Source: an uncultured Acidobacteriota bacterium
GTDB taxonomy: Bacteria > Acidobacteriota > Terriglobia > Terriglobales > Acidobacteriaceae
Direction: 5' to 3'
DNA: 64,000 nucleotides
Assembly: GCA_903832055.1 (NCBI GenBank)
Contig: CAILAC010000013.1
Location: forward strand, 124,001-188,000
Program-made: the position numbers and the translations under genes
In this document: positions 1 to 64,000 of the stretch, in pieces
How positions within the stretch are numbered: the stretch's first letter is position 1
Layout: the number at the start of each line of letters is the position of its first letter
The notes under the pieces: model-generated
Database searches by the model: none
Seen by the model: only the letters and a program-made list of their open reading frames with translations
What the model was told of the DNA's origin: nothing

Positions 1-465
1 GCCGTTTGTAGACCCAACTGCTTCAGATGCTCTCGTGCGGATGGGCTTTTCGGGTCAATTTCCAGGGCATGCAGCAGCAGCGCCTCCGCAGGTGCCTGGC
101 CATTTGTTGTACTCGCTTTTGCGGCCGCTTGTTGTACGAGTTGGGTCACAGCGCTCTGGCGGGCAAGTTCGGCGGCACTCTGAAACGTCTGGTTCTCAGG
201 CTGCAGCGCGGCCGCTTGCTTCAGCAGATTCCATGCGGCTTCAGGGCGAGCTTTCTTGAGCAGCTCAACGCCATCCAGATACAGGCTCGCAGCTTTGCGT
301 TGATCGCGGAGCACATCGGAGTTGATCGGTTGACCCTGCGAAACGCCGTTCTCCTGGCCGCCCGGAACCCTGGCCTGCGCCGCCGCAGTCAACGCTGGGC
401 AAATCGCCAGGGTTGAGATGAGCCCAACGACTACGCCGCGCTGCACCGCAGAGATCACTGTCACC
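1..465 (-). CDS. TPR-type exported protein, 5' part only
   Basis: An open frame of 155 codons runs off the left edge, so only the N-terminal part is visible. It begins at a GTG (463-465), 7 bases past the stop of the HAD gene. A TTG overlapping that stop is an alternative start. The first ~30 residues form a hydrophobic signal-peptide-like segment ending in an Ala-rich cleavage region. Behind it are Ala-rich helices (LLKQAAALQPEN, LLLHALEIDPKSPSAREHL) typical of tetratricopeptide repeats. It is probably a periplasmic scaffold protein. It lies last in the visible purC-cvpA-fis-HAD series on the same strand. Function is unknown; the TPR call is by pattern only. Confidence 0.6.
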
Positions 466-472
466 AGACCCC

Positions 473-1243
473 TCAAGGCGTCACCTGGTTTACGTCCGCA
501 ACGCCCTCTGCAACTGTTGCTGTTGCCATCAGAGCGGCGAGTGATGATGTGCAGACATCTGGATCAAGCGCCGCCAGCTCTTCAAATGAATAGTTTCCAG
601 TTGCGACGGCAATCACCGGAAGTTCATTTGCCCGGGCAGCCTCAATATCGCGAGGCGTATCGCCGACCACGCAAATGCTGGCAGGTAGAGTCTGCAGCAG
701 TTGGCGCGCCTTTGCTGCAGCGTCCGCCACCATCGCCGATCGAACAGGGAAACGGTCGCTGAATCCACCAAAGCGAAACCACTCTCGAAGGCCGACTTCT
801 TCCACCTTGGTCCAGCCAATCATCTCCAGATTGCCCGTTGCCAGGCCCAGCAGCGCGCCACGGCCTGCAAGGTGGGTCAGGGTCTCTTCGACCGCTGGCA
901 TAGTCCACAGGTCCAGTTCACCGCGCCGCGACGCTATTGTCTGCCGCATGGCCTCAAGGATTGCCTCCAACTGTGGTTCCCAGGCTTGCCTGGGTACACC
1001 AGCGAGCGCAAATGCCTCGCATAAAATGGCAGTGTCTGTGCCGCCATGCAACACGACCCCAGTCAACGAAACCTCGAAGCCCGTTACCTCACGGATGCTC
1101 GAAGCAAATGAATTGAAGTGAATGCGATCACGGCTCCGCAGTAAAGTGCCGTCAATATCAAACAGGTAGGCATCCTGCGCGTCCCAGACAAACCCGTCCC
1201 GGATCGAAACCCGCGTTTCGACCGTTTCCTTGGCTGTGAGCAT
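473..1243 (-). CDS. HAD-superfamily hydrolase (phosphatase-like)
   Basis: A 256-aa protein with the full HAD signature. Motif I is FDIDGTLL with nucleophile D29 and acid/base D31. Motif II is the Thr in LATGN (T136). Motif III is a Lys in the helical stretch after it. Motif IV is VVGDTPRDIEAA (D195, D199). The helical cap between residues 35 and 125 suggests a phosphoglycolate-phosphatase/beta-phosphoglucomutase-like C1-cap enzyme of the cytosol. The substrate cannot be read from sequence. The start is 35 bp after the upstream Fis-type gene, so the two are probably co-transcribed. Confidence 0.85.
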   Translation of the reverse strand: MLTAKETVETRVSIRDGFVWDAQDAYLFDIDGTLLRSRDRIHFNSFASSIREVTGFEVSLTGVVLHGGTDTAILCEAFALAGVPRQAWEPQLEAILEAMRQTIASRRGELDLWTMPAVEETLTHLAGRGALLGLATGNLEMIGWTKVEEVGLREWFRFGGFSDRFPVRSAMVADAAAKARQLLQTLPASICVVGDTPRDIEAARANELPVIAVATGNYSFEELAALDPDVCTSSLAALMATATVAEGVADVNQVTP

Positions 1244-1278
1244 ATCCCGCTTTCCAGGGGCTTTCGCCCTTCGCTTAA

Positions 1279-1653
1279 TTAGCGAATCTGCTGGCGCAGA
1301 CCGCCCTGTACTAGACGCTCGCTACGCACGGGACGCTTGAGCCCTGCGCGAACTTCCGTCACTCCAAGGCCAAGCTCAGTCATGGTGCGGCTCAACGTGT
1401 TGCGATGCATTCCCAGCTCGTCGGCGGCTTTACACTGATTGCCGCGATGGGCCTTCAGTACTTCCAGTAAATACTGCCGTTTGAAATGCCGCACAGCTTC
1501 CTCGTACCGGATGCCGGTGGAGTGCATTTGGGTGATCAAATTGTCCAATTCGCGCTTCACGTCTCGTCCTCGTGTCTCAATAGATTGCCACGTTTGCTGC
1601 CCATCTGTCCCGTCGTTCAACACAACTTTTCGATTCACCTCAAGTGCAGCCAT
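1279..1653 (-). CDS. Fis-family helix-turn-helix protein
   Basis: A 124-aa protein. Its middle part (about residues 55-95) carries the Fis/NtrC-type C-terminal helix-turn-helix: GNQCKAADELGMHRNTLSR, close to the GN.-.AA..LGI.RNTL pattern of that family. No AAA+ or receiver domain precedes it, so it is a stand-alone DNA-binding protein. The ATG at 1651-1653 lies inside the 3' end of cvpA (19-bp overlap), which indicates translational coupling. A Fis-type protein beside purC and cvpA is plausible as a nucleoid or local regulator; the target is unknown. Confidence 0.8.
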   Translation of the reverse strand: MAALEVNRKVVLNDGTDGQQTWQSIETRGRDVKRELDNLITQMHSTGIRYEEAVRHFKRQYLLEVLKAHRGNQCKAADELGMHRNTLSRTMTELGLGVTEVRAGLKRPVRSERLVQGGLRQQIR

Positions 1654-2168
1654 GCCGGAGAATCCTTCTCTAACACCTGCAACCCCTCCAGAATCCGATG
1701 CTTCAGCTCTTCCGGAGATATCCGCGTAGTCAGGTGTGCCGTACCCAAAAAATATTTCGCAAACTGCGCATCTCCCAACCACCGCGTCTCTGGGAAAAAT
1801 GCTGCCAGCGCAACAATGCACAAAGTCACCAGCAATGCGCCTCGCAGAAGACCAAATGCCAACCCTGCCAGCCTGTCCAGCCATCCCAGGCCAATGCCGT
1901 GAATCACGCCCTTCAACAGCATCCCAATCAAGCCCGCTGCCAGCATCACGGCCAGGGCCACTAAACAAAAACTCACTGCCTCCGAAAGCCCCTTGCTATG
2001 CAACCAGGGCATCAGGTCATCCGTAAATTGCTTGTAGTGCCAACTCGCTATCGCGATGCCGGCAATCAGCCCCAACAGCGAAAAAACACAACGAATCAGC
2101 CCGCTGCGAAATCCCTGAACCGCACTGAGAATCACCAGCAGCAAAATGACGATATCCACAACATTCAT
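1635..2168 (-). CDS. cvpA: CvpA-family membrane protein
   Basis: A 177-aa protein with four hydrophobic segments (about residues 3-20, 28-45, 62-85 and 100-125) and the N-terminal pattern NVVDIVILLLVILSAVQGFR..G of CvpA (colicin V production) proteins. It sits in the inner membrane. CvpA is known from E. coli, where it lies beside purF, and its general role is linked to envelope homeostasis and biofilm. Here it follows purC by 69 bp, a comparable purine-gene neighbourhood, and overlaps the next gene. Confidence 0.85.
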   Translation of the reverse strand: MNVVDIVILLLVILSAVQGFRSGLIRCVFSLLGLIAGIAIASWHYKQFTDDLMPWLHSKGLSEAVSFCLVALAVMLAAGLIGMLLKGVIHGIGLGWLDRLAGLAFGLLRGALLVTLCIVALAAFFPETRWLGDAQFAKYFLGTAHLTTRISPEELKHRILEGLQVLEKDSPAWLHLR

Positions 2169-2237
2169 CTCGCTGCAAATCCTCTTAAACCTTCCCCAGC
2201 TGGGCCATTCGTCAATCTTGAAATCCTGAACTCAATT

Positions 2238-3143
2238 TCAGAGCTGCAATTCGCGGCCAGTAATTAGCCGGAACGCCTCAAGATACTTGGCCTGCGTCCG
2301 CAAAATCACATCCTCGGGCAACGCTGGCGCCGGAGCCTGCTTGTTCCACGCAATGCTCTCCAGGTAATCCCGCACAAACTGTTTGTCAAAACTTGGCTGC
2401 GCACCACCCGGCTTCCACGCCGCCTTTTCCCAGAACCGCGATGAGTCAGGCGTCAACGCCTCATCTCCCAGGACGATCTTCCCATCCACGCGGCCAAACT
2501 CAAACTTGGTGTCTGCCAATATCAGCCCGCGCGCTTCGGCATGGTCCGCAGCCCGTGCATAGAGTGCGAGAGTCAGCCGCTTCAACTCCGCAGCGTCCGC
2601 AGCTCCGACTACCTCTTCAGTGGCTGCAAAGGAGATATTCTCGTCGTGCTCCCCGTCCTGAGATTTCGTTGCCGGCGTAAAGATTGGCTCAGGCAGTCGC
2701 GAACCATCCTGCAGGCCTTCCGGCAGCGCAATGCCGCAAACGCTCCGGCTTGACTGATATTCCTTCCAGCCTGAGCCGGCCAGGTATCCCCGCGCCACGC
2801 ACTCCACTGGGAACATCGCCGCCCGCCGCACCAGCATGGTCCGGCCTTCCAGCTGATCCGCATACGGCTGCAACTCGGCAGGGAATTCGCTCACCTCGGC
2901 CGTAATCAGATGATTTGGCACAATGTCCTTGAGCAGTTCAAACCAGAAAAGCGAAATCTGTGTGAGAATCTTGCCTTTGCCAGGAATGCCCGAACCCAGC
3001 ACGTGATCGAAAGCCGAAATTCGGTCAGTCGCCACCAGCAGCAAATCATCGTTGACGGCAAACAAATCGCGCACTTTTCCGCGCCCAATCAGCGGGATCG
3101 AACCCAGGTCTGTCGTCAATAAACAAGATTGCAATGCGGACAA
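2238..3143 (-). CDS. purC: Phosphoribosylaminoimidazole-succinocarboxamide synthase (SAICAR synthase)
   Basis: Catalyses the ATP-dependent joining of aspartate to CAIR in de novo purine synthesis (cytosol). The protein has the long-form PurC layout of about 300 residues. It shows GRGKVRDLF, LLLVATDRISAFDHVLGSGIPGKG, VECVARGYLAGSGWKEY, GLILADTKFEFG and LGDEALTPDSSRFW, all conserved in the family. The chosen start is the TTG at 3141-3143, preceded by an AAAGG. The frame stays open to another TTG at 3227, but those 28 residues look non-conserved and have no ribosome site. No ATG is available, so the start is uncertain by up to 84 bp. First gene of the leftward operon. Confidence 0.93.
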   Translation of the reverse strand: MSALQSCLLTTDLGSIPLIGRGKVRDLFAVNDDLLLVATDRISAFDHVLGSGIPGKGKILTQISLFWFELLKDIVPNHLITAEVSEFPAELQPYADQLEGRTMLVRRAAMFPVECVARGYLAGSGWKEYQSSRSVCGIALPEGLQDGSRLPEPIFTPATKSQDGEHDENISFAATEEVVGAADAAELKRLTLALYARAADHAEARGLILADTKFEFGRVDGKIVLGDEALTPDSSRFWEKAAWKPGGAQPSFDKQFVRDYLESIAWNKQAPAPALPEDVILRTQAKYLEAFRLITGRELQL

Positions 3144-3658
3144 AGGAGAGCCTTTCGCGGCGTCAAGTGAAGAATCGATTTTCCAAGGCTCGCCGAGCTT
3201 TGTCAATGCTTCTCGGTAATATCTCAAATGCTATGGCTCAATCAATCCATGTTAAAAACTTGAAACCACTGCCGACCCAAACGACTGTGACCGCCGTCAC
3301 CGCGAACCATTCCCGGATGCGCGAAACTCATTTTGTCAACGCGGTTCGGGGATGCACGATTCCCCTTGAGCCCGGCGACACGAAGGTGGCAGCGGACGGG
3401 GAAGCCGCGGCAAACTTCGTTGTAGCAGGGATCACCAGTAGCCGTCGACTACCGACCTCCAGCCTCGGCTACTGGTTCCCTTATATCGTCATACAATAAG
3501 CCCTCCAGGCAAATCCTACCCTGCCTGGAGGGTACATCTTTTAAGCCTCTTTTTTGACCATTCCGATGCGTCAAAAGCAGCGGGGCGAATGATCCTAAGT
3601 TCTGATCAACACTCGCAATTTGTAACGCACGCGTAGATTGAATCTCAAAATTTGAGCC
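3144..3658. other. Intergenic region upstream of purC
   Basis: No convincing gene on either strand. It must hold the purC promoter and contains one strong perfect hairpin (3501-3532). A 121-codon plus-strand open frame at 3134-3499 has no family resemblance and overlaps the purC start, so it is not called. Confidence 0.6.
3501..3532. terminator. Perfect 11-bp hairpin, possible terminator
   Basis: The arms CCCTCCAGGCA (3501-3511) and TGCCTGGAGGG (3522-3532) pair perfectly around a 10-nt loop. On the minus strand it lies downstream of the beta-propeller gene at 3659-4708, so it may end that transcript. The following T-tract is weak on both strands (TACATCTTTT on plus), so intrinsic termination is not certain. 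Confidence 0.5.
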
Positions 3659-4708
3659 CTACTGCTTGTAAATCAGTAGCGAAAACGTCCCCGGCACGAT
3701 CGTTGGCCACGGATGCGGATTCTCGGCTGTCGGAGCCGGCGGCGGTCCCATCTTCGCAGTGATGGTGTAGACAATGTGCCGCTCACTGTCCAGCGCCATC
3801 GTACGCGCACCAGACTCCGTCTTGATCGACTGCGCAACCTTGAATTCTCCGGGCGTGCCTTCGTGTACCACCGTCACTTCACCCGCGCCGCAGGAAGCAA
3901 ACGCAAGCTGTTGCCCAGGATCGTACGCCGTCGCATCCGTGCCCTTGGCAATGGGCGCTGAACCGAGCACCTTGCCGTCGGTGTACCGGATAGCCTCAAT
4001 CGTCTGGCTTCCGCCGCATCCGGCAAAGAGCCGCTCGTGGGCCACGTCAATCGCCAGCCCCGAGGGCCGCTTGCAGGGCGCAATCGGCCACCTGGCCACT
4101 TCCTTCATCTGCTTCGCGTCCAGCTTGGCAATCTCGTTCTTGTCCTCGATGTTGACGTACACAAATCCCGCGCCATCGGCCTGCGCAAACTCCGGCTTGC
4201 CGCCCAGAGGAATCGTCGTCAGCAGCGCGCCCGTCTTCGCGTCAATCACCGCCGCGCCCTTTTCCCCAAAGCCAAACACCCGCTCCGTCACTGGCTCAAA
4301 CAAAATTGCGTCGGGGCCATTGTCCTTCAGCTCCGTATGCCGAACGACCTTGTTGGTTTCGGTATTCAGGACTGTGGCAGCGTCCCCGTCACTCACAAAC
4401 GCCAGCTTGAGTTTGGGCGCGAACGAGATCGCATGTGCCCCTTCAAATCCAGGCACTTCATTGAGCTTTTTGCCGTCGGAATCCAGAATCAGCACATGCT
4501 TGCCGTACGGAATGAAGACATGCCCGGTGCCCGGTTCCACAGCAAAATAGTCCCAGAAACCACTGCCGCCCAGCACCACCCGCTTCGCCAGATGGTAGGC
4601 CGGGGCATTCTGCGCGCTGGCGGTGAGCCTGGCAGACAAAAGGATCAACAAAGTCATGAGCCCTGCGGTCAGGACTTGCGTGGGGAGATTGTTTCGTCGT
4701 GGTGTCAT
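3659..4708 (-). CDS. Exported YncE-like beta-propeller protein
   Basis: A 349-aa protein with a signal peptide (hydrophobic core around residues 14-30, Ala-rich end LTASAQ) followed by repeated strands of the YVTN/YncE beta-propeller type, for example DYFAVEPGTGHVFIPYG, HAISFAPKLKLAFVSDGD and SGLAIDVAHERLFAGC. Such proteins are periplasmic or secreted and act in binding or unknown roles; no catalytic residues can be read. The start is the ATG at 4706-4708, with GAGG just upstream. Upstream in-frame GTG codons exist but would bury the signal peptide. It is followed by the hairpin at 3501-3532. Confidence 0.8.
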   Translation of the reverse strand: MTPRRNNLPTQVLTAGLMTLLILLSARLTASAQNAPAYHLAKRVVLGGSGFWDYFAVEPGTGHVFIPYGKHVLILDSDGKKLNEVPGFEGAHAISFAPKLKLAFVSDGDAATVLNTETNKVVRHTELKDNGPDAILFEPVTERVFGFGEKGAAVIDAKTGALLTTIPLGGKPEFAQADGAGFVYVNIEDKNEIAKLDAKQMKEVARWPIAPCKRPSGLAIDVAHERLFAGCGGSQTIEAIRYTDGKVLGSAPIAKGTDATAYDPGQQLAFASCGAGEVTVVHEGTPGEFKVAQSIKTESGARTMALDSERHIVYTITAKMGPPPAPTAENPHPWPTIVPGTFSLLIYKQ

Positions 4709-4819
4709 GGATCCTCGTTTCAAGTTCGTGCGAAAGGCAACACTTTGGTTGTACGCGAGGCTGCGTCGGTGTGTCCATTGAGGGCCCACGGTTGAAGCAA
4801 TATGACGTTGTCTATTCCT

Positions 4820-4903
4820 GATCAGATGACGACGGATTTTGACCAGATGACGCAGGTTTGCGTTCAGATGATGATGGACTTGGACCAGATGACGACAAGC
4901 AGA
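4820..4903. repeat. Four tandem 21-bp repeats
   Basis: Units begin at 4820, 4841, 4862 and 4883, exactly 21 bp apart, each starting with GA(T/C)CAGATGACG or a one- or two-base variant. Read on the plus strand from an ATG at 4802, they encode a seven-residue repeat of the form DQMTTDF. The surrounding 81-codon frame has no ribosome site or homology I recognise, so I list only the repeat. The rest of 4709-5014 shows no gene. Confidence 0.7.
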
Positions 4904-5014
4904 AGGGTCTGGGTAGATGGCGCAAAGAAATCACTGTCTTTTTGGTCTGATCGATCGGGGATTTGGTCCCCACCGGCATGGTCAGTCTGTGTGCAACCCA
5001 GCACTCGCGACGAC

Positions 5015-5314
5015 TTATGCCGCGCGGAACTCCACCCTCAGACCTAACGCCTTTGCCACTTTAACGACCGTAGCAAAGCTAGGATTGCCCTCCGAGGAAA
5101 GCGCCTTGTAGAGTCCCTCACGCGTCAACCCTGTTTCGCGAGCCAGTTGGCTCATGTTGCGTGCACGAGCCACGGTTCCGAGTGCCTGTGCGATCAACGT
5201 CGGATCGTCTCCGGCCCCCTCGATGACCGCTTCGAGGTAGGCGGCAATACGCTCATGATCGGTAAGGTAATCAGCGGTGTCGTATCGGCTGAAGGTTTCC
5301 TTTACAGTGTCTAT
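5015..5314 (-). CDS. HigA-like antitoxin (Xre/HTH), AUA or lost start codon
   Basis: The frame encodes about 99 residues with the usual layout of addiction-module antidote proteins: an N-terminal YDTADYLTDHERIAAYLEAV segment, then an HTH (MSQLARETGLTREGLYKAL..GNPSFATVVKVAKALGL). It represses its operon and neutralises the upstream toxin. The conserved N-terminal part contains no ATG, GTG or TTG. The frame starts right after the toxin stop (TAA at 5318-5320), and the only start-like codon is ATA (5312-5314), with GGAAGGA 7 nt upstream. The first standard start codon is a TTG at 5195-5197, which would remove the conserved first 39 residues. Confidence 0.7.
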   Translation of the reverse strand: MDTVKETFSRYDTADYLTDHERIAAYLEAVIEGAGDDPTLIAQALGTVARARNMSQLARETGLTREGLYKALSSEGNPSFATVVKVAKALGLRVEFRAA

Positions 5315-5317
5315 GCG

Positions 5318-5614
5318 TTAGTCCTTCCAATAGGCGGCGATTGTTTTGGCTTGGGCGATATCTTTGTTCTGGGTGGATATGTCTCTGCCGCAGAGCAGCA
5401 CGACAATCATTAAGCCACGTAGCATGAAGTACACGCGGTAGCCGGGGCCGAAATCGATTCGCATTTCGGAGATGCAGTCTCCTATTGGTTTGATGTCGCC
5501 GGGATTGCCTGTGGCCATGCGGTCCAGCCGCACCTGAATGCGGGCGGCGGCGCGTATGTCTCGCAAGTCGCGAAGCCAACGGTCGAAGGTTTCGCTCTTA
5601 AAGAGTTCGACCAT
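5318..5614 (-). CDS. RelE/HigB-type toxin of an addiction module
   Basis: A 98-aa protein of the phage-derived Gp49/HigB-RelE family. It has the start pattern ELFKSETFDRWLRDLRD, the middle RIQVRLDRMATGNPGD.KPIGD...EMRIDFGPGYRVYF, and a C-terminal hydrophobic strand with a following CG.D. Such toxins cleave mRNA on the ribosome. Toxin-before-antitoxin order matches higBA-type loci. The start is taken at the ATG 5612-5614; a GTG 18 bp upstream is possible. The stop is followed after three bases by the antitoxin frame. Confidence 0.85.
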   Translation of the reverse strand: MVELFKSETFDRWLRDLRDIRAAARIQVRLDRMATGNPGDIKPIGDCISEMRIDFGPGYRVYFMLRGLMIVVLLCGRDISTQNKDIAQAKTIAAYWKD

Positions 5615-5847
5615 GTGCCAACCGTAGTTCACAGAAATGAATATGTCAACTATGGTTTACGGTTTTGTGGTTAAAGCGGAAGCAGTGCCCGGTGCTAAAG
5701 CCCGTTTTTGTGGAGCGTGGACTGGGGCATGAATTCACTCTCCGGGTTCGCGCTAGCGTGAATTTGGTTGAAGTTGGGTCCCCACTCGCTTGCCACAAAT
5801 GCGGCGGCGTGGATGGGGCACCCCGGCATTTTCGGGCTTTGGACAAT

Positions 5848-5870
5848 CCACATCTCAAATCGAGATGTGG
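5848..5870. repeat. Intergenic hairpin between the toxin and the exported protein
   Basis: CCACATCTC (5848-5856) and GAGATGTGG (5862-5870) form a perfect 9-bp stem around AAATC. It sits 9 bp beyond the stop of the minus-strand gene at 5879-6385, so it could be a 3' processing or terminator-like structure, though no T-tract follows. The rest of 5615-5878 shows no gene. Confidence 0.5.
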
Positions 5871-5878
5871 GCACCCGG

Positions 5879-6385
5879 CTAATACTTGTTCGACGACTCT
5901 CCGAAAGGGTCGGAATTCCATTGCGGCGAATTCTTCACTACAAACAATTCAACCTGCGTCCCACTTGCTCCGATTCTCGTACACGCTTCTTTCTTTGGTG
6001 CGTCTAGCTTCTTTATTGAATGTGTATTGGAAATTGTCTTGTTTGGAATTGAGATGAGGATCGTTTGCTCCATACATATAGCGCTTGAGGACGTCGCGAT
6101 GATTTGATTTTCGTCCCACTTTGCAATCTGAAAATGCGTTATTGATATATGAGGGTGCCCCGAATAATACTCCGCGTCGGCTTCAACACACGTCTTCGAT
6201 GAATAGTCGCAGTCAATCTCGGTTTCGCTCGGATATGCTGCTTTGTCTTTGGGATTCGATGGCACCCACCTTCCGGTGACGGAAAAACCGTTTGAATTCG
6301 CGAAAAAATCTAGCGGGGGGGTGGACTTTTGAGCGTAAACGGACATCGGGAGCAGCATTGCCAAGGCAACCAGTTTGTTTCTCAT
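5879..6385 (-). CDS. Small exported hypothetical protein
   Basis: A 168-aa protein with a clear signal peptide (MRNKLVALAMLLPMSVYAQ). I recognise no family. The mature part has several cysteines (DCDYSSKTC and later CMEQ, ACTRIG) that could form disulfides in the periplasm. The region is noticeably richer in A+T than its neighbours, suggesting recent acquisition. The ATG at 6383-6385 has no ribosome site, but TATATT lies 8 nt upstream, so a leaderless transcript is possible. It sits alone between a toxin-antitoxin locus and smc. Confidence 0.65.
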   Translation of the reverse strand: MRNKLVALAMLLPMSVYAQKSTPPLDFFANSNGFSVTGRWVPSNPKDKAAYPSETEIDCDYSSKTCVEADAEYYSGHPHISITHFQIAKWDENQIIATSSSAICMEQTILISIPNKTISNTHSIKKLDAPKKEACTRIGASGTQVELFVVKNSPQWNSDPFGESSNKY

Positions 6386-6486
6386 GACCGCAGAATATAA
6401 CACGGCACTGCTTTTGAGCGCTGGAGAAATCATTGTTGTTGAGCGTTCGCGGGATGACGGGGGAAATACGTCGTCAGTGCCCGCAC

Positions 6487-9400
6487 TCAAGCGCTGGCCC
6501 GCTCCCGCTCCCGGTTTCCCAGATGCACGCTCACAATCTTCGAAACCCCCGGTTCCTGCATGGTCACCCCATAAATCAGGTCCGCCGTCTGCATCATCCG
6601 CTTCGAGTGCGTCACCAGCAGGAACTGCGTGTCCTGGCTCATCCCATGCAGCAGATCAGCGAGGCGGCCCACGTTGGTTTCATCAAGCGCCGCATCCACC
6701 TCGTCCAGCACGCAGAAGGGAGCCGGCTGATATTGGAAGATTCCCACCAGCAGGCTCAGCGCCGTCAGCGCCTTCTCTCCACCCGAAAGCAGCAGCACGT
6801 TCTGCAGCTTCTTGCCCGGCGGTGAAGCCACAATCTCCAGCCCGCTCTCGGCCTGGTGCTCCGCATCCGTCAGCCGCAGGAAAGCCTGACCGCCAGGGAA
6901 GAGCTTGTTGAAGACCTGCGCAAAATTCTCGTTGATCCGTGCAAACGCCTCATCAAACTTCACCCGTGAAATCTGGTCGATCTCCTTGATCGTGCTCTGT
7001 GTATTCTCAATCGACTCCACCAGATCCTTGCGCTGCGTTTCAAGGAAGGCGTGCCGCTCTGCCGTCTCCTTGTACTCATCGAGCGCCATCATGTTCACCG
7101 GACCCATCGCTTCCAGCTTCTGCTTGAGTCCGCGGCTTTCTTCCTCGGCCTCCGCCAGTTCCTCGCCTTCGAGATAAGTAATGCCTTCCTCAACGCGCAG
7201 CACGCTGGCTTCGATATTCAGGTCGTTCAGGCAACTGGCCTCCAGGTGTTCCAGGTCGCTCCTGAGCTTGGCCGCCGCGCTTGCCAGGCTGCTCCGGCTC
7301 TCGCGAAAACCATCCGTTGCCGCGCGCAGCGACTTCAACTGCGCCTCGGTCGCCGACAACTGCTCCCGCAGCGCCGCTGCCTCAGCCGCCGCCGCTTTGG
7401 CTTCAGCCGCCGCCTGCTCGCGAACTGACTTCAGTTCAATCTGGCGCGCCTGCAATCCGTCATTCTCACCCAGCCGCTGGTCGCGCTCCGCCACTGCTGC
7501 AACCATCTGCTGTTCAATCATCAAGGCGCGCTTTTCAAGATCAGCGTGCAGCCGGTCTATGCGCTGATAGGCTGCATCGGCCCCCCGCCGCCGCTCTTCC
7601 AGGCCTGCCAATTCCGCTGTTACTCGCGCCGCCTCCTGCTGCAAAGCCTCGCGATTCTGCCGCAACTCAGCCAGCCCCTGCTGCAGCTCCTCCAGTCGAA
7701 CCTCTGCCGCCGAGTGCTCCGCCTCCAGACGCTGCGCCTCTTCGATCTTGGCGCCAATCAGCCCCTGCTTCTGCTCCCGCGCTTCCTTGTTGCGCCCGGC
7801 CTGCATCGTCCACTCCTGCAAGCGCCGCTCAATCCGCTGGACTTCCGACTCCATCTGCTTCAGCGCCGCGCCCTGGTTTGCTGCATCGCGCTCCGCCTGC
7901 CGCCGCTGCTCATTCAGCAGCTCCAATCGAGCCACCAGCTCTTCAATCGCCTTCGCCGCTGCAACCGCATTGATCTCCGCCTGGCTCAACTCACTTTCGA
8001 CAGCGCCCAGCTTACGCTGCGTCTCGCGTAAATCACGCTTCACAGCCAGCGGGCCCTCCGCAGCAGGCTTGCCGCCGCTTACCATCGAACTATGGAAATA
8101 TTCCCCCGTCGGCGCAAGAAAATACCCCTGTGGATACTCGCCTGCCAGTCGCCGAGCCGTCTCTGAATCAGGCGCCAGGTACCCATCCCGCAGCTTAGGC
8201 AGCATGGCTTCGAGGCTTTTGCCAAAGCCGTTGAGTACGCGAATCGTCGACCGCAGCGGCACCAGCCCTTCGACAGAAATCTCCTGAGGCGACTCAAACA
8301 GCTCGCCCGCCGCTTCGTCAGGATGCACCAGGAATGTCGCTCGCCCATCCATGCCCGAGCGCAGCAGTCGAATCCCCTCCGACGCAGCCTTCCAGTCCTT
8401 CACCACGATGTAACTCAGCTCTTCGCGCAAAAAGTCGTCAGCGACTGCTTCATGTTCGCCTGCCACATCTACAAAATCCGCCAGAGTACCAATCGGCGTC
8501 ATCCCCGGTCCCAGCGAATCCTGCTTCAGCAGCTTCCTCACCGTTTCGGTCGAGTAGCTGTGGTTCTTGATCACCGCGTCCAGAGAATTCCGCCGCCCCG
8601 TCAGCGTTGCCTGCTCACCGCGCAACTGGTTCGAACGTGTGCGCAGCGCAGCCTCTTCGCCCCGACGCACCTGCAAAGCCTCGCGTACGTCGGCAATCTC
8701 AGCTTCCAGCAGTTTCAGGCTTTCCGCCGCGCCCTCAAACCTGATGTGCGCCTGCCCGCGCTCGGCTCCCAGATTCTCAGCCTCCGCGCGCGCCTGCCCC
8801 ATCTCGTTTTCGAGCCGCTGCGCATCGCGCTCCAGCGCCGCCAGAGACTCCTCAGCCTGCGCAGTCTGGTTGCGAGCAATCCCGGCCTGCGTCAGCACGT
8901 GCATTGCCTGACGACGGCCGCTCTCTACCAGTCGTTCAGCGTCCATTACCTGTTGCGCGCCCAGCCGAGCCTCCTGCTGCCGCGATTCAACCTGTGCGCG
9001 AAACGCCTGCGCTTCTTCCGCCGCAGTTGCCAGAAACACCTTGTGTTGCTCGCGCTCCTCGGCAATGCCCGTAATTTGCGTCTTGGTCTGCGCTATTTCC
9101 GCAGCCGTAGCTGCCAGCCGCGCCTCAAGCTCAGCGACACGCTCAGCATTGTTACGCTCCCGTGCCGCCGCTCGCTCCAACTCTACTGCCGCCGCATTGG
9201 CCTGCGCCTGTGCCGCCTGCCCCGTCCGGTCAAGCTCATAGCCTCGCCCGGTCAGCTCATGCTGCGCTGCGTCCAGCGATTCAACGTGGGCCGCCGACTC
9301 GTCAATCTGGATCGTCAACGCCGCAATCTCCGCGTCCAGGCGCACCTGTTCCGCATCCATCCGCGTCAACCGGCTCGCCACCGTCACCCGCAGTTTGGCT

Positions 9401-10314
9401 CGCAGTAAATCGCGCAGCTCCGCAAACCGCTCCGCTTTCGCCGCCTGCCGTTTCAGCGAATTCATCTGCCGCGTCACTTCATCAAAAATGTCATCGATAC
9501 GAGCCAGGTTCTGCCGCGCCGACTCCAGCCGCAACTCCGCCAGACGCTTTTTCGTCTTGAACCGCGTAATCCCCGCCGCTTCCTCGATAATCGAACGCCG
9601 GTCATGCGGCTTTGAACTCAGCAACTGCCCGATCCGCTCCTGCCCGATAATCGCGTAGCTCTCCGGCCCCAGGCCCGTCCCCATGAAAATGTCCTGAATA
9701 TCCCGCAGTCTGCACAGCTTCCCGTTCAGCAGGTACTCGCTCTCGCCTGTCCTGAAGAGCCGCCGCGTAATGACAATCTCGCCTTTTTGCGGAGTGCGCG
9801 AAAACTTCCGTCGCCGGATCTTGAGCACGACCGCCTGTGGTCCGCCGCCGCCAGCCTCAGCGCTCGGCTCCTGCGCTTCCATTTCGCCGTCTTCCAGCGC
9901 CTGCCCCGGCTGATTCTCGGCAATGATTTCTTCGGCCTCACTGGCCCGCTTCCGCCGCAGTGCCTGCTCGTCCCAGTCAGATGGAAAGTCGGAGTCGATC
10001 TCCACCTCAGGCTCACGGTCAATGATCATCGGACCCTCATACGCCTCAGGGTCCACCATCGTGATCGTCACCTCGGCCATGCCAAGCGCCTTGCGGTCTC
10101 GCGTCCCGGCAAAGATCACATCCATCATCTGGCCGCCGCGCAGCGTCTTCGCACTCTGCTCGCCCAAAACCCAGCTAACACCATCCAGAATGTTGGACTT
10201 GCCACAGCCATTCGGCCCAACCACCACTGCAATCCCCGTGCCCGGCAGCACCAGTTCCGTCCGATCGCAAAAGCTCTTGAAGCCTAAAATGTGGATCTTC
10301 TTCAGTTTCAGCAT
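6487..10314 (-). CDS. smc: Chromosome segregation ATPase SMC
   Basis: A 1275-aa SMC protein acting in chromosome condensation and segregation with ScpA/ScpB (not seen here). Layout: N-terminal Walker A GPNGCGKS (33-40), Q-loop GEQSAKTLRGG, coiled coil from ~270, hinge about 590-740 (GMTPIGTLADFV, GRATFLV), a second coiled coil, C-terminal signature LLSGGEKALTALSLL (~1175) and Walker B FCVLDEVDAALDE (~1200). An acidic, low-complexity insertion of about 80 residues (90-177) splits the N-terminal head between EVTITM and EIVITRRLFRTGESE. The ATG at 10312-10314 has GGAG 5 nt upstream; a GTG two codons earlier overlaps that site. Confidence 0.96.
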   Translation of the reverse strand: MLKLKKIHILGFKSFCDRTELVLPGTGIAVVVGPNGCGKSNILDGVSWVLGEQSAKTLRGGQMMDVIFAGTRDRKALGMAEVTITMVDPEAYEGPMIIDREPEVEIDSDFPSDWDEQALRRKRASEAEEIIAENQPGQALEDGEMEAQEPSAEAGGGGPQAVVLKIRRRKFSRTPQKGEIVITRRLFRTGESEYLLNGKLCRLRDIQDIFMGTGLGPESYAIIGQERIGQLLSSKPHDRRSIIEEAAGITRFKTKKRLAELRLESARQNLARIDDIFDEVTRQMNSLKRQAAKAERFAELRDLLRAKLRVTVASRLTRMDAEQVRLDAEIAALTIQIDESAAHVESLDAAQHELTGRGYELDRTGQAAQAQANAAAVELERAAARERNNAERVAELEARLAATAAEIAQTKTQITGIAEEREQHKVFLATAAEEAQAFRAQVESRQQEARLGAQQVMDAERLVESGRRQAMHVLTQAGIARNQTAQAEESLAALERDAQRLENEMGQARAEAENLGAERGQAHIRFEGAAESLKLLEAEIADVREALQVRRGEEAALRTRSNQLRGEQATLTGRRNSLDAVIKNHSYSTETVRKLLKQDSLGPGMTPIGTLADFVDVAGEHEAVADDFLREELSYIVVKDWKAASEGIRLLRSGMDGRATFLVHPDEAAGELFESPQEISVEGLVPLRSTIRVLNGFGKSLEAMLPKLRDGYLAPDSETARRLAGEYPQGYFLAPTGEYFHSSMVSGGKPAAEGPLAVKRDLRETQRKLGAVESELSQAEINAVAAAKAIEELVARLELLNEQRRQAERDAANQGAALKQMESEVQRIERRLQEWTMQAGRNKEAREQKQGLIGAKIEEAQRLEAEHSAAEVRLEELQQGLAELRQNREALQQEAARVTAELAGLEERRRGADAAYQRIDRLHADLEKRALMIEQQMVAAVAERDQRLGENDGLQARQIELKSVREQAAAEAKAAAAEAAALREQLSATEAQLKSLRAATDGFRESRSSLASAAAKLRSDLEHLEASCLNDLNIEASVLRVEEGITYLEGEELAEAEEESRGLKQKLEAMGPVNMMALDEYKETAERHAFLETQRKDLVESIENTQSTIKEIDQISRVKFDEAFARINENFAQVFNKLFPGGQAFLRLTDAEHQAESGLEIVASPPGKKLQNVLLLSGGEKALTALSLLVGIFQYQPAPFCVLDEVDAALDETNVGRLADLLHGMSQDTQFLLVTHSKRMMQTADLIYGVTMQEPGVSKIVSVHLGNRERERASA

Positions 10315-10508
10315 GAACACTCCGAGGCCAGCACGAGGGAAATCGCAGCCCTATCCCTACAACGCTACGGTCCAGAATTCGCAGGGTCAACCGCTCAAAG
10401 AGCAGTTCTTGTGGATAAGAAGTCCCAAACTCACCCCAGCTGAAATTACTCAAAAGAAAGGGAATTCCGTCCCCGGTTTTCCTCAGAAAGCCGCGAAAGC
10501 CAACGGCC

Positions 10509-10949
10509 CTAGTGTTTCAGCCGCAGGTCAAAGGGATACTCATAAGCTCTTTCTATTTTTAAGAGCGCCGCGTCAGGGTGCATCGGATTCAGCAGGTAGT
10601 TCCAAGTCTCTGTCACCATCACCGAGGGCACACGCAATAACGCCGAGTGTCGGCTTTCCAGCCAATTGGCACCGATTTGCTGCGTAAAGCCTGGTTCGTT
10701 CATCCACTTGAGCGGTAGATCGTCGGGCGAAATTTCATCTGCCACGATTTCCGGCCCGACGATCCTGAGGAGAGTAAATGTCGGCGGTACGTCCTCCGCC
10801 GTTATGTGGACAGTTGTTTCAAGTAAAGCGCAGGCAGCGGAGTCAGACGTATATACCACTGGGGCCCCGGCCAGATTCCACCGGCCAGAAGCCCTCCTGC
10901 CGCCTTCTCCGCGTAAATCAAGATGCCGGCTGATCCTCCACAAAAGCAT
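10509..10949 (-). CDS. RES-domain toxin
   Basis: A 146-aa RES-domain protein. The family is named for conserved Arg, Glu and Ser, seen here in LWRIS near the N-terminus, the GEGGRRASGRWNLAG..VVYTSD..A.ALLE segment (Glu44) and RVPSVMV. RES toxins (MbcT/RES-Xre systems) degrade NAD+ to arrest growth. The ATG overlaps the stop of the upstream antitoxin in a TGATG arrangement, giving the antitoxin-then-toxin order typical of RES-Xre pairs. Confidence 0.88.
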   Translation of the reverse strand: MLLWRISRHLDLRGEGGRRASGRWNLAGAPVVYTSDSAACALLETTVHITAEDVPPTFTLLRIVGPEIVADEISPDDLPLKWMNEPGFTQQIGANWLESRHSALLRVPSVMVTETWNYLLNPMHPDAALLKIERAYEYPFDLRLKH

Positions 10950-11410
10950 CAGATATACATGCCTTCGTCAATTTGAACCAGCAGTTCCTCAACCACCCGC
11001 GCCCCAACCTCGGTCGTCAGCAGCGAAATCGGTGTGCGTCCACCCTGCGCAAACAACACATTCCGCAGCGCCGGGTCGAGCCTCGGGTTGGGCCGCCGCA
11101 GCCAAGCCAACGCCCGTTCACGGCTCCCGTAAACAGACTCCGTCGATCGCAACACCCGCAGCAATCGTATAACCCGGTCCGATTCTTCCAGTGTCAGCAA
11201 TTCCTTCCGCGAACGCCGATGCTGCAAGGTACGCGCCGGAAGCACAACCGAATGCACCTCAGCCCGCTCAAATCCCAGGCCCAGCAGGGAATCGATAATC
11301 GACGGAGGAAAGCGCCGTTCCACCAACTCCACCACATTTGCCCCGCCCGCTATCTGCTCCAGTCCAAGCCAGTCAGGGGGAGCCAGAGTCTGTGTCACCG
11401 CTGCACTCAT
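10949..11410 (-). CDS. Xre/MbcA/ParS-type antitoxin (DUF2384)
   Basis: A 153-aa partner of the RES toxin. The N-terminal half reads as an Xre-like HTH (GFERAEVHSVVLPARTLQHRR). The C-terminal half carries the MbcA/ParS toxin-binding domain (DUF2384) pattern with RALAWLRRPNPRLD.ALRN and RTPISLLTTEVGARVVEELL..IDEG. It is expected to bind and inhibit the toxin and repress the promoter. The start is the ATG at 11408-11410, with GAGG 8 nt upstream. The frame stays open another 32 codons without family resemblance. Confidence 0.88.
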   Translation of the reverse strand: MSAAVTQTLAPPDWLGLEQIAGGANVVELVERRFPPSIIDSLLGLGFERAEVHSVVLPARTLQHRRSRKELLTLEESDRVIRLLRVLRSTESVYGSRERALAWLRRPNPRLDPALRNVLFAQGGRTPISLLTTEVGARVVEELLVQIDEGMYI

Positions 11411-11571
11411 CTCAAGTACCTCATCTACATTATGCCACCGATCGTGCGGCAAAATGTAGAACATCCGTGCCCCGGTAAGTTTGGCCCCTAGTGCTTCCCA
11501 TTTCAAACCGTCGGTTCACTTCGAATTTCCAAACCATGAAGCTCTAAACTGAACTCAAAGGAATTTGACAT

Positions 11572-11847
11572 ATGAACCCCATCGAACTCCCCAAGCACCA
11601 ACGCGCCGACGCCATCGCCTCCATCCGGCGCTATTTCGAAGAAAATCTGGAACCCATCGGCGACCTGCCCGCCAGCCTGTTGCTCAACTTCCTGCTCGAA
11701 GAGATCGGCCCCGCCATCCACAACCAGGGTGTATCCGACGCACAGCAGCGGCTTCAACTTCAGCTCTCTGACCTCACCGGCGAGCTTTACGCCGACCCCT
11801 TCCAGTACTGGCCAAGGGCCGACGCAAAGCGCAAATCCCGCCGCTAG
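11572..11847 (+). CDS. DUF2164-family protein
   Basis: A 91-aa cytosolic protein matching DUF2164: an amphipathic N-terminus (AIASIRRYFEENLEPIGDL), then LLLNFLLEEIGPAIHNQGV.DAQ and the ELY.DPFQYW end. The function of the family is not known. It stands alone on the plus strand between two minus-strand genes, and its stop is 16 bp from the stop of the rhamnosidase gene. Confidence 0.85.
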   Translation: MNPIELPKHQRADAIASIRRYFEENLEPIGDLPASLLLNFLLEEIGPAIHNQGVSDAQQRLQLQLSDLTGELYADPFQYWPRADAKRKSRR

Positions 11848-11863
11848 CCGTGCTGCGGCGCCT

Positions 11864-14284
11864 CTACTTGAGGCTTACCTGATTTGCCCCCGGATGCAGC
11901 GGCGTTGTCTTCCCCTTCCAGACAAACACCCCGGTAAGCCCCGCCGGCAGATCTACCGTTCCCGACGCCCCTTCATACTTCACGTGAATCAACCCAGCCG
12001 CATGAGGATAGCTCGCCTCCAGCCGCGTCAGGTCCCCGAGATGTGGAGCAACCCGCACAGTCCTGAATCCCGGCTCCGCGGGCGCAATTCCCGCAACCAG
12101 CGTCAGCAGGTCATAGGTTGGGTGCGCCGTCCACGCATGCGAGTCAGACCGTGTATCTCCCGGCTGCTCCGGCCACGTTGTAAAGCCCATCTTCAGGAAG
12201 CCGTGCCAGTCGCTCAGTGTCTTCAGATAATCGTCGGCCATCCCCGCGTGATCCAGCGCCCGCGCCAGATAGTAGCGGAAGTAGAAGCTCGCTCCAGTCA
12301 GCTTCGTAGCCTGCGGTTGGCCTAACTGCTTCGCCTCCACAAGCCTCATCAGCGCTGGCTGATCCTTCTTTGGAATCACGTCATGCAGTACCGCAAGCAT
12401 GTTCGTATGCTCACTGTACAAATCCTTGGTGGCATTGTCAGCAAACAGTCCCTTTGAAGCATCCCAGCACTGCGCCACCACGCCCTTCTTCGCTCGCTCC
12501 AGTCGTGGCGTATACAGTGCCACATACTCCGGCGAGCCAAGCGACTTTTCCATATCAATCGCATCTTCAAGTGCGCCGATATATTGCATCGTGGTCAGAC
12601 AGCTCTCATTATTCGCATCATAAGAGGGGAATGGCTTGGTCGTCTCCGTCTCCACCCAATCCACAAAGCTCCACCAGGGCAGTTGACCCAGCACTCCGTC
12701 CTGATGCTGATAACCCGCAAACCACTCCAGCACCGTCCGCGTACCCGGCAGTATGCTCTTCACAAATCCGGTATCCGCCCTGTACATGTAGTTATCATGC
12801 AGCATTCCAATCCATAACAATGAGAAGGGAGGAATATACTGCGGCAGTTGCGAAGGATAGCGGCTCGTCGTAATTCCAGCTGTATTCCGCGAGTCATCCA
12901 GTGCGGTAATCGCCTGCCGCGGCAGCAGGTCAGTCCCCGTCATGGCATACGTAATCAGCGCCTGTAGCCGTGTATCTCCCGAATACTGCAACTGCTCGTA
13001 ATAGGGAGTGTCCATGTAAGTCTCATGTGCATCCAACTGTGCCGTATGCCAGCCAATCTCCCATATCTTCTGCAAGTCCGGATCGCTTGAAGAGAAACTC
13101 GCAGATACCTTGAATGGATAAGCCGTGTAGTGCGCCTCCAGCCCATCCAGTGTTAGCGCCTGCTCTCCCGTTTCAACATCCAGGTCCAGGTAGCGCCACG
13201 TCCGCCACCACATTGGCTCAAAGCTCCGGTGCTCTCCGCCATCCGGCAACACTTCGTCCGTAATTCCGAGCGCCTGCCGCGTGCCTACCTCATTTCGGTT
13301 GCCCTTGTGCTGCTTTTCGTCATACAGCGCTTCGGCGTAGACCATCCTGATCTTGGAGCCATTGCCGCCGGAGAACTTCAACAGCGGATAAGCCGTCGTC
13401 AGTTCCGACCGGTCAAGCATGATATGCGCATGGGTCTTGGCCGGTATCGCAAGCGGCTTTGCAGGGAAGTCGCCAACTTCCGCAATACTGCTGCGAACAA
13501 CATGCCCCGGGTCCTCAGCTTCATAAGCCATGTGCGGCAGGGGATCAGCCACAAGCTGCCACGCATTGTCAGGGTCGCTCCTCCCCCGCGAAGCTGCGCT
13601 CCCCGCTCCGGGATACACAATCTCCCTCAAAGCCGATCCCGCATGCACCCATCCCGAACCAACCGTCCCGTTCGCCAGCCAATTCCAGTCGTAGTCACCT
13701 GCCCGCAGTCTTTCACCCGGCCCGGCAGCAAAATAGGCATAGAACCCATGCGGCTCCCGCGGAAAAGCAATCTGCCCCTTTTCCTCCTCCACCAGCCAAC
13801 TCGGATTGGTATTCACCGCCTCCTCTGCCGCCGTGTCCCCCTCCAACAAAAATCCCGTACGGTCCGACATCTGCGCCACTGGCGCAAAAATGCCAAAATT
13901 CCAAACTGTTGCCGCCACCGTGTTCACGCCTGGTTTGAGCATGGGAGCCAGATCAAACGTCTCGTACCGCCAGTGCTGCAAATCTCCACGTGCCGGGCCG
14001 TCGCCCACGCGCGCACCGTTCACATACAGCACAAACCGGTTGTCCGCACTGACATGCACCACAAAATGCTCCGGCACCGCCTTCAACTCAAGCGCCTTCT
14101 TGAAGTGCAGCGTAATCGCTTCTTTCAGCGGGGCCGTCGGATGGCTGATCCACTGCGCCTTCCATTTCGGCCGTAACGTCTGTGCAGCTTCGCCCACCAA
14201 AACCGCAGGCATCGCAATCAACAAAACAACCGCGCAAAAAATCGCAGCAGGGAAGGGAATACGGAAACGCCGGGCTATACGCAC
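11864..14284 (-). CDS. Secreted alpha-L-rhamnosidase (GH78)
   Basis: An 806-aa enzyme releasing terminal alpha-L-rhamnose from pectin side chains or glycosides. A signal peptide (FPAAIFCAVVLLIAMPAVLV) precedes an N-terminal beta-sandwich (about 50-300, including VSADNRFVLYVNG). An (alpha/alpha)6 barrel follows with the GH78 motifs DTPYYEQLQYSGDTRLQ and DTRSDSHAWTAHPTYDLL, then a C-terminal beta domain. The start is the GTG at 14282-14284, with GGAG 9 nt upstream; an upstream TTG would put 22 residues before the signal peptide. It probably acts in the periplasm or outside the cell. Confidence 0.9.
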   Translation of the reverse strand: MRIARRFRIPFPAAIFCAVVLLIAMPAVLVGEAAQTLRPKWKAQWISHPTAPLKEAITLHFKKALELKAVPEHFVVHVSADNRFVLYVNGARVGDGPARGDLQHWRYETFDLAPMLKPGVNTVAATVWNFGIFAPVAQMSDRTGFLLEGDTAAEEAVNTNPSWLVEEEKGQIAFPREPHGFYAYFAAGPGERLRAGDYDWNWLANGTVGSGWVHAGSALREIVYPGAGSAASRGRSDPDNAWQLVADPLPHMAYEAEDPGHVVRSSIAEVGDFPAKPLAIPAKTHAHIMLDRSELTTAYPLLKFSGGNGSKIRMVYAEALYDEKQHKGNRNEVGTRQALGITDEVLPDGGEHRSFEPMWWRTWRYLDLDVETGEQALTLDGLEAHYTAYPFKVSASFSSSDPDLQKIWEIGWHTAQLDAHETYMDTPYYEQLQYSGDTRLQALITYAMTGTDLLPRQAITALDDSRNTAGITTSRYPSQLPQYIPPFSLLWIGMLHDNYMYRADTGFVKSILPGTRTVLEWFAGYQHQDGVLGQLPWWSFVDWVETETTKPFPSYDANNESCLTTMQYIGALEDAIDMEKSLGSPEYVALYTPRLERAKKGVVAQCWDASKGLFADNATKDLYSEHTNMLAVLHDVIPKKDQPALMRLVEAKQLGQPQATKLTGASFYFRYYLARALDHAGMADDYLKTLSDWHGFLKMGFTTWPEQPGDTRSDSHAWTAHPTYDLLTLVAGIAPAEPGFRTVRVAPHLGDLTRLEASYPHAAGLIHVKYEGASGTVDLPAGLTGVFVWKGKTTPLHPGANQVSLK

Positions 14285-14429
14285 GCTATCTTTCTCCAGT
14301 TGTAGAGTTTGGTCAAAATTTCCAAATCCGCCAGACACACCCGTGCCCAAGCCGAAACATCATAGCTGAAAAGGTATGTCTATTGGTTTGCCGTGTCCAA
14401 AGAGAGCCGCCAAACTCCGTCAACAGACT

Positions 14430-14819
14430 CTAGATCCGCCCCGCAGCCCGCAGCCCGCGTATCTCTTCATCCGTAAAAACACGCGACCTGATCAGAAACC
14501 GCACCCCCTCCGACCCCTCCAGCGAAAACATCCCACCCCGCCCCGGTACCACATCCAGCGTCAACTGCGTGTGCTTCCAGTACTCAAACTGGCTCTTGCT
14601 CATGAAGAATGGAACCCCATCGACCGTTCCCAGCTGCACATCCGAGTCGCCCGTCAAGAACTCGCCCATGGGAAAACACATCGGCGAACTGCCATCGCAG
14701 CAGCCCCCCGACTGGTGAAACATCAGCTCCCCGTGTTTCGCCCGCAAGCTGCGAATCAGCTCCACAGCCTTCTCAGTCGCCTGCACCTGCTCCGGCAGAG
14801 TCAAAACTTGTGCATCCAT
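14430..14819 (-). CDS. DUF779-family protein
   Basis: A 129-aa protein with the DUF779 hallmark HQSGGCCDGSSPMC (about 35-48) and DVVPGRGG.FSLEG near the C-terminus. The clustered cysteines suggest a metal or redox centre. DUF779 genes commonly lie beside acetaldehyde/aldehyde dehydrogenases; here one is 1.2 kb away on the same strand (16033-17565). The ATG at 14817-14819 has GGAGG 7 nt upstream, which decides this start over an earlier one. Confidence 0.88.
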   Translation of the reverse strand: MDAQVLTLPEQVQATEKAVELIRSLRAKHGELMFHQSGGCCDGSSPMCFPMGEFLTGDSDVQLGTVDGVPFFMSKSQFEYWKHTQLTLDVVPGRGGMFSLEGSEGVRFLIRSRVFTDEEIRGLRAAGRI

Positions 14820-14895
14820 CCCGCCACCTCCAGCTTTCCACGCCAAAGACTAACATCGTTAAGCATCGCTTCGCCGCCGCGCTCATCTAACAGGC

Positions 14896-15936
14896 ATGAG
14901 CACTGAAAACGCCAGCAAGCCCTTCCCCCTCTCCGTTCTCGATCTCGTCTCCTGCCGCACCGGGGAATCCGTCAGCAGCGCGGTCGCCCGCTCGGTCAAT
15001 CTCGCTCAGCACGTCGAGCGCCTCGGCTTCACCCGCTTCTGGCTCGCTGAACATCACTCCATCGCCGGACTCGCCTGCTCAGCAACCGCTGTCCTCATCG
15101 GCCACATCGCTGCCGCCACCTCAACCATCCGCGTCGGCAGTGGCGGCGTCATGCTGCCCAATCACGCCCCGCTTGTCGTCGCCGAACAGTTCGGTACCCT
15201 TGAGGCGCTCTACCCCGGCCGCATCGACCTCGGCCTCGGACGCGCCCCCGGCGGCGACTCCCGCACCATGCATGCTCTCCGTCGCGGACACCATCAAAGC
15301 GGCGAAGATTTCCCCGCACTCCTCGCCGAACTCCAGACCTACCTCGGCCCCCAGCAACCCGGCCAGGCCGTCTTTGCCTATCCCGGCCAGGGCTCGAATG
15401 TCCCCATCACCCTGCTCGGCGCCAGCAACTTCAGCGCCCAGCTAGCCGCATCTCTGGGCTTGCCCTTCGCCTTCGCCGCCCACTTTGCCCCGGAATACCT
15501 CAACTACGCCGCCGACCTCTACCGCCGCCACTTCCGCCCCGGCATCCTCCAGCAGCCGCATCTGATGATCGCTGTCCAGGTAATCGCCGCAGAAACGGAC
15601 GCAGAGGCCCGCCGCCTCTTCACCACCGCCCAGCAGCGCTTCCTCCGCCTCATCCGCAATCAGCCCGTCGAACTTCTCCCACCCGTCGATTCCATGGAGC
15701 CGCTCTGGTATCCCGGTGAAAAAGAAGCCGTCACGACCCGCCTGAGCGCCGCCATCGTCGGCTCCCGGGCCACCGTCCAGGTCGGCATCGAAAAGCTCAT
15801 CCAGCAAACCCAGGCCGACGAAATCATCGTCGTCACTGACACTTGGGATCACCAGGATCGCCTCAACTCCTGCAGCCTCGTTGCAGAAATCGCAACAAGT
15901 CTTCAGACTCACGGAAAGTTAGCGCTGCAGAACTAA
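14896..15936 (+). CDS. LLM-class flavin-dependent oxidoreductase (luciferase-like)
   Basis: A 346-aa TIM-barrel protein of the bacterial-luciferase-like monooxygenase family, MsnO8-like. Signs are SVLDLVS at the N-terminus, [52 protein letters not shown], and [13 protein letters not shown] near the end. It would use reduced FMN or F420 and O2; the substrate is unknown. It reads divergently from DUF779 and convergently with the aldehyde dehydrogenase, sharing a 3' hairpin terminator. Confidence 0.9.
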
Positions 15937-15950
15937 CTCCAGCCCTGAAA

Positions 15951-16001
15951 CAATCGCCTCTGCACCAGCCCAAATGGCCGATGCAGAGGCGATTGTGTTT
16001 T
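15951..16001. terminator. Bidirectional terminator hairpin
   Basis: A 14-bp perfect stem: CAATCGCCTCTGCA (15951-15964) pairs with TGCAGAGGCGATTG (15982-15995), followed by TGTTTTC. It lies between the convergent luciferase-like and aldehyde dehydrogenase genes and can serve both. Confidence 0.8.
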
Positions 16002-16032
16002 CATCGAGGTTCGGCTGTCGTTTCCGCCTACG

Positions 16033-17565
16033 CTAAAAGAAGCCGAGCTTCTTCGGCGAATAACTGACCAGCATATTCTTGGTCTGCTGATAGTGATCCA
16101 GCATCATACTGTGCGTTTCGCGACCAATGCCGGATTGCTTGTAACCGCCAAAGGCCGCGTGCGCCGGATAAGCGTGGTAACAGTTCGTCCACACGCGCCC
16201 CGCCTGGATGTGCCGTCCAAACCGGTAGCAGCGATTCGCGTCCCTGCTCCAGACGCCCGCGCCAAGCCCGTACAGCGTGTCATTGGCAATATGCAGCGCC
16301 TCATCCTCATCCTTGAAGGTCGTCACCGAAACGACAGGCCCGAATATCTCCTCCTGGAAGATGCGCATCTTGTTATTGCCTTCAAACACTGTCGGCTGCA
16401 CATAATAGCCACCGGCCAGGTCGCCCTCGAGAATAGACCGCTCGCCGCCGCACAGCAGCTTCGCACCCTCCTGCTTCCCGATGTCGATATAACTCAAAAT
16501 CTTCTCCAACTGCTCGCTCGAAGCCTGCGCGCCAATCATCGTCGAGTTATCCAGCGGATTCCCCTGCTTCACCGCTGCTACCCGCTTCAGCGCCCGCTCC
16601 ATAAACCGCTCATAGATGCTCTCTTGAATCAGCGCACGGCTCGGGCATGTACATACCTCGCCCTGGTTCAGCGCAAACATCGTAAAGCCCTCAAGCGCCT
16701 TGTCAAAGAAGTCGTCATCCTCCTGCAATACATCTGCAAAGAAGATATTCGGGCTCTTGCCGCCTAACTCCAGTGTTACCGGGATCAGGTTCTGGCTGGC
16801 ATACTGCATGATCAGCCGCCCCGTCGTCGTCTCCCCCGTAAACGCAATCTTCGAGATCCGCGAAGAGGAGGCCAGCGGCTTGCCCGCCTCCAGCCCAAAG
16901 CCGTTCACGATATTGAGCACTCCCGGCGGCAGCAGGTCGCCAATCAGCTCAGCCCACACCAGGATGCTCGCCGGGGTCTGCTCGGCTGGCTTGAGCACCA
17001 CGCAGTTGCCGGCGGCAATCGCGGGAGCCAGCTTCCAGGTGGCCATCAACAGCGGGAAATTCCACGGAATAATCTGCCCCACCACGCCCAGCGGCTCCTT
17101 GAAGTGGTACGCCACCGTGTCGTTGTCAATCTGCGACAGCGCCCCCTCCTGCGCCCGGATGCACCCGGCAAAATAACGCCAATGGTCAATCGCCAGCGGC
17201 AGATCGGCTGCCATCGTCTCGCGAATCGGCTTGCCGTTATCCCACGTCTCGGCCTCAGCCAGCAGGCTCAGGTTGTCTTCCATGCGCTGGGCAATTTGAT
17301 TGAGAATGTTGCCCCGCTCGGCCACGCTCGATCGCCCCCAGCTCTCCTTTGCCCGGTGCGCGGCATCGAGCGCGAGCTCAATATCCGCCGCATTCGACCG
17401 CGGAATCTCGCAAAAAGCCTTCCCCGTCACCGGCGTAATGTTTTCGAAATACTGTCCAGACGAGGGCGTAACCCACTCCCCGCCAATGTAGTTGCCATAC
17501 CGCGCACGAAACCCGTGCCGCCCACCGCCCAGGATCCCAGGCTGCAAAGAAGTCAAAGTAGCCAC
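16033..17565 (-). CDS. NAD-dependent aldehyde dehydrogenase (acetaldehyde dehydrogenase type)
   Basis: A 510-aa enzyme oxidising aldehydes to acids. It shows [10 protein letters not shown], the cofactor loop FTGETTTGR (242-250), the general base in [10 protein letters not shown] (E266) and the nucleophile in [11 protein letters not shown] (C305), followed by the [10 protein letters not shown] and [15 protein letters not shown] motifs. Length and the CTC motif match the ExaC/AldB-like group linked to alcohol oxidation. The start is the GTG at 17563-17565, with GAGG 6 nt upstream. With the nearby DUF779 gene it resembles known acetaldehyde dehydrogenase loci. Confidence 0.93.
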
Positions 17566-17949
17566 AACGCACCTCACTCAGGAAATTCGCAGCGCCAAAA
17601 TAAGCACCACCCACCCAAGGCCGCAAATCATACACCCGAGGCCGCAACCGCCGTCAAACCCGCGCTGCCCATGGCGTACAACCGATCAGGGCTGCCCCCG
17701 AGTGCCCCACATCTCGCCTCGCGGATGGGGAGCCAGTATCGTGCGCAGCACTATCCCCAGCGCCAAAGGCGCGCGCAAGACCAGCCCAGGGCATTGCCCT
17801 GGGTCAGGGTGCAGATGAACCTCTGAGGGCTGCAAGCCCGACCTATCGGCCTTACGCGTGTGCCACATCTCCCTGCCTGGGGTCGATCGCCTGGCTAAAA
17901 CTTCGCCCAACGAGAGACAAGCACCAACGGCCCGATCTATCTTCTTCGC
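17566..17949. other. Intergenic region with left RAYT repeat
   Basis: No gene seen. The part near the RAYT carries the left inverted repeat (17758-17843) and further short GC-rich palindromes such as GGGCTGCAAGCCC (17827-17839). Confidence 0.6.
17758..17843 (+). repeat. REP-like element, left copy
   Basis: An ~86-bp GC-rich element containing the hairpin CCCAGGGC-ATT-GCCCTGGG (17785-17803) and a second small hairpin. Its reverse complement occurs, with substitutions, right behind the transposase gene (18410-18497). Confidence 0.8.
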
Positions 17950-18402
17950 ATGCCGCAATCACTATCTTTCCTGCTCGTTCACCTCATCTTCAGCACCAGA
18001 GACCGTGCCCCAAGCCTCAGTGCGTTGCTACGTCCCAACCTCCACGCATACCTGGCAACCGTGGCCCGGAACACCAGCTGTGAATGTTTTCGGGTCGGCG
18101 GCGTTGCGGACCACGTTCATCTGGCCATTCGCATATCGAGGACCATCACCATCGCTCAACTCGTGCAGGAACTCAAGACCTCCTCGTCGAAATGGCTCAA
18201 GACTCAATCGCCCGAGTTGAAGCAGTTCGCATGGCAGCACGGGTACGGCGCATTCTCCGTCGGACCTTCCGACCTGGAGGCCCTTACCTTCTACATTGAC
18301 GCCCAGGAAGAACATCATCGCAAGCACAGCTTTCAGGAAGAATACCGGGCGTTTCTCCAGCGATACGGCGTCGAATTCGATGAACGATATATCTGGGATT
18401 GA
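17950..18402 (+). CDS. REP-associated tyrosine transposase (RAYT, IS200/Y1 family)
   Basis: A 150-aa single-domain Y1 transposase. The HUH metal-binding motif is DHVHLAI (H55, H57). The probable nucleophile is a Tyr in the helix FYIDAQEEHH (Y115), a common arrangement in this family. Such proteins nick single-stranded DNA at REP hairpins and are usually domesticated, single-copy genes. Here two inverted copies of a hairpin element flank the gene at 107 bp upstream and 8 bp downstream, which supports the RAYT reading rather than a free IS200. Confidence 0.9.
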   Translation: MPQSLSFLLVHLIFSTRDRAPSLSALLRPNLHAYLATVARNTSCECFRVGGVADHVHLAIRISRTITIAQLVQELKTSSSKWLKTQSPELKQFAWQHGYGAFSVGPSDLEALTFYIDAQEEHHRKHSFQEEYRAFLQRYGVEFDERYIWD

Positions 18403-18409
18403 GGGAATG

Positions 18410-18497
18410 GGCCGGGCCTTCAGCCCTCGAGCGTCGCGTGATGCACCTGACCCAGGCCGATGGCCTGGGCTGGTATCACGCGCGCCTTTGGCGCTTT
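18410..18497 (-). repeat. REP-like element, right copy (inverted)
   Basis: Inverted partner of 17758-17843. Its hairpin is CCCAGGCC-GAT-GGCCTGGG (18451-18469). One stem pair differs from the left copy on both sides of the stem, so the pairing is kept. Confidence 0.8.
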
Positions 18498-18510
18498 CGA
18501 GCCCTGTACA

Positions 18511-18726
18511 TCACGCGGCGGCACCCTCATGATGCTTCGACTGGTCGCCGAGCCCCCTCAGCAGACCTTCGACTGAGATATCTTCGTCCAGTGACTCCCA
18601 ATGCAGGCCGCGCGCGCTGACTCGAACATCCTCAAGCTGAGCCGCACTTGCGCGCATCAATCGCGCCCTTTGCGATGGGTGGGAGACGACAAGCCTGCAA
18701 CCCGAGAGCCAATTCGTGCCCAGCAC
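18511..18726 (-). pseudogene. DUF2442-like fragment
   Basis: A 71-codon frame whose C-terminal part matches the end of DUF2442 proteins: RLMRASAAQLEDVRVSARG followed by LHWESLDEDISVEGLLRGLGD. The expected N-terminal ~25 residues (strand pair plus the W(F/Y)PRL segment) are missing or altered, and an in-frame stop lies 18 bp upstream of the GTG used as start. It is probably a decayed antitoxin-like gene between the RAYT repeat and the AsnC gene. A short functional variant cannot be excluded. The rest of 18403-18774 shows no other gene. Confidence 0.5.
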
Positions 18727-18774
18727 GAACCCTAGCCCCTCGCGCTACTTTCGATCCCTTGCGCTTGCAAGACA

Positions 18775-19299
18775 CTACCGCCGCGCGACCCGCTTCTTCG
18801 CCGTCGTCAGCTTGCCCAGCCCTTCCGGCCCAAGCGCAAACTTCCTCCGCTCTACCGGCGTCGAAAGCACCACGCTCGTCACCGGATTCCCGTAAGGCAG
18901 CAGCGCCTCAATCAGTGCCTCAAGCGCCTCCATTGAAGTCGTGGTGACCTTGAGCAAAAACGCGTCGCCGCCCGTCAGGTGGTGGCACTCACGCACCTCT
19001 TCCAGCGTTTGGACAAACTCCATGAGGCGGTAGTAGTGGGGGCCGTCACACGACATGCGCACAAATGCCACCACTTCTAGTCCGAGCGCTTCACGATCAA
19101 TTTCGATGGTGTAGGCGCGAATGATACCGACTTCTTCCATCTGCTTCAGCCGCTCGGCCGTCGCCGTCGGGCTCAGGCCAACCCGGCGCGCCAACTCGGC
19201 CGTCGAAATCCGTGCGTTCCGCTGCAACTCCTTCAGCAGCCCCCGCCCGAACGCATCCATCAGGTAGCCAGTGCTCAAGGCCGTGGAATCAATGCTCAT
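18775..19299 (-). CDS. Lrp/AsnC-family transcriptional regulator
   Basis: A 174-aa protein with the AsnC-type winged HTH (LLKELQRNARISTAELARRVGLSPTATAERLKQMEEVGIIRAY, spanning about 21-64) and a RAM ligand-binding domain (VVAFVRMSC, ECHHLTGGDAFLLKVTTTSMEALEALI). It binds DNA as an oligomer and senses amino acids. It is divergent from hutH with a ~90-bp gap, so control of histidine breakdown is a reasonable inference. The basic C-terminal tail (KKRVARR) is longer than usual. Confidence 0.9.
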   Translation of the reverse strand: MSIDSTALSTGYLMDAFGRGLLKELQRNARISTAELARRVGLSPTATAERLKQMEEVGIIRAYTIEIDREALGLEVVAFVRMSCDGPHYYRLMEFVQTLEEVRECHHLTGGDAFLLKVTTTSMEALEALIEALLPYGNPVTSVVLSTPVERRKFALGPEGLGKLTTAKKRVARR

Positions 19300-19392
19300 A
19301 TCTAAAAATCATAGTGAATTCAGCGTTAGAAATCAAAGTATGTGGCGTAACCCATCTGTACCCCGGTGGGTCATCCGCATAGCATTACCGCT

Positions 19393-20916
19393 ATGAACCC
19401 GCTTCAGATCCATGGTCAGCCCCTGACCCTCGCCGAAATCGAATCCGTTTCCGTTGCGCATCGCCGCGTCGAGATCGCCCCGGAGGCTCTCACCCGTGTA
19501 GCCCAGAGCCGCGCCGTTGTCGAGCACATTCTTGAAACCGGTCAGACCGTTTATGGCGTCAACACCGGCTTTGGCAAGCTTGCCGATGTCAGCATTCCAG
19601 TCGACCGACTCGCCCAGCTCCAGACCAATCTTGTCCGCAGCCACGCCTGCGGTCTTGGTGAGCCTTTGACGGAGGCTGAATCGCGCGCCATGCTTCTGCT
19701 CCGCGCCAACGTTCTGGCGAAAGGCCACAGCGGCACCCGCACATCATTGATCGAGTTGCTGGTCTCGATGCTCAACGCAGGCGTCCATCCGGTCATCCCC
19801 GCCAAAGGCTCGGTCGGAGCCAGCGGTGACCTTGCACCCCTGGCGCATCTGGCACTGGTTGTCATCGGCGAGGGTGAGGCCGTCTTCCACGGGAAAAGAA
19901 CGAGCGGCATGGAAGCCCTGACCGCTGCGGGCCTCACGCCAATCGCGCTCCAGGCCAAAGAGGGCCTGGCCCTGCTCAACGGAACTCAAGCCATGACTGC
20001 CGTAGGTGCGCTGGCCATCGCCCACGCTACGCGGCTCGCCGAGATCGCCGACATTGCTGGTGCCATGAGCCTTGAAGCACTCAAAGGCACTCCTGTCGCC
20101 TTTGACCCGCGCATTCACCTGGCCCGCCCCCACGTCGGGCAGATCGCCGCCGCTACTCACCTCACCAACCTGCTTGAAGACAGCGAAATCCGCCAGTCCC
20201 ACGTTGCCAACGACCCTCGTGTACAGGATGCATATTGCCTCCGCTGCATGCCGCAGGTCCACGGAGCCGTCCGCGGTGTGCTGGCCCATGTGACACAAAT
20301 ACTGGAGATTGAATCGGGCTCGGCCACCGACAATCCGCTGGTCTTTCCGTCGGAATCAGGAGTGCAGGGAAGCGGGGAGGTTCTCTCTGGCGGCAATTTT
20401 CACGGAGCGCCGCTGGCCTACGCATTTGACTACGCAGCCATTGCCCTCACCGACCTCGCCAGCATCAGCGAACGCCGCATTGACCGCCTCATCAACCCCG
20501 ATATCAACGAAGGGCTTCCTGCCTTTCTCTGCGCCGATGCCGGCCTCTCCTCGGGCTACATGATCGCCCACGTAACTGCTGCGGCCCTGCTCAATGAGTG
20601 CAAAGTGCTCGCACACCCCAGCAGCACCGACTCCGTTCCCACCTCCGGAGGCAAGGAGGACCACGTATCGATGGGCATGACCGGTGCCTTGAAACTTCGC
20701 CAGGTCACCGATAACCTCCAACTAATCCTCGCCATCGAATTCCTCTGCGCCGCCCAGGGCCTCGACTACCGCCTCCCGCTCAGGCCCAGCATCGCAGTTG
20801 CAGCCGCCCACGGCCTGATTCGTGGTGTCGTGCCGCATCTTGCAGAGGACCGCTCACCCGCGCCCGACATCGAAGCGATTGCGTCTTTGCTCAACTCAAG
20901 TGCTTTCGCCAATTGA
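19393..20916 (+). CDS. hutH: Histidine ammonia-lyase
   Basis: A 507-aa enzyme converting L-histidine to urocanate and ammonia, the first step of histidine use (cytosol). It has YGVNTGFGKLA (Tyr54), the MIO-forming Ala-Ser-Gly in GSVGASGDLAPLAH (A143-G145), and the SGNFHG-type GGNFHGAPLAYAFDY and SSTDSVPTSGGKEDHVSMG blocks. The start is the ATG at 19393; a GTG nine codons upstream is possible, and neither has a good ribosome site. The other hut genes are not in the window. The AsnC regulator is divergent. Confidence 0.95.
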   Translation: MNPLQIHGQPLTLAEIESVSVAHRRVEIAPEALTRVAQSRAVVEHILETGQTVYGVNTGFGKLADVSIPVDRLAQLQTNLVRSHACGLGEPLTEAESRAMLLLRANVLAKGHSGTRTSLIELLVSMLNAGVHPVIPAKGSVGASGDLAPLAHLALVVIGEGEAVFHGKRTSGMEALTAAGLTPIALQAKEGLALLNGTQAMTAVGALAIAHATRLAEIADIAGAMSLEALKGTPVAFDPRIHLARPHVGQIAAATHLTNLLEDSEIRQSHVANDPRVQDAYCLRCMPQVHGAVRGVLAHVTQILEIESGSATDNPLVFPSESGVQGSGEVLSGGNFHGAPLAYAFDYAAIALTDLASISERRIDRLINPDINEGLPAFLCADAGLSSGYMIAHVTAAALLNECKVLAHPSSTDSVPTSGGKEDHVSMGMTGALKLRQVTDNLQLILAIEFLCAAQGLDYRLPLRPSIAVAAAHGLIRGVVPHLAEDRSPAPDIEAIASLLNSSAFAN

Positions 20917-20981
20917 GGTGGGTTCGATTGCAGTGTTTTCGGAATTCTGCTGGCAATTGAAGGAAAACTTCGGCTATTATT

Positions 20982-21000
20982 TATTTCGTACTACGAAATA
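20982..21000. promoter_or_regulatory. 19-bp palindromic operator
   Basis: TATTTCGTA-C-TACGAAATA is a perfect 9-bp inverted repeat around one base, 18 bp before the ATG of the 90-aa gene. Size and symmetry fit a MarR/TetR-type binding site, and a MarR gene lies 0.2 kb downstream on the other strand. Confidence 0.65.
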
Positions 21001-21018
21001 CATAGCAGGAGAGCCAGA

Positions 21019-21291
21019 ATGTCCATGTATCCCATTGAAGATGCACTGCGTGCCCAGCAGGCCCTCAGGCAGGCTGCAGGCCTTGAGCCTGAGCAGTTTC
21101 CTATCGAAGCCTTTGTGGGCATGATCAGTGATGAAATTGAAGAACTGCGCAAGCTGGGCAAGTCGGATGAGGAGATTGCAGGCTTGATCCGGGCCAGCTC
21201 TCGAATTCAGATCACTGCCGCCGAGATTGCTGAGAATTACGCCTCTCCTGAGCTTCGCCACGGGCATCCGTATCCGCACCCCCTGCCGTAA
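21019..21291 (+). CDS. Small acidic protein under palindromic operator
   Basis: A 90-aa protein, mostly helical and acidic (DEIEELRKLGKSDEEIAGLIRASS), with a His/Pro-rich tail. I recognise no named family. A good ribosome site (AGGAGAG) precedes the ATG. The last 80 bp overlap the 3' end of the marR gene on the other strand. The palindrome at 20982-21000 covers its promoter, so it is probably regulated by a dimeric repressor. Confidence 0.7.
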   Translation: MSMYPIEDALRAQQALRQAAGLEPEQFPIEAFVGMISDEIEELRKLGKSDEEIAGLIRASSRIQITAAEIAENYASPELRHGHPYPHPLP

Positions 21292-21727
21292 GCAATGCCT
21301 CCAGACCAAGAACCAGCCCTTCACGACGATCCGTGGGAATCTGCTCAAACAATCGGGCCATGTGAGTGTGGAATTCGGTTGATGCTGCGTTCTGGAAGGT
21401 CCTACCCTCCATCGTCAGGCTGAGCAGTACCTGGCGGCGATCACTGGCACCTTGAGTTCGAATGACCAATGCCCGGGCCTCAAGGCTGTCGACCGTCTTG
21501 GTCACGGTTGCTGAACCGAGGTTGAGCCGCCTCGCAAGCTGACTCAGAGGCATGCCGACGTCGTCGGTTGGCAGAGTATTCAAAATCATAAACTGGGTCG
21601 CGCTGAGCCCTGCCTTTTGAAAGCGGTTAAAATTTGCAGCCTGGATGAGCTGACGTACGCCCAACCAGGCGTCGAGAAAACGGGAAACTGTCTGATCGAG
21701 ACTGGATTCACTTTCCATGTAGTGCAT
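21212..21727 (-). CDS. MarR-family transcriptional regulator
   Basis: A 171-aa protein with the MarR winged HTH (GLSATQFMILNTL, MPLSQLARRLNLGSATVTKTVDSLEARALVIRTQ, SDRRQVLLSLT, spread over about 40-110) and flanking dimerisation helices. These proteins are usually repressors released by small phenolic ligands or oxidation. It converges on and overlaps the small 90-aa gene by 80 bp and is divergent from htpG. A basic, Arg/Gln-rich C-terminal tail lies in the overlapped part. Confidence 0.88.
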   Translation of the reverse strand: MHYMESESSLDQTVSRFLDAWLGVRQLIQAANFNRFQKAGLSATQFMILNTLPTDDVGMPLSQLARRLNLGSATVTKTVDSLEARALVIRTQGASDRRQVLLSLTMEGRTFQNAASTEFHTHMARLFEQIPTDRREGLVLGLEALLTAGGADTDARGEAQERRNSQQSRRQ

Positions 21728-21806
21728 GTTAAACAGTCCAGGTGCGTGTTGCTTTCTGTCTCGAAGGGACTTCCCGCTACCCGGCTAATTTGTTGATAAT
21801 TGATTC

Positions 21807-23684
21807 ATGGCAAAGCAAGAATTCCAGACCGAAGTCTCCCAACTCCTCCAACTCATCGTTCACTCACTCTATTCGCACCCCGAGATATTTCTCCGCGAGC
21901 TCATTTCCAACGCCTCTGACGCGCTCGACAAGCTGCGGCATCTGACCCTGGTTGAAGATGCGTACAAGACGATACCCTTTGACCCGCGCATTGACCTCGA
22001 CCTCGACGAAGAGGCGCAGACGCTGGTGATTGCCGACACTGGCATCGGCATGAATGAAGCGGATCTCATTTCGCACCTTGGCACGATCGCCCGCTCCGGG
22101 ACGAAGAACTTCCTCTCGCAGCTCTCGGGCGATGCCAAAAAGGATTCGAACCTGATCGGCCAGTTTGGCGTTGGTTTCTATTCAGCCTTTATGGTTGCCG
22201 ACAAGATCGAGGTTGTCAGCCGCAAGGCTGGCGAAGAGCAGGCCTGGCGCTGGACCTCGGATGGCAAATCCGGCTTTGAAATTGAGCCTGCCGAGCGCAT
22301 GGTCCCCGGCACGACGATCGTTCTTCACTTCAACGAGGAAGGGAAGCAGTACGCCAACAGTTGGCGTCTCCAGGAGATTGTCAAGAAATACTCCAACCAC
22401 ATCGCTTTCCCGATCTTCCTGACCTACGACAAGAGCGAGTGGAACGCCGAGGAAAAGAAGTCCATCAAGACGCGCACCACTGAGCAGGTCAACGCCGCCA
22501 GCGCTCTCTGGCGTCGTTCAAAGAGCGAGATCAGCGAGGATGACTACAAGGAGCTCTACCAGGCTATTACCGGTGACTCAACAGACCCGCTGTTCTGGTT
22601 CCACACCAAGGCCGAGGGTTCGCTGGAATACACGACTCTTTTCTACATCCCGGCCAAAGCGCCGCTGGACCTGTATCAATCTGACTACCGCGTCGGCGTC
22701 AAGCTCTACGTCAAGCGCGTCTTCATCATGGATGATGCCAAGGAGCTGCTGCCGCAGTATCTTCGCTTCGTGCGAGGCATTATCGACTCTGAGGACCTGC
22801 CGCTTAACGTCAGCCGCGAAATCCTGCAACAGAATCGCGTACTCACCTCGATCCGCGTGGCCAGTGTCAAGAAGATCCTGAGCGAACTCAAGAACATTGC
22901 GACCAACAAGCCAGAGGAGTACCTCCAATTCATCGGAGAGTACAACCGCCCGCTCAAGGAGGGCCTCTACGGCGATTACTCCAACCGCGAGGCATTGCTC
23001 GATCTGGTGCGCTTCAAGTCGACAAAGGCAGAGGGTGTTACCAGCCTCTCTGAAGTCATGACTCGCATGAAGGATGGGCAGAAAGCCATCTATTACATCA
23101 CCGGGGGCAGGGAATCACTGCTGCGCAACTCGCCACTGCTCGAGATCTACAAGAAGAAAGACATCGAAGTCCTCATTCTGGACGATGACTTCGATGAGAT
23201 CATCTTTGCCAACATCGATAAGTATGGTGATATCGAGCTCAAGTCGGTCAACAAGGCCTCGACCAGTGAAGACCTGAAGGATGAATCGGAGCCGGCGGAA
23301 GAAGAGGCCAAGGCTGAATCGATCAAGCCGCTCCTCGACAAAATCAAGGCCGCGCTGGGGGACCAGATCAAGGACGTGCGCGCCTCGGTACGGCTGGCTG
23401 ATTCGCCCTCGTGCATCGTCTCCGATGAGGCTGAGCCGTCGTTGCAGATGCAGCAGATCCTGCGGTCTATGGGGCAGACGGATATCCCGGCGCCCAAGCC
23501 CACGCTTGAAATCAATCCAGACCATGAGATTGTCAAGAAGCTGCTCGCTCATCCTGATGGAGCGCTGGCCGAGGACGCCGCCTGGCTGCTGCTGGATCAG
23601 GCGCTGCTGATGGAGGGCGTCCCACTCAAAGACCCTGCGAGTTTTGTCCAGCGACTTAACCGCGTACTGACTGCCTCAATCTGA
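21807..23684 (+). CDS. htpG: Molecular chaperone HtpG (Hsp90 family)
   Basis: A 625-aa ATP-dependent cytosolic chaperone. The N-terminal GHKL ATPase domain has IFLRELISNASDALDKLR, IADTGIGMNEADL, GTIARSGTKNF and GQFGVGFYSAFMV. The middle domain has LPLNVSREILQQNR. The C-terminal dimer domain follows, with an Asp/Glu/Lys-rich linker (SEDLKDESEPAEEEAKAES). Length is normal for the family. A terminator hairpin follows at 23704. The last ~13 codons are echoed in a repeat 2.2 kb downstream. Confidence 0.97.
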   Translation: MAKQEFQTEVSQLLQLIVHSLYSHPEIFLRELISNASDALDKLRHLTLVEDAYKTIPFDPRIDLDLDEEAQTLVIADTGIGMNEADLISHLGTIARSGTKNFLSQLSGDAKKDSNLIGQFGVGFYSAFMVADKIEVVSRKAGEEQAWRWTSDGKSGFEIEPAERMVPGTTIVLHFNEEGKQYANSWRLQEIVKKYSNHIAFPIFLTYDKSEWNAEEKKSIKTRTTEQVNAASALWRRSKSEISEDDYKELYQAITGDSTDPLFWFHTKAEGSLEYTTLFYIPAKAPLDLYQSDYRVGVKLYVKRVFIMDDAKELLPQYLRFVRGIIDSEDLPLNVSREILQQNRVLTSIRVASVKKILSELKNIATNKPEEYLQFIGEYNRPLKEGLYGDYSNREALLDLVRFKSTKAEGVTSLSEVMTRMKDGQKAIYYITGGRESLLRNSPLLEIYKKKDIEVLILDDDFDEIIFANIDKYGDIELKSVNKASTSEDLKDESEPAEEEAKAESIKPLLDKIKAALGDQIKDVRASVRLADSPSCIVSDEAEPSLQMQQILRSMGQTDIPAPKPTLEINPDHEIVKKLLAHPDGALAEDAAWLLLDQALLMEGVPLKDPASFVQRLNRVLTASI

Positions 23685-23703
23685 CGCTCGAACCAAAATG
23701 AAG

Positions 23704-23741
23704 ATGGCGGCTGCAAGTCAACGCAGCCGCCATAACTTTTT
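23704..23741 (+). terminator. Rho-independent terminator after htpG
   Basis: ATGGCGGCTGC (23704-23714) and GCAGCCGCCAT (23723-23733) form an 11-bp perfect stem, followed by AACTTTTTGG. Confidence 0.85.
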
Positions 23742-23802
23742 GGTACTTTCACTTAAATTGTCCGCGAAAAGCCCTCATTTCATTGATAATCACTGAAATC
23801 AA

Positions 23803-23886
23803 GAAAGCCACCATGGGCGCGCGCTCCGAAGTTTTTCACCATCTCGGCACTGCTCCTGCTGGCTGGTTAAAGTTCATCCAAAGGAA
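23803..23886 (+). repeat. Leader repeat, copy 1
   Basis: An 84-bp segment directly upstream of the 639-aa gene, ending in its ribosome site (AAAGGAA). It recurs almost unchanged at 25984-26068. Confidence 0.85.
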
Positions 23887-23891
23887 AAGCT

Positions 23892-25811
23892 ATGCACCGT
23901 GTCTCGTTAAGGGCTCTTCTGCTCTCGCTCACCCTGAGTGCGCCTGCCTTGTTTGCTCAGTCAGCCAATAATGCTATTGCTGCTGCAACCCCGGTTGTTC
24001 CGCGGCTGGTGAATTTCTCCGGCAAGGTGATCGATGCCAAGGGATCGCCGATTGCTGGCGTTGCCACGGTTTCTTTTGCGATCTACAAGGATGAGGACGG
24101 CGGTTCTCCGCTGTGGCTTGAAACGCAGAACGTGCAGGCAGATGAGTCGGGCAGCTATACGGTGCAGCTGGGGGCGACGGAGCCGGCTGGCCTGGCGCTG
24201 GATCTGTTCAACTCCGGCGAATCTCGCTGGCTTGGCGTGGCGGTCAATGGAGGCGCGGAGCGGCCTCGCATTTTGCTGCTCAGCGTTCCCTATGCGCTCA
24301 AGGCAGCCGATGCTGAGACGTTGGGAGGGCTGCCAGCATCGGCTTTTGTTCGCGCTGGGACGACTCAGCCAAGCGGTAAGCGCCCGGATGCTGTATCCAC
24401 CCCCGGATCCAAGCCAAGGGGCCAGGGAACCAACCCTTCCGTCACTGGCGCAGGGCTTACGGGCTACGTGCCTCTCTGGGATTCCACGAGCGATATCGTC
24501 TCTTCGAACATCTTCCAGCAGGCCACATCTGTGGGTATTGGTACTGCTCTTCCGGCGGCAACGCTGGATGTGAATGGCAAAGCGGATCTTCGCGATACGC
24601 TCACGCTTGTTCCCAAACTCACTGATCCTGTTCTCGCGGTTTCGGGCTCGACCTTTGCGGTTGGCTCGACTGGCAAAGTTACCTTTGCCGTTGGCCAGAC
24701 CTTTCCCGGGACGGGTGCCATCACCGGCATCACTACCGGCTCGACAAGTGGCCTGCAAGGTGGCGGCACATCGGGCGTGCTGAGCCTCAGCGTGAAGACC
24801 GCTGGCATTAGTAACTCGATGCTTGCCCACCCATCAGTCTCTGTGCCAGTGACTGCTCCGCTCACCGGCGGGGGTTCGGTTGCCCTTGGTGGCGCGACTG
24901 TACCGCTGGCCATTGCGCCCTGCGCCTCCGGCAATGTTCTGGTTTCGAACGGAACGACCTGGTCGTGCACTGCTGCGGCGGGAACGGGCAAGGTGGCGAG
25001 CGTAGCCTTGAGCGCGCCCGCAACGGATTTTGTCGTCAGCGGCTCGCCCATCACGACGGCAGGCACTCTTGCGTTGAAATGGAATACCCCGCCCAGCGCG
25101 ACCAATGTTGCCAACTCCATCGTCAAGCGAGATGCTACGGGCAGCTTTGCTGCAACCTCCGTCAGTACCAGCGGCGCAATCATCAGTAACGGTGGCGGCG
25201 TTTCGGGCGCATCCTCTACCGGAGGATACGGCGTCAGCGGAACCTCCTCTGGAGTTGGTGTTCAAGGCCAAAGCACCGGAACCGCGAGCGGCGCCAACGG
25301 CGTCCAGGGGAATACCACGGCCGTCAACGGTTCAGGCGTAGCCGGATTCAACAATGCTGGAGGCATTGGCATCTATGGCCAGGGTGGCACTGGCGTAGCT
25401 GGTGTGGGCAGCGGCGCAGGCGGTACAGGTGTCGTGGGCGTGGGCGATATCGGCTTTTCCACCAATAACAATGTGCAGCAGGGCCGGACGGCGGGCGGCT
25501 GGGTCAAGGCGATGGTTTACGTCAACCAGTTCCAGGCGCCCTACTCCATTGTTCGCTGCTTCAACTCTACCCTCGTTGGGGCAGCCGCAACCACTGTTCC
25601 ATGCGGCATTGACCTGGAAGAAGTCAGTTACGGCCACTTCCATCTCAATTTCAATTTTGAGGTCGACGATCGTTTCTATGTTGCGACCCTCGGCAATAGC
25701 TTCGCCACCTCCACGCTCGTGTGGCCAAGCGGGAAGAATCAGCTTACGGTTGACACATTGGACGCCAGCGTACAGAACATCGGCGGAACCTATAGCCTCA
25801 TCATTTTCTAG
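23892..25811 (+). CDS. Large secreted Gly/Ser/Thr-rich protein
   Basis: A 639-aa exported protein. The signal peptide is MHRVSLRALLLSLTLSAPALFAQ. An N-terminal beta domain (about 38-140, VNFSGKVIDAKG.PIAGVATVSFAIYKDEDGG) ends with VPYALKAADAETLGGLPASAF, a pattern I associate with acidobacterial secreted proteins. The rest is low-complexity, strand-rich and phage-tail-fibre-like (VASVALSAPATDFVVSGSPI, many GVSGTSSGVGV-type turns), ending in a compact C-terminal domain (YSLIIF). Probably a surface or extracellular fibre; no enzymatic motif. A near-identical upstream leader and a collapsed paralog lie just behind it. Confidence 0.75.
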   Translation: MHRVSLRALLLSLTLSAPALFAQSANNAIAAATPVVPRLVNFSGKVIDAKGSPIAGVATVSFAIYKDEDGGSPLWLETQNVQADESGSYTVQLGATEPAGLALDLFNSGESRWLGVAVNGGAERPRILLLSVPYALKAADAETLGGLPASAFVRAGTTQPSGKRPDAVSTPGSKPRGQGTNPSVTGAGLTGYVPLWDSTSDIVSSNIFQQATSVGIGTALPAATLDVNGKADLRDTLTLVPKLTDPVLAVSGSTFAVGSTGKVTFAVGQTFPGTGAITGITTGSTSGLQGGGTSGVLSLSVKTAGISNSMLAHPSVSVPVTAPLTGGGSVALGGATVPLAIAPCASGNVLVSNGTTWSCTAAAGTGKVASVALSAPATDFVVSGSPITTAGTLALKWNTPPSATNVANSIVKRDATGSFAATSVSTSGAIISNGGGVSGASSTGGYGVSGTSSGVGVQGQSTGTASGANGVQGNTTAVNGSGVAGFNNAGGIGIYGQGGTGVAGVGSGAGGTGVVGVGDIGFSTNNNVQQGRTAGGWVKAMVYVNQFQAPYSIVRCFNSTLVGAAATTVPCGIDLEEVSYGHFHLNFNFEVDDRFYVATLGNSFATSTLVWPSGKNQLTVDTLDASVQNIGGTYSLIIF

Positions 25812-25983
25812 GAATCAGACTTTGGTCCAACGACTTGACCGCGTCCTGACTTCGTCAATCCAAAGCCAAGGATGTGAGCAGACAGGGCGGCAGCCAATCC
25901 GGGCTTCCGCCCAGCGATTTTAAGCAGTTTTCTTGAAAATGCGCCAAATCGCACTGAATCCGTGGATAATGACCAAATCCCCT

Positions 25984-26068
25984 GAAAGCCACCATCGGCG
26001 CGCGCTCCGAAGTTTTTCCCCCATCTCGGCACTGCTCCTGCTGGCTGGTTAAAGTTCATCCAAAGGAA
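25984..26068 (+). repeat. Leader repeat, copy 2
   Basis: An 85-bp near-identical copy of 23803-23886 (one extra C in the C-tract and a few substitutions), again ending in CAAAGGAA and followed by ATG at 26074. The stretch further upstream (about 25822-25860) resembles the 3' end of htpG (LVQRLDRVLTSSI against FVQRLNRVLTASI). Confidence 0.85.
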
Positions 26069-26073
26069 TAGTC

Positions 26074-26121
26074 ATGCTCCGCAATTTCACCGCCGCAGAC
26101 TATAACCTTGTCGTTTTCTGA
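26074..26121 (+). pseudogene. Collapsed paralog of the 639-aa secreted protein
   Basis: A 15-codon frame (MLRNFTAADYNLVVF) placed exactly where the paralogous gene would begin after leader copy 2. Its last residues YNLVVF-stop mirror the YSLIIF-stop of the intact protein, as if the whole interior had been deleted and the start fused to the end. Not expected to be functional. Confidence 0.5.
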
Positions 26122-26353
26122 ATAGCAATGTCCGGAGAGTCGGTTGCTTCTGCGAGCACCGTTTTTCTGGACAGCGGCTATTGCGGGATGAGATGCTGGT
26201 GCGCACTGAAACGGGTGACAGAATGAGCCTCGCGTGCGGGCATCTTCTGTCGCTCGCGATTGAGGTTTATCTTGTGAACGGAACCAAGGCGTCAGCCCGC
26301 TCGGTTGGCGCTGAAGTGTAAACGTTCGCAGCGAGAGGGAAGCAGCGAAGTTT

Positions 26354-29300
26354 ATGCGAAGTGGACGACTGACAACCGCCAACACATTGACCGGACAGCA
26401 GCGTAGACTCTCTGCCTTTGCTCTCACGTGCGTGCCGATTCTTGCCCTGACCGGAGTCTTCGTTACGGTAGGTTGCCACGAAAAGAAGCCAGCGATTGTG
26501 ACCGCTGGTCATTTGGATTTCAATCAGGATGTCCAGCCCATCCTCGCCAGCAATTGCTTCAGTTGCCACGGGCCAGACCCGGAGATGCGCAAGGCCGGTC
26601 TGCGCCTTGACCTCGAAGAATCGGCGATGAAGAAGCGGCCGGGCCATCCCGACGCCATTGTTCCTGGACACCCTGATCAGAGCGAAATGATCAAGCGCAT
26701 CGAATCCAAGGATCCGCACCACCTGATGCCGCAAACATCTCTCGGTGAAGCCAAGCCGATGAAGCCGGAAGAGATTGCCATCCTGACCCAGTGGATCAAG
26801 GAAGGCGCGGTATACCGGCCGCACTGGGCCTTTGAAAAGCCGGCCAGGCCCTCGCTGCCAGCAGAAGCGGCTACGGGCGCAAGCCTCAATCCAATCGACG
26901 CGTTTGTGCTTGCGCGGCTCAAAAAAGAGGGGTTGCATCCCTCGCCCGAAGCCGATAAAGCAACGCTGATTCGCAGAGTTACGCTTGATTTAACGGGTCT
27001 GCTGCCCACACCGGCCGAGGTCAGCGCCTTCCAAAAGGACAGCTCGCCGCAGGCCTACGAACACCTGGTTGACAACCTGCTTGCCCGGCCCACGTACGGC
27101 GAACACCGCGCCCGTTACTGGCTCGATTACGCCCGCTACTCTGACACCTACGGGCTGCATTACGACAACAGTCGCAAAGTCTGGCCCTATCGGGACTATC
27201 TGATTCGCGCCTACAACAGCAACAAGCCTTTCGATCAATTTGCCATTGAACAGATCGCCGGAGATCTGCTCCCGGCTAAGAATCTTGATCCCCTGATTGC
27301 AAGCGGCTATGTTCGCCTTGGGGTCAGCAGCAATGAGGGTGGGACAATCCCCGAAGAGTTGCGCACCAACATTGCCCGCGAACGCACTGAAGCTTACGGA
27401 GCTGCGTTCATGGGCGTCACCGTCGGCTGCGCGGTGTGCCATGACCACAAATACGACCCCACGACGCAGAAGGACTTCTACGCGCTCAGCGCCTTCTTCA
27501 ACAACATCGATGAGCGGCCCTACAACAACGACCGTCAGGTGTGGGAACCGATGGTGCGGATTCCAAAGGCAGCGAATCAGGAAGCCTTCAACCGCATCCT
27601 GGCCCGACGGATTGAACTCACGACCAAATTGAATGCCGCACGCTGGCAGCCACGCGCGCAGCTTGAGCCAACGATTGAGCGATGGCTGCATGCCAGCCAG
27701 AATCCGCCACAGCCGGTTTCCGATGAAAAGCTGGCGCTGCGTCTGCGCCTCGATGAGGGCGGCGGAGAGGCCGTCATCAACAGTGCTCCACACCCGCAAA
27801 CGGCATCTTTTCCGCTTGGAAAGTTCAAAGGGCAGTGGGGTGAAACCACCTGGCTATGGCCCGATTTCCGGATGGAAACCAGTACTCGAGTTTTGCTGGG
27901 CCAGACAGGAAACTATGAGTCGAATCAGGCTTTTTCTTCAGGCGGCTGGTTCATGCTGAGGGGCGCACCCAGCCGTGATGCCGTCGGGCCCAGCGGCGCG
28001 CTACTCTCCAAGATGGACACCACCCAGCACAACCGCGGCTGGGACCTCTCCGTCGACAAGGGAACCATCAGCGTCTCGCTCATCAACGAGATTCCCAAGC
28101 CCGGCACGACAAGGGACGGCAAGCCCAAGCCCAAGCCGGCTGCCGCAGAGAAGCCAGAACCGCGCATCGAAGTGTTCAACTTTCCGACGCCTTCTGACCT
28201 GACCGCCAGCGATCTTGCCAACAACAGGCCTGCCAAACAGATTGCAGAAGCCAAAAAGGCCAACGCCGAGTCAGCGAAGTCCTCGAACCCGAAGGACGGA
28301 AAAAAGACATCACCGCCCCCGCCGCCGATGGTTGAGAAGGACGAAACGCCGGAAGTAGCCCTCCGGGTTACAACCGTCAAGGCGCTCCCTCTGGCAGGTG
28401 TCTGGAAACATATCTTCTTCACCTACGATGGCTCAGGCAAAGCCTCTGGCATCAAAATCTATGTCGATGGAGCACCGGCAGAGACCAGGGTTGTCTTTGA
28501 CAGCCTTGGGAAATCGAGCATACTCACCTCAGCGCCCATGCAATTGGGTTGGCGATACCCTGACGCGGAACCTGCCCAGGACACGCGTTATCAGGATATT
28601 CGTCTCTATCAGCGGGCCCTGACTCCGGCGGAAACCGGGCGTCTGCCCATCGAAGACTACGTCGCTGAACTGGCCCACAAGCCCGTCGGCCAGCTCGACG
28701 CTGATCAGTGGCATGCTGTTCGCGACTTTTATTTCAACAGCGTCGACACCTCGTCCCGAGCGATGCAAAGCCAGCTTGCGCCGCTTGACCGGCAACTCGA
28801 AAGGCTTTCAGAGGGCGGGGACCTCACCCAGGTTTCCTGGGAAAAGCCTTCCAACGCCTACGCCCATGTGCTCGGGCGCGGTGCGTATACCACGCGTCTC
28901 GAGCGTGTCGAGGCCAATACGCCGCACTATCTGCCGCCGTTGCCTGCAGGCGAACCACGCAATCGACTTGCGCTGGCCAAATGGACCGTCAGCCCGGAAA
29001 ATCCACTGACCGCGCGTGTCACGGTCAACCGCATGTGGAGCGAACTCTTTGGCGCAGGTCTGGTCGAAACGACGGAAGACTTCGGCATCATGGGCCAGCG
29101 TCCTTCCAATCCAGCGCTGCTTGACTGGCTCGCGGTTGAATTTCGCGAAAGCGGCTGGGACATCAAGCACATGTACAAGCTGATGGTCATGTCTGCGGCC
29201 TACCGGCAAAGCGCGCGATCGACGCCGGAGCAGATCGCCAAAGACCCCAAGAACCTGCTTCTTTCGCACGGCCCACGCTTTCGCATGGATGCTGAAATGC

Positions 29301-29908
29301 TGCGTGATATCGCATTGCAGTCAGGTGGGCTCCTGGTGCCCAGGATCGGCGGACCCAGCGTCAAACCCTACCAGCCCGCCAATGTGTGGGAGCAGGTCAG
29401 CTATCCCATCAGCGATACCGTCATGTACGTCCAGGATCACGGTGAGGCTCTTTTCCGCCGCAGCATGTATACCTACTGGAAGCGCATGGCGATCCTGCCC
29501 GATATGGACGCTTTTGACGCACCGATGCGCGACGCCGTCTGCACGCGGCGCCAGCGCACCGACACGCCTTTGCAGGCCCTCGTAACACTGAACGACGTGC
29601 AGTGGGTTGAGGCTGCGCGCGCGCTGGCGGAACGCGTGATTGAGCAAGGCGGCAAGCAGCCGGAGCAGCGCATTCGCATGCTGAGTGAAATCCTTCTTGC
29701 ACACGATCCTGCTCCACGGACGGCGAGCATTTTGAAAGACTCGCTGACGCAGATGCAGAAGCATTATTCGGCTGATCCCACGGCTGCAAAAGCACTGGTT
29801 GAAGTGGGCGAAAAGAAGCACGATTCGTCCATCCCCGAGCCCGAACTGGCCGCCTGGACGATGGTTGCAAGCGAAATGCTGAACCTGGATGAAACGTTGA
29901 ACAAGTAG
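26354..29908 (+). CDS. Planctomycete-type cytochrome c protein with DUF1549, LamG-like and DUF1553 domains
   Basis: A 1184-aa exported protein. A hydrophobic N-terminus ends in a lipobox-like VTVGC (C41). Next is a PSCyt1 haem domain with SNCFSCHGPD (C68, C71, H72). DUF1549 (about 160-370) contains a second CxxCH in VGCAVCHDHKYDP near 359. A concanavalin/LamG-like insert lies at about 480-770, broken by a Pro/Lys-rich linker. DUF1553 (about 870-1130) has NRMWSELFGAGLVETTEDFG and VMSAAYRQS. These proteins are abundant in Planctomycetes and are thought to act in polymer or redox metabolism at the envelope, without a proven reaction. First gene of a four-gene operon. Confidence 0.88.
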   Translation: MRSGRLTTANTLTGQQRRLSAFALTCVPILALTGVFVTVGCHEKKPAIVTAGHLDFNQDVQPILASNCFSCHGPDPEMRKAGLRLDLEESAMKKRPGHPDAIVPGHPDQSEMIKRIESKDPHHLMPQTSLGEAKPMKPEEIAILTQWIKEGAVYRPHWAFEKPARPSLPAEAATGASLNPIDAFVLARLKKEGLHPSPEADKATLIRRVTLDLTGLLPTPAEVSAFQKDSSPQAYEHLVDNLLARPTYGEHRARYWLDYARYSDTYGLHYDNSRKVWPYRDYLIRAYNSNKPFDQFAIEQIAGDLLPAKNLDPLIASGYVRLGVSSNEGGTIPEELRTNIARERTEAYGAAFMGVTVGCAVCHDHKYDPTTQKDFYALSAFFNNIDERPYNNDRQVWEPMVRIPKAANQEAFNRILARRIELTTKLNAARWQPRAQLEPTIERWLHASQNPPQPVSDEKLALRLRLDEGGGEAVINSAPHPQTASFPLGKFKGQWGETTWLWPDFRMETSTRVLLGQTGNYESNQAFSSGGWFMLRGAPSRDAVGPSGALLSKMDTTQHNRGWDLSVDKGTISVSLINEIPKPGTTRDGKPKPKPAAAEKPEPRIEVFNFPTPSDLTASDLANNRPAKQIAEAKKANAESAKSSNPKDGKKTSPPPPPMVEKDETPEVALRVTTVKALPLAGVWKHIFFTYDGSGKASGIKIYVDGAPAETRVVFDSLGKSSILTSAPMQLGWRYPDAEPAQDTRYQDIRLYQRALTPAETGRLPIEDYVAELAHKPVGQLDADQWHAVRDFYFNSVDTSSRAMQSQLAPLDRQLERLSEGGDLTQVSWEKPSNAYAHVLGRGAYTTRLERVEANTPHYLPPLPAGEPRNRLALAKWTVSPENPLTARVTVNRMWSELFGAGLVETTEDFGIMGQRPSNPALLDWLAVEFRESGWDIKHMYKLMVMSAAYRQSARSTPEQIAKDPKNLLLSHGPRFRMDAEMLRDIALQSGGLLVPRIGGPSVKPYQPANVWEQVSYPISDTVMYVQDHGEALFRRSMYTYWKRMAILPDMDAFDAPMRDAVCTRRQRTDTPLQALVTLNDVQWVEAARALAERVIEQGGKQPEQRIRMLSEILLAHDPAPRTASILKDSLTQMQKHYSADPTAAKALVEVGEKKHDSSIPEPELAAWTMVASEMLNLDETLNK

Positions 29909-29921
29909 TTGAGGGAGTGCC

Positions 29922-31496
29922 ATGAAGCAGCATCCACTATGCACGGATACTGAACACGACAATCACGAGAGCGCACTGGATGCGGCGATACCGCATATGC
30001 CAATCCCTGCTGAGACCCGGCAGCAGTGGATCGACCTTCAGACCCGGCGGCAGTTTCTGGGCCGAGGGGGCAAGGTTCTCGGCTGGGCGGCACTCGCCAG
30101 CCTGCTCGGGGATAACGCCCTTCGCCCGGCTGCTCATGCAATGGGCAGCGCTGACGCGCAGAAGCTCCCGACGCCGGATGATCTCAAGGTGCCGCATTTC
30201 GCTCCGAAGGCCAAGCGCGCCATTTATCTCTTCATGTCGGGTGGGCCGCCGCAGATTGACATGCTTGATTACAAGCCCAATCTGGCCGCGCTCTATGACA
30301 AAGACATACCAGATTCTGTGCGTGGCAACCAGCAACTCACCGGCATGACCAACGGTCAGGCGCGCTTTCCCATTGCGCCCTCGCATTGGGCCTTCAAACG
30401 CTACGGCAAGACGGGTACCTTTGTGAGCGACCTGCTGCCGTACACGGCCCGCATGGTTGACGACCTTGCCATTATCAAATCCACGAATACCGAGGCGATC
30501 AACCACGAACCCGCCATCATGCTCATGAATACGGGCAACATGAATGCAGGCAAGCCGTGCCTTGGCTCGTGGCTTTCCTATGGCCTCGGCAGCATGAACG
30601 ATAACCTGCCGCGTTTCATGGTTCTGCAGACGAAAATGAATCCGAAGGAGAACAACCAGCCGGTATCTTCGCGGCTGTGGAGCAGCGGTTTTCTCTCTTC
30701 AGAGTACTCCGGGGTGGGGCTGCGTTCATCGGGAGACCCGGTTCTCTACCTTACTGACCCCAATGGTGTTGATCGCGAAGTTCGGCGCAAGATGCTCGAC
30801 GCCGTCGAACAGATCAATCACCAGACGCTTGCCGAACTTGGCGATCCAGAAACCAACGCCCGTATTGCCCAGTACGAAATGGCGTACCGCATGCAGGCTT
30901 CCGTTCCAGAGCTGGCCGACCTCAGCAAGGAGCCGCAGTCTACCTGGGACCTCTACGGGCCTGAAGCAAGGGAGCCCGGCACCTTTGCCTACAACTGCCT
31001 GCTGGCGCGGCGCATGGCCGAGCGCGGCGTGCGTTTCACCCAGATTTACAAGCGTGGCTGGGACCTGCATGACAACGTCACCGGTCTGCTGCCCATCATC
31101 TGCGGCGAAGTGGATCGCGCCTGTTATGCCCTCGTCACCGACCTGAAGCGACGTGGGCTGCTCGACGACACGCTCGTCGTCTGGGCCGGGGAATTTGGCC
31201 GCACTGTCTACAGCCAGGGTGGCCTCAGGAAGGATAACTATGGCCGCGATCACCATCCTCGCTGCTACACAACGTGGATGACCGGCGGCGGCGTCCGCAC
31301 CGGCATTACATACGGAGAAACCGACGAGTATAGCTACAACGTGGTCAAAGACCCCGTCCCGGTGCGCGATTTCAACGCGACGTTGCTGCACTGCCTGGGC
31401 ATTGACCACAACAAGCTCACCTATAAATTTCAGGGGCTCGATCAGAAGCTGACCGGCACCACTCCCGCCAGTGTTGTCAAAGGATTGCTGGCCTGA
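29922..31496 (+). CDS. Tat-exported DUF1501 protein
   Basis: A 524-aa protein with a twin-arginine signal (TRRQFLGRGG at 41-50, then GWAALASLLG) and the DUF1501 fold, related to alkaline phosphatase/sulfatase enzymes: IYLFMSGGPPQIDMLDYKP, AINHEPAIMLMNTG, YNCLLARRMAERGVRFTQIY, VVWAGEFGRT and YGRDHHPRCYTTWMTGGG. Metal-site-like Asp/His residues are present, but the catalytic Ser/Thr of sulfatases is not obvious. DUF1501 genes regularly follow DUF1549/DUF1553 genes, as here (13-bp gap). Its stop overlaps the next start (TGATG). Confidence 0.88.
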   Translation: MKQHPLCTDTEHDNHESALDAAIPHMPIPAETRQQWIDLQTRRQFLGRGGKVLGWAALASLLGDNALRPAAHAMGSADAQKLPTPDDLKVPHFAPKAKRAIYLFMSGGPPQIDMLDYKPNLAALYDKDIPDSVRGNQQLTGMTNGQARFPIAPSHWAFKRYGKTGTFVSDLLPYTARMVDDLAIIKSTNTEAINHEPAIMLMNTGNMNAGKPCLGSWLSYGLGSMNDNLPRFMVLQTKMNPKENNQPVSSRLWSSGFLSSEYSGVGLRSSGDPVLYLTDPNGVDREVRRKMLDAVEQINHQTLAELGDPETNARIAQYEMAYRMQASVPELADLSKEPQSTWDLYGPEAREPGTFAYNCLLARRMAERGVRFTQIYKRGWDLHDNVTGLLPIICGEVDRACYALVTDLKRRGLLDDTLVVWAGEFGRTVYSQGGLRKDNYGRDHHPRCYTTWMTGGGVRTGITYGETDEYSYNVVKDPVPVRDFNATLLHCLGIDHNKLTYKFQGLDQKLTGTTPASVVKGLLA

Positions 31497-33019
31497 TGCT
31501 CAGAGTTTCCCGCAAGCTGGTTGACCCTGATGCCGTCAAAGCCTGGCTAAGCCAGAGCCACTCGCGACCGCGCATCGCGGCTGTGGCGCTCACACTGGTT
31601 TTGCTTTCACTGCCGTTTGTTGTGCGGCTTGATGGGAAGCCCCACGCCGACTGGCAGCAACTCCTGGGCCGATTTCATCCGCTGGCGGTGCATTTGCCCA
31701 TCGGCCTCATCGTGCTTGTTCCGCTTCTCGAAATCGGAAGCAAGCTCCGCCCTGCGCTGCGCGAAGCAGTTGATTTTGTCCTCGCGCTTGCCCTGGTCAG
31801 CTGCCTGGGCTCACTCACTCTTGGCTATCTGCTGGCTTACGGCAGCGGAGCCTCCGGGCCCACCGTTACCGCCCACCTTTGGGGAGCCATCGTGCTCTCA
31901 ATCGGTGCCATGCTCTGCCTGTTTGTGCGTCCCGCGTGGATTGCTGCAAGCGCGTTCAGTGCGGAGAACGGCCAGATATCCCTCGCCAAAGCTCTGTATC
32001 CCAGTCTGCTCGCCGGCGTCGTGCTGACTCTTGCGTGGACTGCTCATCAGGGTGGTTCTCTGACGCATGGCGCGAACTATCTGACGCAATACATGTCGCC
32101 TGGAATGCAGCGCTGGTTGGACTTCGATTCTCACCTCGCCAGCACAAAGGACGCAGGATCGTTCTACGCCCGCCACATCAACCCGGTTCTCGACACAAAC
32201 TGCGTTTCATGCCACGGCGAAAGCAAGTCCAGCGGTGGACTGCGTCTCGATTCATATGAGCAACTGATGAAGGGTGGCAAGGATGGCGCGGTGATCGTTG
32301 CCGGCCATCCTGAAACAAGCCTGCTCATCGAGCGCATTACGCTGCCCACGAGCCACAAACTCTTCATGCCTGCCGAGGGTCGTCCCCCGCTGCAATCAGA
32401 GGAGATTGCCTGGCTCAAAAGCTGGATTACACAGGGTGCTTCGGCGAGTGCCACGAAGCTTGCCGGGGTCGCAATCCGAGAAGATTCCACGGAGTCGATG
32501 GACCCTCCGCCGCAGCCGGTTGCGGATTACAGCGCACTGTTGCCTGAGATCAGCCAGCTTGCGCAGGGGCAAGGCGCAAAGCTGCTGCCAGTCTCCAGCA
32601 ATCCGTCAGATGGTCTCATCCTGAGCACCACCGATGTCTCCCCGACATTTAATGACGCGCAACTCGCCCAGTTTCAGAAGTTTGCGCCCTACATTGTCGA
32701 GGCAGAACTTGGCCGCACCGCCGTTACTGACGCCGGCTTTGATACGCTCGGCAAGTTCACCCACCTGCGCAAGCTCCACCTCGAGGGTACTGCTGTCGCT
32801 GGAGGCAACATCGCCAAGCTCGCATCGCTGGCTGATTTGAGATACGTCAACCTCAGCGGAAGCAGGGTGACACCGGCCGCTGCAGCCGCGCTCGACAGCA
32901 TGAAGAGCGTGCGCCATGTTTATCTATTCAACACGCCCGCCCAACCCGCAACGACAGCGGCCGCACAGCAAGACACAGCGCCAGATGATGCGCAGGACAA
33001 AACGAGGAAAGCAGAATGA
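31496..33019 (+). CDS. Membrane-bound cytochrome c protein (DUF2231-like) with leucine-rich tail
   Basis: A 507-aa protein. The N-terminal part has five or six membrane helices (about 28-185) with the DUF2231 motif LGRFHPLAVHLPIGLIVLVPL. A planctomycete-type haem domain follows with DTNCVSCHGESKSSGG (C236, C239, H240) and LFMPAEGRPPL..EEIAWLKSWI. The C-terminal part (about 380-480) holds short leucine-rich repeats (FTHLRKLHLEGTAV, LADLRYVNLSGSRVT). It could pass electrons from the exported partners into the membrane. Overlaps on both sides indicate one tightly coupled transcript. Confidence 0.85.
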   Translation: MLRVSRKLVDPDAVKAWLSQSHSRPRIAAVALTLVLLSLPFVVRLDGKPHADWQQLLGRFHPLAVHLPIGLIVLVPLLEIGSKLRPALREAVDFVLALALVSCLGSLTLGYLLAYGSGASGPTVTAHLWGAIVLSIGAMLCLFVRPAWIAASAFSAENGQISLAKALYPSLLAGVVLTLAWTAHQGGSLTHGANYLTQYMSPGMQRWLDFDSHLASTKDAGSFYARHINPVLDTNCVSCHGESKSSGGLRLDSYEQLMKGGKDGAVIVAGHPETSLLIERITLPTSHKLFMPAEGRPPLQSEEIAWLKSWITQGASASATKLAGVAIREDSTESMDPPPQPVADYSALLPEISQLAQGQGAKLLPVSSNPSDGLILSTTDVSPTFNDAQLAQFQKFAPYIVEAELGRTAVTDAGFDTLGKFTHLRKLHLEGTAVAGGNIAKLASLADLRYVNLSGSRVTPAAAAALDSMKSVRHVYLFNTPAQPATTAAAQQDTAPDDAQDKTRKAE

Positions 33020-34092
33020 ATTCAGATAAGAATCAATCCATGAAAAGCACACTTGGCAGGCGGCAGTTCTTCGCCCTGGCTGGAGCCTCTGTAGTGACCG
33101 CTGTTGCGACCCCCAAGGCCTTTGCGCAGGCTGCGAGCTCAAAGAGCCTCGTTCATCAGCCATCAGCCCAGACCGGCAACGGCGAGTGGACCTACAACCT
33201 TGCCGCCGGATGGGGAGATCTTCCCGCAGGAAAAGCCTTTGGCGGCACCCACGGAGCGATCGCCACTGACAAGGCAGGCAATGTCTACGTCAGCACGCAA
33301 AGCGAAACCGGAATTCTCGTCTACGGCCCAGATGGTCAACTACTGAAGACCATTGCCACCCAATACCCTGAGGTGCACTCGATGGTCTACGTGGCAGAGG
33401 GCGACGGCGAGTACCTCTATACCACCGTGCAGAAGGGAACTCCGCAGGAGAACTGGCTCTTCGTCAAGATGAAGACCGACGGCACCGTCGTCCAGAAGAT
33501 CACTGCGCCCCCCGAGGCTGGCTTCAAGCAACCAAACGAATGGCGCATCACCTCAGCCGTGCCCGGCCCCGATGGCTCGATCTTGATTGCCAATGGCTAC
33601 GGCGATTCACGCATCTTCCGATTTGATAAGGCGGGCAACTACCGCGCCAGCTACTCTGGCAAAGGAAAAACCGAGGGTCTGCTTGATTGTTCGCATGGTC
33701 TTGCGGTCGATACGCGCTACGATCAGCCGCTGCTGCTGATTTGCGACCGTGAAAACCGCCGCCTCTGCCACTTTGACTTTGACGGCAAATACGTGGCTAC
33801 CGTCACGCAGCACCTTCGCCGACCCTGCCAGATCAGCTTCCACGGAGATTTCGCGGTCATTTCAGAGCTGGAGGGCCGGGTTACGATCCTGGACCGCGAT
33901 AACACGCCGGTGGCTTTCCTGGGCGACAACCCGCACAAGGCGGAGTGGGCAAACTACACCCTCAAGCCCGGAGATATTGCGGCTGCCACTTTCAGCGCGG
34001 CCCACGGTTGCCATATCGACAAGGATGCCAACATCTACGTCTCTGACTGGAACCAGACTGGGCGCATCACCAAGCTGGTTCGAAAGAGCTGA
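33016..34092 (+). CDS. Tat-exported NHL/6-bladed beta-propeller protein
   Basis: A 358-aa protein with a Tat signal (LGRRQFFALAGASVV) and NHL-like propeller strands (HGAIATDKAGNVYVSTQ, EWRITSAVPGPDGSILIANG, HGLAVDTRYDQPLLLICDRENRR, HGCHIDKDANIYVSDW). It resembles the propeller of peptidyl-amidating lyases, but no full active site is evident. It overlaps the preceding gene by 4 bp (ATGA) and ends the operon. It is probably a periplasmic partner; the role is unknown. Confidence 0.85.
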   Translation: MNSDKNQSMKSTLGRRQFFALAGASVVTAVATPKAFAQAASSKSLVHQPSAQTGNGEWTYNLAAGWGDLPAGKAFGGTHGAIATDKAGNVYVSTQSETGILVYGPDGQLLKTIATQYPEVHSMVYVAEGDGEYLYTTVQKGTPQENWLFVKMKTDGTVVQKITAPPEAGFKQPNEWRITSAVPGPDGSILIANGYGDSRIFRFDKAGNYRASYSGKGKTEGLLDCSHGLAVDTRYDQPLLLICDRENRRLCHFDFDGKYVATVTQHLRRPCQISFHGDFAVISELEGRVTILDRDNTPVAFLGDNPHKAEWANYTLKPGDIAAATFSAAHGCHIDKDANIYVSDWNQTGRITKLVRKS

Positions 34093-34104
34093 CGGTAGAA
34101 AACT

Positions 34105-34722
34105 TCAGAAATGGAATACTGCGCCGGCGCTCAGCCGCAGGTTGTTTTGGTGGTCATTGTCTCCATTTTTGAATGTTGTCAGCAGGTAATCCGCCTCGAC
34201 CATGCGCACGGAAAAGCGCCGGTTGAGGCGGAGATCCACACCGCCGCCCATTGTCGCAGCAAAGGCCGCGCCGGCGTTTGACACCGATGTGTTGGTGCCG
34301 CTGACGAGTGTGCCCCCGGAGTGCGCAAAACCCACCAGTACCTGGCCGAATGGCTGCACTTTTGAAGCGCCCAGCCGCGGCAGGTAACGTGTGCCTGCCG
34401 TAAATGTGCTCAAGGTCAGGCTGAGGCCACTGCTCGTAATCGACCCTGCGTGAGCCACCCCCACATCGCCCACCAGCGCAAACCCACCGGGTTTGACCGG
34501 CCACGCAAAGCTCGCGCTTGCTCCGTTGAGGCTAAAGCAGGTGCAGCCACCCGGAGGCGCGTTGCTGCGTTCGTAGTTGTACTGCACGGCAAGTTCAGCG
34601 CGCGGTTGCAGGTCTGCTGGTTTGGCTTTTTGCGCGTTGGCAACCGACCGTGACGCAAAGAACGCCGCCATGACCAGAAGGACCAACAACAGGGATGAGC
34701 GGACTCTGATGCTGATGCGCAT
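34105..34722 (-). CDS. Small outer-membrane beta-barrel protein
   Basis: A 205-aa protein with a signal peptide (SLLLVLLVMAAFFASRSVANA) and alternating strands ending in a C-terminal Phe (LSAGAVFHF), typical of outer-membrane barrels of eight strands (opacity/OmpA type). It contains a short Cys pair (GGCTCFS). It starts 9 bp after the stop of the 2,623-aa protein, so both are likely on one transcript. Function unknown. Confidence 0.75.
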   Translation of the reverse strand: MRISIRVRSSLLLVLLVMAAFFASRSVANAQKAKPADLQPRAELAVQYNYERSNAPPGGCTCFSLNGASASFAWPVKPGGFALVGDVGVAHAGSITSSGLSLTLSTFTAGTRYLPRLGASKVQPFGQVLVGFAHSGGTLVSGTNTSVSNAGAAFAATMGGGVDLRLNRRFSVRMVEADYLLTTFKNGDNDHQNNLRLSAGAVFHF

Positions 34723-34731
34723 GGTGTCTCC

Positions 34732-37700
34732 TTATTGCACGGTGAGTTGTACGGTGGTGGATTGTTGTTGGCCGCCGCTTGTTCCGGTGACAGTGACGTT
34801 ATAGGTGGTGCCCTTGCTGCCGGGCAGAGCGAATCCGCCGCCGCAGCCGGTCATTGCTGTCAACGCCCCGAGCGAAGCAATCAACAGGATGAGCAGTGTC
34901 GCCCAGCGCCGCCTGATGCGTTTGACCGCGAATCCAAAGCCGAGAAGCGGAAATGCGAAGGCCATGAACTTGAGATTCGCAACTCTGTCAGCCGCGGCAG
35001 CCATCGCAGCCGCTGTCTGAATCGTCAGCGTCGAACTCTGCGCTCCATTGCCCGGAGTCACCGTTGCTGGTACGAAGGTTGCGGTCGCCCCTGTGGGCAG
35101 GCCGGTTGCAGACAGCGTGACGGGATTGCCAAAGCTGCCATTCTGCGCCGTCACCGCAATCGTGTACTGCGCCGCGCCCCCGGCGGTCACCGTCTGGGGC
35201 GTTGTCGAGGAGGTGACGGTAAAGCTTGGCGGCGGGGTTCCCGTTCCACTCAGGCTGACTGAGTGCGGCGACCCGGCGGCGTTATCGGCTACCGAAAGAT
35301 TCGCCGTAAAGCTCGCCGTCGAAGCTGGCGTAAAGGTAATTGAAATTGCACAGCTCGCTCCTGCCTCCAGCGAACTGCCGCAGGCATTGGTTTGTGCAAA
35401 GTCAGCTGCGTTTGCACCCGTGAGCGTGATGCCACTGATGGTCAGTGTGGCGTTACCCGTATTTTTGAGAGTCGCAGTCTGAGCCGCTGTGGTTGTTCCA
35501 GTGACCGCGCTGAAGCTCAATGAAGCAGGCGTCAATGAAACTACAGGTGCAACGGGTGTTGTTCCCGTTCCGCTCAAAGGTACGGTCTGCGGCGAACCGG
35601 TAGCGTTGTCTGCCACCGAAACGTTTGCTGCAAAGCTGGCTGCCGAGAGAGGCGTGAAGGTTACCGAGATGGAGCAACTGGCCCCTGCGGCCACCGTGCT
35701 GGAGCAGTTGTTGGTCTGGGCAAAGTCCGCCGGGTTCACGCCAGAAAGGCTGATGCCGTTCAGCGTAAGCGAGGCGTTTCCGGTATTCGTCAAGGTGATC
35801 GTCAGCGCCACTGAGGTCGATCCAACATTCGTAGCAGGGAAGGCCAGCGAGGCGGGGAGCAGCGATACCTGGGGTGCACCAGGCGTATTGATTGTGAAGT
35901 TGGCAGGCGCCGAGGTGCCGCCGCCGGGGGCAGGATTGACGACTGCCACCGGAACCACTCCGGCTGTCGCCACATCTGCCGCGCTGATGGCGGCTGTGAG
36001 TTGTGTGGAGTTCACAAAAGTGGTTGGTTTCGCGTTTCCATTGAAGGTGGCCACGGAACTCGCGTTGAAGCCTGTGCCGTTGATCGTGAGCGTAAAGGCA
36101 GCTGTTCCTGCTGTCGCGCTCGCCGGTTGCAGCGAAGTGACCGTCGGCGCGGGGTTGTTCACAGCAAATGCAACTGAATTTGAAGTGCCGCCGCCCGGCG
36201 CGGGATTGAATACCGTCACGCTTGCACTGCCGGCCGCGGCAACGTCGCTCGCCAGGACGGCTGCCGTCAACTGCGTTGCGCTGACAAAGGTGATCGCCCG
36301 CGCTGTGCCGTTGAATTTCACGACTGAGCCGGCGATGAAGTTTGAGCCATTCACTGTCAGCGTGAACGCGCCGGAGCCTGCGATCACGCCTGTCGGCTGC
36401 AGTGTGGTGATTGCAGGAACAGGGTTATTTGCCTGCGTCACGTTGAAGGTGACAGCATTTGACGTTCCGCCACCGGGAGTTGGATTGAAGACGGTCACCG
36501 CAGGCGTGCCAACACTGGCAACGTCGCTCGCCAGAATCGCCGCCGTCAACTGATTCGCGCTCACAAACGTGGTTGCCCGCGCGGTGCCGTTGAATTTCAC
36601 GACTGAGCCTGCGATGAAGTTTGAGCCATTCACTGTCAGCGTGAACGCGCCGGAGCCTGCTGTCACGCCTGTTGGCTGCAGGGTGGTGATTGCCGGAACA
36701 GGATTATTTGCCTGCGTCACATTGAAGGTGGCTGCATTTGAAGTTCCGCCACCGGGAGTTGGATTGAAGACGGTCACTGCTGGCGTTCCAACGCTGGCAA
36801 CGTCGCTTGCCAGAATCGCTGCCGTCAACTGCGTTGCGCTGACGAATGTAGTTGCCCGCGCTGTGCCGTTGAATTTCACGATGGAGCCGCTGATGAAGTT
36901 TGAGCCATTCACTGTCAGCGTGAACGCGCCGGAGCCTGCTGTCACGCCTGTCGGCTGCAGGGTGGTGATTGCCGGTACGGGGTTATTTGCCTGCGTCACA
37001 TTGAAGGTGGCCGCATTTGAAGTTCCGCCACCCGGTGTTGGGTTAAAGACGGTCACTGCTGGCGTTCCAACGCTTGCCACGTCGCTTGCCAGAATCGCTG
37101 CCGTCAACTGGGTTGCGCTGACAAATGTGGTTGCCCGCGCTGTGCCGTTGAAATTAACGATGGAACCGTTGACGAAGTTTGTACCGTTCACGGTCAAGGT
37201 AAAGGCCCCAGAGCCGGTCTGTAGGCCTGTTGGCTGCAAGGTCGCAATGGTTGGCACAGGATTCGAAACCGGAGTCCCATCCTGATTCACTGTGAACGTC
37301 TGGCACCCGGCCACAATCGTGACTGTGCGCGCAGCTCCTTGGTTTTGCGCCACCGTGTAGTACACAGCGCTGGTGCCCATGCCGGAGCTATTGGGAATGC
37401 TGATGACTGAAGGATCACTCGAGTAGGCCGTCCATTTGCAGAACGAGAACGACGCTGTCAGCGTGAAGAAATTCGATGTTCCATTGGCCGTCACATGCAG
37501 CGGTGTCGGGGTGATTGTGAACGTGCAGGTAAACGCCGAGGCTTGGTTCACGGTGAAAACAGCGCTGGCGGTTGCATTTCCCACGGTGATCGTCGGCGCT
37601 TGCGGTCCATCCAGGTTGACTGGAACTGAATATTTGACCGTGCCATTCCCCGTGCCTGAGGCCCCTGAAGTGACCTTCAAATGCGCCGTGTCGCTTGAGG

Positions 37701-40700
37701 TTGCAGTCCAGGCGCAACCAGGCGCCGACGCTGTCACCGCGAGCGAACCAGTAGCACCGCTGGCTGCTGCCGTCGTCGAAGTGCTATCGAGCGAGAAGTA
37801 GCAGCTCGCCGCGTCCTGGTTGATGGTCAGCACTGAGCCGCCCACGACGACCTCACCAGTTCGCGGACCCCCTGGATTGGGCGCAACAACGTAGCTCGCC
37901 GTTGCACTCCCGACCAGAAGTCCAGAAGACTTGGGGATGGTGATCCACGGCGCGTACGAAGTGACAAAGTACGCGCAGCCAGAGCCGGTTGTCACCTGGA
38001 CGCTGCCGCTGCCGCCACCCACCGGCGATATTGCTGTCGCTGCGCTCAGGGTATCGGGGCAGGTAGAGCCGCCATCCTGTGTGAACGAGATCGTCTGGCC
38101 CGCCAGGGTGATGGTTCCGGTGCGTGCTGCTGCGCCCGTGTTGGCTGCAATATTCACGTCAGCGGAGCCGTAGCCATTCCCCTTGGGATGATCAAGAATC
38201 ACTGCCCACGGCACATTGGATGTTGCTGTCCACGGGCACGACTGAACATTGGAGTTCACGCTGACGGCGTCAGCAATCAGTCCGCTGCCATCGGCACCGA
38301 CATTGCCAAAGAATGTCGAACTTGTCGTATAAGTGCAGGATGAGGCGATCGTAAACGTTGCTGCGGTTGCTGAGTTCGGTCCGCCGCCGGGTCCTGGATC
38401 CGGGTCGGTCACGATGACATTCACTGTGCCCGCAGTTGTGAGCAGGGAGGTGGGCACTTTGACCCTTAGTCCTGTGCAGAAGAATGGCGAGAAGCTGCCG
38501 CCACACACTTGATTGTCAACAATGTCTTGAATTGGAACCGTCGTACCGTTGAACGTCACTTGAGAACTTGAGATGAGTCCTGTGCCATAGACGGTCATCA
38601 ATACGCCGTTCGGATCGTTGGTGAGCGCCGAGGCGGGGTCAAGATGATCGATGAACGGGAAGGGATATCGCGTTCCAATCGTCGTGCTGGCCGTATTGTT
38701 GGCCGGTATCGGGTCGGTCTCAGTGGCTTGCGCCGTCACCGTGTTGGTGATGCTTGCAGATGTAGTCACCTGCACTGGAATCGTGATGGTAGCGTCTGTT
38801 CCGGGCGCCATTGTGCCCAGATCGCACGTGATCGTTTTTCCGCTCACACTGCACGTACCAAGCGTCGAGATTACAGGACTCTGACATGCAGCCACATTGC
38901 AGTAGCCGCTGCTGATTTCAAGCCCGTCTGGCAGTACGTCGGTGAAAACAACATTGTGTGCCGTCGCAGGGCCGTTGTTGCTCACGGTACTGGTGTATGC
39001 CACCTGCCCCGCATCCGGCCCCACCAGGAATACAAATGGATTGTCGGTCAACGTAACGGCTACATCGGCGCCCGTGGTGTCTACAGGATTGTTAACGATC
39101 ACTTTGCAGGAGGCGTCGGTGGTTACTGTCGTCGTTCCAAGATAGGTCTGCCCCTGGCCAAATCCGGAGGGGTCAGCAGCCGTGCTCGAGAAGAATTCGA
39201 TTGAGAAAGTAGTGCTCGGCAGGCTGTCAAAGGTTCCCAGCAGCGTCAGCGTGTTCCCGTTTGCAGTCGCCTTCACTGCGTTTGAAAACTCCGATGTATT
39301 CCCGTTGGGGTCTGTCGCCGTGGCGGTCAGGAAAGCGCTTCCCGTGCCGGCCGTAAGTACGGGCGCGTTTTGTGAATCGTTGGCCCCGGTATTGGTCGCA
39401 TTGCAGTGAGTATTGGAGTTGGGACCTGCGGTACCCAGGTCGATGCCCAGTGCACCGTTGCCGAAGATCGAATTTCTGCTGATGCGGTTCGTCGTGCCTG
39501 AATTGACGTGAACTCCAGCCGCTGCATTCGAAAGAATGGTGTTGCCGATGGTGTTGTTGCCAAAGCCTTCGCCGGGGTTCGCTGTTCCGGGGTCAATGAG
39601 CACACCATTGACGGCGTTATTTGCAATCAGGTTCCCTGCGCCCTGCTGACTGCCGCCAATCAGATTATTGGTTGCGCTTGCGATAAGAGCGATGCCGTTG
39701 CCGCCGTTCGCGATTGCCGTCTTGCCACTCACGTCGGTGCCGATCAGATTTCCCTGAATCGTGTTTCCCTGGAGCGTCTGCGCGCTATTATTCGGCCCGT
39801 TGCTGGTGCCAGAGATCTGAATGCCGTCTGATCCGTTCCCTGAGATTACATTTCCTGCGCCTGCGACTGAGCCACCAATCGTGGTATCGCCCGCAAATAT
39901 CTTCCCTGCGCCAGTTGCGCCGCTTATGAATCCCCCTGCTGTATTTGCCAGTGCCTTGGCGCCGGAAATATCGACGCCGATGAAATTTCCCTGCACGGTG
40001 TTATAGAAGGAGTTATCGAAGATATAAACACCATAATTGTTTCCCGCAATAACATTGCGCGCTGCCGGTGTTGTTCCGCCGATGAGCATTTTCTGAGGGT
40101 TGTTCAGGATTGAAACGCCCTTGCTGACGCTGTTGTTGACTGCCTTCGTTCCGGTCGGGTCAGTCCCGATGAGGTTACCCTGCACAACTGAATTGCTTGC
40201 ATATCCAATGTTGGTCAGGTCGTTGATATCTACATTGGTAAAGTTGCCGGAGATGACATTCGTTGCTCCGGGCAGCGTTCCGCCGATCGTGATTGTCGGT
40301 CCATTGAGTCCGGTGCCGTCGCCGTTATTTGCCAGCTGCTTGGTTCCGGTAATGTCAGTTCCGACAAAGTTACCCTCAAGCCTTGCCTCATAGGCGATTG
40401 CCAGAAACAGCACCCCGCCTATCTGGTTGCCTGAGAGCAGATTGCGCGCCTGGGGCGTTGTGCCTCCGATGATGTTTCCGGGGGCCGAGCCAAACACGGG
40501 TCCGTTATCCGCAAAGACGCCGATGCGATTTGCTGCTGCTACGGTGCCGGTGGGGTCGGTGCCAAAGAAATTACCCTCAATGAAGTCACCCACGCCGTTG
40601 GCCTCTATGCCTTCGGCACCTGATTCGGTTCCATTTGAAACAGCGCCGTTGGTCCAACCGGTAAACGCCAAGCCTCGATAGACAGAGCCCACATCGTCAA

Positions 40701-42603
40701 ACGGCACCAGACCCGCTCCGCCTGGCGTGGTCGCCTTGGCTCCGTCGATCTGGATCAGGATTTTAGCGTTATCGCCCGTCGCCAACGTATTCGGACTGGC
40801 CCCCGGCTGGGTATATCCGTCAATCGTCACTGTTGCATTGATCGGAGGCAAGGCAAAGTTATCAAACGCTCCGGGCACACTCTCTGAAAGAGGCTGAATC
40901 AAAAACGTCTTGGTTTGGGCGTTATACCCCGGGTCACTCGTGGGAATATTGAACACGATGTCGGACGGCCCCGTCGCGCCAGCCGCATCTGCCATCGCTT
41001 TGCGCAGCGATCCATCTGGTCCGGTCTTGACGATTCCGTTCAGAATTACCGCATCCCTGGTGTTGGTGACGGTGAAGATATTCGCCGCTGCCTGCGGCAT
41101 GAGCGTCGGCCCGGCCTGCCCGGCCTGCAGCATCACCAGCCCGCTCAATCCATGCTGATTCAAGCGCATTGGCAAAACAGCCGCAGGGGCGCTATGCGCT
41201 TCGAGTGAGGCCAGCAGCCGCATCGGTGTTCCAGCCTTGCCCACCAGCGGCGATGAAAGGCTTTTCGGCCCCCCGGTCACAGTGGATAAAACATGCACTT
41301 GATTGTTGCCGCTATCTGGAACAATGAGGTCTTCTTCTGTTGCCCCGGTAACGTGCGCCGCAGTCAGCTGTCCGCTCGTGAGCGTAAATCCCGCAGGCAG
41401 TGCCACCGAACTCCGCTCAATCCACTCCGGAGCATCGACGGCATTGAGTGACTCTCGCAAAGCGGCCAGTTTCGCTTTCTTGCCGGGGGTAAGGGTTCCG
41501 GCGAGGGCGGTGCGTCGTCCGTTGCGGCCCGCAACCTGCATTGTCGGGTTGAAACTGGCCTCGCTCAGGGCGCTTCCCGCCAACTCAGATTGAGCCAGCG
41601 AATGCTCCAGAAAGTGAACCTTTCCGTCCTCGCCAACCGCTGCAATCCCCGGCCCTGTCCCGGTAAAATCACCCGCTGCAATCGATTGAATAACGAACGG
41701 CAGTTCAAACTGAGTGACACGCGCTGCAGGCACAGTTCCACGCTCTGCCTCACCGACTGACAGCTTTCTGTCGCGCCCCTGAATCATGACAATCTGACTG
41801 CCTGCCGCTACCACCAGGTCGTTCATGCCGCCGCCGTTGAATCGGCCCAGCGCCAATGCGCTTGCGGGCTCCGGCAAGCGAAACTCCTCAGGATTTCCCT
41901 GCAGCGCGCCACGGGGTGATTCAAACACCAGCACCCTTGGCCCGTCCCCTGAATTCACCGCCACCGCCAGGTCCGTCAAGCCATCGCGGCGGTTGATTTC
42001 GCCCGCAATCATCGCGGTCACTGTGCCGGCCAGACCAATGCGCTTTGCCGCTGCAAATCCACCCCGCCCATCGCCCCGTAGAAAATAGAGTGCGTTGCTG
42101 CCGCGTTGCGCGGTCACCACATCCCAGTGGCCGTCGGCGTCAAAATCCCCCACGGCAACCATCTCGGCGGCTTCCGGCACGGCAAATGAACGCGCATTCG
42201 GCAAAAATGCCGCAGGGGGTGCATTCCTCAGGGCTGCTCCATAGGGCCAAAGTGCCTGCACGTTGCCCCGGTGAACAGTAATGACTCCGCCTTTGCCGGA
42301 GCGGAATCCGCTCACCAGATCCGGGACCCCGTCTTCATCCAAATCGCCAGCTGCAAGCGCGAGTGCCTCAGCCTGGCCCAATCGGGCCGCATTGCCCGTC
42401 AACACACGACCATCGCACAGGCTCAAGGCTGGAATCTTTGACCTGAGGCTATGCACCGCTACCTCGCTGCCCAGGTTTGTTCCCGCGCAGGCAGCAGACT
42501 GCATCGCGCGGACTGCCTGTCCTGATTGACCAGGCAAAACCTGCGCAAGCCCAGTCAAACCCAGGGCCACCGCCAACATCATTGATCCGCTGCGTATCTG
42601 CAT
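34732..42603 (-). CDS. Giant multidomain surface protein
   Basis: A 2,623-aa exported protein. Order: signal peptide; FG-GAP/VCBS-like propeller repeats (about 45-370, DLDEDGVPDLVSGF, DFDADGHWDVVTAQ); a CSLREA-like strand region (~510-560); a parallel beta-helix (about 630-1110, repeated GNLIGTDPTGTK and GGTTPAARNVI.GN); a DUF11-like domain (~1160-1290); one IPT; four or so BACON domains (~1400-1770); six or seven IPT/TIG domains (~1780-2320); two choice-of-anchor-like domains; and a tail with two hydrophobic segments around a basic RIRRRW. The ATG at 42601-42603 has AAGGAG 7 nt upstream. Probably an adhesin or glycan-binding protein of the cell surface. Confidence 0.85.
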   Translation of the reverse strand: MQIRSGSMMLAVALGLTGLAQVLPGQSGQAVRAMQSAACAGTNLGSEVAVHSLRSKIPALSLCDGRVLTGNAARLGQAEALALAAGDLDEDGVPDLVSGFRSGKGGVITVHRGNVQALWPYGAALRNAPPAAFLPNARSFAVPEAAEMVAVGDFDADGHWDVVTAQRGSNALYFLRGDGRGGFAAAKRIGLAGTVTAMIAGEINRRDGLTDLAVAVNSGDGPRVLVFESPRGALQGNPEEFRLPEPASALALGRFNGGGMNDLVVAAGSQIVMIQGRDRKLSVGEAERGTVPAARVTQFELPFVIQSIAAGDFTGTGPGIAAVGEDGKVHFLEHSLAQSELAGSALSEASFNPTMQVAGRNGRRTALAGTLTPGKKAKLAALRESLNAVDAPEWIERSSVALPAGFTLTSGQLTAAHVTGATEEDLIVPDSGNNQVHVLSTVTGGPKSLSSPLVGKAGTPMRLLASLEAHSAPAAVLPMRLNQHGLSGLVMLQAGQAGPTLMPQAAANIFTVTNTRDAVILNGIVKTGPDGSLRKAMADAAGATGPSDIVFNIPTSDPGYNAQTKTFLIQPLSESVPGAFDNFALPPINATVTIDGYTQPGASPNTLATGDNAKILIQIDGAKATTPGGAGLVPFDDVGSVYRGLAFTGWTNGAVSNGTESGAEGIEANGVGDFIEGNFFGTDPTGTVAAANRIGVFADNGPVFGSAPGNIIGGTTPQARNLLSGNQIGGVLFLAIAYEARLEGNFVGTDITGTKQLANNGDGTGLNGPTITIGGTLPGATNVISGNFTNVDINDLTNIGYASNSVVQGNLIGTDPTGTKAVNNSVSKGVSILNNPQKMLIGGTTPAARNVIAGNNYGVYIFDNSFYNTVQGNFIGVDISGAKALANTAGGFISGATGAGKIFAGDTTIGGSVAGAGNVISGNGSDGIQISGTSNGPNNSAQTLQGNTIQGNLIGTDVSGKTAIANGGNGIALIASATNNLIGGSQQGAGNLIANNAVNGVLIDPGTANPGEGFGNNTIGNTILSNAAAGVHVNSGTTNRISRNSIFGNGALGIDLGTAGPNSNTHCNATNTGANDSQNAPVLTAGTGSAFLTATATDPNGNTSEFSNAVKATANGNTLTLLGTFDSLPSTTFSIEFFSSTAADPSGFGQGQTYLGTTTVTTDASCKVIVNNPVDTTGADVAVTLTDNPFVFLVGPDAGQVAYTSTVSNNGPATAHNVVFTDVLPDGLEISSGYCNVAACQSPVISTLGTCSVSGKTITCDLGTMAPGTDATITIPVQVTTSASITNTVTAQATETDPIPANNTASTTIGTRYPFPFIDHLDPASALTNDPNGVLMTVYGTGLISSSQVTFNGTTVPIQDIVDNQVCGGSFSPFFCTGLRVKVPTSLLTTAGTVNVIVTDPDPGPGGGPNSATAATFTIASSCTYTTSSTFFGNVGADGSGLIADAVSVNSNVQSCPWTATSNVPWAVILDHPKGNGYGSADVNIAANTGAAARTGTITLAGQTISFTQDGGSTCPDTLSAATAISPVGGGSGSVQVTTGSGCAYFVTSYAPWITIPKSSGLLVGSATASYVVAPNPGGPRTGEVVVGGSVLTINQDAASCYFSLDSTSTTAAASGATGSLAVTASAPGCAWTATSSDTAHLKVTSGASGTGNGTVKYSVPVNLDGPQAPTITVGNATASAVFTVNQASAFTCTFTITPTPLHVTANGTSNFFTLTASFSFCKWTAYSSDPSVISIPNSSGMGTSAVYYTVAQNQGAARTVTIVAGCQTFTVNQDGTPVSNPVPTIATLQPTGLQTGSGAFTLTVNGTNFVNGSIVNFNGTARATTFVSATQLTAAILASDVASVGTPAVTVFNPTPGGGTSNAATFNVTQANNPVPAITTLQPTGVTAGSGAFTLTVNGSNFISGSIVKFNGTARATTFVSATQLTAAILASDVASVGTPAVTVFNPTPGGGTSNAATFNVTQANNPVPAITTLQPTGVTAGSGAFTLTVNGSNFIAGSVVKFNGTARATTFVSANQLTAAILASDVASVGTPAVTVFNPTPGGGTSNAVTFNVTQANNPVPAITTLQPTGVIAGSGAFTLTVNGSNFIAGSVVKFNGTARAITFVSATQLTAAVLASDVAAAGSASVTVFNPAPGGGTSNSVAFAVNNPAPTVTSLQPASATAGTAAFTLTINGTGFNASSVATFNGNAKPTTFVNSTQLTAAISAADVATAGVVPVAVVNPAPGGGTSAPANFTINTPGAPQVSLLPASLAFPATNVGSTSVALTITLTNTGNASLTLNGISLSGVNPADFAQTNNCSSTVAAGASCSISVTFTPLSAASFAANVSVADNATGSPQTVPLSGTGTTPVAPVVSLTPASLSFSAVTGTTTAAQTATLKNTGNATLTISGITLTGANAADFAQTNACGSSLEAGASCAISITFTPASTASFTANLSVADNAAGSPHSVSLSGTGTPPPSFTVTSSTTPQTVTAGGAAQYTIAVTAQNGSFGNPVTLSATGLPTGATATFVPATVTPGNGAQSSTLTIQTAAAMAAAADRVANLKFMAFAFPLLGFGFAVKRIRRRWATLLILLIASLGALTAMTGCGGGFALPGSKGTTYNVTVTGTSGGQQQSTTVQLTVQ
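36160..37275. repeat. 279-bp tandem repeats (IPT/TIG domains)
   Basis: Four nearly identical 279-bp units (93 codons each) within the giant gene. A marker string, GTGCCGTTGAA, recurs at 36305, 36584, 36863 and 37142, exactly 279 bp apart. More diverged copies lie on either side. The near-identity at DNA level indicates recent duplication or gene conversion. Confidence 0.9.
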
Positions 42604-43046
42604 GCTTTCGCTCCTTAAAACAAACCTTGGCCCTGCCATTGAATAGCTTTCATCCAGGTTTCATTGTGCGCAGTACGATGAACCACGCACCGTCAGCGCG
42701 ACCCACAATATTAAGCTGTCGAGAACAGTCAACTTCATATTCCTTTTTCCAATCAATTTCAACCTGAATATGCCGCACAATTGAAACTGCGTAAAAGGTA
42801 CAGAGATTACCTCATCTTTTCCGTCAGTTTTGTTCAATCGATGGTCATGGAGGCTGGTTCACTGCGGGTGCAACCGCGGTAGTCGTTGAATGCTGTCACA
42901 ACGGCCACTGCACCGCGTAGACAAGTACGCCCAACTCGTCGGCGCTGCAAGCTCCCTGAACGACGGGATATCATTTTCACGTCAAGCGTTCTCGACACGG
43001 CATCGTCCGGCCGAACGTTCCCACGCAATCTCAGGAGGTCCAGTCC
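42604..43046. other. Divergent intergenic region
   Basis: No gene seen. It carries an AT-rich stretch (about 42705-42800) suited to promoters, between the leftward giant gene and the rightward cupin gene. The latter has AGGAGG 8 nt before its ATG. Confidence 0.55.
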
Positions 43047-43469
43047 ATGAGCACGCCAGCAATTGAATCTGCCCTGCGCCCATGCCGTCTTGTCCAGGCC
43101 GGCGAAGCCTTTACCGGCAAGCAGGGCCTCCAGTACAACGTGGCTATCTCAGCGGAATCCGTCGACTCGCAGTCCATCCACATGCAACTGGTCACGATTC
43201 CGCCAGGTGGGCGCGCCAAGGCCCACAAGCACGCCACCCACGAAACTGCCATCTACGCCCTCACCGGTGCCTCTGGGGTCTGGCATGGCGAGCGCCTCGA
43301 ACACCACACTATCGTCAAGCCAGGCGACTTCTTCTACATCCCCGCCGACGTACCCCACTTGCCCTACAACCCGAGCCAGACTGAATCCGTGGTCGCCGTG
43401 ATCGCCCGCACCGACCCCAACGAGCAGGAAAGCGTTGTCCTGCTGCCAGAGCTCGACCAGCTCCACTAA
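43047..43469 (+). CDS. Cupin-domain protein
   Basis: A 140-aa single-domain cupin. Motif 1 is GGRAKAHKHATHETAIYALTG (metal ligands H-x-H and E, then a third His region). Motif 2 is KPGDFFYIPADVPHLPYN. It probably binds a metal and a small acid or sugar, either as a sensor/isomerase or a dioxygenase-like enzyme; the reaction cannot be told. It is followed 8 bp later by an exported esterase gene, so they likely form an operon. Confidence 0.85.
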   Translation: MSTPAIESALRPCRLVQAGEAFTGKQGLQYNVAISAESVDSQSIHMQLVTIPPGGRAKAHKHATHETAIYALTGASGVWHGERLEHHTIVKPGDFFYIPADVPHLPYNPSQTESVVAVIARTDPNEQESVVLLPELDQLH

Positions 43470-43477
43470 GGAGTCCC

Positions 43478-44566
43478 ATGCGCCCCGTCGCCCTCTTGCT
43501 TCTTCTCGTCGTTCCAGCCCTCGCGCAGACCCGTCCTTCCTTCCCCATCCGCGACCCGCACTCACCGGGCTACGTCGAGGCAAAGGAACTTCCTGACGGC
43601 GCAGTCCCAGCTCCCGCGATCGACGGGAATTTCATCCTCGGCCCGACCCATCCCGCAGCTCAAGAGGCCACGCGACACCCCGGCGTTCCCGGCGGCACGG
43701 TGATTGAATTCACCATGAACTCGGCCGACAGCAAAATCTACCCCGGCATCGCGCGCGAACCAGGCACCTTTGGCACGCCGGACCCCACTGACCCGGCCCG
43801 GCTCATCCTCACCACCAGCCATCCCGCGCCCTACACCCGGCAGGTTGCCGTTTACGTCCCGGCTGGCTACGTCCCCGGTACTGCTGCGCCCTTGCTCGTC
43901 GGAGCCGATGGCCCCGACCGGGATTTCTTCCCCGTCCTCGACAACCTGATTGCTCAACATCGCATACCGGCCCTCGTCTTTGTCTCGATTGGCAACGGCA
44001 GCGGAGACGCCCAGGGATCGGAGCGCGGTCTCGAATACGACACGATGTCTGGCCTCTACTCTGACTTTGTTGAAAGGGAAGTGCTGCCCCTGGTCGAGGC
44101 CAAGGCCCACGTCACGCTGAGCAAAGACCCTGACGCCCGCGCCGCAACCGGCGGCAGCTCCGGGGCTGCCTGCGCTCTGATCATGGCCTGGTATCACCCC
44201 GAGCGCTATCATCGCGTCCTGGCTTACTCGGGCACCTGGATCAACCAGCAGTGGCCCTCAAATCCACAGACTCCCCACGGCGCATGGGAGTTCCCTGAGC
44301 ACCTCATTCCAAACTCACCCGCAGCACCGATTCGTATCTGGATGGAAGTCGGCGACCGCGACCTCTTCAACCCCAACATCATGCGTGACAACATGCACGA
44401 CTGGGTGCTGGCCAATGAAAACATGGCTCGCGCCCTCGCCGCCAAGGGCTACCACTATCAGTTTCTGTTTGCCAGGAATGCCGCCCACGTTGACCACCCA
44501 ACCAAGCTTCAAACGCTCCCTGAAGCACTCGAATACCTCTGGCAGGGCTATCCGATCACGCGCTAG
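43478..44566 (+). CDS. Exported esterase, alpha/beta hydrolase (Fes/IroE, feruloyl-esterase-like)
   Basis: A 362-aa protein with a signal peptide (MRPVALLLLLVVPALAQT) and an esterase-D-type alpha/beta hydrolase domain from ~115. It has RQVAVYVPAGYVPG, the nucleophile elbow GGSSGA (S227), a candidate acid in VGDRDLF and the final His in ARNAAHVDH. The N-terminal IEFTMNSADSKIYPGI part is a beta domain seen in exported enterochelin- and feruloyl-esterase-like proteins. It may cleave acyl esters on plant polymers. Confidence 0.85.
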   Translation: MRPVALLLLLVVPALAQTRPSFPIRDPHSPGYVEAKELPDGAVPAPAIDGNFILGPTHPAAQEATRHPGVPGGTVIEFTMNSADSKIYPGIAREPGTFGTPDPTDPARLILTTSHPAPYTRQVAVYVPAGYVPGTAAPLLVGADGPDRDFFPVLDNLIAQHRIPALVFVSIGNGSGDAQGSERGLEYDTMSGLYSDFVEREVLPLVEAKAHVTLSKDPDARAATGGSSGAACALIMAWYHPERYHRVLAYSGTWINQQWPSNPQTPHGAWEFPEHLIPNSPAAPIRIWMEVGDRDLFNPNIMRDNMHDWVLANENMARALAAKGYHYQFLFARNAAHVDHPTKLQTLPEALEYLWQGYPITR

Positions 44567-44569
44567 GAC

Positions 44570-45277
44570 TTACGGCTTCGGCTTATCCGCAGCTGCTGGC
44601 TTTGCGGGCGGGGCAGCTGCTGTAGCAGGCGTCGCTGTGGGCTTCTTCTTGACGATCTTCTTTCGGGGCGCTGCAACGACGGGTTTCTCTACTGAAGCCG
44701 CCACCACTGGGCACACCGGCGCTGCCTGCGCCTTCTGGGCATTCGCGAGGTCGGTCTGTAATGCGGCAACCTGCTTTTCCTGGGCGGCAGCGAGGGCTTC
44801 AATCCGCTCATCGAGCGCCACGCGAGCCTTCTCGAGATCCGCCATCGAAAGCTGCAACCGGTCTACCTGCTCGCCGGTGCCGGCAATGCGTGCCCCGTCT
44901 ACAACCCGCACCAGTACGTCGTACAACGCATCGACATTCTGCGAAACCGCCAGCAGTTTCGACACCGAACCCGGCGCTGCATCTGCATCTGCCAGCAAGC
45001 CCGCCAGCGTCCCCTGCAAGTCCCTCTGGATTGAAGCGATATTCGTCCCCGCCTCAGTTCGGACGGAGCCGCCCTTCCACTTTTCCAGCTTGAGCCCACC
45101 CAGCGTCAGCCGGAGCCCTTCCAATGCGGGCTTCAGGAGGCCGGAAGCTGTAACCGTCTCAGCCACAACCGATTGAGGAGCAGTTGCCCCAGCCGCTGGA
45201 GAAACGGCCTGTCCCGCATACCCCATCGCCGGCATGCACAGCAAGCACAGCAGACAAGCCCGTTGAGTCAAACGCAT
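44570..45277 (-). CDS. Exported protein with coiled coil and Lys/Pro/Ala-rich tail
   Basis: A 235-aa protein. The signal peptide is MRLTQRACLLCLLCMPAMGYAG. A helical region follows (about 40-165), including a coiled-coil stretch LEKARVALDERIEALAAAQEKQVAALQ. The end is a repetitive KK/AP tail (RKKIVKKKPTATPATAAAPPAKPAAA) like histone H1 tails or cell-wall-interacting segments. I recognise no family. The ATG at 45275-45277 has AAAGG 7 nt upstream, better than starts 6 and 19 codons earlier. It converges on the esterase with a 3-bp gap. Confidence 0.7.
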   Translation of the reverse strand: MRLTQRACLLCLLCMPAMGYAGQAVSPAAGATAPQSVVAETVTASGLLKPALEGLRLTLGGLKLEKWKGGSVRTEAGTNIASIQRDLQGTLAGLLADADAAPGSVSKLLAVSQNVDALYDVLVRVVDGARIAGTGEQVDRLQLSMADLEKARVALDERIEALAAAQEKQVAALQTDLANAQKAQAAPVCPVVAASVEKPVVAAPRKKIVKKKPTATPATAAAPPAKPAAADKPKP

Positions 45278-45358
45278 TCGATCACCTTTCCGCATTGCAG
45301 CGCAGCCACAGTACCCATTCTTGCGAACGGGCAATGGCTAAGTGCTTTGACTCAGCCT

Positions 45359-47353
45359 TTACTGAAGTGGCACATCCAGCACCTCAATTGTCAGCGCCGG
45401 AACCGTGTGCTTCCAGATGCCGTCGGTCACCGAAGCCGAAGACTCAACCGGGTGAATCGCGTCCGGCTCAGCCATCGTGTTGGTCGCCTGGTAGCTGGCA
45501 CCATGCAGTGTGGTTAGATGCGCTTTCCGCATCCCGTGAATTCCCGGCAAGGTGAGAGCGAGCGGTTGCGCCGCCGAGCCCGCATTTACGAGCTTCAAAT
45601 GCAGCACCTTCTCAGCAGAACTCACCGTCGCCGAGTAGAAGAACCGCTTGTTTTCGCCAGACAGGCTGCTCTTTGCCGTCCCGTCACCGAGGTGGCTTGC
45701 AAACAGCGACTGCGCCCAGTAGCTTGGCGAAGCGTACGTCTTCGCTGCGTCAAATCCAATCAGGTCAGTCGGCCACTCCATGCCCCCCGGACTCACGTTC
45801 ACCAGCAGGGGCGCATACGCCGCCATCACGATCAGATCGCTGTTCCGCTCCAGCCCCGTCATCCAGGCCGCATCGCCCAGCGCGTCGCCAAAGTTGGGCG
45901 TCGGGCTTCCTGACCGCGTCGCCCATTCGCCGACGAAGATCTTCGGTCCTGTCCGCGAAACCGTGTCGTAGTGATGCACCAGGTCCATCATGTCCTGCGG
46001 CGATTTGTAATAGTGCTCGTCCGATACATCCGGGTTCACCCGCGTCGTATACTCGCCGTTGCCATCCGTCCCAATCAACTTATACTGCGGATACCGCTTG
46101 TGCAGGGCCTCGGCAAACTGCGCATAGCGCGCTGGATAACTACCCGACCGGTCAAGATAGTCTTCGTTACCCACCTCGATGTAATGCAAGGGAAATGGGG
46201 CAGGATGCCCGTCTTTTGCCCGCTCCGCGCCCCACTTGGTGGTTGCGTCGCCGGTAACATACTCAATCTCGTCGAGGGCCGACTCGATGTATGGCTCCAT
46301 ATCCTTGCCCGTCGCCACATGTGATCCGTTGAGCGAATAACCCGCGTAGATTGCCAGCACCGGCTCGACCTTCAGGTCCTCGCACCACTCCAGAAACTCC
46401 AGCAGCCCCAGCCCATCCGAGGACCAGTAGAACCACGGTGAGTTATGTCCAGGCCTGTCCACCACGGGTCCAATCGTCTTCTTCCAGTCATACCAATCTG
46501 CAATGGAGTTGCCCTCAAGATAGTTGCCTCCCGGTAGTCGCAAAAACTTCGGGTGCATCGCCTCCATCCGCTCCATCAGGTCTCTGCGCAAACCATTGGG
46601 CCGGTCATGATATGTCGGCCGCATCAGCGAAACCAGTTGCAGCCACACCGTTCCCGGGTGTGCCACTGTAAATTCAACATGATTGTCCGCCGATGCCCGA
46701 TTCGCCGCGGCAGATCCTTCCGGCTTGAGCGAGTACTCATAGCGCGCCCAAGGCCCCGCCTTCAACTCGACCACGGTCTGCGCCAGCACCGCGCCCGTCC
46801 GGTTGCTGATGATCTGCACCGTGATCGGGCCGACCGACCCAGCCGCCGCATCCTCCACCCGCGCATACAGTGATCCCGCGTAGGTCGTCCCTGGCTGCGC
46901 CTCAAATCCCCAGTAACCAGGGTTCGTCAGTCCCGCCTCATTGCCATTCGATGCGGAAACTACCGTCAGCTTCAGGCTATGCGACAGCGCAGCGCTCGGC
47001 CCCGTTGTGGTATCGACCGCCTTGCGCACTTCAGCATTGCCCCGCCGCACCAGGTCCCAGGGCGAAACGCCCTCCCAGGTATCGTGGAACGCGCGGTTTT
47101 GAATCATCTCCGGGTACAGCCCGCCATCGTATGAGTGGTTGATCTCCTCCGTCATCAGCCCATACAGCGTCGGGCTTACCGGAGACACAATCTGCGTCGG
47201 ATCGATCGTCAACTGCGCCGGTTCGGTCTGCGCCTCAACCCCGCTGACGGCCAGCGCCAGCAGCATCAGCCCGCAGCAGGGAAGTAAAGCCCGCAAAAAT
47301 GTATCGCTTGAACCAACGCGTTTTCCGCTACCTATCAACCCTATTCGAATCAC
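45359..47353 (-). CDS. Secreted alpha-L-arabinofuranosidase (GH51)
   Basis: A 664-aa enzyme removing arabinofuranose side chains from arabinan or arabinoxylan. A signal segment (LLPCCGLMLLALAVSGVEAQ) precedes an N-terminal carbohydrate-binding beta domain (about 120-270). The TIM barrel follows with the acid/base in HYIEVGNEDYLDR and the nucleophile in KIFVGEWATRSG, then a C-terminal beta-sandwich. The GTG start at 47351-47353 has GGAG 8 nt upstream. This long type with an internal CBM-like domain is usual in Bacteroidetes and Acidobacteria. Confidence 0.92.
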   Translation of the reverse strand: MIRIGLIGSGKRVGSSDTFLRALLPCCGLMLLALAVSGVEAQTEPAQLTIDPTQIVSPVSPTLYGLMTEEINHSYDGGLYPEMIQNRAFHDTWEGVSPWDLVRRGNAEVRKAVDTTTGPSAALSHSLKLTVVSASNGNEAGLTNPGYWGFEAQPGTTYAGSLYARVEDAAAGSVGPITVQIISNRTGAVLAQTVVELKAGPWARYEYSLKPEGSAAANRASADNHVEFTVAHPGTVWLQLVSLMRPTYHDRPNGLRRDLMERMEAMHPKFLRLPGGNYLEGNSIADWYDWKKTIGPVVDRPGHNSPWFYWSSDGLGLLEFLEWCEDLKVEPVLAIYAGYSLNGSHVATGKDMEPYIESALDEIEYVTGDATTKWGAERAKDGHPAPFPLHYIEVGNEDYLDRSGSYPARYAQFAEALHKRYPQYKLIGTDGNGEYTTRVNPDVSDEHYYKSPQDMMDLVHHYDTVSRTGPKIFVGEWATRSGSPTPNFGDALGDAAWMTGLERNSDLIVMAAYAPLLVNVSPGGMEWPTDLIGFDAAKTYASPSYWAQSLFASHLGDGTAKSSLSGENKRFFYSATVSSAEKVLHLKLVNAGSAAQPLALTLPGIHGMRKAHLTTLHGASYQATNTMAEPDAIHPVESSASVTDGIWKHTVPALTIEVLDVPLQ

Positions 47354-47439
47354 GTGTACTCTCCCGTCTCTCCAATACCGATTAGCTGTCAGCCTGTCAG
47401 GCTATCTGTTGCGGATTAAATCGCTATTGACGTTGCGAC

Positions 47440-48087
47440 CTACTTTACGCTCACATCCCCATCCACATCCACAATGAGAAAGTCTCCATTTGGACCTGAA
47501 CTCACCAGCATCGAGTGTATCTTCAATCGATCCAGCGTCAGCTTGTATCCGGTCGAGAGCGTCGAACCTTCCAGCGCTTTCCGCAGCACCTCCGCAGCAT
47601 TCAGCCTCATCCCCGAGGGAATCTGCCGGCTCAGAAAAGGCGTCAGCAAGAAGTTCAACTCCCGCGAATCGCTGACATGCTCCACGCGTGCATCGCGAAA
47701 ACCGATGGTCTCCCCCTCCGCGTCCGGTACCATCGATACCGCCACAACCGGTGCCAGCGATATCCCAATGCACTTGCCGCCGATCGAGGTCCCCAGCCTG
47801 GCATGTGTCTTGATCTCCACTACGATCCTGTCCTGCACAAAGCTCAGCACCGGCTGATCAGCATAGGCCGCGCATGGAGCGTTTGCATCGCCCTTCAGGT
47901 AGTACCGCCCATCGGGTCCGTTGAAAAGCTGCTGCTTCAGCGTCCGCTCCAGCGCGGCCCGGCTCATTTTCAACTCCACCGCCCCCGCTTGTTTGTTCAC
48001 GGCAAACAGGAGCATCAACACCAGCACAGCCACAGCTGCACCCAACACATTGAATTGAGCAAAAAGAGAAAAAAGTCGTCGCATCAT
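47440..48087 (-). CDS. Membrane-anchored hypothetical protein
   Basis: A 215-aa protein with one N-terminal membrane helix (NVLGAAVAVLVLMLLFAV) and a periplasmic domain of about 175 residues rich in strands (DRIVVEIKTHARLGTSIGGKCIGISLAPVV, LTLDRLKIHSM). The layout resembles lipid-binding DUF1439/BPI-like domains, but this is only a pattern likeness. It lies 86 bp before the arabinofuranosidase gene on the same strand. Confidence 0.7.
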   Translation of the reverse strand: MMRRLFSLFAQFNVLGAAVAVLVLMLLFAVNKQAGAVELKMSRAALERTLKQQLFNGPDGRYYLKGDANAPCAAYADQPVLSFVQDRIVVEIKTHARLGTSIGGKCIGISLAPVVAVSMVPDAEGETIGFRDARVEHVSDSRELNFLLTPFLSRQIPSGMRLNAAEVLRKALEGSTLSTGYKLTLDRLKIHSMLVSSGPNGDFLIVDVDGDVSVK

Positions 48088-48560
48088 AGGATTGACTCAA
48101 GAATATAGGGACAACACCTCGGCCCGCTGCCCTTGTGACAAAAAGGCCCAGCCAAACCGGATAGCCGAACGGGACAACTAGACCGGGCAGCCGATTCAAT
48201 TCGATACCGACCTTACAAAGTAGTTGAAAAAAAGTAAATGCAAATGGCTGCAAATAATGGCCTTAAATCCTGGCCGGCACAGAGACAGAGGGGCGGGAAT
48301 TTCCGCCATTTGATACACTTTGCTATTGATTTTTGGAGAAAATCTCCTTAAAATAAGAGTTTCATAGCCTTCCGGTCTGCGCACCCGTCTCGTGACTTCT
48401 CACTCTGGCATCCATCGCGTGAACCGGTAAGTGAAACCCAGTGCGCCCGTACCATTTGCAACGTCGCCCGTGAGCCTGTCACCCGGGTCGGCGAGACATG
48501 GCAGGGAATTCAGGGAAGGCATGAAGATGAACAATCAACATTCTAATGAGGTAAATTTTC
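48088..48560. other. Divergent intergenic region
   Basis: No gene seen. It includes an AT-rich part (about 48220-48370) and a GC-rich leader before the small basic gene at 48561. I could not match the leader to a riboswitch. Confidence 0.5.
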
Positions 48561-48788
48561 ATGGCAAAGCGTCGCGGTAATCCGAACTGGGGCAAGCCCG
48601 AGCCCATCGGTCCTGTTGTCCCCACCGTCACCTCCTTCGAACAGATCGTCAAGGAGTTCAAGCTGACCCCGGATCAGTACATCCGCTCCACCCGCCTCCG
48701 CGAATGGGCCCGCCGCAATCGGAACTCCAAGTACATTCCCGAAGCCCTCCTCGAAGCCTGGGGCTTTGAAATCGAGTCCACCCTCTAA
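48561..48788 (+). CDS. Small basic conserved-looking protein
   Basis: A 75-aa protein (MAKRRGNPNWGKPEPIGPVV..TSFEQIVKEF, then LREWARRNRNSKYIPEALLEAWGF). The basic N-terminus and helical C-terminal half look like a nucleic-acid-associated protein; no family is recognised. Codon use fits its neighbours, and a strong terminator follows at 48817, so I treat it as a real monocistronic gene. Confidence 0.7.
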   Translation: MAKRRGNPNWGKPEPIGPVVPTVTSFEQIVKEFKLTPDQYIRSTRLREWARRNRNSKYIPEALLEAWGFEIESTL

Positions 48789-48816
48789 TTCTCTTCTTCA
48801 GACTTCGTGCCCCACC

Positions 48817-48857
48817 AAAAAGGCGCCGCTCCCCAACGGGAACAGCGCCTTTTCTCT
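48817..48857 (+). terminator. Rho-independent terminator
   Basis: AAAAAGGCGC (48817-48826) and GCGCCTTTT (48845-48853) form a strong stem ending in TTTTCTCTTT. Confidence 0.85.
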
Positions 48858-48870
48858 TTATTCTTCTTGA

Positions 48871-49785
48871 GTGCTCGCTTACACGCAATCCCGCTTCCAC
48901 GCCGTCCGCCTGCGGTTTGAAAACCAAGTACCCTCCAGCCCGTTCAACGCCTTCCTCTGGGAACTCTTCCTTTTCACCTTCAAGCAAGCCTGGGCCTGCC
49001 TCTTTGCCGCGCTTCTCCTCGCGTTGCTCCTCGTCACCAAATGGTTCTGGCCGGCCCACGCGCCTGGCCATTTCTGGATTTCCCGCTACGACTTCCTCTT
49101 CCTCGCCGCCCTGACCATCCAGTTCCTCCTCCTCGCGCTCCGCATGGAAACCGTCCGCGAAGCCAAAATCATCCTCCTCTTTCACCTCGTCGGCACCCTC
49201 ATGGAGCTCTTCAAAACCAGTGCCGGCTCCTGGTCTTATCCCGAACTCTCGACCACCCACACCCTCTTCCACATCGCCCACGTCCCGCTCTTTTCAGGAT
49301 TCATGTACGCCTCCATCGGCAGCTACATGGCCCGTACCGCGCGCATCCTCGACCTTCGCTACACCCGCTATCCGAGCCGCCCCGTTACCGCTCTGCTTGG
49401 CGTCCTTATCTACGCCAACTTCTTCACCCACCACTACCTGCCCGACATCCGCATCGCCCTCTTCGCCTTCGTAGCCATCGCCTACGGCCCCACCACCATC
49501 TATTACCGCCCCTACCAGCGCCTTCGCCAGATGCCCCTGATCCTCGGCTTTGCCCTCGTCACGCTCTTCATCTTTGCCGCAGAAAACATCGGCACCTTTG
49601 CCTCCGCCTGGCTCTACCCCAACCAGGCCCACGGCTGGCAGCTCGTCCAACTCGGCAAATACGGCTCCTGGTTCCTTCTCATGATCATCAGCGTCATCCT
49701 CGTCTCCCTGGCACACCCACCACGGCTACCCGATTCAAACGAGATAAATGTTGAAGTGGCAGGCATAGAAAGTGTCTCTGAATAA
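48871..49785 (+). CDS. DUF817 integral membrane protein
   Basis: A 304-aa protein with about eight hydrophobic helices and the DUF817 patterns LFLFTFKQAWACLFAALLL, RYDFLFLAALTIQFLLLALRMET, VGTLMELFKTSAGSWSYPE, HVPLFSGFMYASIGSYMARTAR and AENIGTFASAWLYPNQ. Function is unknown; the family is predicted to lie in the inner membrane. The GTG start comes directly after the terminator of the upstream gene, so it has its own promoter within a very short gap or reads through. The true start may be 14 codons further in. Confidence 0.85.
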   Translation: MLAYTQSRFHAVRLRFENQVPSSPFNAFLWELFLFTFKQAWACLFAALLLALLLVTKWFWPAHAPGHFWISRYDFLFLAALTIQFLLLALRMETVREAKIILLFHLVGTLMELFKTSAGSWSYPELSTTHTLFHIAHVPLFSGFMYASIGSYMARTARILDLRYTRYPSRPVTALLGVLIYANFFTHHYLPDIRIALFAFVAIAYGPTTIYYRPYQRLRQMPLILGFALVTLFIFAAENIGTFASAWLYPNQAHGWQLVQLGKYGSWFLLMIISVILVSLAHPPRLPDSNEINVEVAGIESVSE

Positions 49786-49802
49786 GGTGATGTTTTGATG
49801 GT

Positions 49803-49820
49803 GCGTGGCTTCAGCCACGC
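49803..49820. repeat. REP-like palindrome
   Basis: GCGTGGCT-TC-AGCCACGC forms a perfect 8-bp hairpin behind the DUF817 gene. Its GGCTTCAGCC core resembles the GGCCTTCAGCC at 18414 in the RAYT right repeat, so it may be a scattered REP-type element or a weak terminator. Confidence 0.5.
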
Positions 49821-50000
49821 CGTCGATTCAGATAGATCTGCGAGGCTCTAGCCGCCAGGGGAATTGTGGCGACTGGTTCAGATGCTCAGAAGGGATTCTA
49901 GGGACTAAACTACGGTTTGAATCAAGATAAATAGAAGTGGGCTTGATCCACTGAGGTATGCTTTGCACAGTTCAGATCATGGAAGAAGGGAAGTTATCTC

Positions 50001-50543
50001 TTGAAGAGACTCGCAATTCTCATCCTCGCATCAGCTCTTTACGCGCAACCCCTGGTAGCACTTGAATTGCCAAAACCACCGTCCGGCTTCGCCTGGCAAG
50101 AGATTCCCGAACTCAAAGCAGCTTTTCTTCGTCCTGATGGCTGGTTCTTTAAGCAGGAAAACAGCAAAGGCACCATGGCCTACTTCATTACCAAAGAGGA
50201 CATCAGCAAAGGTGGCGAATTCAGCACTGGACTTACCGTCAATGTCTTTCACTTCAAGAAGGATTCGGCCGTTGAGCATGGTCAAGCACTCATCGAAAAG
50301 ATGGCTGCGAATAATCATGTCCAGTCCGCATCACATACAGTCGGCCCGTTCCAGGAGTTTAGTTGTCAACTCAAAAATACCGATGCAACCGGTACGATCG
50401 AGATGTATGCCTTGACCGTAGCAAACCCTAAAACGAATACCCTCTATCTATTTATGTTCGAGAGCCCCGAGCACGACTGGGAAGCCTCGTGGAAACAAGG
50501 CAAAGCCATCATTGACTCTCTCGCTATCGACGACGAATACTAA
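50001..50543 (+). CDS. Exported hypothetical protein
   Basis: A 180-aa protein with a signal peptide (LKRLAILILASALYAQPLVA) and a globular domain with WFFKQENSKGTMAYFITKED, VFHFKKDSAVEHGQALIEKM and TLYLFMFESPEHDWEASW. The pattern resembles PsbP/DUF1795-type folds (small exported beta-sheet proteins), but I do not recognise a named family. The TTG start has AAGGGAAG 7 nt upstream. Confidence 0.6.
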   Translation: MKRLAILILASALYAQPLVALELPKPPSGFAWQEIPELKAAFLRPDGWFFKQENSKGTMAYFITKEDISKGGEFSTGLTVNVFHFKKDSAVEHGQALIEKMAANNHVQSASHTVGPFQEFSCQLKNTDATGTIEMYALTVANPKTNTLYLFMFESPEHDWEASWKQGKAIIDSLAIDDEY

Positions 50544-50683
50544 TTTAGATTTTGGCGCTGGGCTGCCAACGTATACCAGCGCTTTTCCTCCCCCATCGAA
50601 ACTCCCTCCCACAGCCTGCTTTGTCCTCCGCACTCCGATGCGAGACAATAGGAGCAATCTGTTTCCTGTACCCAAAAGAAACC

Positions 50684-51934
50684 ATGCCCAATTCATCACC
50701 CTTCGTCGACGTCCCCACCGCCCTGGCCGAAATCCGCGCCGGACGCATGCTCGTTGTCGTTGATGACGAAGACCGCGAAAACGAAGGCGACCTCACCCTC
50801 GCCGCTGAATTCGTCACCCCCGAGGCCATCAACTTCATGGCCAAGTTTGGCCGCGGCCTCATCTGTCTCACCCTCACCGAGGAGCGCGCTGACCATCTCA
50901 GCCTCCTGCCCATGACGCAGCAGAACTCCTCCCGCTTCGGCACCGCCTTCACTGAAACCATCGAGGCACGCGAAGGCGTCACCACCGGCATCTCCGCCGC
51001 CGATCGCTCGCACACCATCCGCACCGCCATCGCGGCTGATGCTACCGCCTCAGACCTGGCTCGCCCCGGCCACGTCTTCCCTCTGCGCGCCCGCAAAGGC
51101 GGCGTCCTCGTTCGCGCCGGGCAGACTGAAGCCTCCGTCGATCTCGCCCGCCTCGCCGGCCTCAACCCCTCTGGCGTCATCTGCGAAATCATGAACGACG
51201 ACGGCACCATGGCCCGCGTTCCCGACCTCACCCTCTTCTGCGCCGAGCACGGCCTCAAAATGCTCACCGTTGCCGAGCTCATCCGCTACCGCCTGCAGCA
51301 CGAGCGCTACATCACCCGCGCCGCCGAAAGCCAGATCAACACCCGCTACGGCCCGTTCCGCATGATTGCCTACGAATCGGAAGTGAACGGCGGTGAATCC
51401 CACATCGCCCTCGTCCACGGCTCCCTCTGCGAACAAGGCACTGCCTGGGACTGCAAAGATTGCCCCATTCACACCCCTGGCCCTGCGAGCCCCGCCAGCT
51501 CAGCCAAACCCGTGCTGGTCCGCGTTCACACCCGCTGCACCGCCGGTGACGTTTTTGCCGCCGACTGCCAATGCCGCGAAATCCTCGATGAATCCATGCG
51601 CATGATCGCCGAGGCGGGCTGCGGAGCTATCCTCTACCTCCACAACACCAGCCGCGGCTTCGAAATCGCCCCGGCCAACTCCGCCAGCCCCGCGAAACTC
51701 CTGCTGCACAGCGACATGCGTGCGATAGAAAAACACGAAGACCGCCACAAGCGCATCGTCCGCGCGGTCGGCCTCGGCGGGCAAATTCTCTTCGACCTCG
51801 GCATCCGCCGCATCCGACTCCTGTCCAACACCCCCATGCATATTCCGGCACTGGAGGGCTTTGGCCTTGAAATCGTCGAACAGGTCGCCATCCCTATACC
51901 CGCGCAATTCCCTCTCTGCACAGAAAACGCATAG
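50684..51934 (+). CDS. ribBA: Bifunctional-type RibBA: DHBP synthase with degenerate GTP cyclohydrolase II domain
   Basis: A 416-aa protein. Residues 10-205 form 3,4-dihydroxy-2-butanone 4-phosphate synthase (riboflavin branch), intact with DDEDRENEGD, REGVTTGISAADR and ARPGHVFPL. Residues 215-405 align with GTP cyclohydrolase II. The zinc cysteines are present (C285, C295, C297), but QEGRGIGL is replaced by NTSRGFEI, the IRAYALQD Tyr region is lost, and RDYGIGAQIL reads RAVGLGGQIL. The second activity is therefore doubtful. The start is the ATG at 50684; the frame stays open 44 codons upstream without conservation. Confidence 0.9.
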   Translation: MPNSSPFVDVPTALAEIRAGRMLVVVDDEDRENEGDLTLAAEFVTPEAINFMAKFGRGLICLTLTEERADHLSLLPMTQQNSSRFGTAFTETIEAREGVTTGISAADRSHTIRTAIAADATASDLARPGHVFPLRARKGGVLVRAGQTEASVDLARLAGLNPSGVICEIMNDDGTMARVPDLTLFCAEHGLKMLTVAELIRYRLQHERYITRAAESQINTRYGPFRMIAYESEVNGGESHIALVHGSLCEQGTAWDCKDCPIHTPGPASPASSAKPVLVRVHTRCTAGDVFAADCQCREILDESMRMIAEAGCGAILYLHNTSRGFEIAPANSASPAKLLLHSDMRAIEKHEDRHKRIVRAVGLGGQILFDLGIRRIRLLSNTPMHIPALEGFGLEIVEQVAIPIPAQFPLCTENA

Positions 51935-52136
51935 CACCAGGTGCCTTATCCTAGACGCAGCCTCACCGTGTCAAGGGTGGGAACCACGACTGTTCGCCTG
52001 TCGTCGCCTTTGAGTTTGTTTCTACATGCCTGACTGGAATCTGCTGTTGAAGTTGGAGCTGTCGTGGCTCTTGCTTTTCTTTCTGTCATTCCCCTCAGGG
52101 GAATCTGCTGCTGCCTTTGCCTTTCACACTTCCCAC

Positions 52137-52418
52137 TCATCCACCCGGCACAAAATGAAACCGCACCAGATAAATCTTCTCGCCCTTCCCATGCTTCGCT
52201 ACCTTCAGCAGGTCCAGCACCCCCAGGAACCCCGACTCCCGCGCCAGTTCCGGCGTAACATCGGGCAAGCCGATCAGCTCCACTGAATCCACTTCAATCT
52301 CCCCATCCTCCATCGGGTAGCGCCCACCTGCCTTCACGCGCGCACTCAGCCAAAAGCGCACACTGCACGTAATCTCGCCCGACCGAACCCGCTCCCGAAG
52401 CCGCTTGCTGAAAACCAT
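52137..52418 (-). CDS. Small ASCH-like protein
   Basis: A 93-aa protein: MVFSKRLRERVRSGEITCSVRFW, then VKAGGRYPMEDGEIEVDSVELIGL and LARESGFLGVLDLLKVAKHG, ending EKIYLVRFHFVPGG. The pattern (RSGEIT.SVR.W, VKAGGRY, short beta-barrel) resembles ASCH/PUA-like RNA-binding proteins. Function unknown. It follows the GH18 gene on the same strand across a structured 110-bp spacer (52439-52512). Confidence 0.65.
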   Translation of the reverse strand: MVFSKRLRERVRSGEITCSVRFWLSARVKAGGRYPMEDGEIEVDSVELIGLPDVTPELARESGFLGVLDLLKVAKHGKGEKIYLVRFHFVPGG

Positions 52419-52438
52419 GACAGGATTCTACTCGTCAG

Positions 52439-52512
52439 TTGCAGCCCGAGATTTGTGACCCCTGGAGCCTGAACCTCCTGCACTGGCAGTCACCAAAGGT
52501 CACAGGCTGCAA
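52439..52512 (-). other. Structured cloverleaf-like element
   Basis: On the minus strand TTGCAGCC-TGTGACC pairs with GGTCACA and GGCTGCAA as a 15-bp long-range stem with a 7-nt bulge. Two small hairpins (CTGC/GCAG and GGAG/CTCC) lie inside. It lies between the GH18 stop and the ASCH-like start, 20 bp before that ATG, and may be a 3' end or a leader structure. Confidence 0.5.
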
Positions 52513-52531
52513 TGCCCAATTCAAACGCCTC

Positions 52532-53707
52532 TCAGGGAAGGAGGTTCTGGTCAAGAGGCTCTTTCCGGGAGGCACGATACATGCCTTGCAGCAGGTCCTG
52601 GGAGTGGCCGTCGTAGTCAGCGTCGAGGGACCAGAGGAAGGTGCCGCCAAGATTCTGAACCCAGTCAGAGTAGAGAACGCGGATATATGTGGAGCGGGCA
52701 TCGTCGTAGGTGATGAAGCCGGGGCTCCCGTCCTTCCTGAGCAGATAGGGGACAAGAGACGTTTCATCCATGTGACGCACCCATCCATGGCGGTTGATGA
52801 GCTGTTTGATGTTTGGGCCGTAATTGAGCGTGAGAACTGTGTCGTCGCATGCCCCGTCAAAAGTCGTCGCAGCGTTGGGGCAGAGCCCGTAAAGCTGGGT
52901 GATATTGGTGTATTCGTAGCCGTAGAACGGGGTGCCCTGGTTGAGCTGTGATGCGGGAGCATCGGCGAGGAAGATTGCAGCAGATTCCTGATCGCTGCCG
53001 CCGGGTTGGCATTCATCGGGAGCCGGATTGGTGCTATCCCAGAAGATAGGCGCGTTGAGCTGGGCGTGGGCAGTCCACGGGCCGGCGCAGTCATAGGTCA
53101 TGATGTTGAACCAGTCGATGACCTTTTTGAGGTGGGGCACATCGTAGGAGGGCTCAGTCCACGGTGCGGCATCGATGGAGAGCGTATAGCGGGGGGAAGG
53201 AAATGCGGTGCGGAGTGCGGTCATGAGGGTGAGCAGGAAGGCGGTGTCCTGGGTGCTTTGGGGATATTCCCAGTCCAGGTCGATGCCGTCGTAGTCGTTG
53301 GTGGTGACAAAGGCTTTGAGGTTTTGCAGGAGGGCGGGAATTGCAGACTGGTTGGCTTCGAGGCCAGTTACGTCTCCGCCAATGAGCAGGACGACTTTGG
53401 TTCCGGCGGCATGGGCGCGGGGGATGAGTTCAGGCTCGACGAATTGACCCGGCACCTGAAGCTTACCGTTGGCGTCGAAAGGGACCCCGGCATGGATAAT
53501 ATGCGTCAGCTTATGGTAGGGAATCTGTGCCGCGCCATAGGTAAACGGGGGTGCGAGGAACTTGCTGTTTGAGTCATAGTCGGCGATGAGGCGTTTGTGG
53601 GAATGTGCCAGGGGCATTGTGGATTGGGGGATCTGACTTTGCAAGGCGGCCGAAGCGCAGGCAAGGAAGATGGCGAGAGTCAGCAGGGAAGAGACAATAC
53701 GTGCCAA
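52532..53707 (-). CDS. Secreted GH18 family glycosidase (chitinase-like)
   Basis: A 391-aa protein with a signal peptide (hydrophobic run SSLLTLAIFLACASA) and a GH18 TIM barrel. The catalytic motif DGIDLDWEYP is complete, including its acid Glu, and FNIMTYDCAGPW and GGTFLWSLDADYDGH follow. It likely cleaves chitin or chitin-like oligosaccharides outside the cell. The chosen start is the TTG at 53705-53707, with AGGAGG 4 nt upstream. The frame extends 53 codons further upstream without conservation. Confidence 0.88.
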   Translation of the reverse strand: MARIVSSLLTLAIFLACASAALQSQIPQSTMPLAHSHKRLIADYDSNSKFLAPPFTYGAAQIPYHKLTHIIHAGVPFDANGKLQVPGQFVEPELIPRAHAAGTKVVLLIGGDVTGLEANQSAIPALLQNLKAFVTTNDYDGIDLDWEYPQSTQDTAFLLTLMTALRTAFPSPRYTLSIDAAPWTEPSYDVPHLKKVIDWFNIMTYDCAGPWTAHAQLNAPIFWDSTNPAPDECQPGGSDQESAAIFLADAPASQLNQGTPFYGYEYTNITQLYGLCPNAATTFDGACDDTVLTLNYGPNIKQLINRHGWVRHMDETSLVPYLLRKDGSPGFITYDDARSTYIRVLYSDWVQNLGGTFLWSLDADYDGHSQDLLQGMYRASRKEPLDQNLLP

Positions 53708-54210
53708 TAGGCCTCCTGGGGTTGAAGCGACGAGGGTTTCGAATGCGCAATTCTGCGCAACTCTCGGACTATGGTGCGTTGCTTGCGAGGAAGGTGTCAA
53801 CAGAGAAGGGAAGCGGCGACTTGAGGGTGGTTTCGATTTGTCTCTTCCCAAAATCCCGCACGGCAATCGCCGATAAGTTTTCCCTGTGCGCGCAAAATCG
53901 AAATATCCTCGCCAAATTAATCAGAGAGACTTTCGCAACACAGGCATTGAGTCGCCATACCGCGTCTTTTTATGTCGCTGCTGCCAATCCTAAGCCCCAT
54001 CCTCAACCAGAGTGTTGCAATGAAGAACCTTGCAAAACATCGGCTCCACATCCCGGATTTTTACTGCTTTGTTGCAGTCGCCCTGGCACCCACTGCGCAA
54101 AGACTTTCACGCCCAATGAGTGACTCCTCACAGGTGAAGTAACTCTTCCAACACGGTTCTGCGCCAGAGGGTACACTTGCGATGAGATTTCCGACCGGAG
54201 AAAGTTCACC
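53708..54210. other. Divergent promoter region
   Basis: No gene seen between the leftward GH18 and the rightward fucosidase. It should hold both promoters; I see no clear operator. Confidence 0.5.
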
Positions 54211-55974
54211 GTGAATCGATGGCTCGCGCCGATACTCCTGGCTGGTGCCGCGCTGGCACTTTACCTCCCAGCCCAGCAACTCTCTCCAGCTTCTGCCCCT
54301 GACCCGGAAATTCTCCCCAATGGCATGGAAGTCATTCCAGTCGCCATCACTCCAGGCCCCGTTGAACCCACCTGGAAATCCCTCGGCGATCACTTCAAAA
54401 CCCCCACCTGGTGGCGTCACGCCAAAATTGGCGTTTGGCTTCATTGGGGGCCTCAATCCGTCGGCGAAGATGGCGACTGGTACGCGAAGTGGATTTACAT
54501 GCCCAAATACGCATGGGATCCTTTCACCAACGTCTATCAGCACCACCTGGAAAGATTTGGACATCCCAGCACCGCCGGATACAAGGACATCCTGCCCCTA
54601 TGGCACGCCCAAAACTGGCATCCTGAAGAACTCATGGCCCTCTACAAGCGTGCCGGTGCGCGTTACGTCATCGCGCAAGGCATGCACCATGACAACTTTG
54701 ATCTGTGGGATTCAAAGTATCAACCCTGGAACTCAGTCAATATCGGCCCTCATCGAAGCATCGTCGGCGGATGGAAGCAGGCCGCCGACCATCAAGGCAT
54801 GCGCTTTGGCATCGCTTTCCATGGGGACTACGCGCTCTGGTGGTACCAGCCTGCATTCCTGAGCGATGTTGATGGCCCCCAGAAAGGTGTCCCCTACGAC
54901 GGCGCACAGCCTCACCCCGGCAACAATGAGTGGTGGCAAAAGCAGGACCTCAACCTCCGCGACCTCTACGGAATCGATCTCAAAGACGAAGTCACAGTGC
55001 CGCCAGACTGGAAGGGAACTGAAACCGAATACCGGATGTCCGATCCCCTCAAACACGGCATCCCCGAAGTAAATCTGCAGCACCATCACGACTTCGCCAC
55101 CTGGTTCGCAACCAAGTGGACCAATCGCGTCATGGATGCAGTCCACCAGTTTTCCCCGGACTTCATCTACTTTGATGGCGGTGACAGTTACCCATTCTGC
55201 GGTACATTTACGGGCAAAGGTCTCCGCGCCGATGCCACGCCTCGAGTTATCGCCGACCTCTATAACCAGAGCATCGCCACACATCAAGGCCAACTCGAAG
55301 CCATGGCCTTTACCAAAGGCAATGAAGATCCGCGTGCCATCGCCGTCAACGTGGAATCGCGGGTTCCCGACCAAATCAAGCGCGATCAGCCCTGGCAGAC
55401 AGAGACCGGCCTTGGCCAGTGGTTCTACCAGAAGGGAACCTTCTACGACGCGGGCATGGTCATCCACGACATGCTTGAAGCAGTCTCGCGTGATGGCAAC
55501 TATGTCATCAATATTCCGCTGACTCCCGCAGGTGAGCTTGATCCCGGCGGCCGCAAGGTTCTCGAACAGATGGGCAAATGGATGGACGTCAACAGAGAAG
55601 GCATCTACGACTCGTCTGCCTGGGATATCTGGGGCGAGGGCCAGGTCGTCATGAAACCAGGCAATCTGGGCCCCGAACAAGCCAGAACTCCCTACACGGC
55701 AGCAGACATCCGCTACACCACGCGCAACCAGGCAGTCTACGCCTATGCGATGGCCTGGCCTGCAAATCGCAGACTGACCCTGCATGCGCTTTCTTCGACT
55801 GCCGGAGCGATTTCAAAAGTAAGTCTCCTCGGCAGCAATCAAGCCCTGGCATGGCATCAAACTCCGGAAGGCCTCATCGTCACTCTTCCGGCCAAACCGC
55901 CATGCAGCTTCGCCTATGGTCTGAAAATCAGCGGCGTCAATCTCCACGCTCCCGCCAACTCTGGACAGCAATAA
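54211..55974 (+). CDS. Secreted alpha-L-fucosidase (GH29)
   Basis: A 587-aa enzyme with a signal peptide (LAPILLAGAALALYLPAQ) and a GH29 barrel: WWRHAKIGVWLHWGPQSVG, HHLERFGHPSTAGYKD, YVIAQGMHHDNFDLWDSKY, and the nucleophile Asp in FIYFDGGDSYPF. The C-terminal beta-domain closes the protein. It releases alpha-L-fucose from glycans. The GTG start has a GGAG 11 nt upstream. A strong terminator follows at 56021. Confidence 0.9.
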   Translation: MNRWLAPILLAGAALALYLPAQQLSPASAPDPEILPNGMEVIPVAITPGPVEPTWKSLGDHFKTPTWWRHAKIGVWLHWGPQSVGEDGDWYAKWIYMPKYAWDPFTNVYQHHLERFGHPSTAGYKDILPLWHAQNWHPEELMALYKRAGARYVIAQGMHHDNFDLWDSKYQPWNSVNIGPHRSIVGGWKQAADHQGMRFGIAFHGDYALWWYQPAFLSDVDGPQKGVPYDGAQPHPGNNEWWQKQDLNLRDLYGIDLKDEVTVPPDWKGTETEYRMSDPLKHGIPEVNLQHHHDFATWFATKWTNRVMDAVHQFSPDFIYFDGGDSYPFCGTFTGKGLRADATPRVIADLYNQSIATHQGQLEAMAFTKGNEDPRAIAVNVESRVPDQIKRDQPWQTETGLGQWFYQKGTFYDAGMVIHDMLEAVSRDGNYVINIPLTPAGELDPGGRKVLEQMGKWMDVNREGIYDSSAWDIWGEGQVVMKPGNLGPEQARTPYTAADIRYTTRNQAVYAYAMAWPANRRLTLHALSSTAGAISKVSLLGSNQALAWHQTPEGLIVTLPAKPPCSFAYGLKISGVNLHAPANSGQQ

Positions 55975-56514
55975 CTGGCCCGGTTCGACCAATCCGACGC
56001 AATCCACCCGCACAAAGCGAAAGGGCGGTCTCTCTCACGAGAGTCCGCCCTTCCTGTCCGCTTTTTTGAAGGTCTGGTTGGCATCCAGACTACAAGTTCC
56101 TTACCGTGTACTTGTCAGCTTCCTGCGAGTCAGAGACCCGCGTTCCCCTGATGCTTCCCCGATAACTCCCTTTGTAAGAGCTTTCCGGTTTCCACCCCGT
56201 GCGCCCAGGTACCTGAACACCCTTCGCGAGTCTCGTTTCCGATTCTCTCTGTGGACCTTGTCTTCTCTCTTCTGCTGGAGGATTTCTCCTCCGATGAAGT
56301 GATACTACTCCCGCTGTGAAATCGCCGCACAAGTACTTTTCATTAAATATTGTGCAAAACATTGACTTTCTGTGCAAAACATGAGTTGGCGACTACTTTG
56401 AGCAATTGTCTTGCGGAAATCTCATTCCTATTCCCTAAACGATACCTCGAAGTCCCCCGAAAGGCGATGGCGCGCCAATCAGGAATCATTTACAAGTTGC
56501 CTTGGAGCAATTGA
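55975..56514. other. Intergenic region before the TPR gene
   Basis: Apart from the terminator, no gene is seen. It contains two exact 12-bp direct repeats TGTGCAAAACAT at 56351 and 56371, 20 bp apart, followed by AT-rich promoter-like sequence. Confidence 0.55.
56021..56067 (+). terminator. Terminator after the fucosidase gene
   Basis: AAGGGCGGTCTCTC (56021-56034) and GAGAGTCCGCCCTT (56039-56052) pair with one mismatch. A T6 run follows at 56062. Confidence 0.8.
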
Positions 56515-57834
56515 ATGCGCAAGTCAATTTCATCGGTTCTCGGCCTCTCGCTCCTATTCTGGGCATTGGCTGTATCGCGCGCCAATGGAGCCTGGCCGAG
56601 GCCCGGGGGACCGCATTTTCCTTCAATCGAACAAACTCAAAGTGAACAGAATCAAATTAAGGATCCGTCGGAATCCGACAACTACACCGCAGCGCTTAAT
56701 CAGTCAGACACCAACGCCCGGGTCACCGATCTGGAGACGTTTTTGAAGCTGTATCCAGAGACCGTCGTGCGCGAGGATGCCGAACAAAACCTAATGAACG
56801 CATACGCTCAGCTAGGCGAGGCAGACCAGGCAGTGGATGCTGCACAAAAGATTCTCGCCATCAATCCACAAAATTGCCGTGCGCTGGCCTTGCTCGCGTA
56901 TTACTACGAAACTGCCGTCTCCAATGGCAATGGCGATGCGCACACCAATCTGCAAAAGGCGCAGAACTATGCGGAGCAGGGGATTGCCGCGCAGCAAACG
57001 GCTGCGGCAACAGGAGCATCGCCATCGCCTGATTTACAGGCTTTGAACGACGAGCTGCGGTCAATCTTCGATGGCGTCCTCGGATTTGTCGCCCTCCAGA
57101 AGAAGGATTTTTTAGCCGCGTAGAAATACCTGCGTGAATCTGTCGCACTCCAGCCCCAACCCGAATTTGCCAATGTCTATACCCTCGCCACGGCCAATCT
57201 TGAAGCCAATCCGGTCAACCCGGATGGATTCTGGCTGATCGTCAAGGCCTCGCAGTTGGCCCAGCCTGCAGCCCAGGTGCAGGCCCTGGATTATGGCCGT
57301 AAAAAGTATGTCCGATACCACGGCTCGAACGAGGGTTGGGATCAGCTGGTCAAAGAAGTCACCCGTTCCGCGAGCATCCTGCCGTCAGCGGAGTTCACCA
57401 TAAGAGCCGCCCCCAATCCTGCCGAAATCGCCCTTAAGACCGTTCAGGAACATGACATCTCTGCGCTCCCTGCCAGCGACTGGGAACTGGTGTTGGCTCA
57501 GGCAAGTGCTTCTCCGGCCAACAAGGCGGCAGCTGACAAGGTATGGGCAACCATTCAGGCGAAGCAAAAGCCGGGCAATGCAAAGCTGAAGCTCCACGCA
57601 AAAGTCATTTCTTCCAGTGGAAGCGAAATTCTCGCCGCGATTTCAGATGAAAACCAGGCAGTTCGGCGCGCCGACCTGAAAGCCACCATGCATGTACCCT
57701 TGCCCCACCCCCCGATGGCTGGAGCCATCGTCGATGTGGCCGGAGTTCTCTTCGATTACTCCTCGCGCCCCTTTGTGTTCTATATGACAGACGCAGAACT
57801 CGCCGCCGTCTTCCAACCGAGGCCACCCGACTAG
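56515..57834 (+). pseudogene. Exported TPR protein interrupted by an amber codon
   Basis: A signal peptide (SSVLGLSLLFWALAVSRANG) and TPR-like repeats (LMNAYAQLGEADQAVDAAQKILAINP) lead to codon 203, which is TAG (57121-57123). The same frame then stays open another 236 codons with continuing TPR character (YLRESVALQPQPEFANVYTLATANLEANP) and a C-terminal domain (KLKLHAKVISSSGSEILAAISD). One base change therefore separates an intact ~439-aa protein from two pieces. GGAG 7 nt before the ATG and good codon use suggest a recent nonsense mutation, or readthrough. Function unknown. Confidence 0.8.
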
Positions 57835-57958
57835 CGCCTCTTCCGGCATCATCAAAATCGCTTTAAAGCTTCGAGCGCTTTTTACCTTGCGTTAAACGGG
57901 CATTATTTTTTGTCAGGCATGGTGTCTCCTGGCCAATCATCCGGCCGAGGAGAATCGA

Positions 57959-60022
57959 ATGAACGTGTTTCGTAGCAAGCTCGCGGTCGTAGCCTTGACC
58001 GCCGCTATTTCTTCGCTGTGCGTGCCTGCACACGCCGCCACCAAGACTCCGCCCAAGCACAACGTGATCTTGTTCATCGCCGACGGTCTGCGCCATGGCT
58101 CGGTCAACTCGGTTGATACGCCCACGCTCAACAGCCTGCGCTCCCTCGGTGTTCATTTCATCAACAGCCACAGCATCTTCCCTACATTCACCACCGCCAA
58201 CGCGTCCGTCATGGCCACCGGCCACATGCTCGGCGATACCGGTGACTTCAGCAACACCATCCACCCCGGTTACGCCATCTTCAATACCGGCAACTTCAGC
58301 AAGCCCACCGGCACGTTGACCCCGTTTATTGAAAACAACCAGGTTCTCGCCGACCTCGATGATCATTTCAGCGGCAACTACCTCAATGAAGAGACCATCC
58401 TCTCCATCGCACGCAAGAACGGCTACGCCACCGCCTCCATCGGCAAGGTGGGCCCTGCGGCAATCTTCGATGCTTCCCAGCTTGCTCCCTCCGGTAAAGC
58501 GTTCCAGTTGCCCACCACCGTCATCATTGACGATGCCACTGGTTCTGCCGCCGGCGTTCCGTTGCCCGCTGCCATCTCCTCGGCACTGATCGCCGCCAGC
58601 CTGCCCACCATCGCGCCTAATCGCCAGAACGGTGCCGCCCCGACCAGCCAGCTCAGCAATGGCTTCTCCGGCAACAACACCACCCCCGGCACCCTTGCCG
58701 CTAACGTCACCCAGCAGCAGTACTTCGTCGATACGCTCACCAAGGCCGTTCTTCCCACCTTTGTGGCCAATGGCGAACCCTTCGTCGCTGTCTATTGGTC
58801 CCGCGATCCCGATGGCACCCAGCACAATCAGGGCGACAGCCTCAACACCCTGACCCCCGGCATCAACGGCCCCACGACCAAGCTGGCCATCGCCAACGCT
58901 GACAACAACCTCAAGCAAATCCTCGACTACCTGACCGCCAACCCAACCGTGGCCGCCAACACCGACATCATTGTCACCTCAGACCACGGATTCTCGACCA
59001 TCAGCAAGTACGAAGTCGACATCACAGGTAAAAATGTGGTCAACGACTACGCCTCGACTTTCACCTATAAGAACCTCTCCGGCGTGCAGGAGGTGAACAC
59101 CGGATTCCTCCCCGTAGGATTCCTCGCCATCGACATCGCGCACGCTCTCAACCTGCCCCTCTACGATCCCGACAACCAGGTTCTCGCGGCAGATAATGTG
59201 ACCAAGGTCTATGAACCTGTCGATCCGACCATCGCTCAGCAGACCGCCACTGTCCGCCAGCATTCTGGCAGCGGAAACGGCGTCATTGGCGGCACGGGCA
59301 GCATCCCGGCATCGGGTGAATCTGCCGATGCCAAGGTGATCGTTGCAGCCAACGGCGGCTCCGACCTCATCTACGTCCCCACCCACGATGCCGCCACCGT
59401 CTCGGCCATCATCGCCGTACTGCGTAAGCAGAACTACACCGGTGCCCTTTTCGTTGAAGATTCCTACGGCCCTATCGCGGGCGCACTACCACTCAGCACC
59501 ATCGGCTTCAAGGGTGCTTCGCCCCTGCCTGAGCCCACCATTGTCGTTAACTTCAAAAACTTTGCGCTCGACTCCGCCAATCCCAGCCAGACCCGCGTCG
59601 AAATCGCTGACTCCGGTCTCCAGGAAGGTCAGGGCATGCACGGCAGCTTCAGCCGCGGTGATACCTACAACAACATGGCCGCATGGGGTCCTGACTTCAA
59701 AAAGGGCTATGTCGATCCCGCCCCGGTCAGCAACGCCGACCTGGCCCTCACAATTGCCAAGATCCTCCGGCTGCCCCTTCCTGCCAACGGTACCCTCACC
59801 GGCCGTCTGCTCTCTGAGGCCTTCGTTGGTCAGCGCGGTTCCAGCTACTCCCCCGTCTTTCACGTGAGTGAATCTCTGCCTGGAGACGGCGTCCGTACCT
59901 ACCTGGTTCGCCAGTCCTTCCGTAACATCGCCTACTACGACGCGGCATGCATTCTTCCCGCCGACGCCGCCGACCACACCACCCACGTTGGTGACGAAGT
60001 CACTGTCAACCCCTGCGACTAG
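57959..60022 (+). CDS. Exported phosphodiesterase/alkaline-phosphatase-family protein
   Basis: A 687-aa protein with a signal peptide (FRSKLAVVALTAAISSLCVPAHA) and the alkaline phosphatase superfamily core (type I phosphodiesterase/nucleotide pyrophosphatase): NVILFIADGLRHGSV, FPTFTTANASVMATGH with the nucleophile Thr, YWSRDPDGTQHNQGD and IIVTSDHGFSTI for metals. The C-terminal HGSFSRGDTYNNMAAWGPDFKKG is also typical. It probably hydrolyses phosphate diesters in the periplasm. A terminator follows at 60061. Confidence 0.88.
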   Translation: MNVFRSKLAVVALTAAISSLCVPAHAATKTPPKHNVILFIADGLRHGSVNSVDTPTLNSLRSLGVHFINSHSIFPTFTTANASVMATGHMLGDTGDFSNTIHPGYAIFNTGNFSKPTGTLTPFIENNQVLADLDDHFSGNYLNEETILSIARKNGYATASIGKVGPAAIFDASQLAPSGKAFQLPTTVIIDDATGSAAGVPLPAAISSALIAASLPTIAPNRQNGAAPTSQLSNGFSGNNTTPGTLAANVTQQQYFVDTLTKAVLPTFVANGEPFVAVYWSRDPDGTQHNQGDSLNTLTPGINGPTTKLAIANADNNLKQILDYLTANPTVAANTDIIVTSDHGFSTISKYEVDITGKNVVNDYASTFTYKNLSGVQEVNTGFLPVGFLAIDIAHALNLPLYDPDNQVLAADNVTKVYEPVDPTIAQQTATVRQHSGSGNGVIGGTGSIPASGESADAKVIVAANGGSDLIYVPTHDAATVSAIIAVLRKQNYTGALFVEDSYGPIAGALPLSTIGFKGASPLPEPTIVVNFKNFALDSANPSQTRVEIADSGLQEGQGMHGSFSRGDTYNNMAAWGPDFKKGYVDPAPVSNADLALTIAKILRLPLPANGTLTGRLLSEAFVGQRGSSYSPVFHVSESLPGDGVRTYLVRQSFRNIAYYDAACILPADAADHTTHVGDEVTVNPCD

Positions 60023-60060
60023 TCCTCAGGGCTTGACCCGATCAACGAAGCGCAACGAAT

Positions 60061-60101
60061 ATGCCCAGGCTGCAACAAGCGGCCTGGGCATTCGCTTTTC
60101 T
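60061..60101 (+). terminator. Rho-independent terminator
   Basis: ATGCCCAGGC (60061-60070) and GCCTGGGCAT (60082-60091) form a perfect stem, followed by TCGCTTTTCTT. Confidence 0.8.
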
Positions 60102-60223
60102 TGGAGCCTGCCTTTACATACCGCGCAAGCTGTCCGCACCGGGATTGTTCCACACCTGCGGAATGGCTTCCATTCACTGCACTCGAATCGTTCCTTCTGC
60201 CTGCACCATTCCCAACCCGACTC

Positions 60224-61057
60224 CTACAGCCGCTTCAAAAACGCCAGCGCCAGATCCAGCTGCGGAAAAAGTCGTTCATCTGCCTTGAACGCCGCTGAAT
60301 GCACACACCGCCGCGTCCCCCGCACACTCACCGGATGCTTCAAATGCAGCATCTCGTGGTACAGCAGGTACTCAATCGCATACCGCGGGCTCGATGGCCG
60401 GTCAAACACCTTGCTTACCACAATCGTGTTGTGCGCGGCGTCATAGTGGCCCAGCAGCCGCTTTGCATGATGCTCACTCCACGTGAGTTGCGGCCTGCCC
60501 AGCAGCCCAAAAAAGAAGCGCTCATTCAGCGTGTCAAACACCTCTTCCAGGTGGTAGTAGCGCCCTTCAGGCCCGGGAAACCGCTTCGCCCCCCGCGTCG
60601 ATCGAATCTGCTCCGTCTGCCGCGCCACCACCTCGCTATATTGAAACCGCTTATAGCGATGACTATGTGCCCGGTCGATCGGCTTCTTGTAAATCTTTGC
60701 AATCAAAATATGCGCAATCGCCCGCAGCACGCTCTCCGGCGCGCCCTCCAGCAGATCTGAAAGGCTCACATGCAGCTCGCCCTCCCGCAGCCGGATTGTC
60801 GTATTCAGCGAAACAAACCGCCGAAACTTCACCCGAATCGGAGGCATCGGTGCCCGCGGTCGCAGCTCCCGGTACTCCTGCTCAAACAGGCCCACCACAT
60901 CCGCCGCCGCCACAGTCGTCCCGCTCTTGCGTCGAACCTGCGCCGAAGCTGGTCCTGAGCCGTGTCCTGAAACGGGTTCTGAAACGGGTCCGGTCACCGG
61001 CTTTCCCGATTCATCAGAACCAGCATCGGGCCCAAAATCAAGTGAGCGGTCAGCCAC
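60224..61057 (-). CDS. SprT-like zinc metalloprotease-type protein
   Basis: A 277-aa protein. The C-terminal half carries the SprT-like zinc motif YHEMLHLKHP (HExxH), with a third His in RRCVHSAAFK. YDAAHNTIVVSKVF and RRPQLTW-like LGRPQLTWS are also SprT patterns. The N-terminal third is low-complexity and extended. The start is the GTG at 61055-61057, which overlaps the upstream TPR gene by 8 bp and has GGAGG 9 nt upstream. Earlier starts would read through that gene in another frame. DNA-protein crosslink repair is known only for eukaryotic relatives. Confidence 0.8.
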   Translation of the reverse strand: MADRSLDFGPDAGSDESGKPVTGPVSEPVSGHGSGPASAQVRRKSGTTVAAADVVGLFEQEYRELRPRAPMPPIRVKFRRFVSLNTTIRLREGELHVSLSDLLEGAPESVLRAIAHILIAKIYKKPIDRAHSHRYKRFQYSEVVARQTEQIRSTRGAKRFPGPEGRYYHLEEVFDTLNERFFFGLLGRPQLTWSEHHAKRLLGHYDAAHNTIVVSKVFDRPSSPRYAIEYLLYHEMLHLKHPVSVRGTRRCVHSAAFKADERLFPQLDLALAFLKRL

Positions 61058-61460
61058 GGAACTCACCCTCCCCGCTCGCTTTAGAACCCTCGGCAAGCTG
61101 CTGCTTCCACTCCAGGATCCGTGCCCGTGCCGCCGCCGCCTCTGCCTCCGGCACGTGCCCCGCCTTCTGCAGCGCAATGGAAAGGCTCGTATGCGCCAGC
61201 GCATCCAGCGGAGTCAGCACCGTCAACGCCAGCGCCGCCGCTACCGCTGCCTCAAAATGCCCCGCCTCCCGCAGCGCCCGCGTCAGGCCATGATGCGCCT
61301 CAACATGCGTCGCATCGGCAGCAATCGCCGCCCGAAAGGCCCGCGCCGCACCGGCGTATTCACCCGCCCCAAGCAAATCCAGCCCACTCTGCGAAAGCAT
61401 ATCCGCAGAAGAAGCCTCTCCTTGAGTCGTTAAATCGCTTGGATGCAAAGGCGCAGTCAC
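61050..61460 (-). CDS. Small TPR protein
   Basis: A 136-aa protein of Ala-rich TPR helices (GEYAGAARAFRAAIAADAT, VEAHHGLTRALREAGHFEAA, LAHTSLSIALQKAGHVPEAE), lacking a signal peptide and so probably cytosolic. It shares an 8-bp overlap with the SprT-like gene behind it, which suggests a joint role. The start GTG at 61458-61460 is uncertain. Confidence 0.75.
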   Translation of the reverse strand: MTAPLHPSDLTTQGEASSADMLSQSGLDLLGAGEYAGAARAFRAAIAADATHVEAHHGLTRALREAGHFEAAVAAALALTVLTPLDALAHTSLSIALQKAGHVPEAEAAAARARILEWKQQLAEGSKASGEGEFRG

Positions 61461-61514
61461 ATCTCCATCCTAACAAGCCTGCAGAACTTCTTTTCTCCAC
61501 AGCCAGGGCGCCTC

Positions 61515-61624
61515 CCCCCGGTCCCGGTGAGATTTCCATACCTCACCGTGGGTGCCCCCGGTCCCTGTGAGATTTCCAAACGTCACCATGGGTGCCCCCG
61601 GTCCCTAGCTTTTGGGGACCGGGG
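61515..61624. repeat. 40-bp tandem repeats ending in a hairpin
   Basis: The string CCCCCGGTCCC starts at 61515, 61555 and 61595, a 40-bp period. Each unit continues GTGAGATTTCCA..CGTCACC or a variant. The last unit leads into a 10-bp hairpin CCCCGGTCCC / GGGACCGGGG (61596-61624). No gene is seen in 61461-61842. Confidence 0.75.
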
Positions 61625-61842
61625 ATGAGACCTCGGCGGGTTGCCTAAGTCTGACAATCAACCACGGAGGTCCGCGGCTGACCAATGTCTGGAAATTTAG
61701 CCACTAAGGGTGGCGGGTGGCCCGGATCTGAAGAATAACCATTGAGGGTGCCGCACATCTCGGGCGCGAAAAAGTAGAAATCCGGGGTACGCAGGATTAC
61801 CCGCAGTTATTAATTTATTGCCATAAACTGCTGATTCTAAAC

Positions 61843-61930
61843 TGGCGGAGAGAGTGGGATTCGAACCCACGTTACCTTGCGGTAAACACGCTTTCCAAGC
61901 GTGCGCCTTCAGCCACTCGGCCATCTCTCC
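61843..61930 (-). tRNA. tRNA-Ser (anticodon GGA)
   Basis: An 88-nt gene including an encoded CCA. The acceptor stem GGAGAGA pairs with TCTCTCC. The anticodon loop CTTGGAAAG carries GGA (plus strand 61894-61896). A long variable arm and GGTTCGAATCC T-loop are present, all as expected for a type II serine tRNA. Confidence 0.95.
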
Positions 61931-62159
61931 AGTCACGGTCTACAAAGCCAAGTGTACCAGATTGGGCGCTGCTGCATCGGCTCTCTGTCGCGAAGCGTTT
62001 TGCCTTGGCTTGCGTCGTTCAGTTGCCTTAGAGGCAGCCTTGAAAGCGTTTACCAGCTCCAGCCGGCTCCTGTATATTGGGCATTTGCTCGCGGGCTTTG
62101 CGCATGAGCCACACCCAATTCCGCGAGGAAGCAAACAGATTCTTCAAACGGGAGTTTCC

Positions 62160-64000
62160 ATGTCCATCGTCAGCCGCCGCGACCTGCTTCGTTCCACGCT
62201 TGCCATCTCTGCCTCCTCTCTTCTGGCGCGCTCCGCCATGGCCCATGCAGAGTCACTGCTAGCCGCTTCGACTGCCACGGAACCAGCCCTCGCGCCCAGG
62301 GAAAAGCTCCTCTTTGACTTCGATTGGAAGTTCCAGTTCGGCCACTCTTCTGATCCCGCCCGCGACCTGGGCTTTGGCAACAGTCAGGGAGACTTCGCCA
62401 AGACCGGCGACTTCGACTTTGCCAAGATCAAGTTCGACGATTCCAAGTGGCGCTCGCTCAATCTACCCCACGACTGGGCCGTTGAACTGCCCTTCGTCAA
62501 CGATGACGTTCAGAACTCCCACGGCTTCAAGCCGGTTGGCCGCCGCTATCCTGAAACCAGTGTTGGCTGGTACCGCCGCACCTTCGACATTCCCGCCTCT
62601 GACCTCGGCCGGCGCATCTCGGTGGACTTCGACGGGGCCTTCCGCTCGGTCCTTGTATGGGTCAACGGCTGCTTCATTGGCCGCAATGACAATGGTTACG
62701 CGCCGTTCCACTTTGACCTCACGGACTTTCTTACTTACGGCCAAAAGAACGTGATCGTAACCCGGGTTGACGCCAGCTTTGGCGACGGCTGGTTCTATGA
62801 GGGGGCCGGTCTCTATCGCCATGTCTGGATCACCAAGACCGACGCAGTTCACCTCGGCAAATGGGAGAGCTACGCCCGCACAACTGTCAGTGGCACCACG
62901 GCCACCGTCAGTCTCGGTACCGTCGTTCAAAACGACAGCGCAGCCGCCGCCTCGGCAAAGGTCAGCTGGAAGATTGTAGATTCCACAGGCAAGACGGTCG
63001 CAACGGCTGAGGCTGCTTCGCAGTCCATCGCATCTGACGGCACGGCAACCTACGCAGCCACGGCAAAAATTGCCAACCCAGCCCTCTGGTCCGTTGAGAG
63101 CCCAAATTTGTACTCGGCAATCGTCACCGTCGAATCCGGCGGCAAGGTTTCAGACGCTGAACGCTTCAACTTCGGCGCCCGCACGGTGGTCTTTGATGCC
63201 GATAAGGGCTTCTCTCTGAACGGCAAGCCGATGAAGATTCAAGGAACCTGCAATCACCAGGATCATGCCGGTGTAGGCGCAGCCCTGCCAGATCGCCTCC
63301 AGTACTTCCGTCTCGGAGTGCTGAAGGAAATGGGCAACAACGCTGTGCGCACTTCGCACAACGCTCCAACCCCTGAGTGGGTCGAGGGCTGTGATCGTCT
63401 TGGTGTCATGATGATGTGCGAAACCCGCCAGATGTCCTCCAATCCTGAAGGGCTGGCACAGCTCGAAGTGATGATCAAGCGCTTCCGAAATTCGCCGTCA
63501 ATCATCATCTGGTCGATCGGCAACGAAGAAGACGAACTGCAGGAAGCAATGGCAGAGCAGGGAGCCAAGATCGCTGCCACAATGGTTCGCCGCTGTCACG
63601 AACTCGATCCCACGCGCCCCGTCTCTGCGGCCGTCAATGACAGCAACGAGAAAGGCGTCTCCACGGCCTTTGACATTATCGGTTTCAACTACCACCTTGA
63701 GTTTCCCGACGGGTTCCATAAGACTCATCCAAAATTGGCGGTCTACGGATCGGAGACTTCGAGTGCCATTGCCACGCGCGGTGTCTACTCCACCGATCCG
63801 CTGCGCAATACGGTTGATTCCTATAAAGTTGCCGTTCCATGGGGCGAGACAGCCGAAGAGTGGTGGAAGTTCTTTGGAACGCGTGAATGGGCTTGTGGCG
63901 GCTTTGTCTGGACAGGCTTTGACTATCGTGGCGAACCAACTCCCTATGGGTGGCCCTCGATCAACTCGCAGTTTGGCGTCATCGACATGTGCGGCTTCCC
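62160..64000 (+). CDS. Tat-exported beta-galactosidase-type GH2 enzyme, 3' end missing
   Basis: The frame is open for 613 codons to the right edge. A Tat-like signal (IVSRRDLLRSTLAISASSLLARSAMA) precedes the GH2 sugar-binding domain (WYRRTFDIPASDLGRRISVDFDGAF, VWVNGCFIGRNDNGYAPFHFDLTDFL). Then come the immunoglobulin-like domain and the TIM barrel with the acid/base in SIGNEEDE and the probable nucleophile in YGSETSS. It should release terminal beta-galactosides outside the cell. The ATG at 62160 has a GGGAG 5 nt upstream. Confidence 0.93.
   Translation, partial: MSIVSRRDLLRSTLAISASSLLARSAMAHAESLLAASTATEPALAPREKLLFDFDWKFQFGHSSDPARDLGFGNSQGDFAKTGDFDFAKIKFDDSKWRSLNLPHDWAVELPFVNDDVQNSHGFKPVGRRYPETSVGWYRRTFDIPASDLGRRISVDFDGAFRSVLVWVNGCFIGRNDNGYAPFHFDLTDFLTYGQKNVIVTRVDASFGDGWFYEGAGLYRHVWITKTDAVHLGKWESYARTTVSGTTATVSLGTVVQNDSAAAASAKVSWKIVDSTGKTVATAEAASQSIASDGTATYAATAKIANPALWSVESPNLYSAIVTVESGGKVSDAERFNFGARTVVFDADKGFSLNGKPMKIQGTCNHQDHAGVGAALPDRLQYFRLGVLKEMGNNAVRTSHNAPTPEWVEGCDRLGVMMMCETRQMSSNPEGLAQLEVMIKRFRNSPSIIIWSIGNEEDELQEAMAEQGAKIAATMVRRCHELDPTRPVSAAVNDSNEKGVSTAFDIIGFNYHLEFPDGFHKTHPKLAVYGSETSSAIATRGVYSTDPLRNTVDSYKVAVPWGETAEEWWKFFGTREWACGGFVWTGFDYRGEPTPYGWPSINSQFGVIDMCGF

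Follow-up and report, generated by a model that had tools for sequence, protein, structure and literature searches.

The htpG locus and its direct repeat

The window, that is, the whole 64-kb stretch of DNA analysed here, lies on contig C13 of a draft genome of 4.57 Mb in 18 contigs. The 80 named htpG relatives include Granulicella, Edaphobacter and Terriglobus, along with many other Acidobacteria and a few carrying different labels, and on this basis we place the genome in the Acidobacteriaceae. From left to right, the locus carried htpG, a hairpin, a leader and a gene for a 639-aa protein (gene A), then repeats of the htpG end, the hairpin and the leader, followed by a 15-codon frame (B) and a PSCyt-type gene. 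The features are listed below, with comparisons to the closest relative, G002.

21807..23684, + strand: htpG (Hsp90), 625 aa, whose 3′ end is copied; Pfam HSP90, 7.9e-122; G002 protein 94% identical
23704..23733, + strand: terminator-like hairpin 3′ of htpG, an 11-bp stem followed by AACTTTTT; listed by the terminator scan; fold z −5.03
23803..23891, + strand: leader copy A, from the direct repeat and the segment alignment
23892..25811, + strand: gene A, 639-aa secreted fibre-like protein with a signal peptide (by eye) and a C-terminal tip at about residues 515–639
25818..25860, + strand: copied htpG 3′ end, beginning 7 bases past the gene A stop; 36/43 against 23639–23681
25884..25913, + strand: copied htpG hairpin, now 3′ of gene A; fold z −3.95; absent from the terminator-scan list
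25984..26073, + strand: leader copy B; 84/89 against leader A
26074..26121, + strand: putative gene B remnant, 3 start codons, the last 12 codons and the stop; last 12 codons 33/36 bases against the G002 gene end
26082..26083, no strand: probable deletion junction in gene B, approximate; the G002 alignment begins at 26083 and continues through the flank
26122..26353, + strand: native downstream flank, orthologous to the flank of the G002 gene; 184/229, with block 26150–26209 at 59/60
26354..29908, + strand: PSCyt1/PSCyt2/PSD1 (DUF1549/DUF1553) protein, the right-hand anchor; G002 protein 84.5% identical, in the same place

Segment A (23639–23899) and segment B (25818–26081) formed a pair of direct repeats with a spacing of about 2,180 bp. 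In both, the htpG 3′ end, the hairpin, the leader and the start codon occurred in the same order and on the same strand, so that the shared upstream DNA extended beyond the gene itself, as sought in a collapsed duplicate. The direct-repeat search returned two adjoining families, 23803–23840 against 25984–26021 (95%) and 23832–23899 against 26014–26081 (91%). The spacing of both was 2181–2182, equal to the stretch between the htpG tail and a point a few bases beyond the gene A stop, as a tandem duplication of that unit gives. A preliminary description of this DNA had reported two segments of ~240 bp, 2.2 kb apart; the spacing was confirmed, while the length was slightly greater, at ~260 bp.

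Each part of the segments was aligned globally and compared with 500 shuffles of one sequence. The htpG tails matched at 36/43 aligned bases (score 61.5, shuffle maximum 23.5), the spacers from htpG stop to leader at 70/107 (48.5 against 36), the leaders at 84/89 (155.5 against 36), and the first start-codon bases at 7/8, the last of these barely above its shuffles (12.5 against 12). All four scores thus exceeded every shuffle, bearing out the repeat that had been described. The ribosome site was identical as described, with AAAGGAA and its distance to the ATG equal in both copies.

Other features of the leaders were noted by eye. The motif GATAAT was common to both copies. In leader A, one frame of 23803–23880 reads as a hydrophobic stretch that resembles a signal peptide and runs up to a stop, and leader B was shifted by one base in this region; the stretch is perhaps the relic of an older gene start, or due to chance. 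Neither leader behaved as a structured RNA (leader A z 0.06, leader B z 1.55) or matched an Rfam family at E up to 1. No sigma-70-like promoter was found in the leaders, the single site identified, against 1.0 expected, being on the minus strand elsewhere. In 61 genomes, leader A was found at its two positions in its own genome, the only other hit being 33 bases long, in G004, and lying outside the leader part. Leader B, searched in 398 genomes, gave hits to these two copies, to the end of the G002 gene, and over 28 bases in G215; the last was set aside as chance, the longest frame there being unlike the fibre-like family.

The htpG hairpin and its copy both folded better than shuffled sequences. 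Of 11 stem pairs in the copy, 7 were unchanged, 2 had changed on both sides yet still paired, and 2 were broken. Under a loose criterion, a hairpin occurred 3′ of htpG at 63 of 82 htpG loci, a set that contains duplicates and in which G002, counted twice, has none; its GCGGCTGC/GCAGCCGC core was also present 3′ of htpG in several relatives. The terminator scan found 3 sites in all, against 3.5 expected from shuffles, with the htpG hairpin among them; the copy, which has a shorter T run, was not listed. Both hairpins may terminate transcription, and the comparison of these two sequences is suggestive of an htpG terminator now serving gene A, although the scan result speaks against it.

Identity of the 15-codon frame

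G002 is a metagenome assembly, and its contig is the same as that of record JANYDG010000106.1 (L020). The flanking neighbours were those of the window, htpG (94% identity) and the PSCyt gene (84.5%). Between them was a 150-codon open frame of the fibre-like family, truncated at its 5′ end and terminating in NYTAADYNLVVF-stop. This frame began 13 bases past the htpG stop and gave 126 aa when counted from the first GTG; it lacked a leader and, as judged by eye, a signal peptide, and no match to the N-terminal part of the family was found in G002 at E up to 0.001.

The 15-codon frame at 26074–26121 reads MLRNFTAADYNLVVF and ends in NFTAADYNLVVF-stop, while gene A ends in GGTYSLIIF. The resemblance of its start and end to those of the 639-aa gene (YNLVVF against YSLIIF) had been pointed out, and was upheld, though the end was closer still to that of the G002 gene. 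Over the last 12 codons, B matched G002 at 33/36 bases, compared with 24/36 for gene A and G002 and 23/36 for A and B. When both strands of the 64-kb window were scanned with the last 36 coding bases of G002, the 33/36 match at 26083 was followed by 24 at the end of gene A (25773) and by ≤23 elsewhere; such a margin excludes chance for the end of the frame. Alignment of the window with G002 began at 26083, just past the B start codons, and continued through the stop into the flank, which matched at 184/229. Both the end of B and its flank are thus orthologous to those of the G002 gene, as judged from these alignments. A remnant ending like a gene of the same family, in its native flank, is what a collapsed duplicate should leave. 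The shared end and flank indicate that the B frame consists of the start and native end of one gene, with the body missing, and we read B as a collapsed paralog in which start codons are joined to that end. Neither the frame in an unrelated context nor a lack of similarity on alignment, the findings that would have spoken against this, was encountered. After the stop, GAATC in gene A resembled GGATC in G002.

The flank, which separates the B remnant from the PSCyt gene, itself contained a non-coding block, 26150–26209, that matched G002 at 59/60, against 13–24 identities in the other 30-column steps, and the block was found in 2 of 300 family genomes, those of the window and G002. It had no Rfam match and no notable fold (z 0.46, −1.53), and is possibly a control region of the PSCyt operon. 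In the window, the PSCyt1/PSCyt2/PSD1 gene is followed by two further genes (29922–31496 and 31496–33019; 26354–33019 overall), an order kept in G002. PSCyt/PSD1 genes beside DUF1501 genes are typical of Planctomycetes.

An intact paralog at this site had been suggested as something to look for in relatives. None was found in the 15 genus genomes searched, including that of the window, and in G002 the gene was 5′-truncated. The flank and site were common to G002 and the window's own genome among these 15. At a tblastn E of 1e-8, a fibre gene near htpG was detected at L020 alone among 80 named htpG loci, several of which have little or no downstream DNA. In the assembly as it stands, G002 is truncated differently from B: a different deletion could have removed its htpG hairpin, its leader and the 5′ part of the gene, or, this being a metagenome assembly, an assembly fault could have done so. 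The former would make two losses in two genomes at one site, of which that in G002 needs confirming for the same reason. The truncation in G002 and the patchiness of the family support the suggestion of gene turnover in a variable family at this site.

A probable duplication followed by an internal deletion, and its alternatives

Very probably, a tandem duplication took in the fibre-like gene and the 3′ end of the gene before it, after which all but a few codons at either end of the second copy were lost. The ancestral site would have carried htpG, its terminator, the leader, a single fibre-like gene and the PSCyt gene. A unit of ~2,180 bp, from the last htpG codons to a few bases past the fibre gene stop, would then have been duplicated in tandem. 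Copy A would have been kept as the 639-aa gene, followed now by a copy of the htpG hairpin. In copy B, an internal deletion would have fused codon 3 with the 12th codon from the end and removed the body, so that the leader, the ribosome site and the 15-codon frame are what remains. Tandem duplication and internal deletion, already proposed in the preliminary description, fit the orthology of the B end and its flank with those of G002. We infer a formerly full-length B, and a duplication that preceded the deletion, no genome with an intact B having been found.

A single duplication with even divergence would not account for the repeat. Identity along it was uneven, at 84% in the htpG tail, 65% in the spacer and 94% in the leader. 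The leader was significantly more alike than the adjacent spacer (84/89 against 70/107; Fisher p = 4e-7), and the last 12 codons of A and B were less alike than the leaders (p = 4e-5). In identity, the htpG tail did not differ significantly from either the last 12 codons (p = 0.07) or the leader (p = 0.057). The excess of leader over spacer identity is not expected of one event and even drift, and requires homogenisation or constraint of the leader besides duplication. The high leader identity would thus reflect either later homogenisation by recombination or constraint.

The end that differed from G002 was that of the surviving gene A, not that of B. The C-terminal part of gene A and the G002 fragment were compared in five blocks of 27–30 codons, one of them saturated at synonymous sites. 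Their dS of 1.26 lay between the lowest and highest values of four ortholog pairs nearby (0.87, 1.27, 1.00 and 1.36), suggesting that the two are about as far apart as (co-)orthologs; the C-terminal part of gene A was also sister to the G002 fragment in a tree, with weak support (83/82). Non-synonymous change between them rose along the five blocks, from pN 0.06 to 0.43. As B has kept an end like that of G002, the terminal change is placed on the A branch.

The duplication may predate or postdate the split from G002. An initial dating by the htpG tail, which placed it after the split, was discarded because it had compared 36/43 with 34/48 over unequal stretches; over equal stretches, the values were 36 and 30 of 43 (p = 0.20). 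At these positions, A shared 36 bases with B and 30 with G002, the two counts to which the p value applies, and B shared 28 with G002.

The outlying end of gene A (24/36 to G002, against 33/36 for B) and the uneven identity would also be expected if gene A were a newcomer, a divergent htpG–leader–gene fragment from another strain that recombined beside a resident B, so that A and B differ as strains do. We regard this as rather unlikely. Synonymous divergence between gene A and G002 was within the range of the neighbours, and no close donor tip was found in the 398 family genomes searched. This is, moreover, a variant of the same duplication and, with two genomes, inseparable from it.

It is less likely again that B never had a body and that a single complex event, such as replication template switching, fused a second leader to the last codons. 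The clean, in-frame junction would suit such an event, as would the failure to find an intact B in any genome searched. It would, however, require an extra coupled event in one step, and B is not a fresh copy: it differs from A at 37/107 spacer and 13/36 end positions, leaving time for a separate deletion.

The frame retains a ribosome site, a start and a stop, its leader is 94% identical to leader A, and it might on these grounds be a working small gene or leader peptide controlling the downstream PSCyt operon. This is very improbable, given that its codons are the end of another gene, that the PSCyt gene and its conserved flank are present in G002 without such a frame, and that leader B folds no better than its shuffles (z 1.55). 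An assembly artefact or chance similarity, which a draft of 18 contigs might prompt one to consider, is hardly credible when the copies are non-identical, all four segment scores exceed all 500 shuffles, and the end of B recurs in another genome.

The fibre-like family and comparison with known systems

The 639-aa protein had no Pfam match. It matched NCBIfam NF053851, the N-terminal model of the Bdellovibrio mosaic adhesive trimer (MAT), at E 1.8e-6 and 27.8 bits, below the curated cut-off of 60; four homologs also matched below the cut-off, at 14.5 to 28.6 bits, the weakest at E 0.023. No PDB sequence match was found at E up to 1, and monomer structure models (mean pLDDT 37.4 and 32.2) were too poor for a fold search. 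Origin from a phage tail fibre was considered but received no support: a search of 50,697 phage records at E 1e-5 gave nothing, none of the 5 pattern matches in the IMG/VR scan was a relative, and the best E in PHROGs was 0.11. Among the matches listed in the literature on duplication or conversion and Acidobacteria, no title named the family.

Of 300 family genomes, 69 matched an N-terminal query (169 aa); a single genome had as many as 12 matches, the largest number of candidates scored for any one. A tip query (125 aa) was found in 8 of 398, the two counts coming from different genome draws and query lengths. The family thus combines a shared N-terminal part with variable C-terminal tips, the tips being different or too diverged to detect.

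Signs of turnover were also present at other loci. Among these N-terminal matches, five pairs of same-strand family neighbours had spacings of 2.5–3.1 kb; G303 contained two of them, and G174, G070 and G000 one apiece. In the tandem pair on contig C16 of the window's own genome (G000; L121:4170-8754, minus strand), about 500 alignment columns were 95–97% identical inside genes otherwise 44–84% alike, an 84% block adjoining the high-identity tract. In 150-column steps, the tract stood at 0.95–0.97, against 0.45–0.81 outside. The downstream member had a reading frame broken near its 3′ end. The tract appears gene-conversion-like, judging by its pattern of identity. No such tract was seen between gene A and three other copies in its genome (0.39–0.65 in 150-column steps).

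These observations are compatible with duplication and conversion serving to diversify the tips. Tentatively, and with more doubt than confidence, the MAT-like secreted fibre family of Acidobacteriaceae may diversify its tips by repeated tandem duplication, conversion between neighbours and the discarding of spent copies, the htpG site being a fossil of one round. The surviving copy would then carry the changed end and the discarded copy the old one. The locus also points to a tip-variable, fibre-like secreted family in Acidobacteriaceae without a Pfam match or an NCBIfam match above cut-off, for which adhesion is a testable role.

Three known systems offer comparison. In the available part of the source, MAT proteins have a conserved domain of ~130 aa after the signal peptide and C-terminal tips exchanged between members (PMC10769870). 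The 639-aa protein resembles MAT fibres, as described there, in its signal peptide (by eye), weakly profile-matching N-terminal part, glycine-rich repetitive middle and member-variable C-terminal part. It differs in its score of 27.8 bits against a cut-off of 60, and it is known here from sequence, not as a trimer or by its surface or ligand; we therefore describe it as MAT-like and do not file it as a MAT member. Gene conversion between tandem paralogs has its likeness in the C16 pair, whereas at the htpG site the homogenised appearance is limited to the 89-base leader, for which constraint is an alternative. The third is tandem duplication with pseudogene collapse. The direct repeat of leader and neighbour end, the second copy reduced to its two ends, and the native flank retained are all as in that process; the differences are that the intact second copy is unseen and that leader identity exceeds that of the adjoining spacer. 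The process is an ordinary one. What is unusual is how completely its steps can be read, and the locus cleanly illustrates how a bacterial gene can be copied in tandem and then lost through an internal deletion, a copy of the terminator-like hairpin of its neighbour being carried along.
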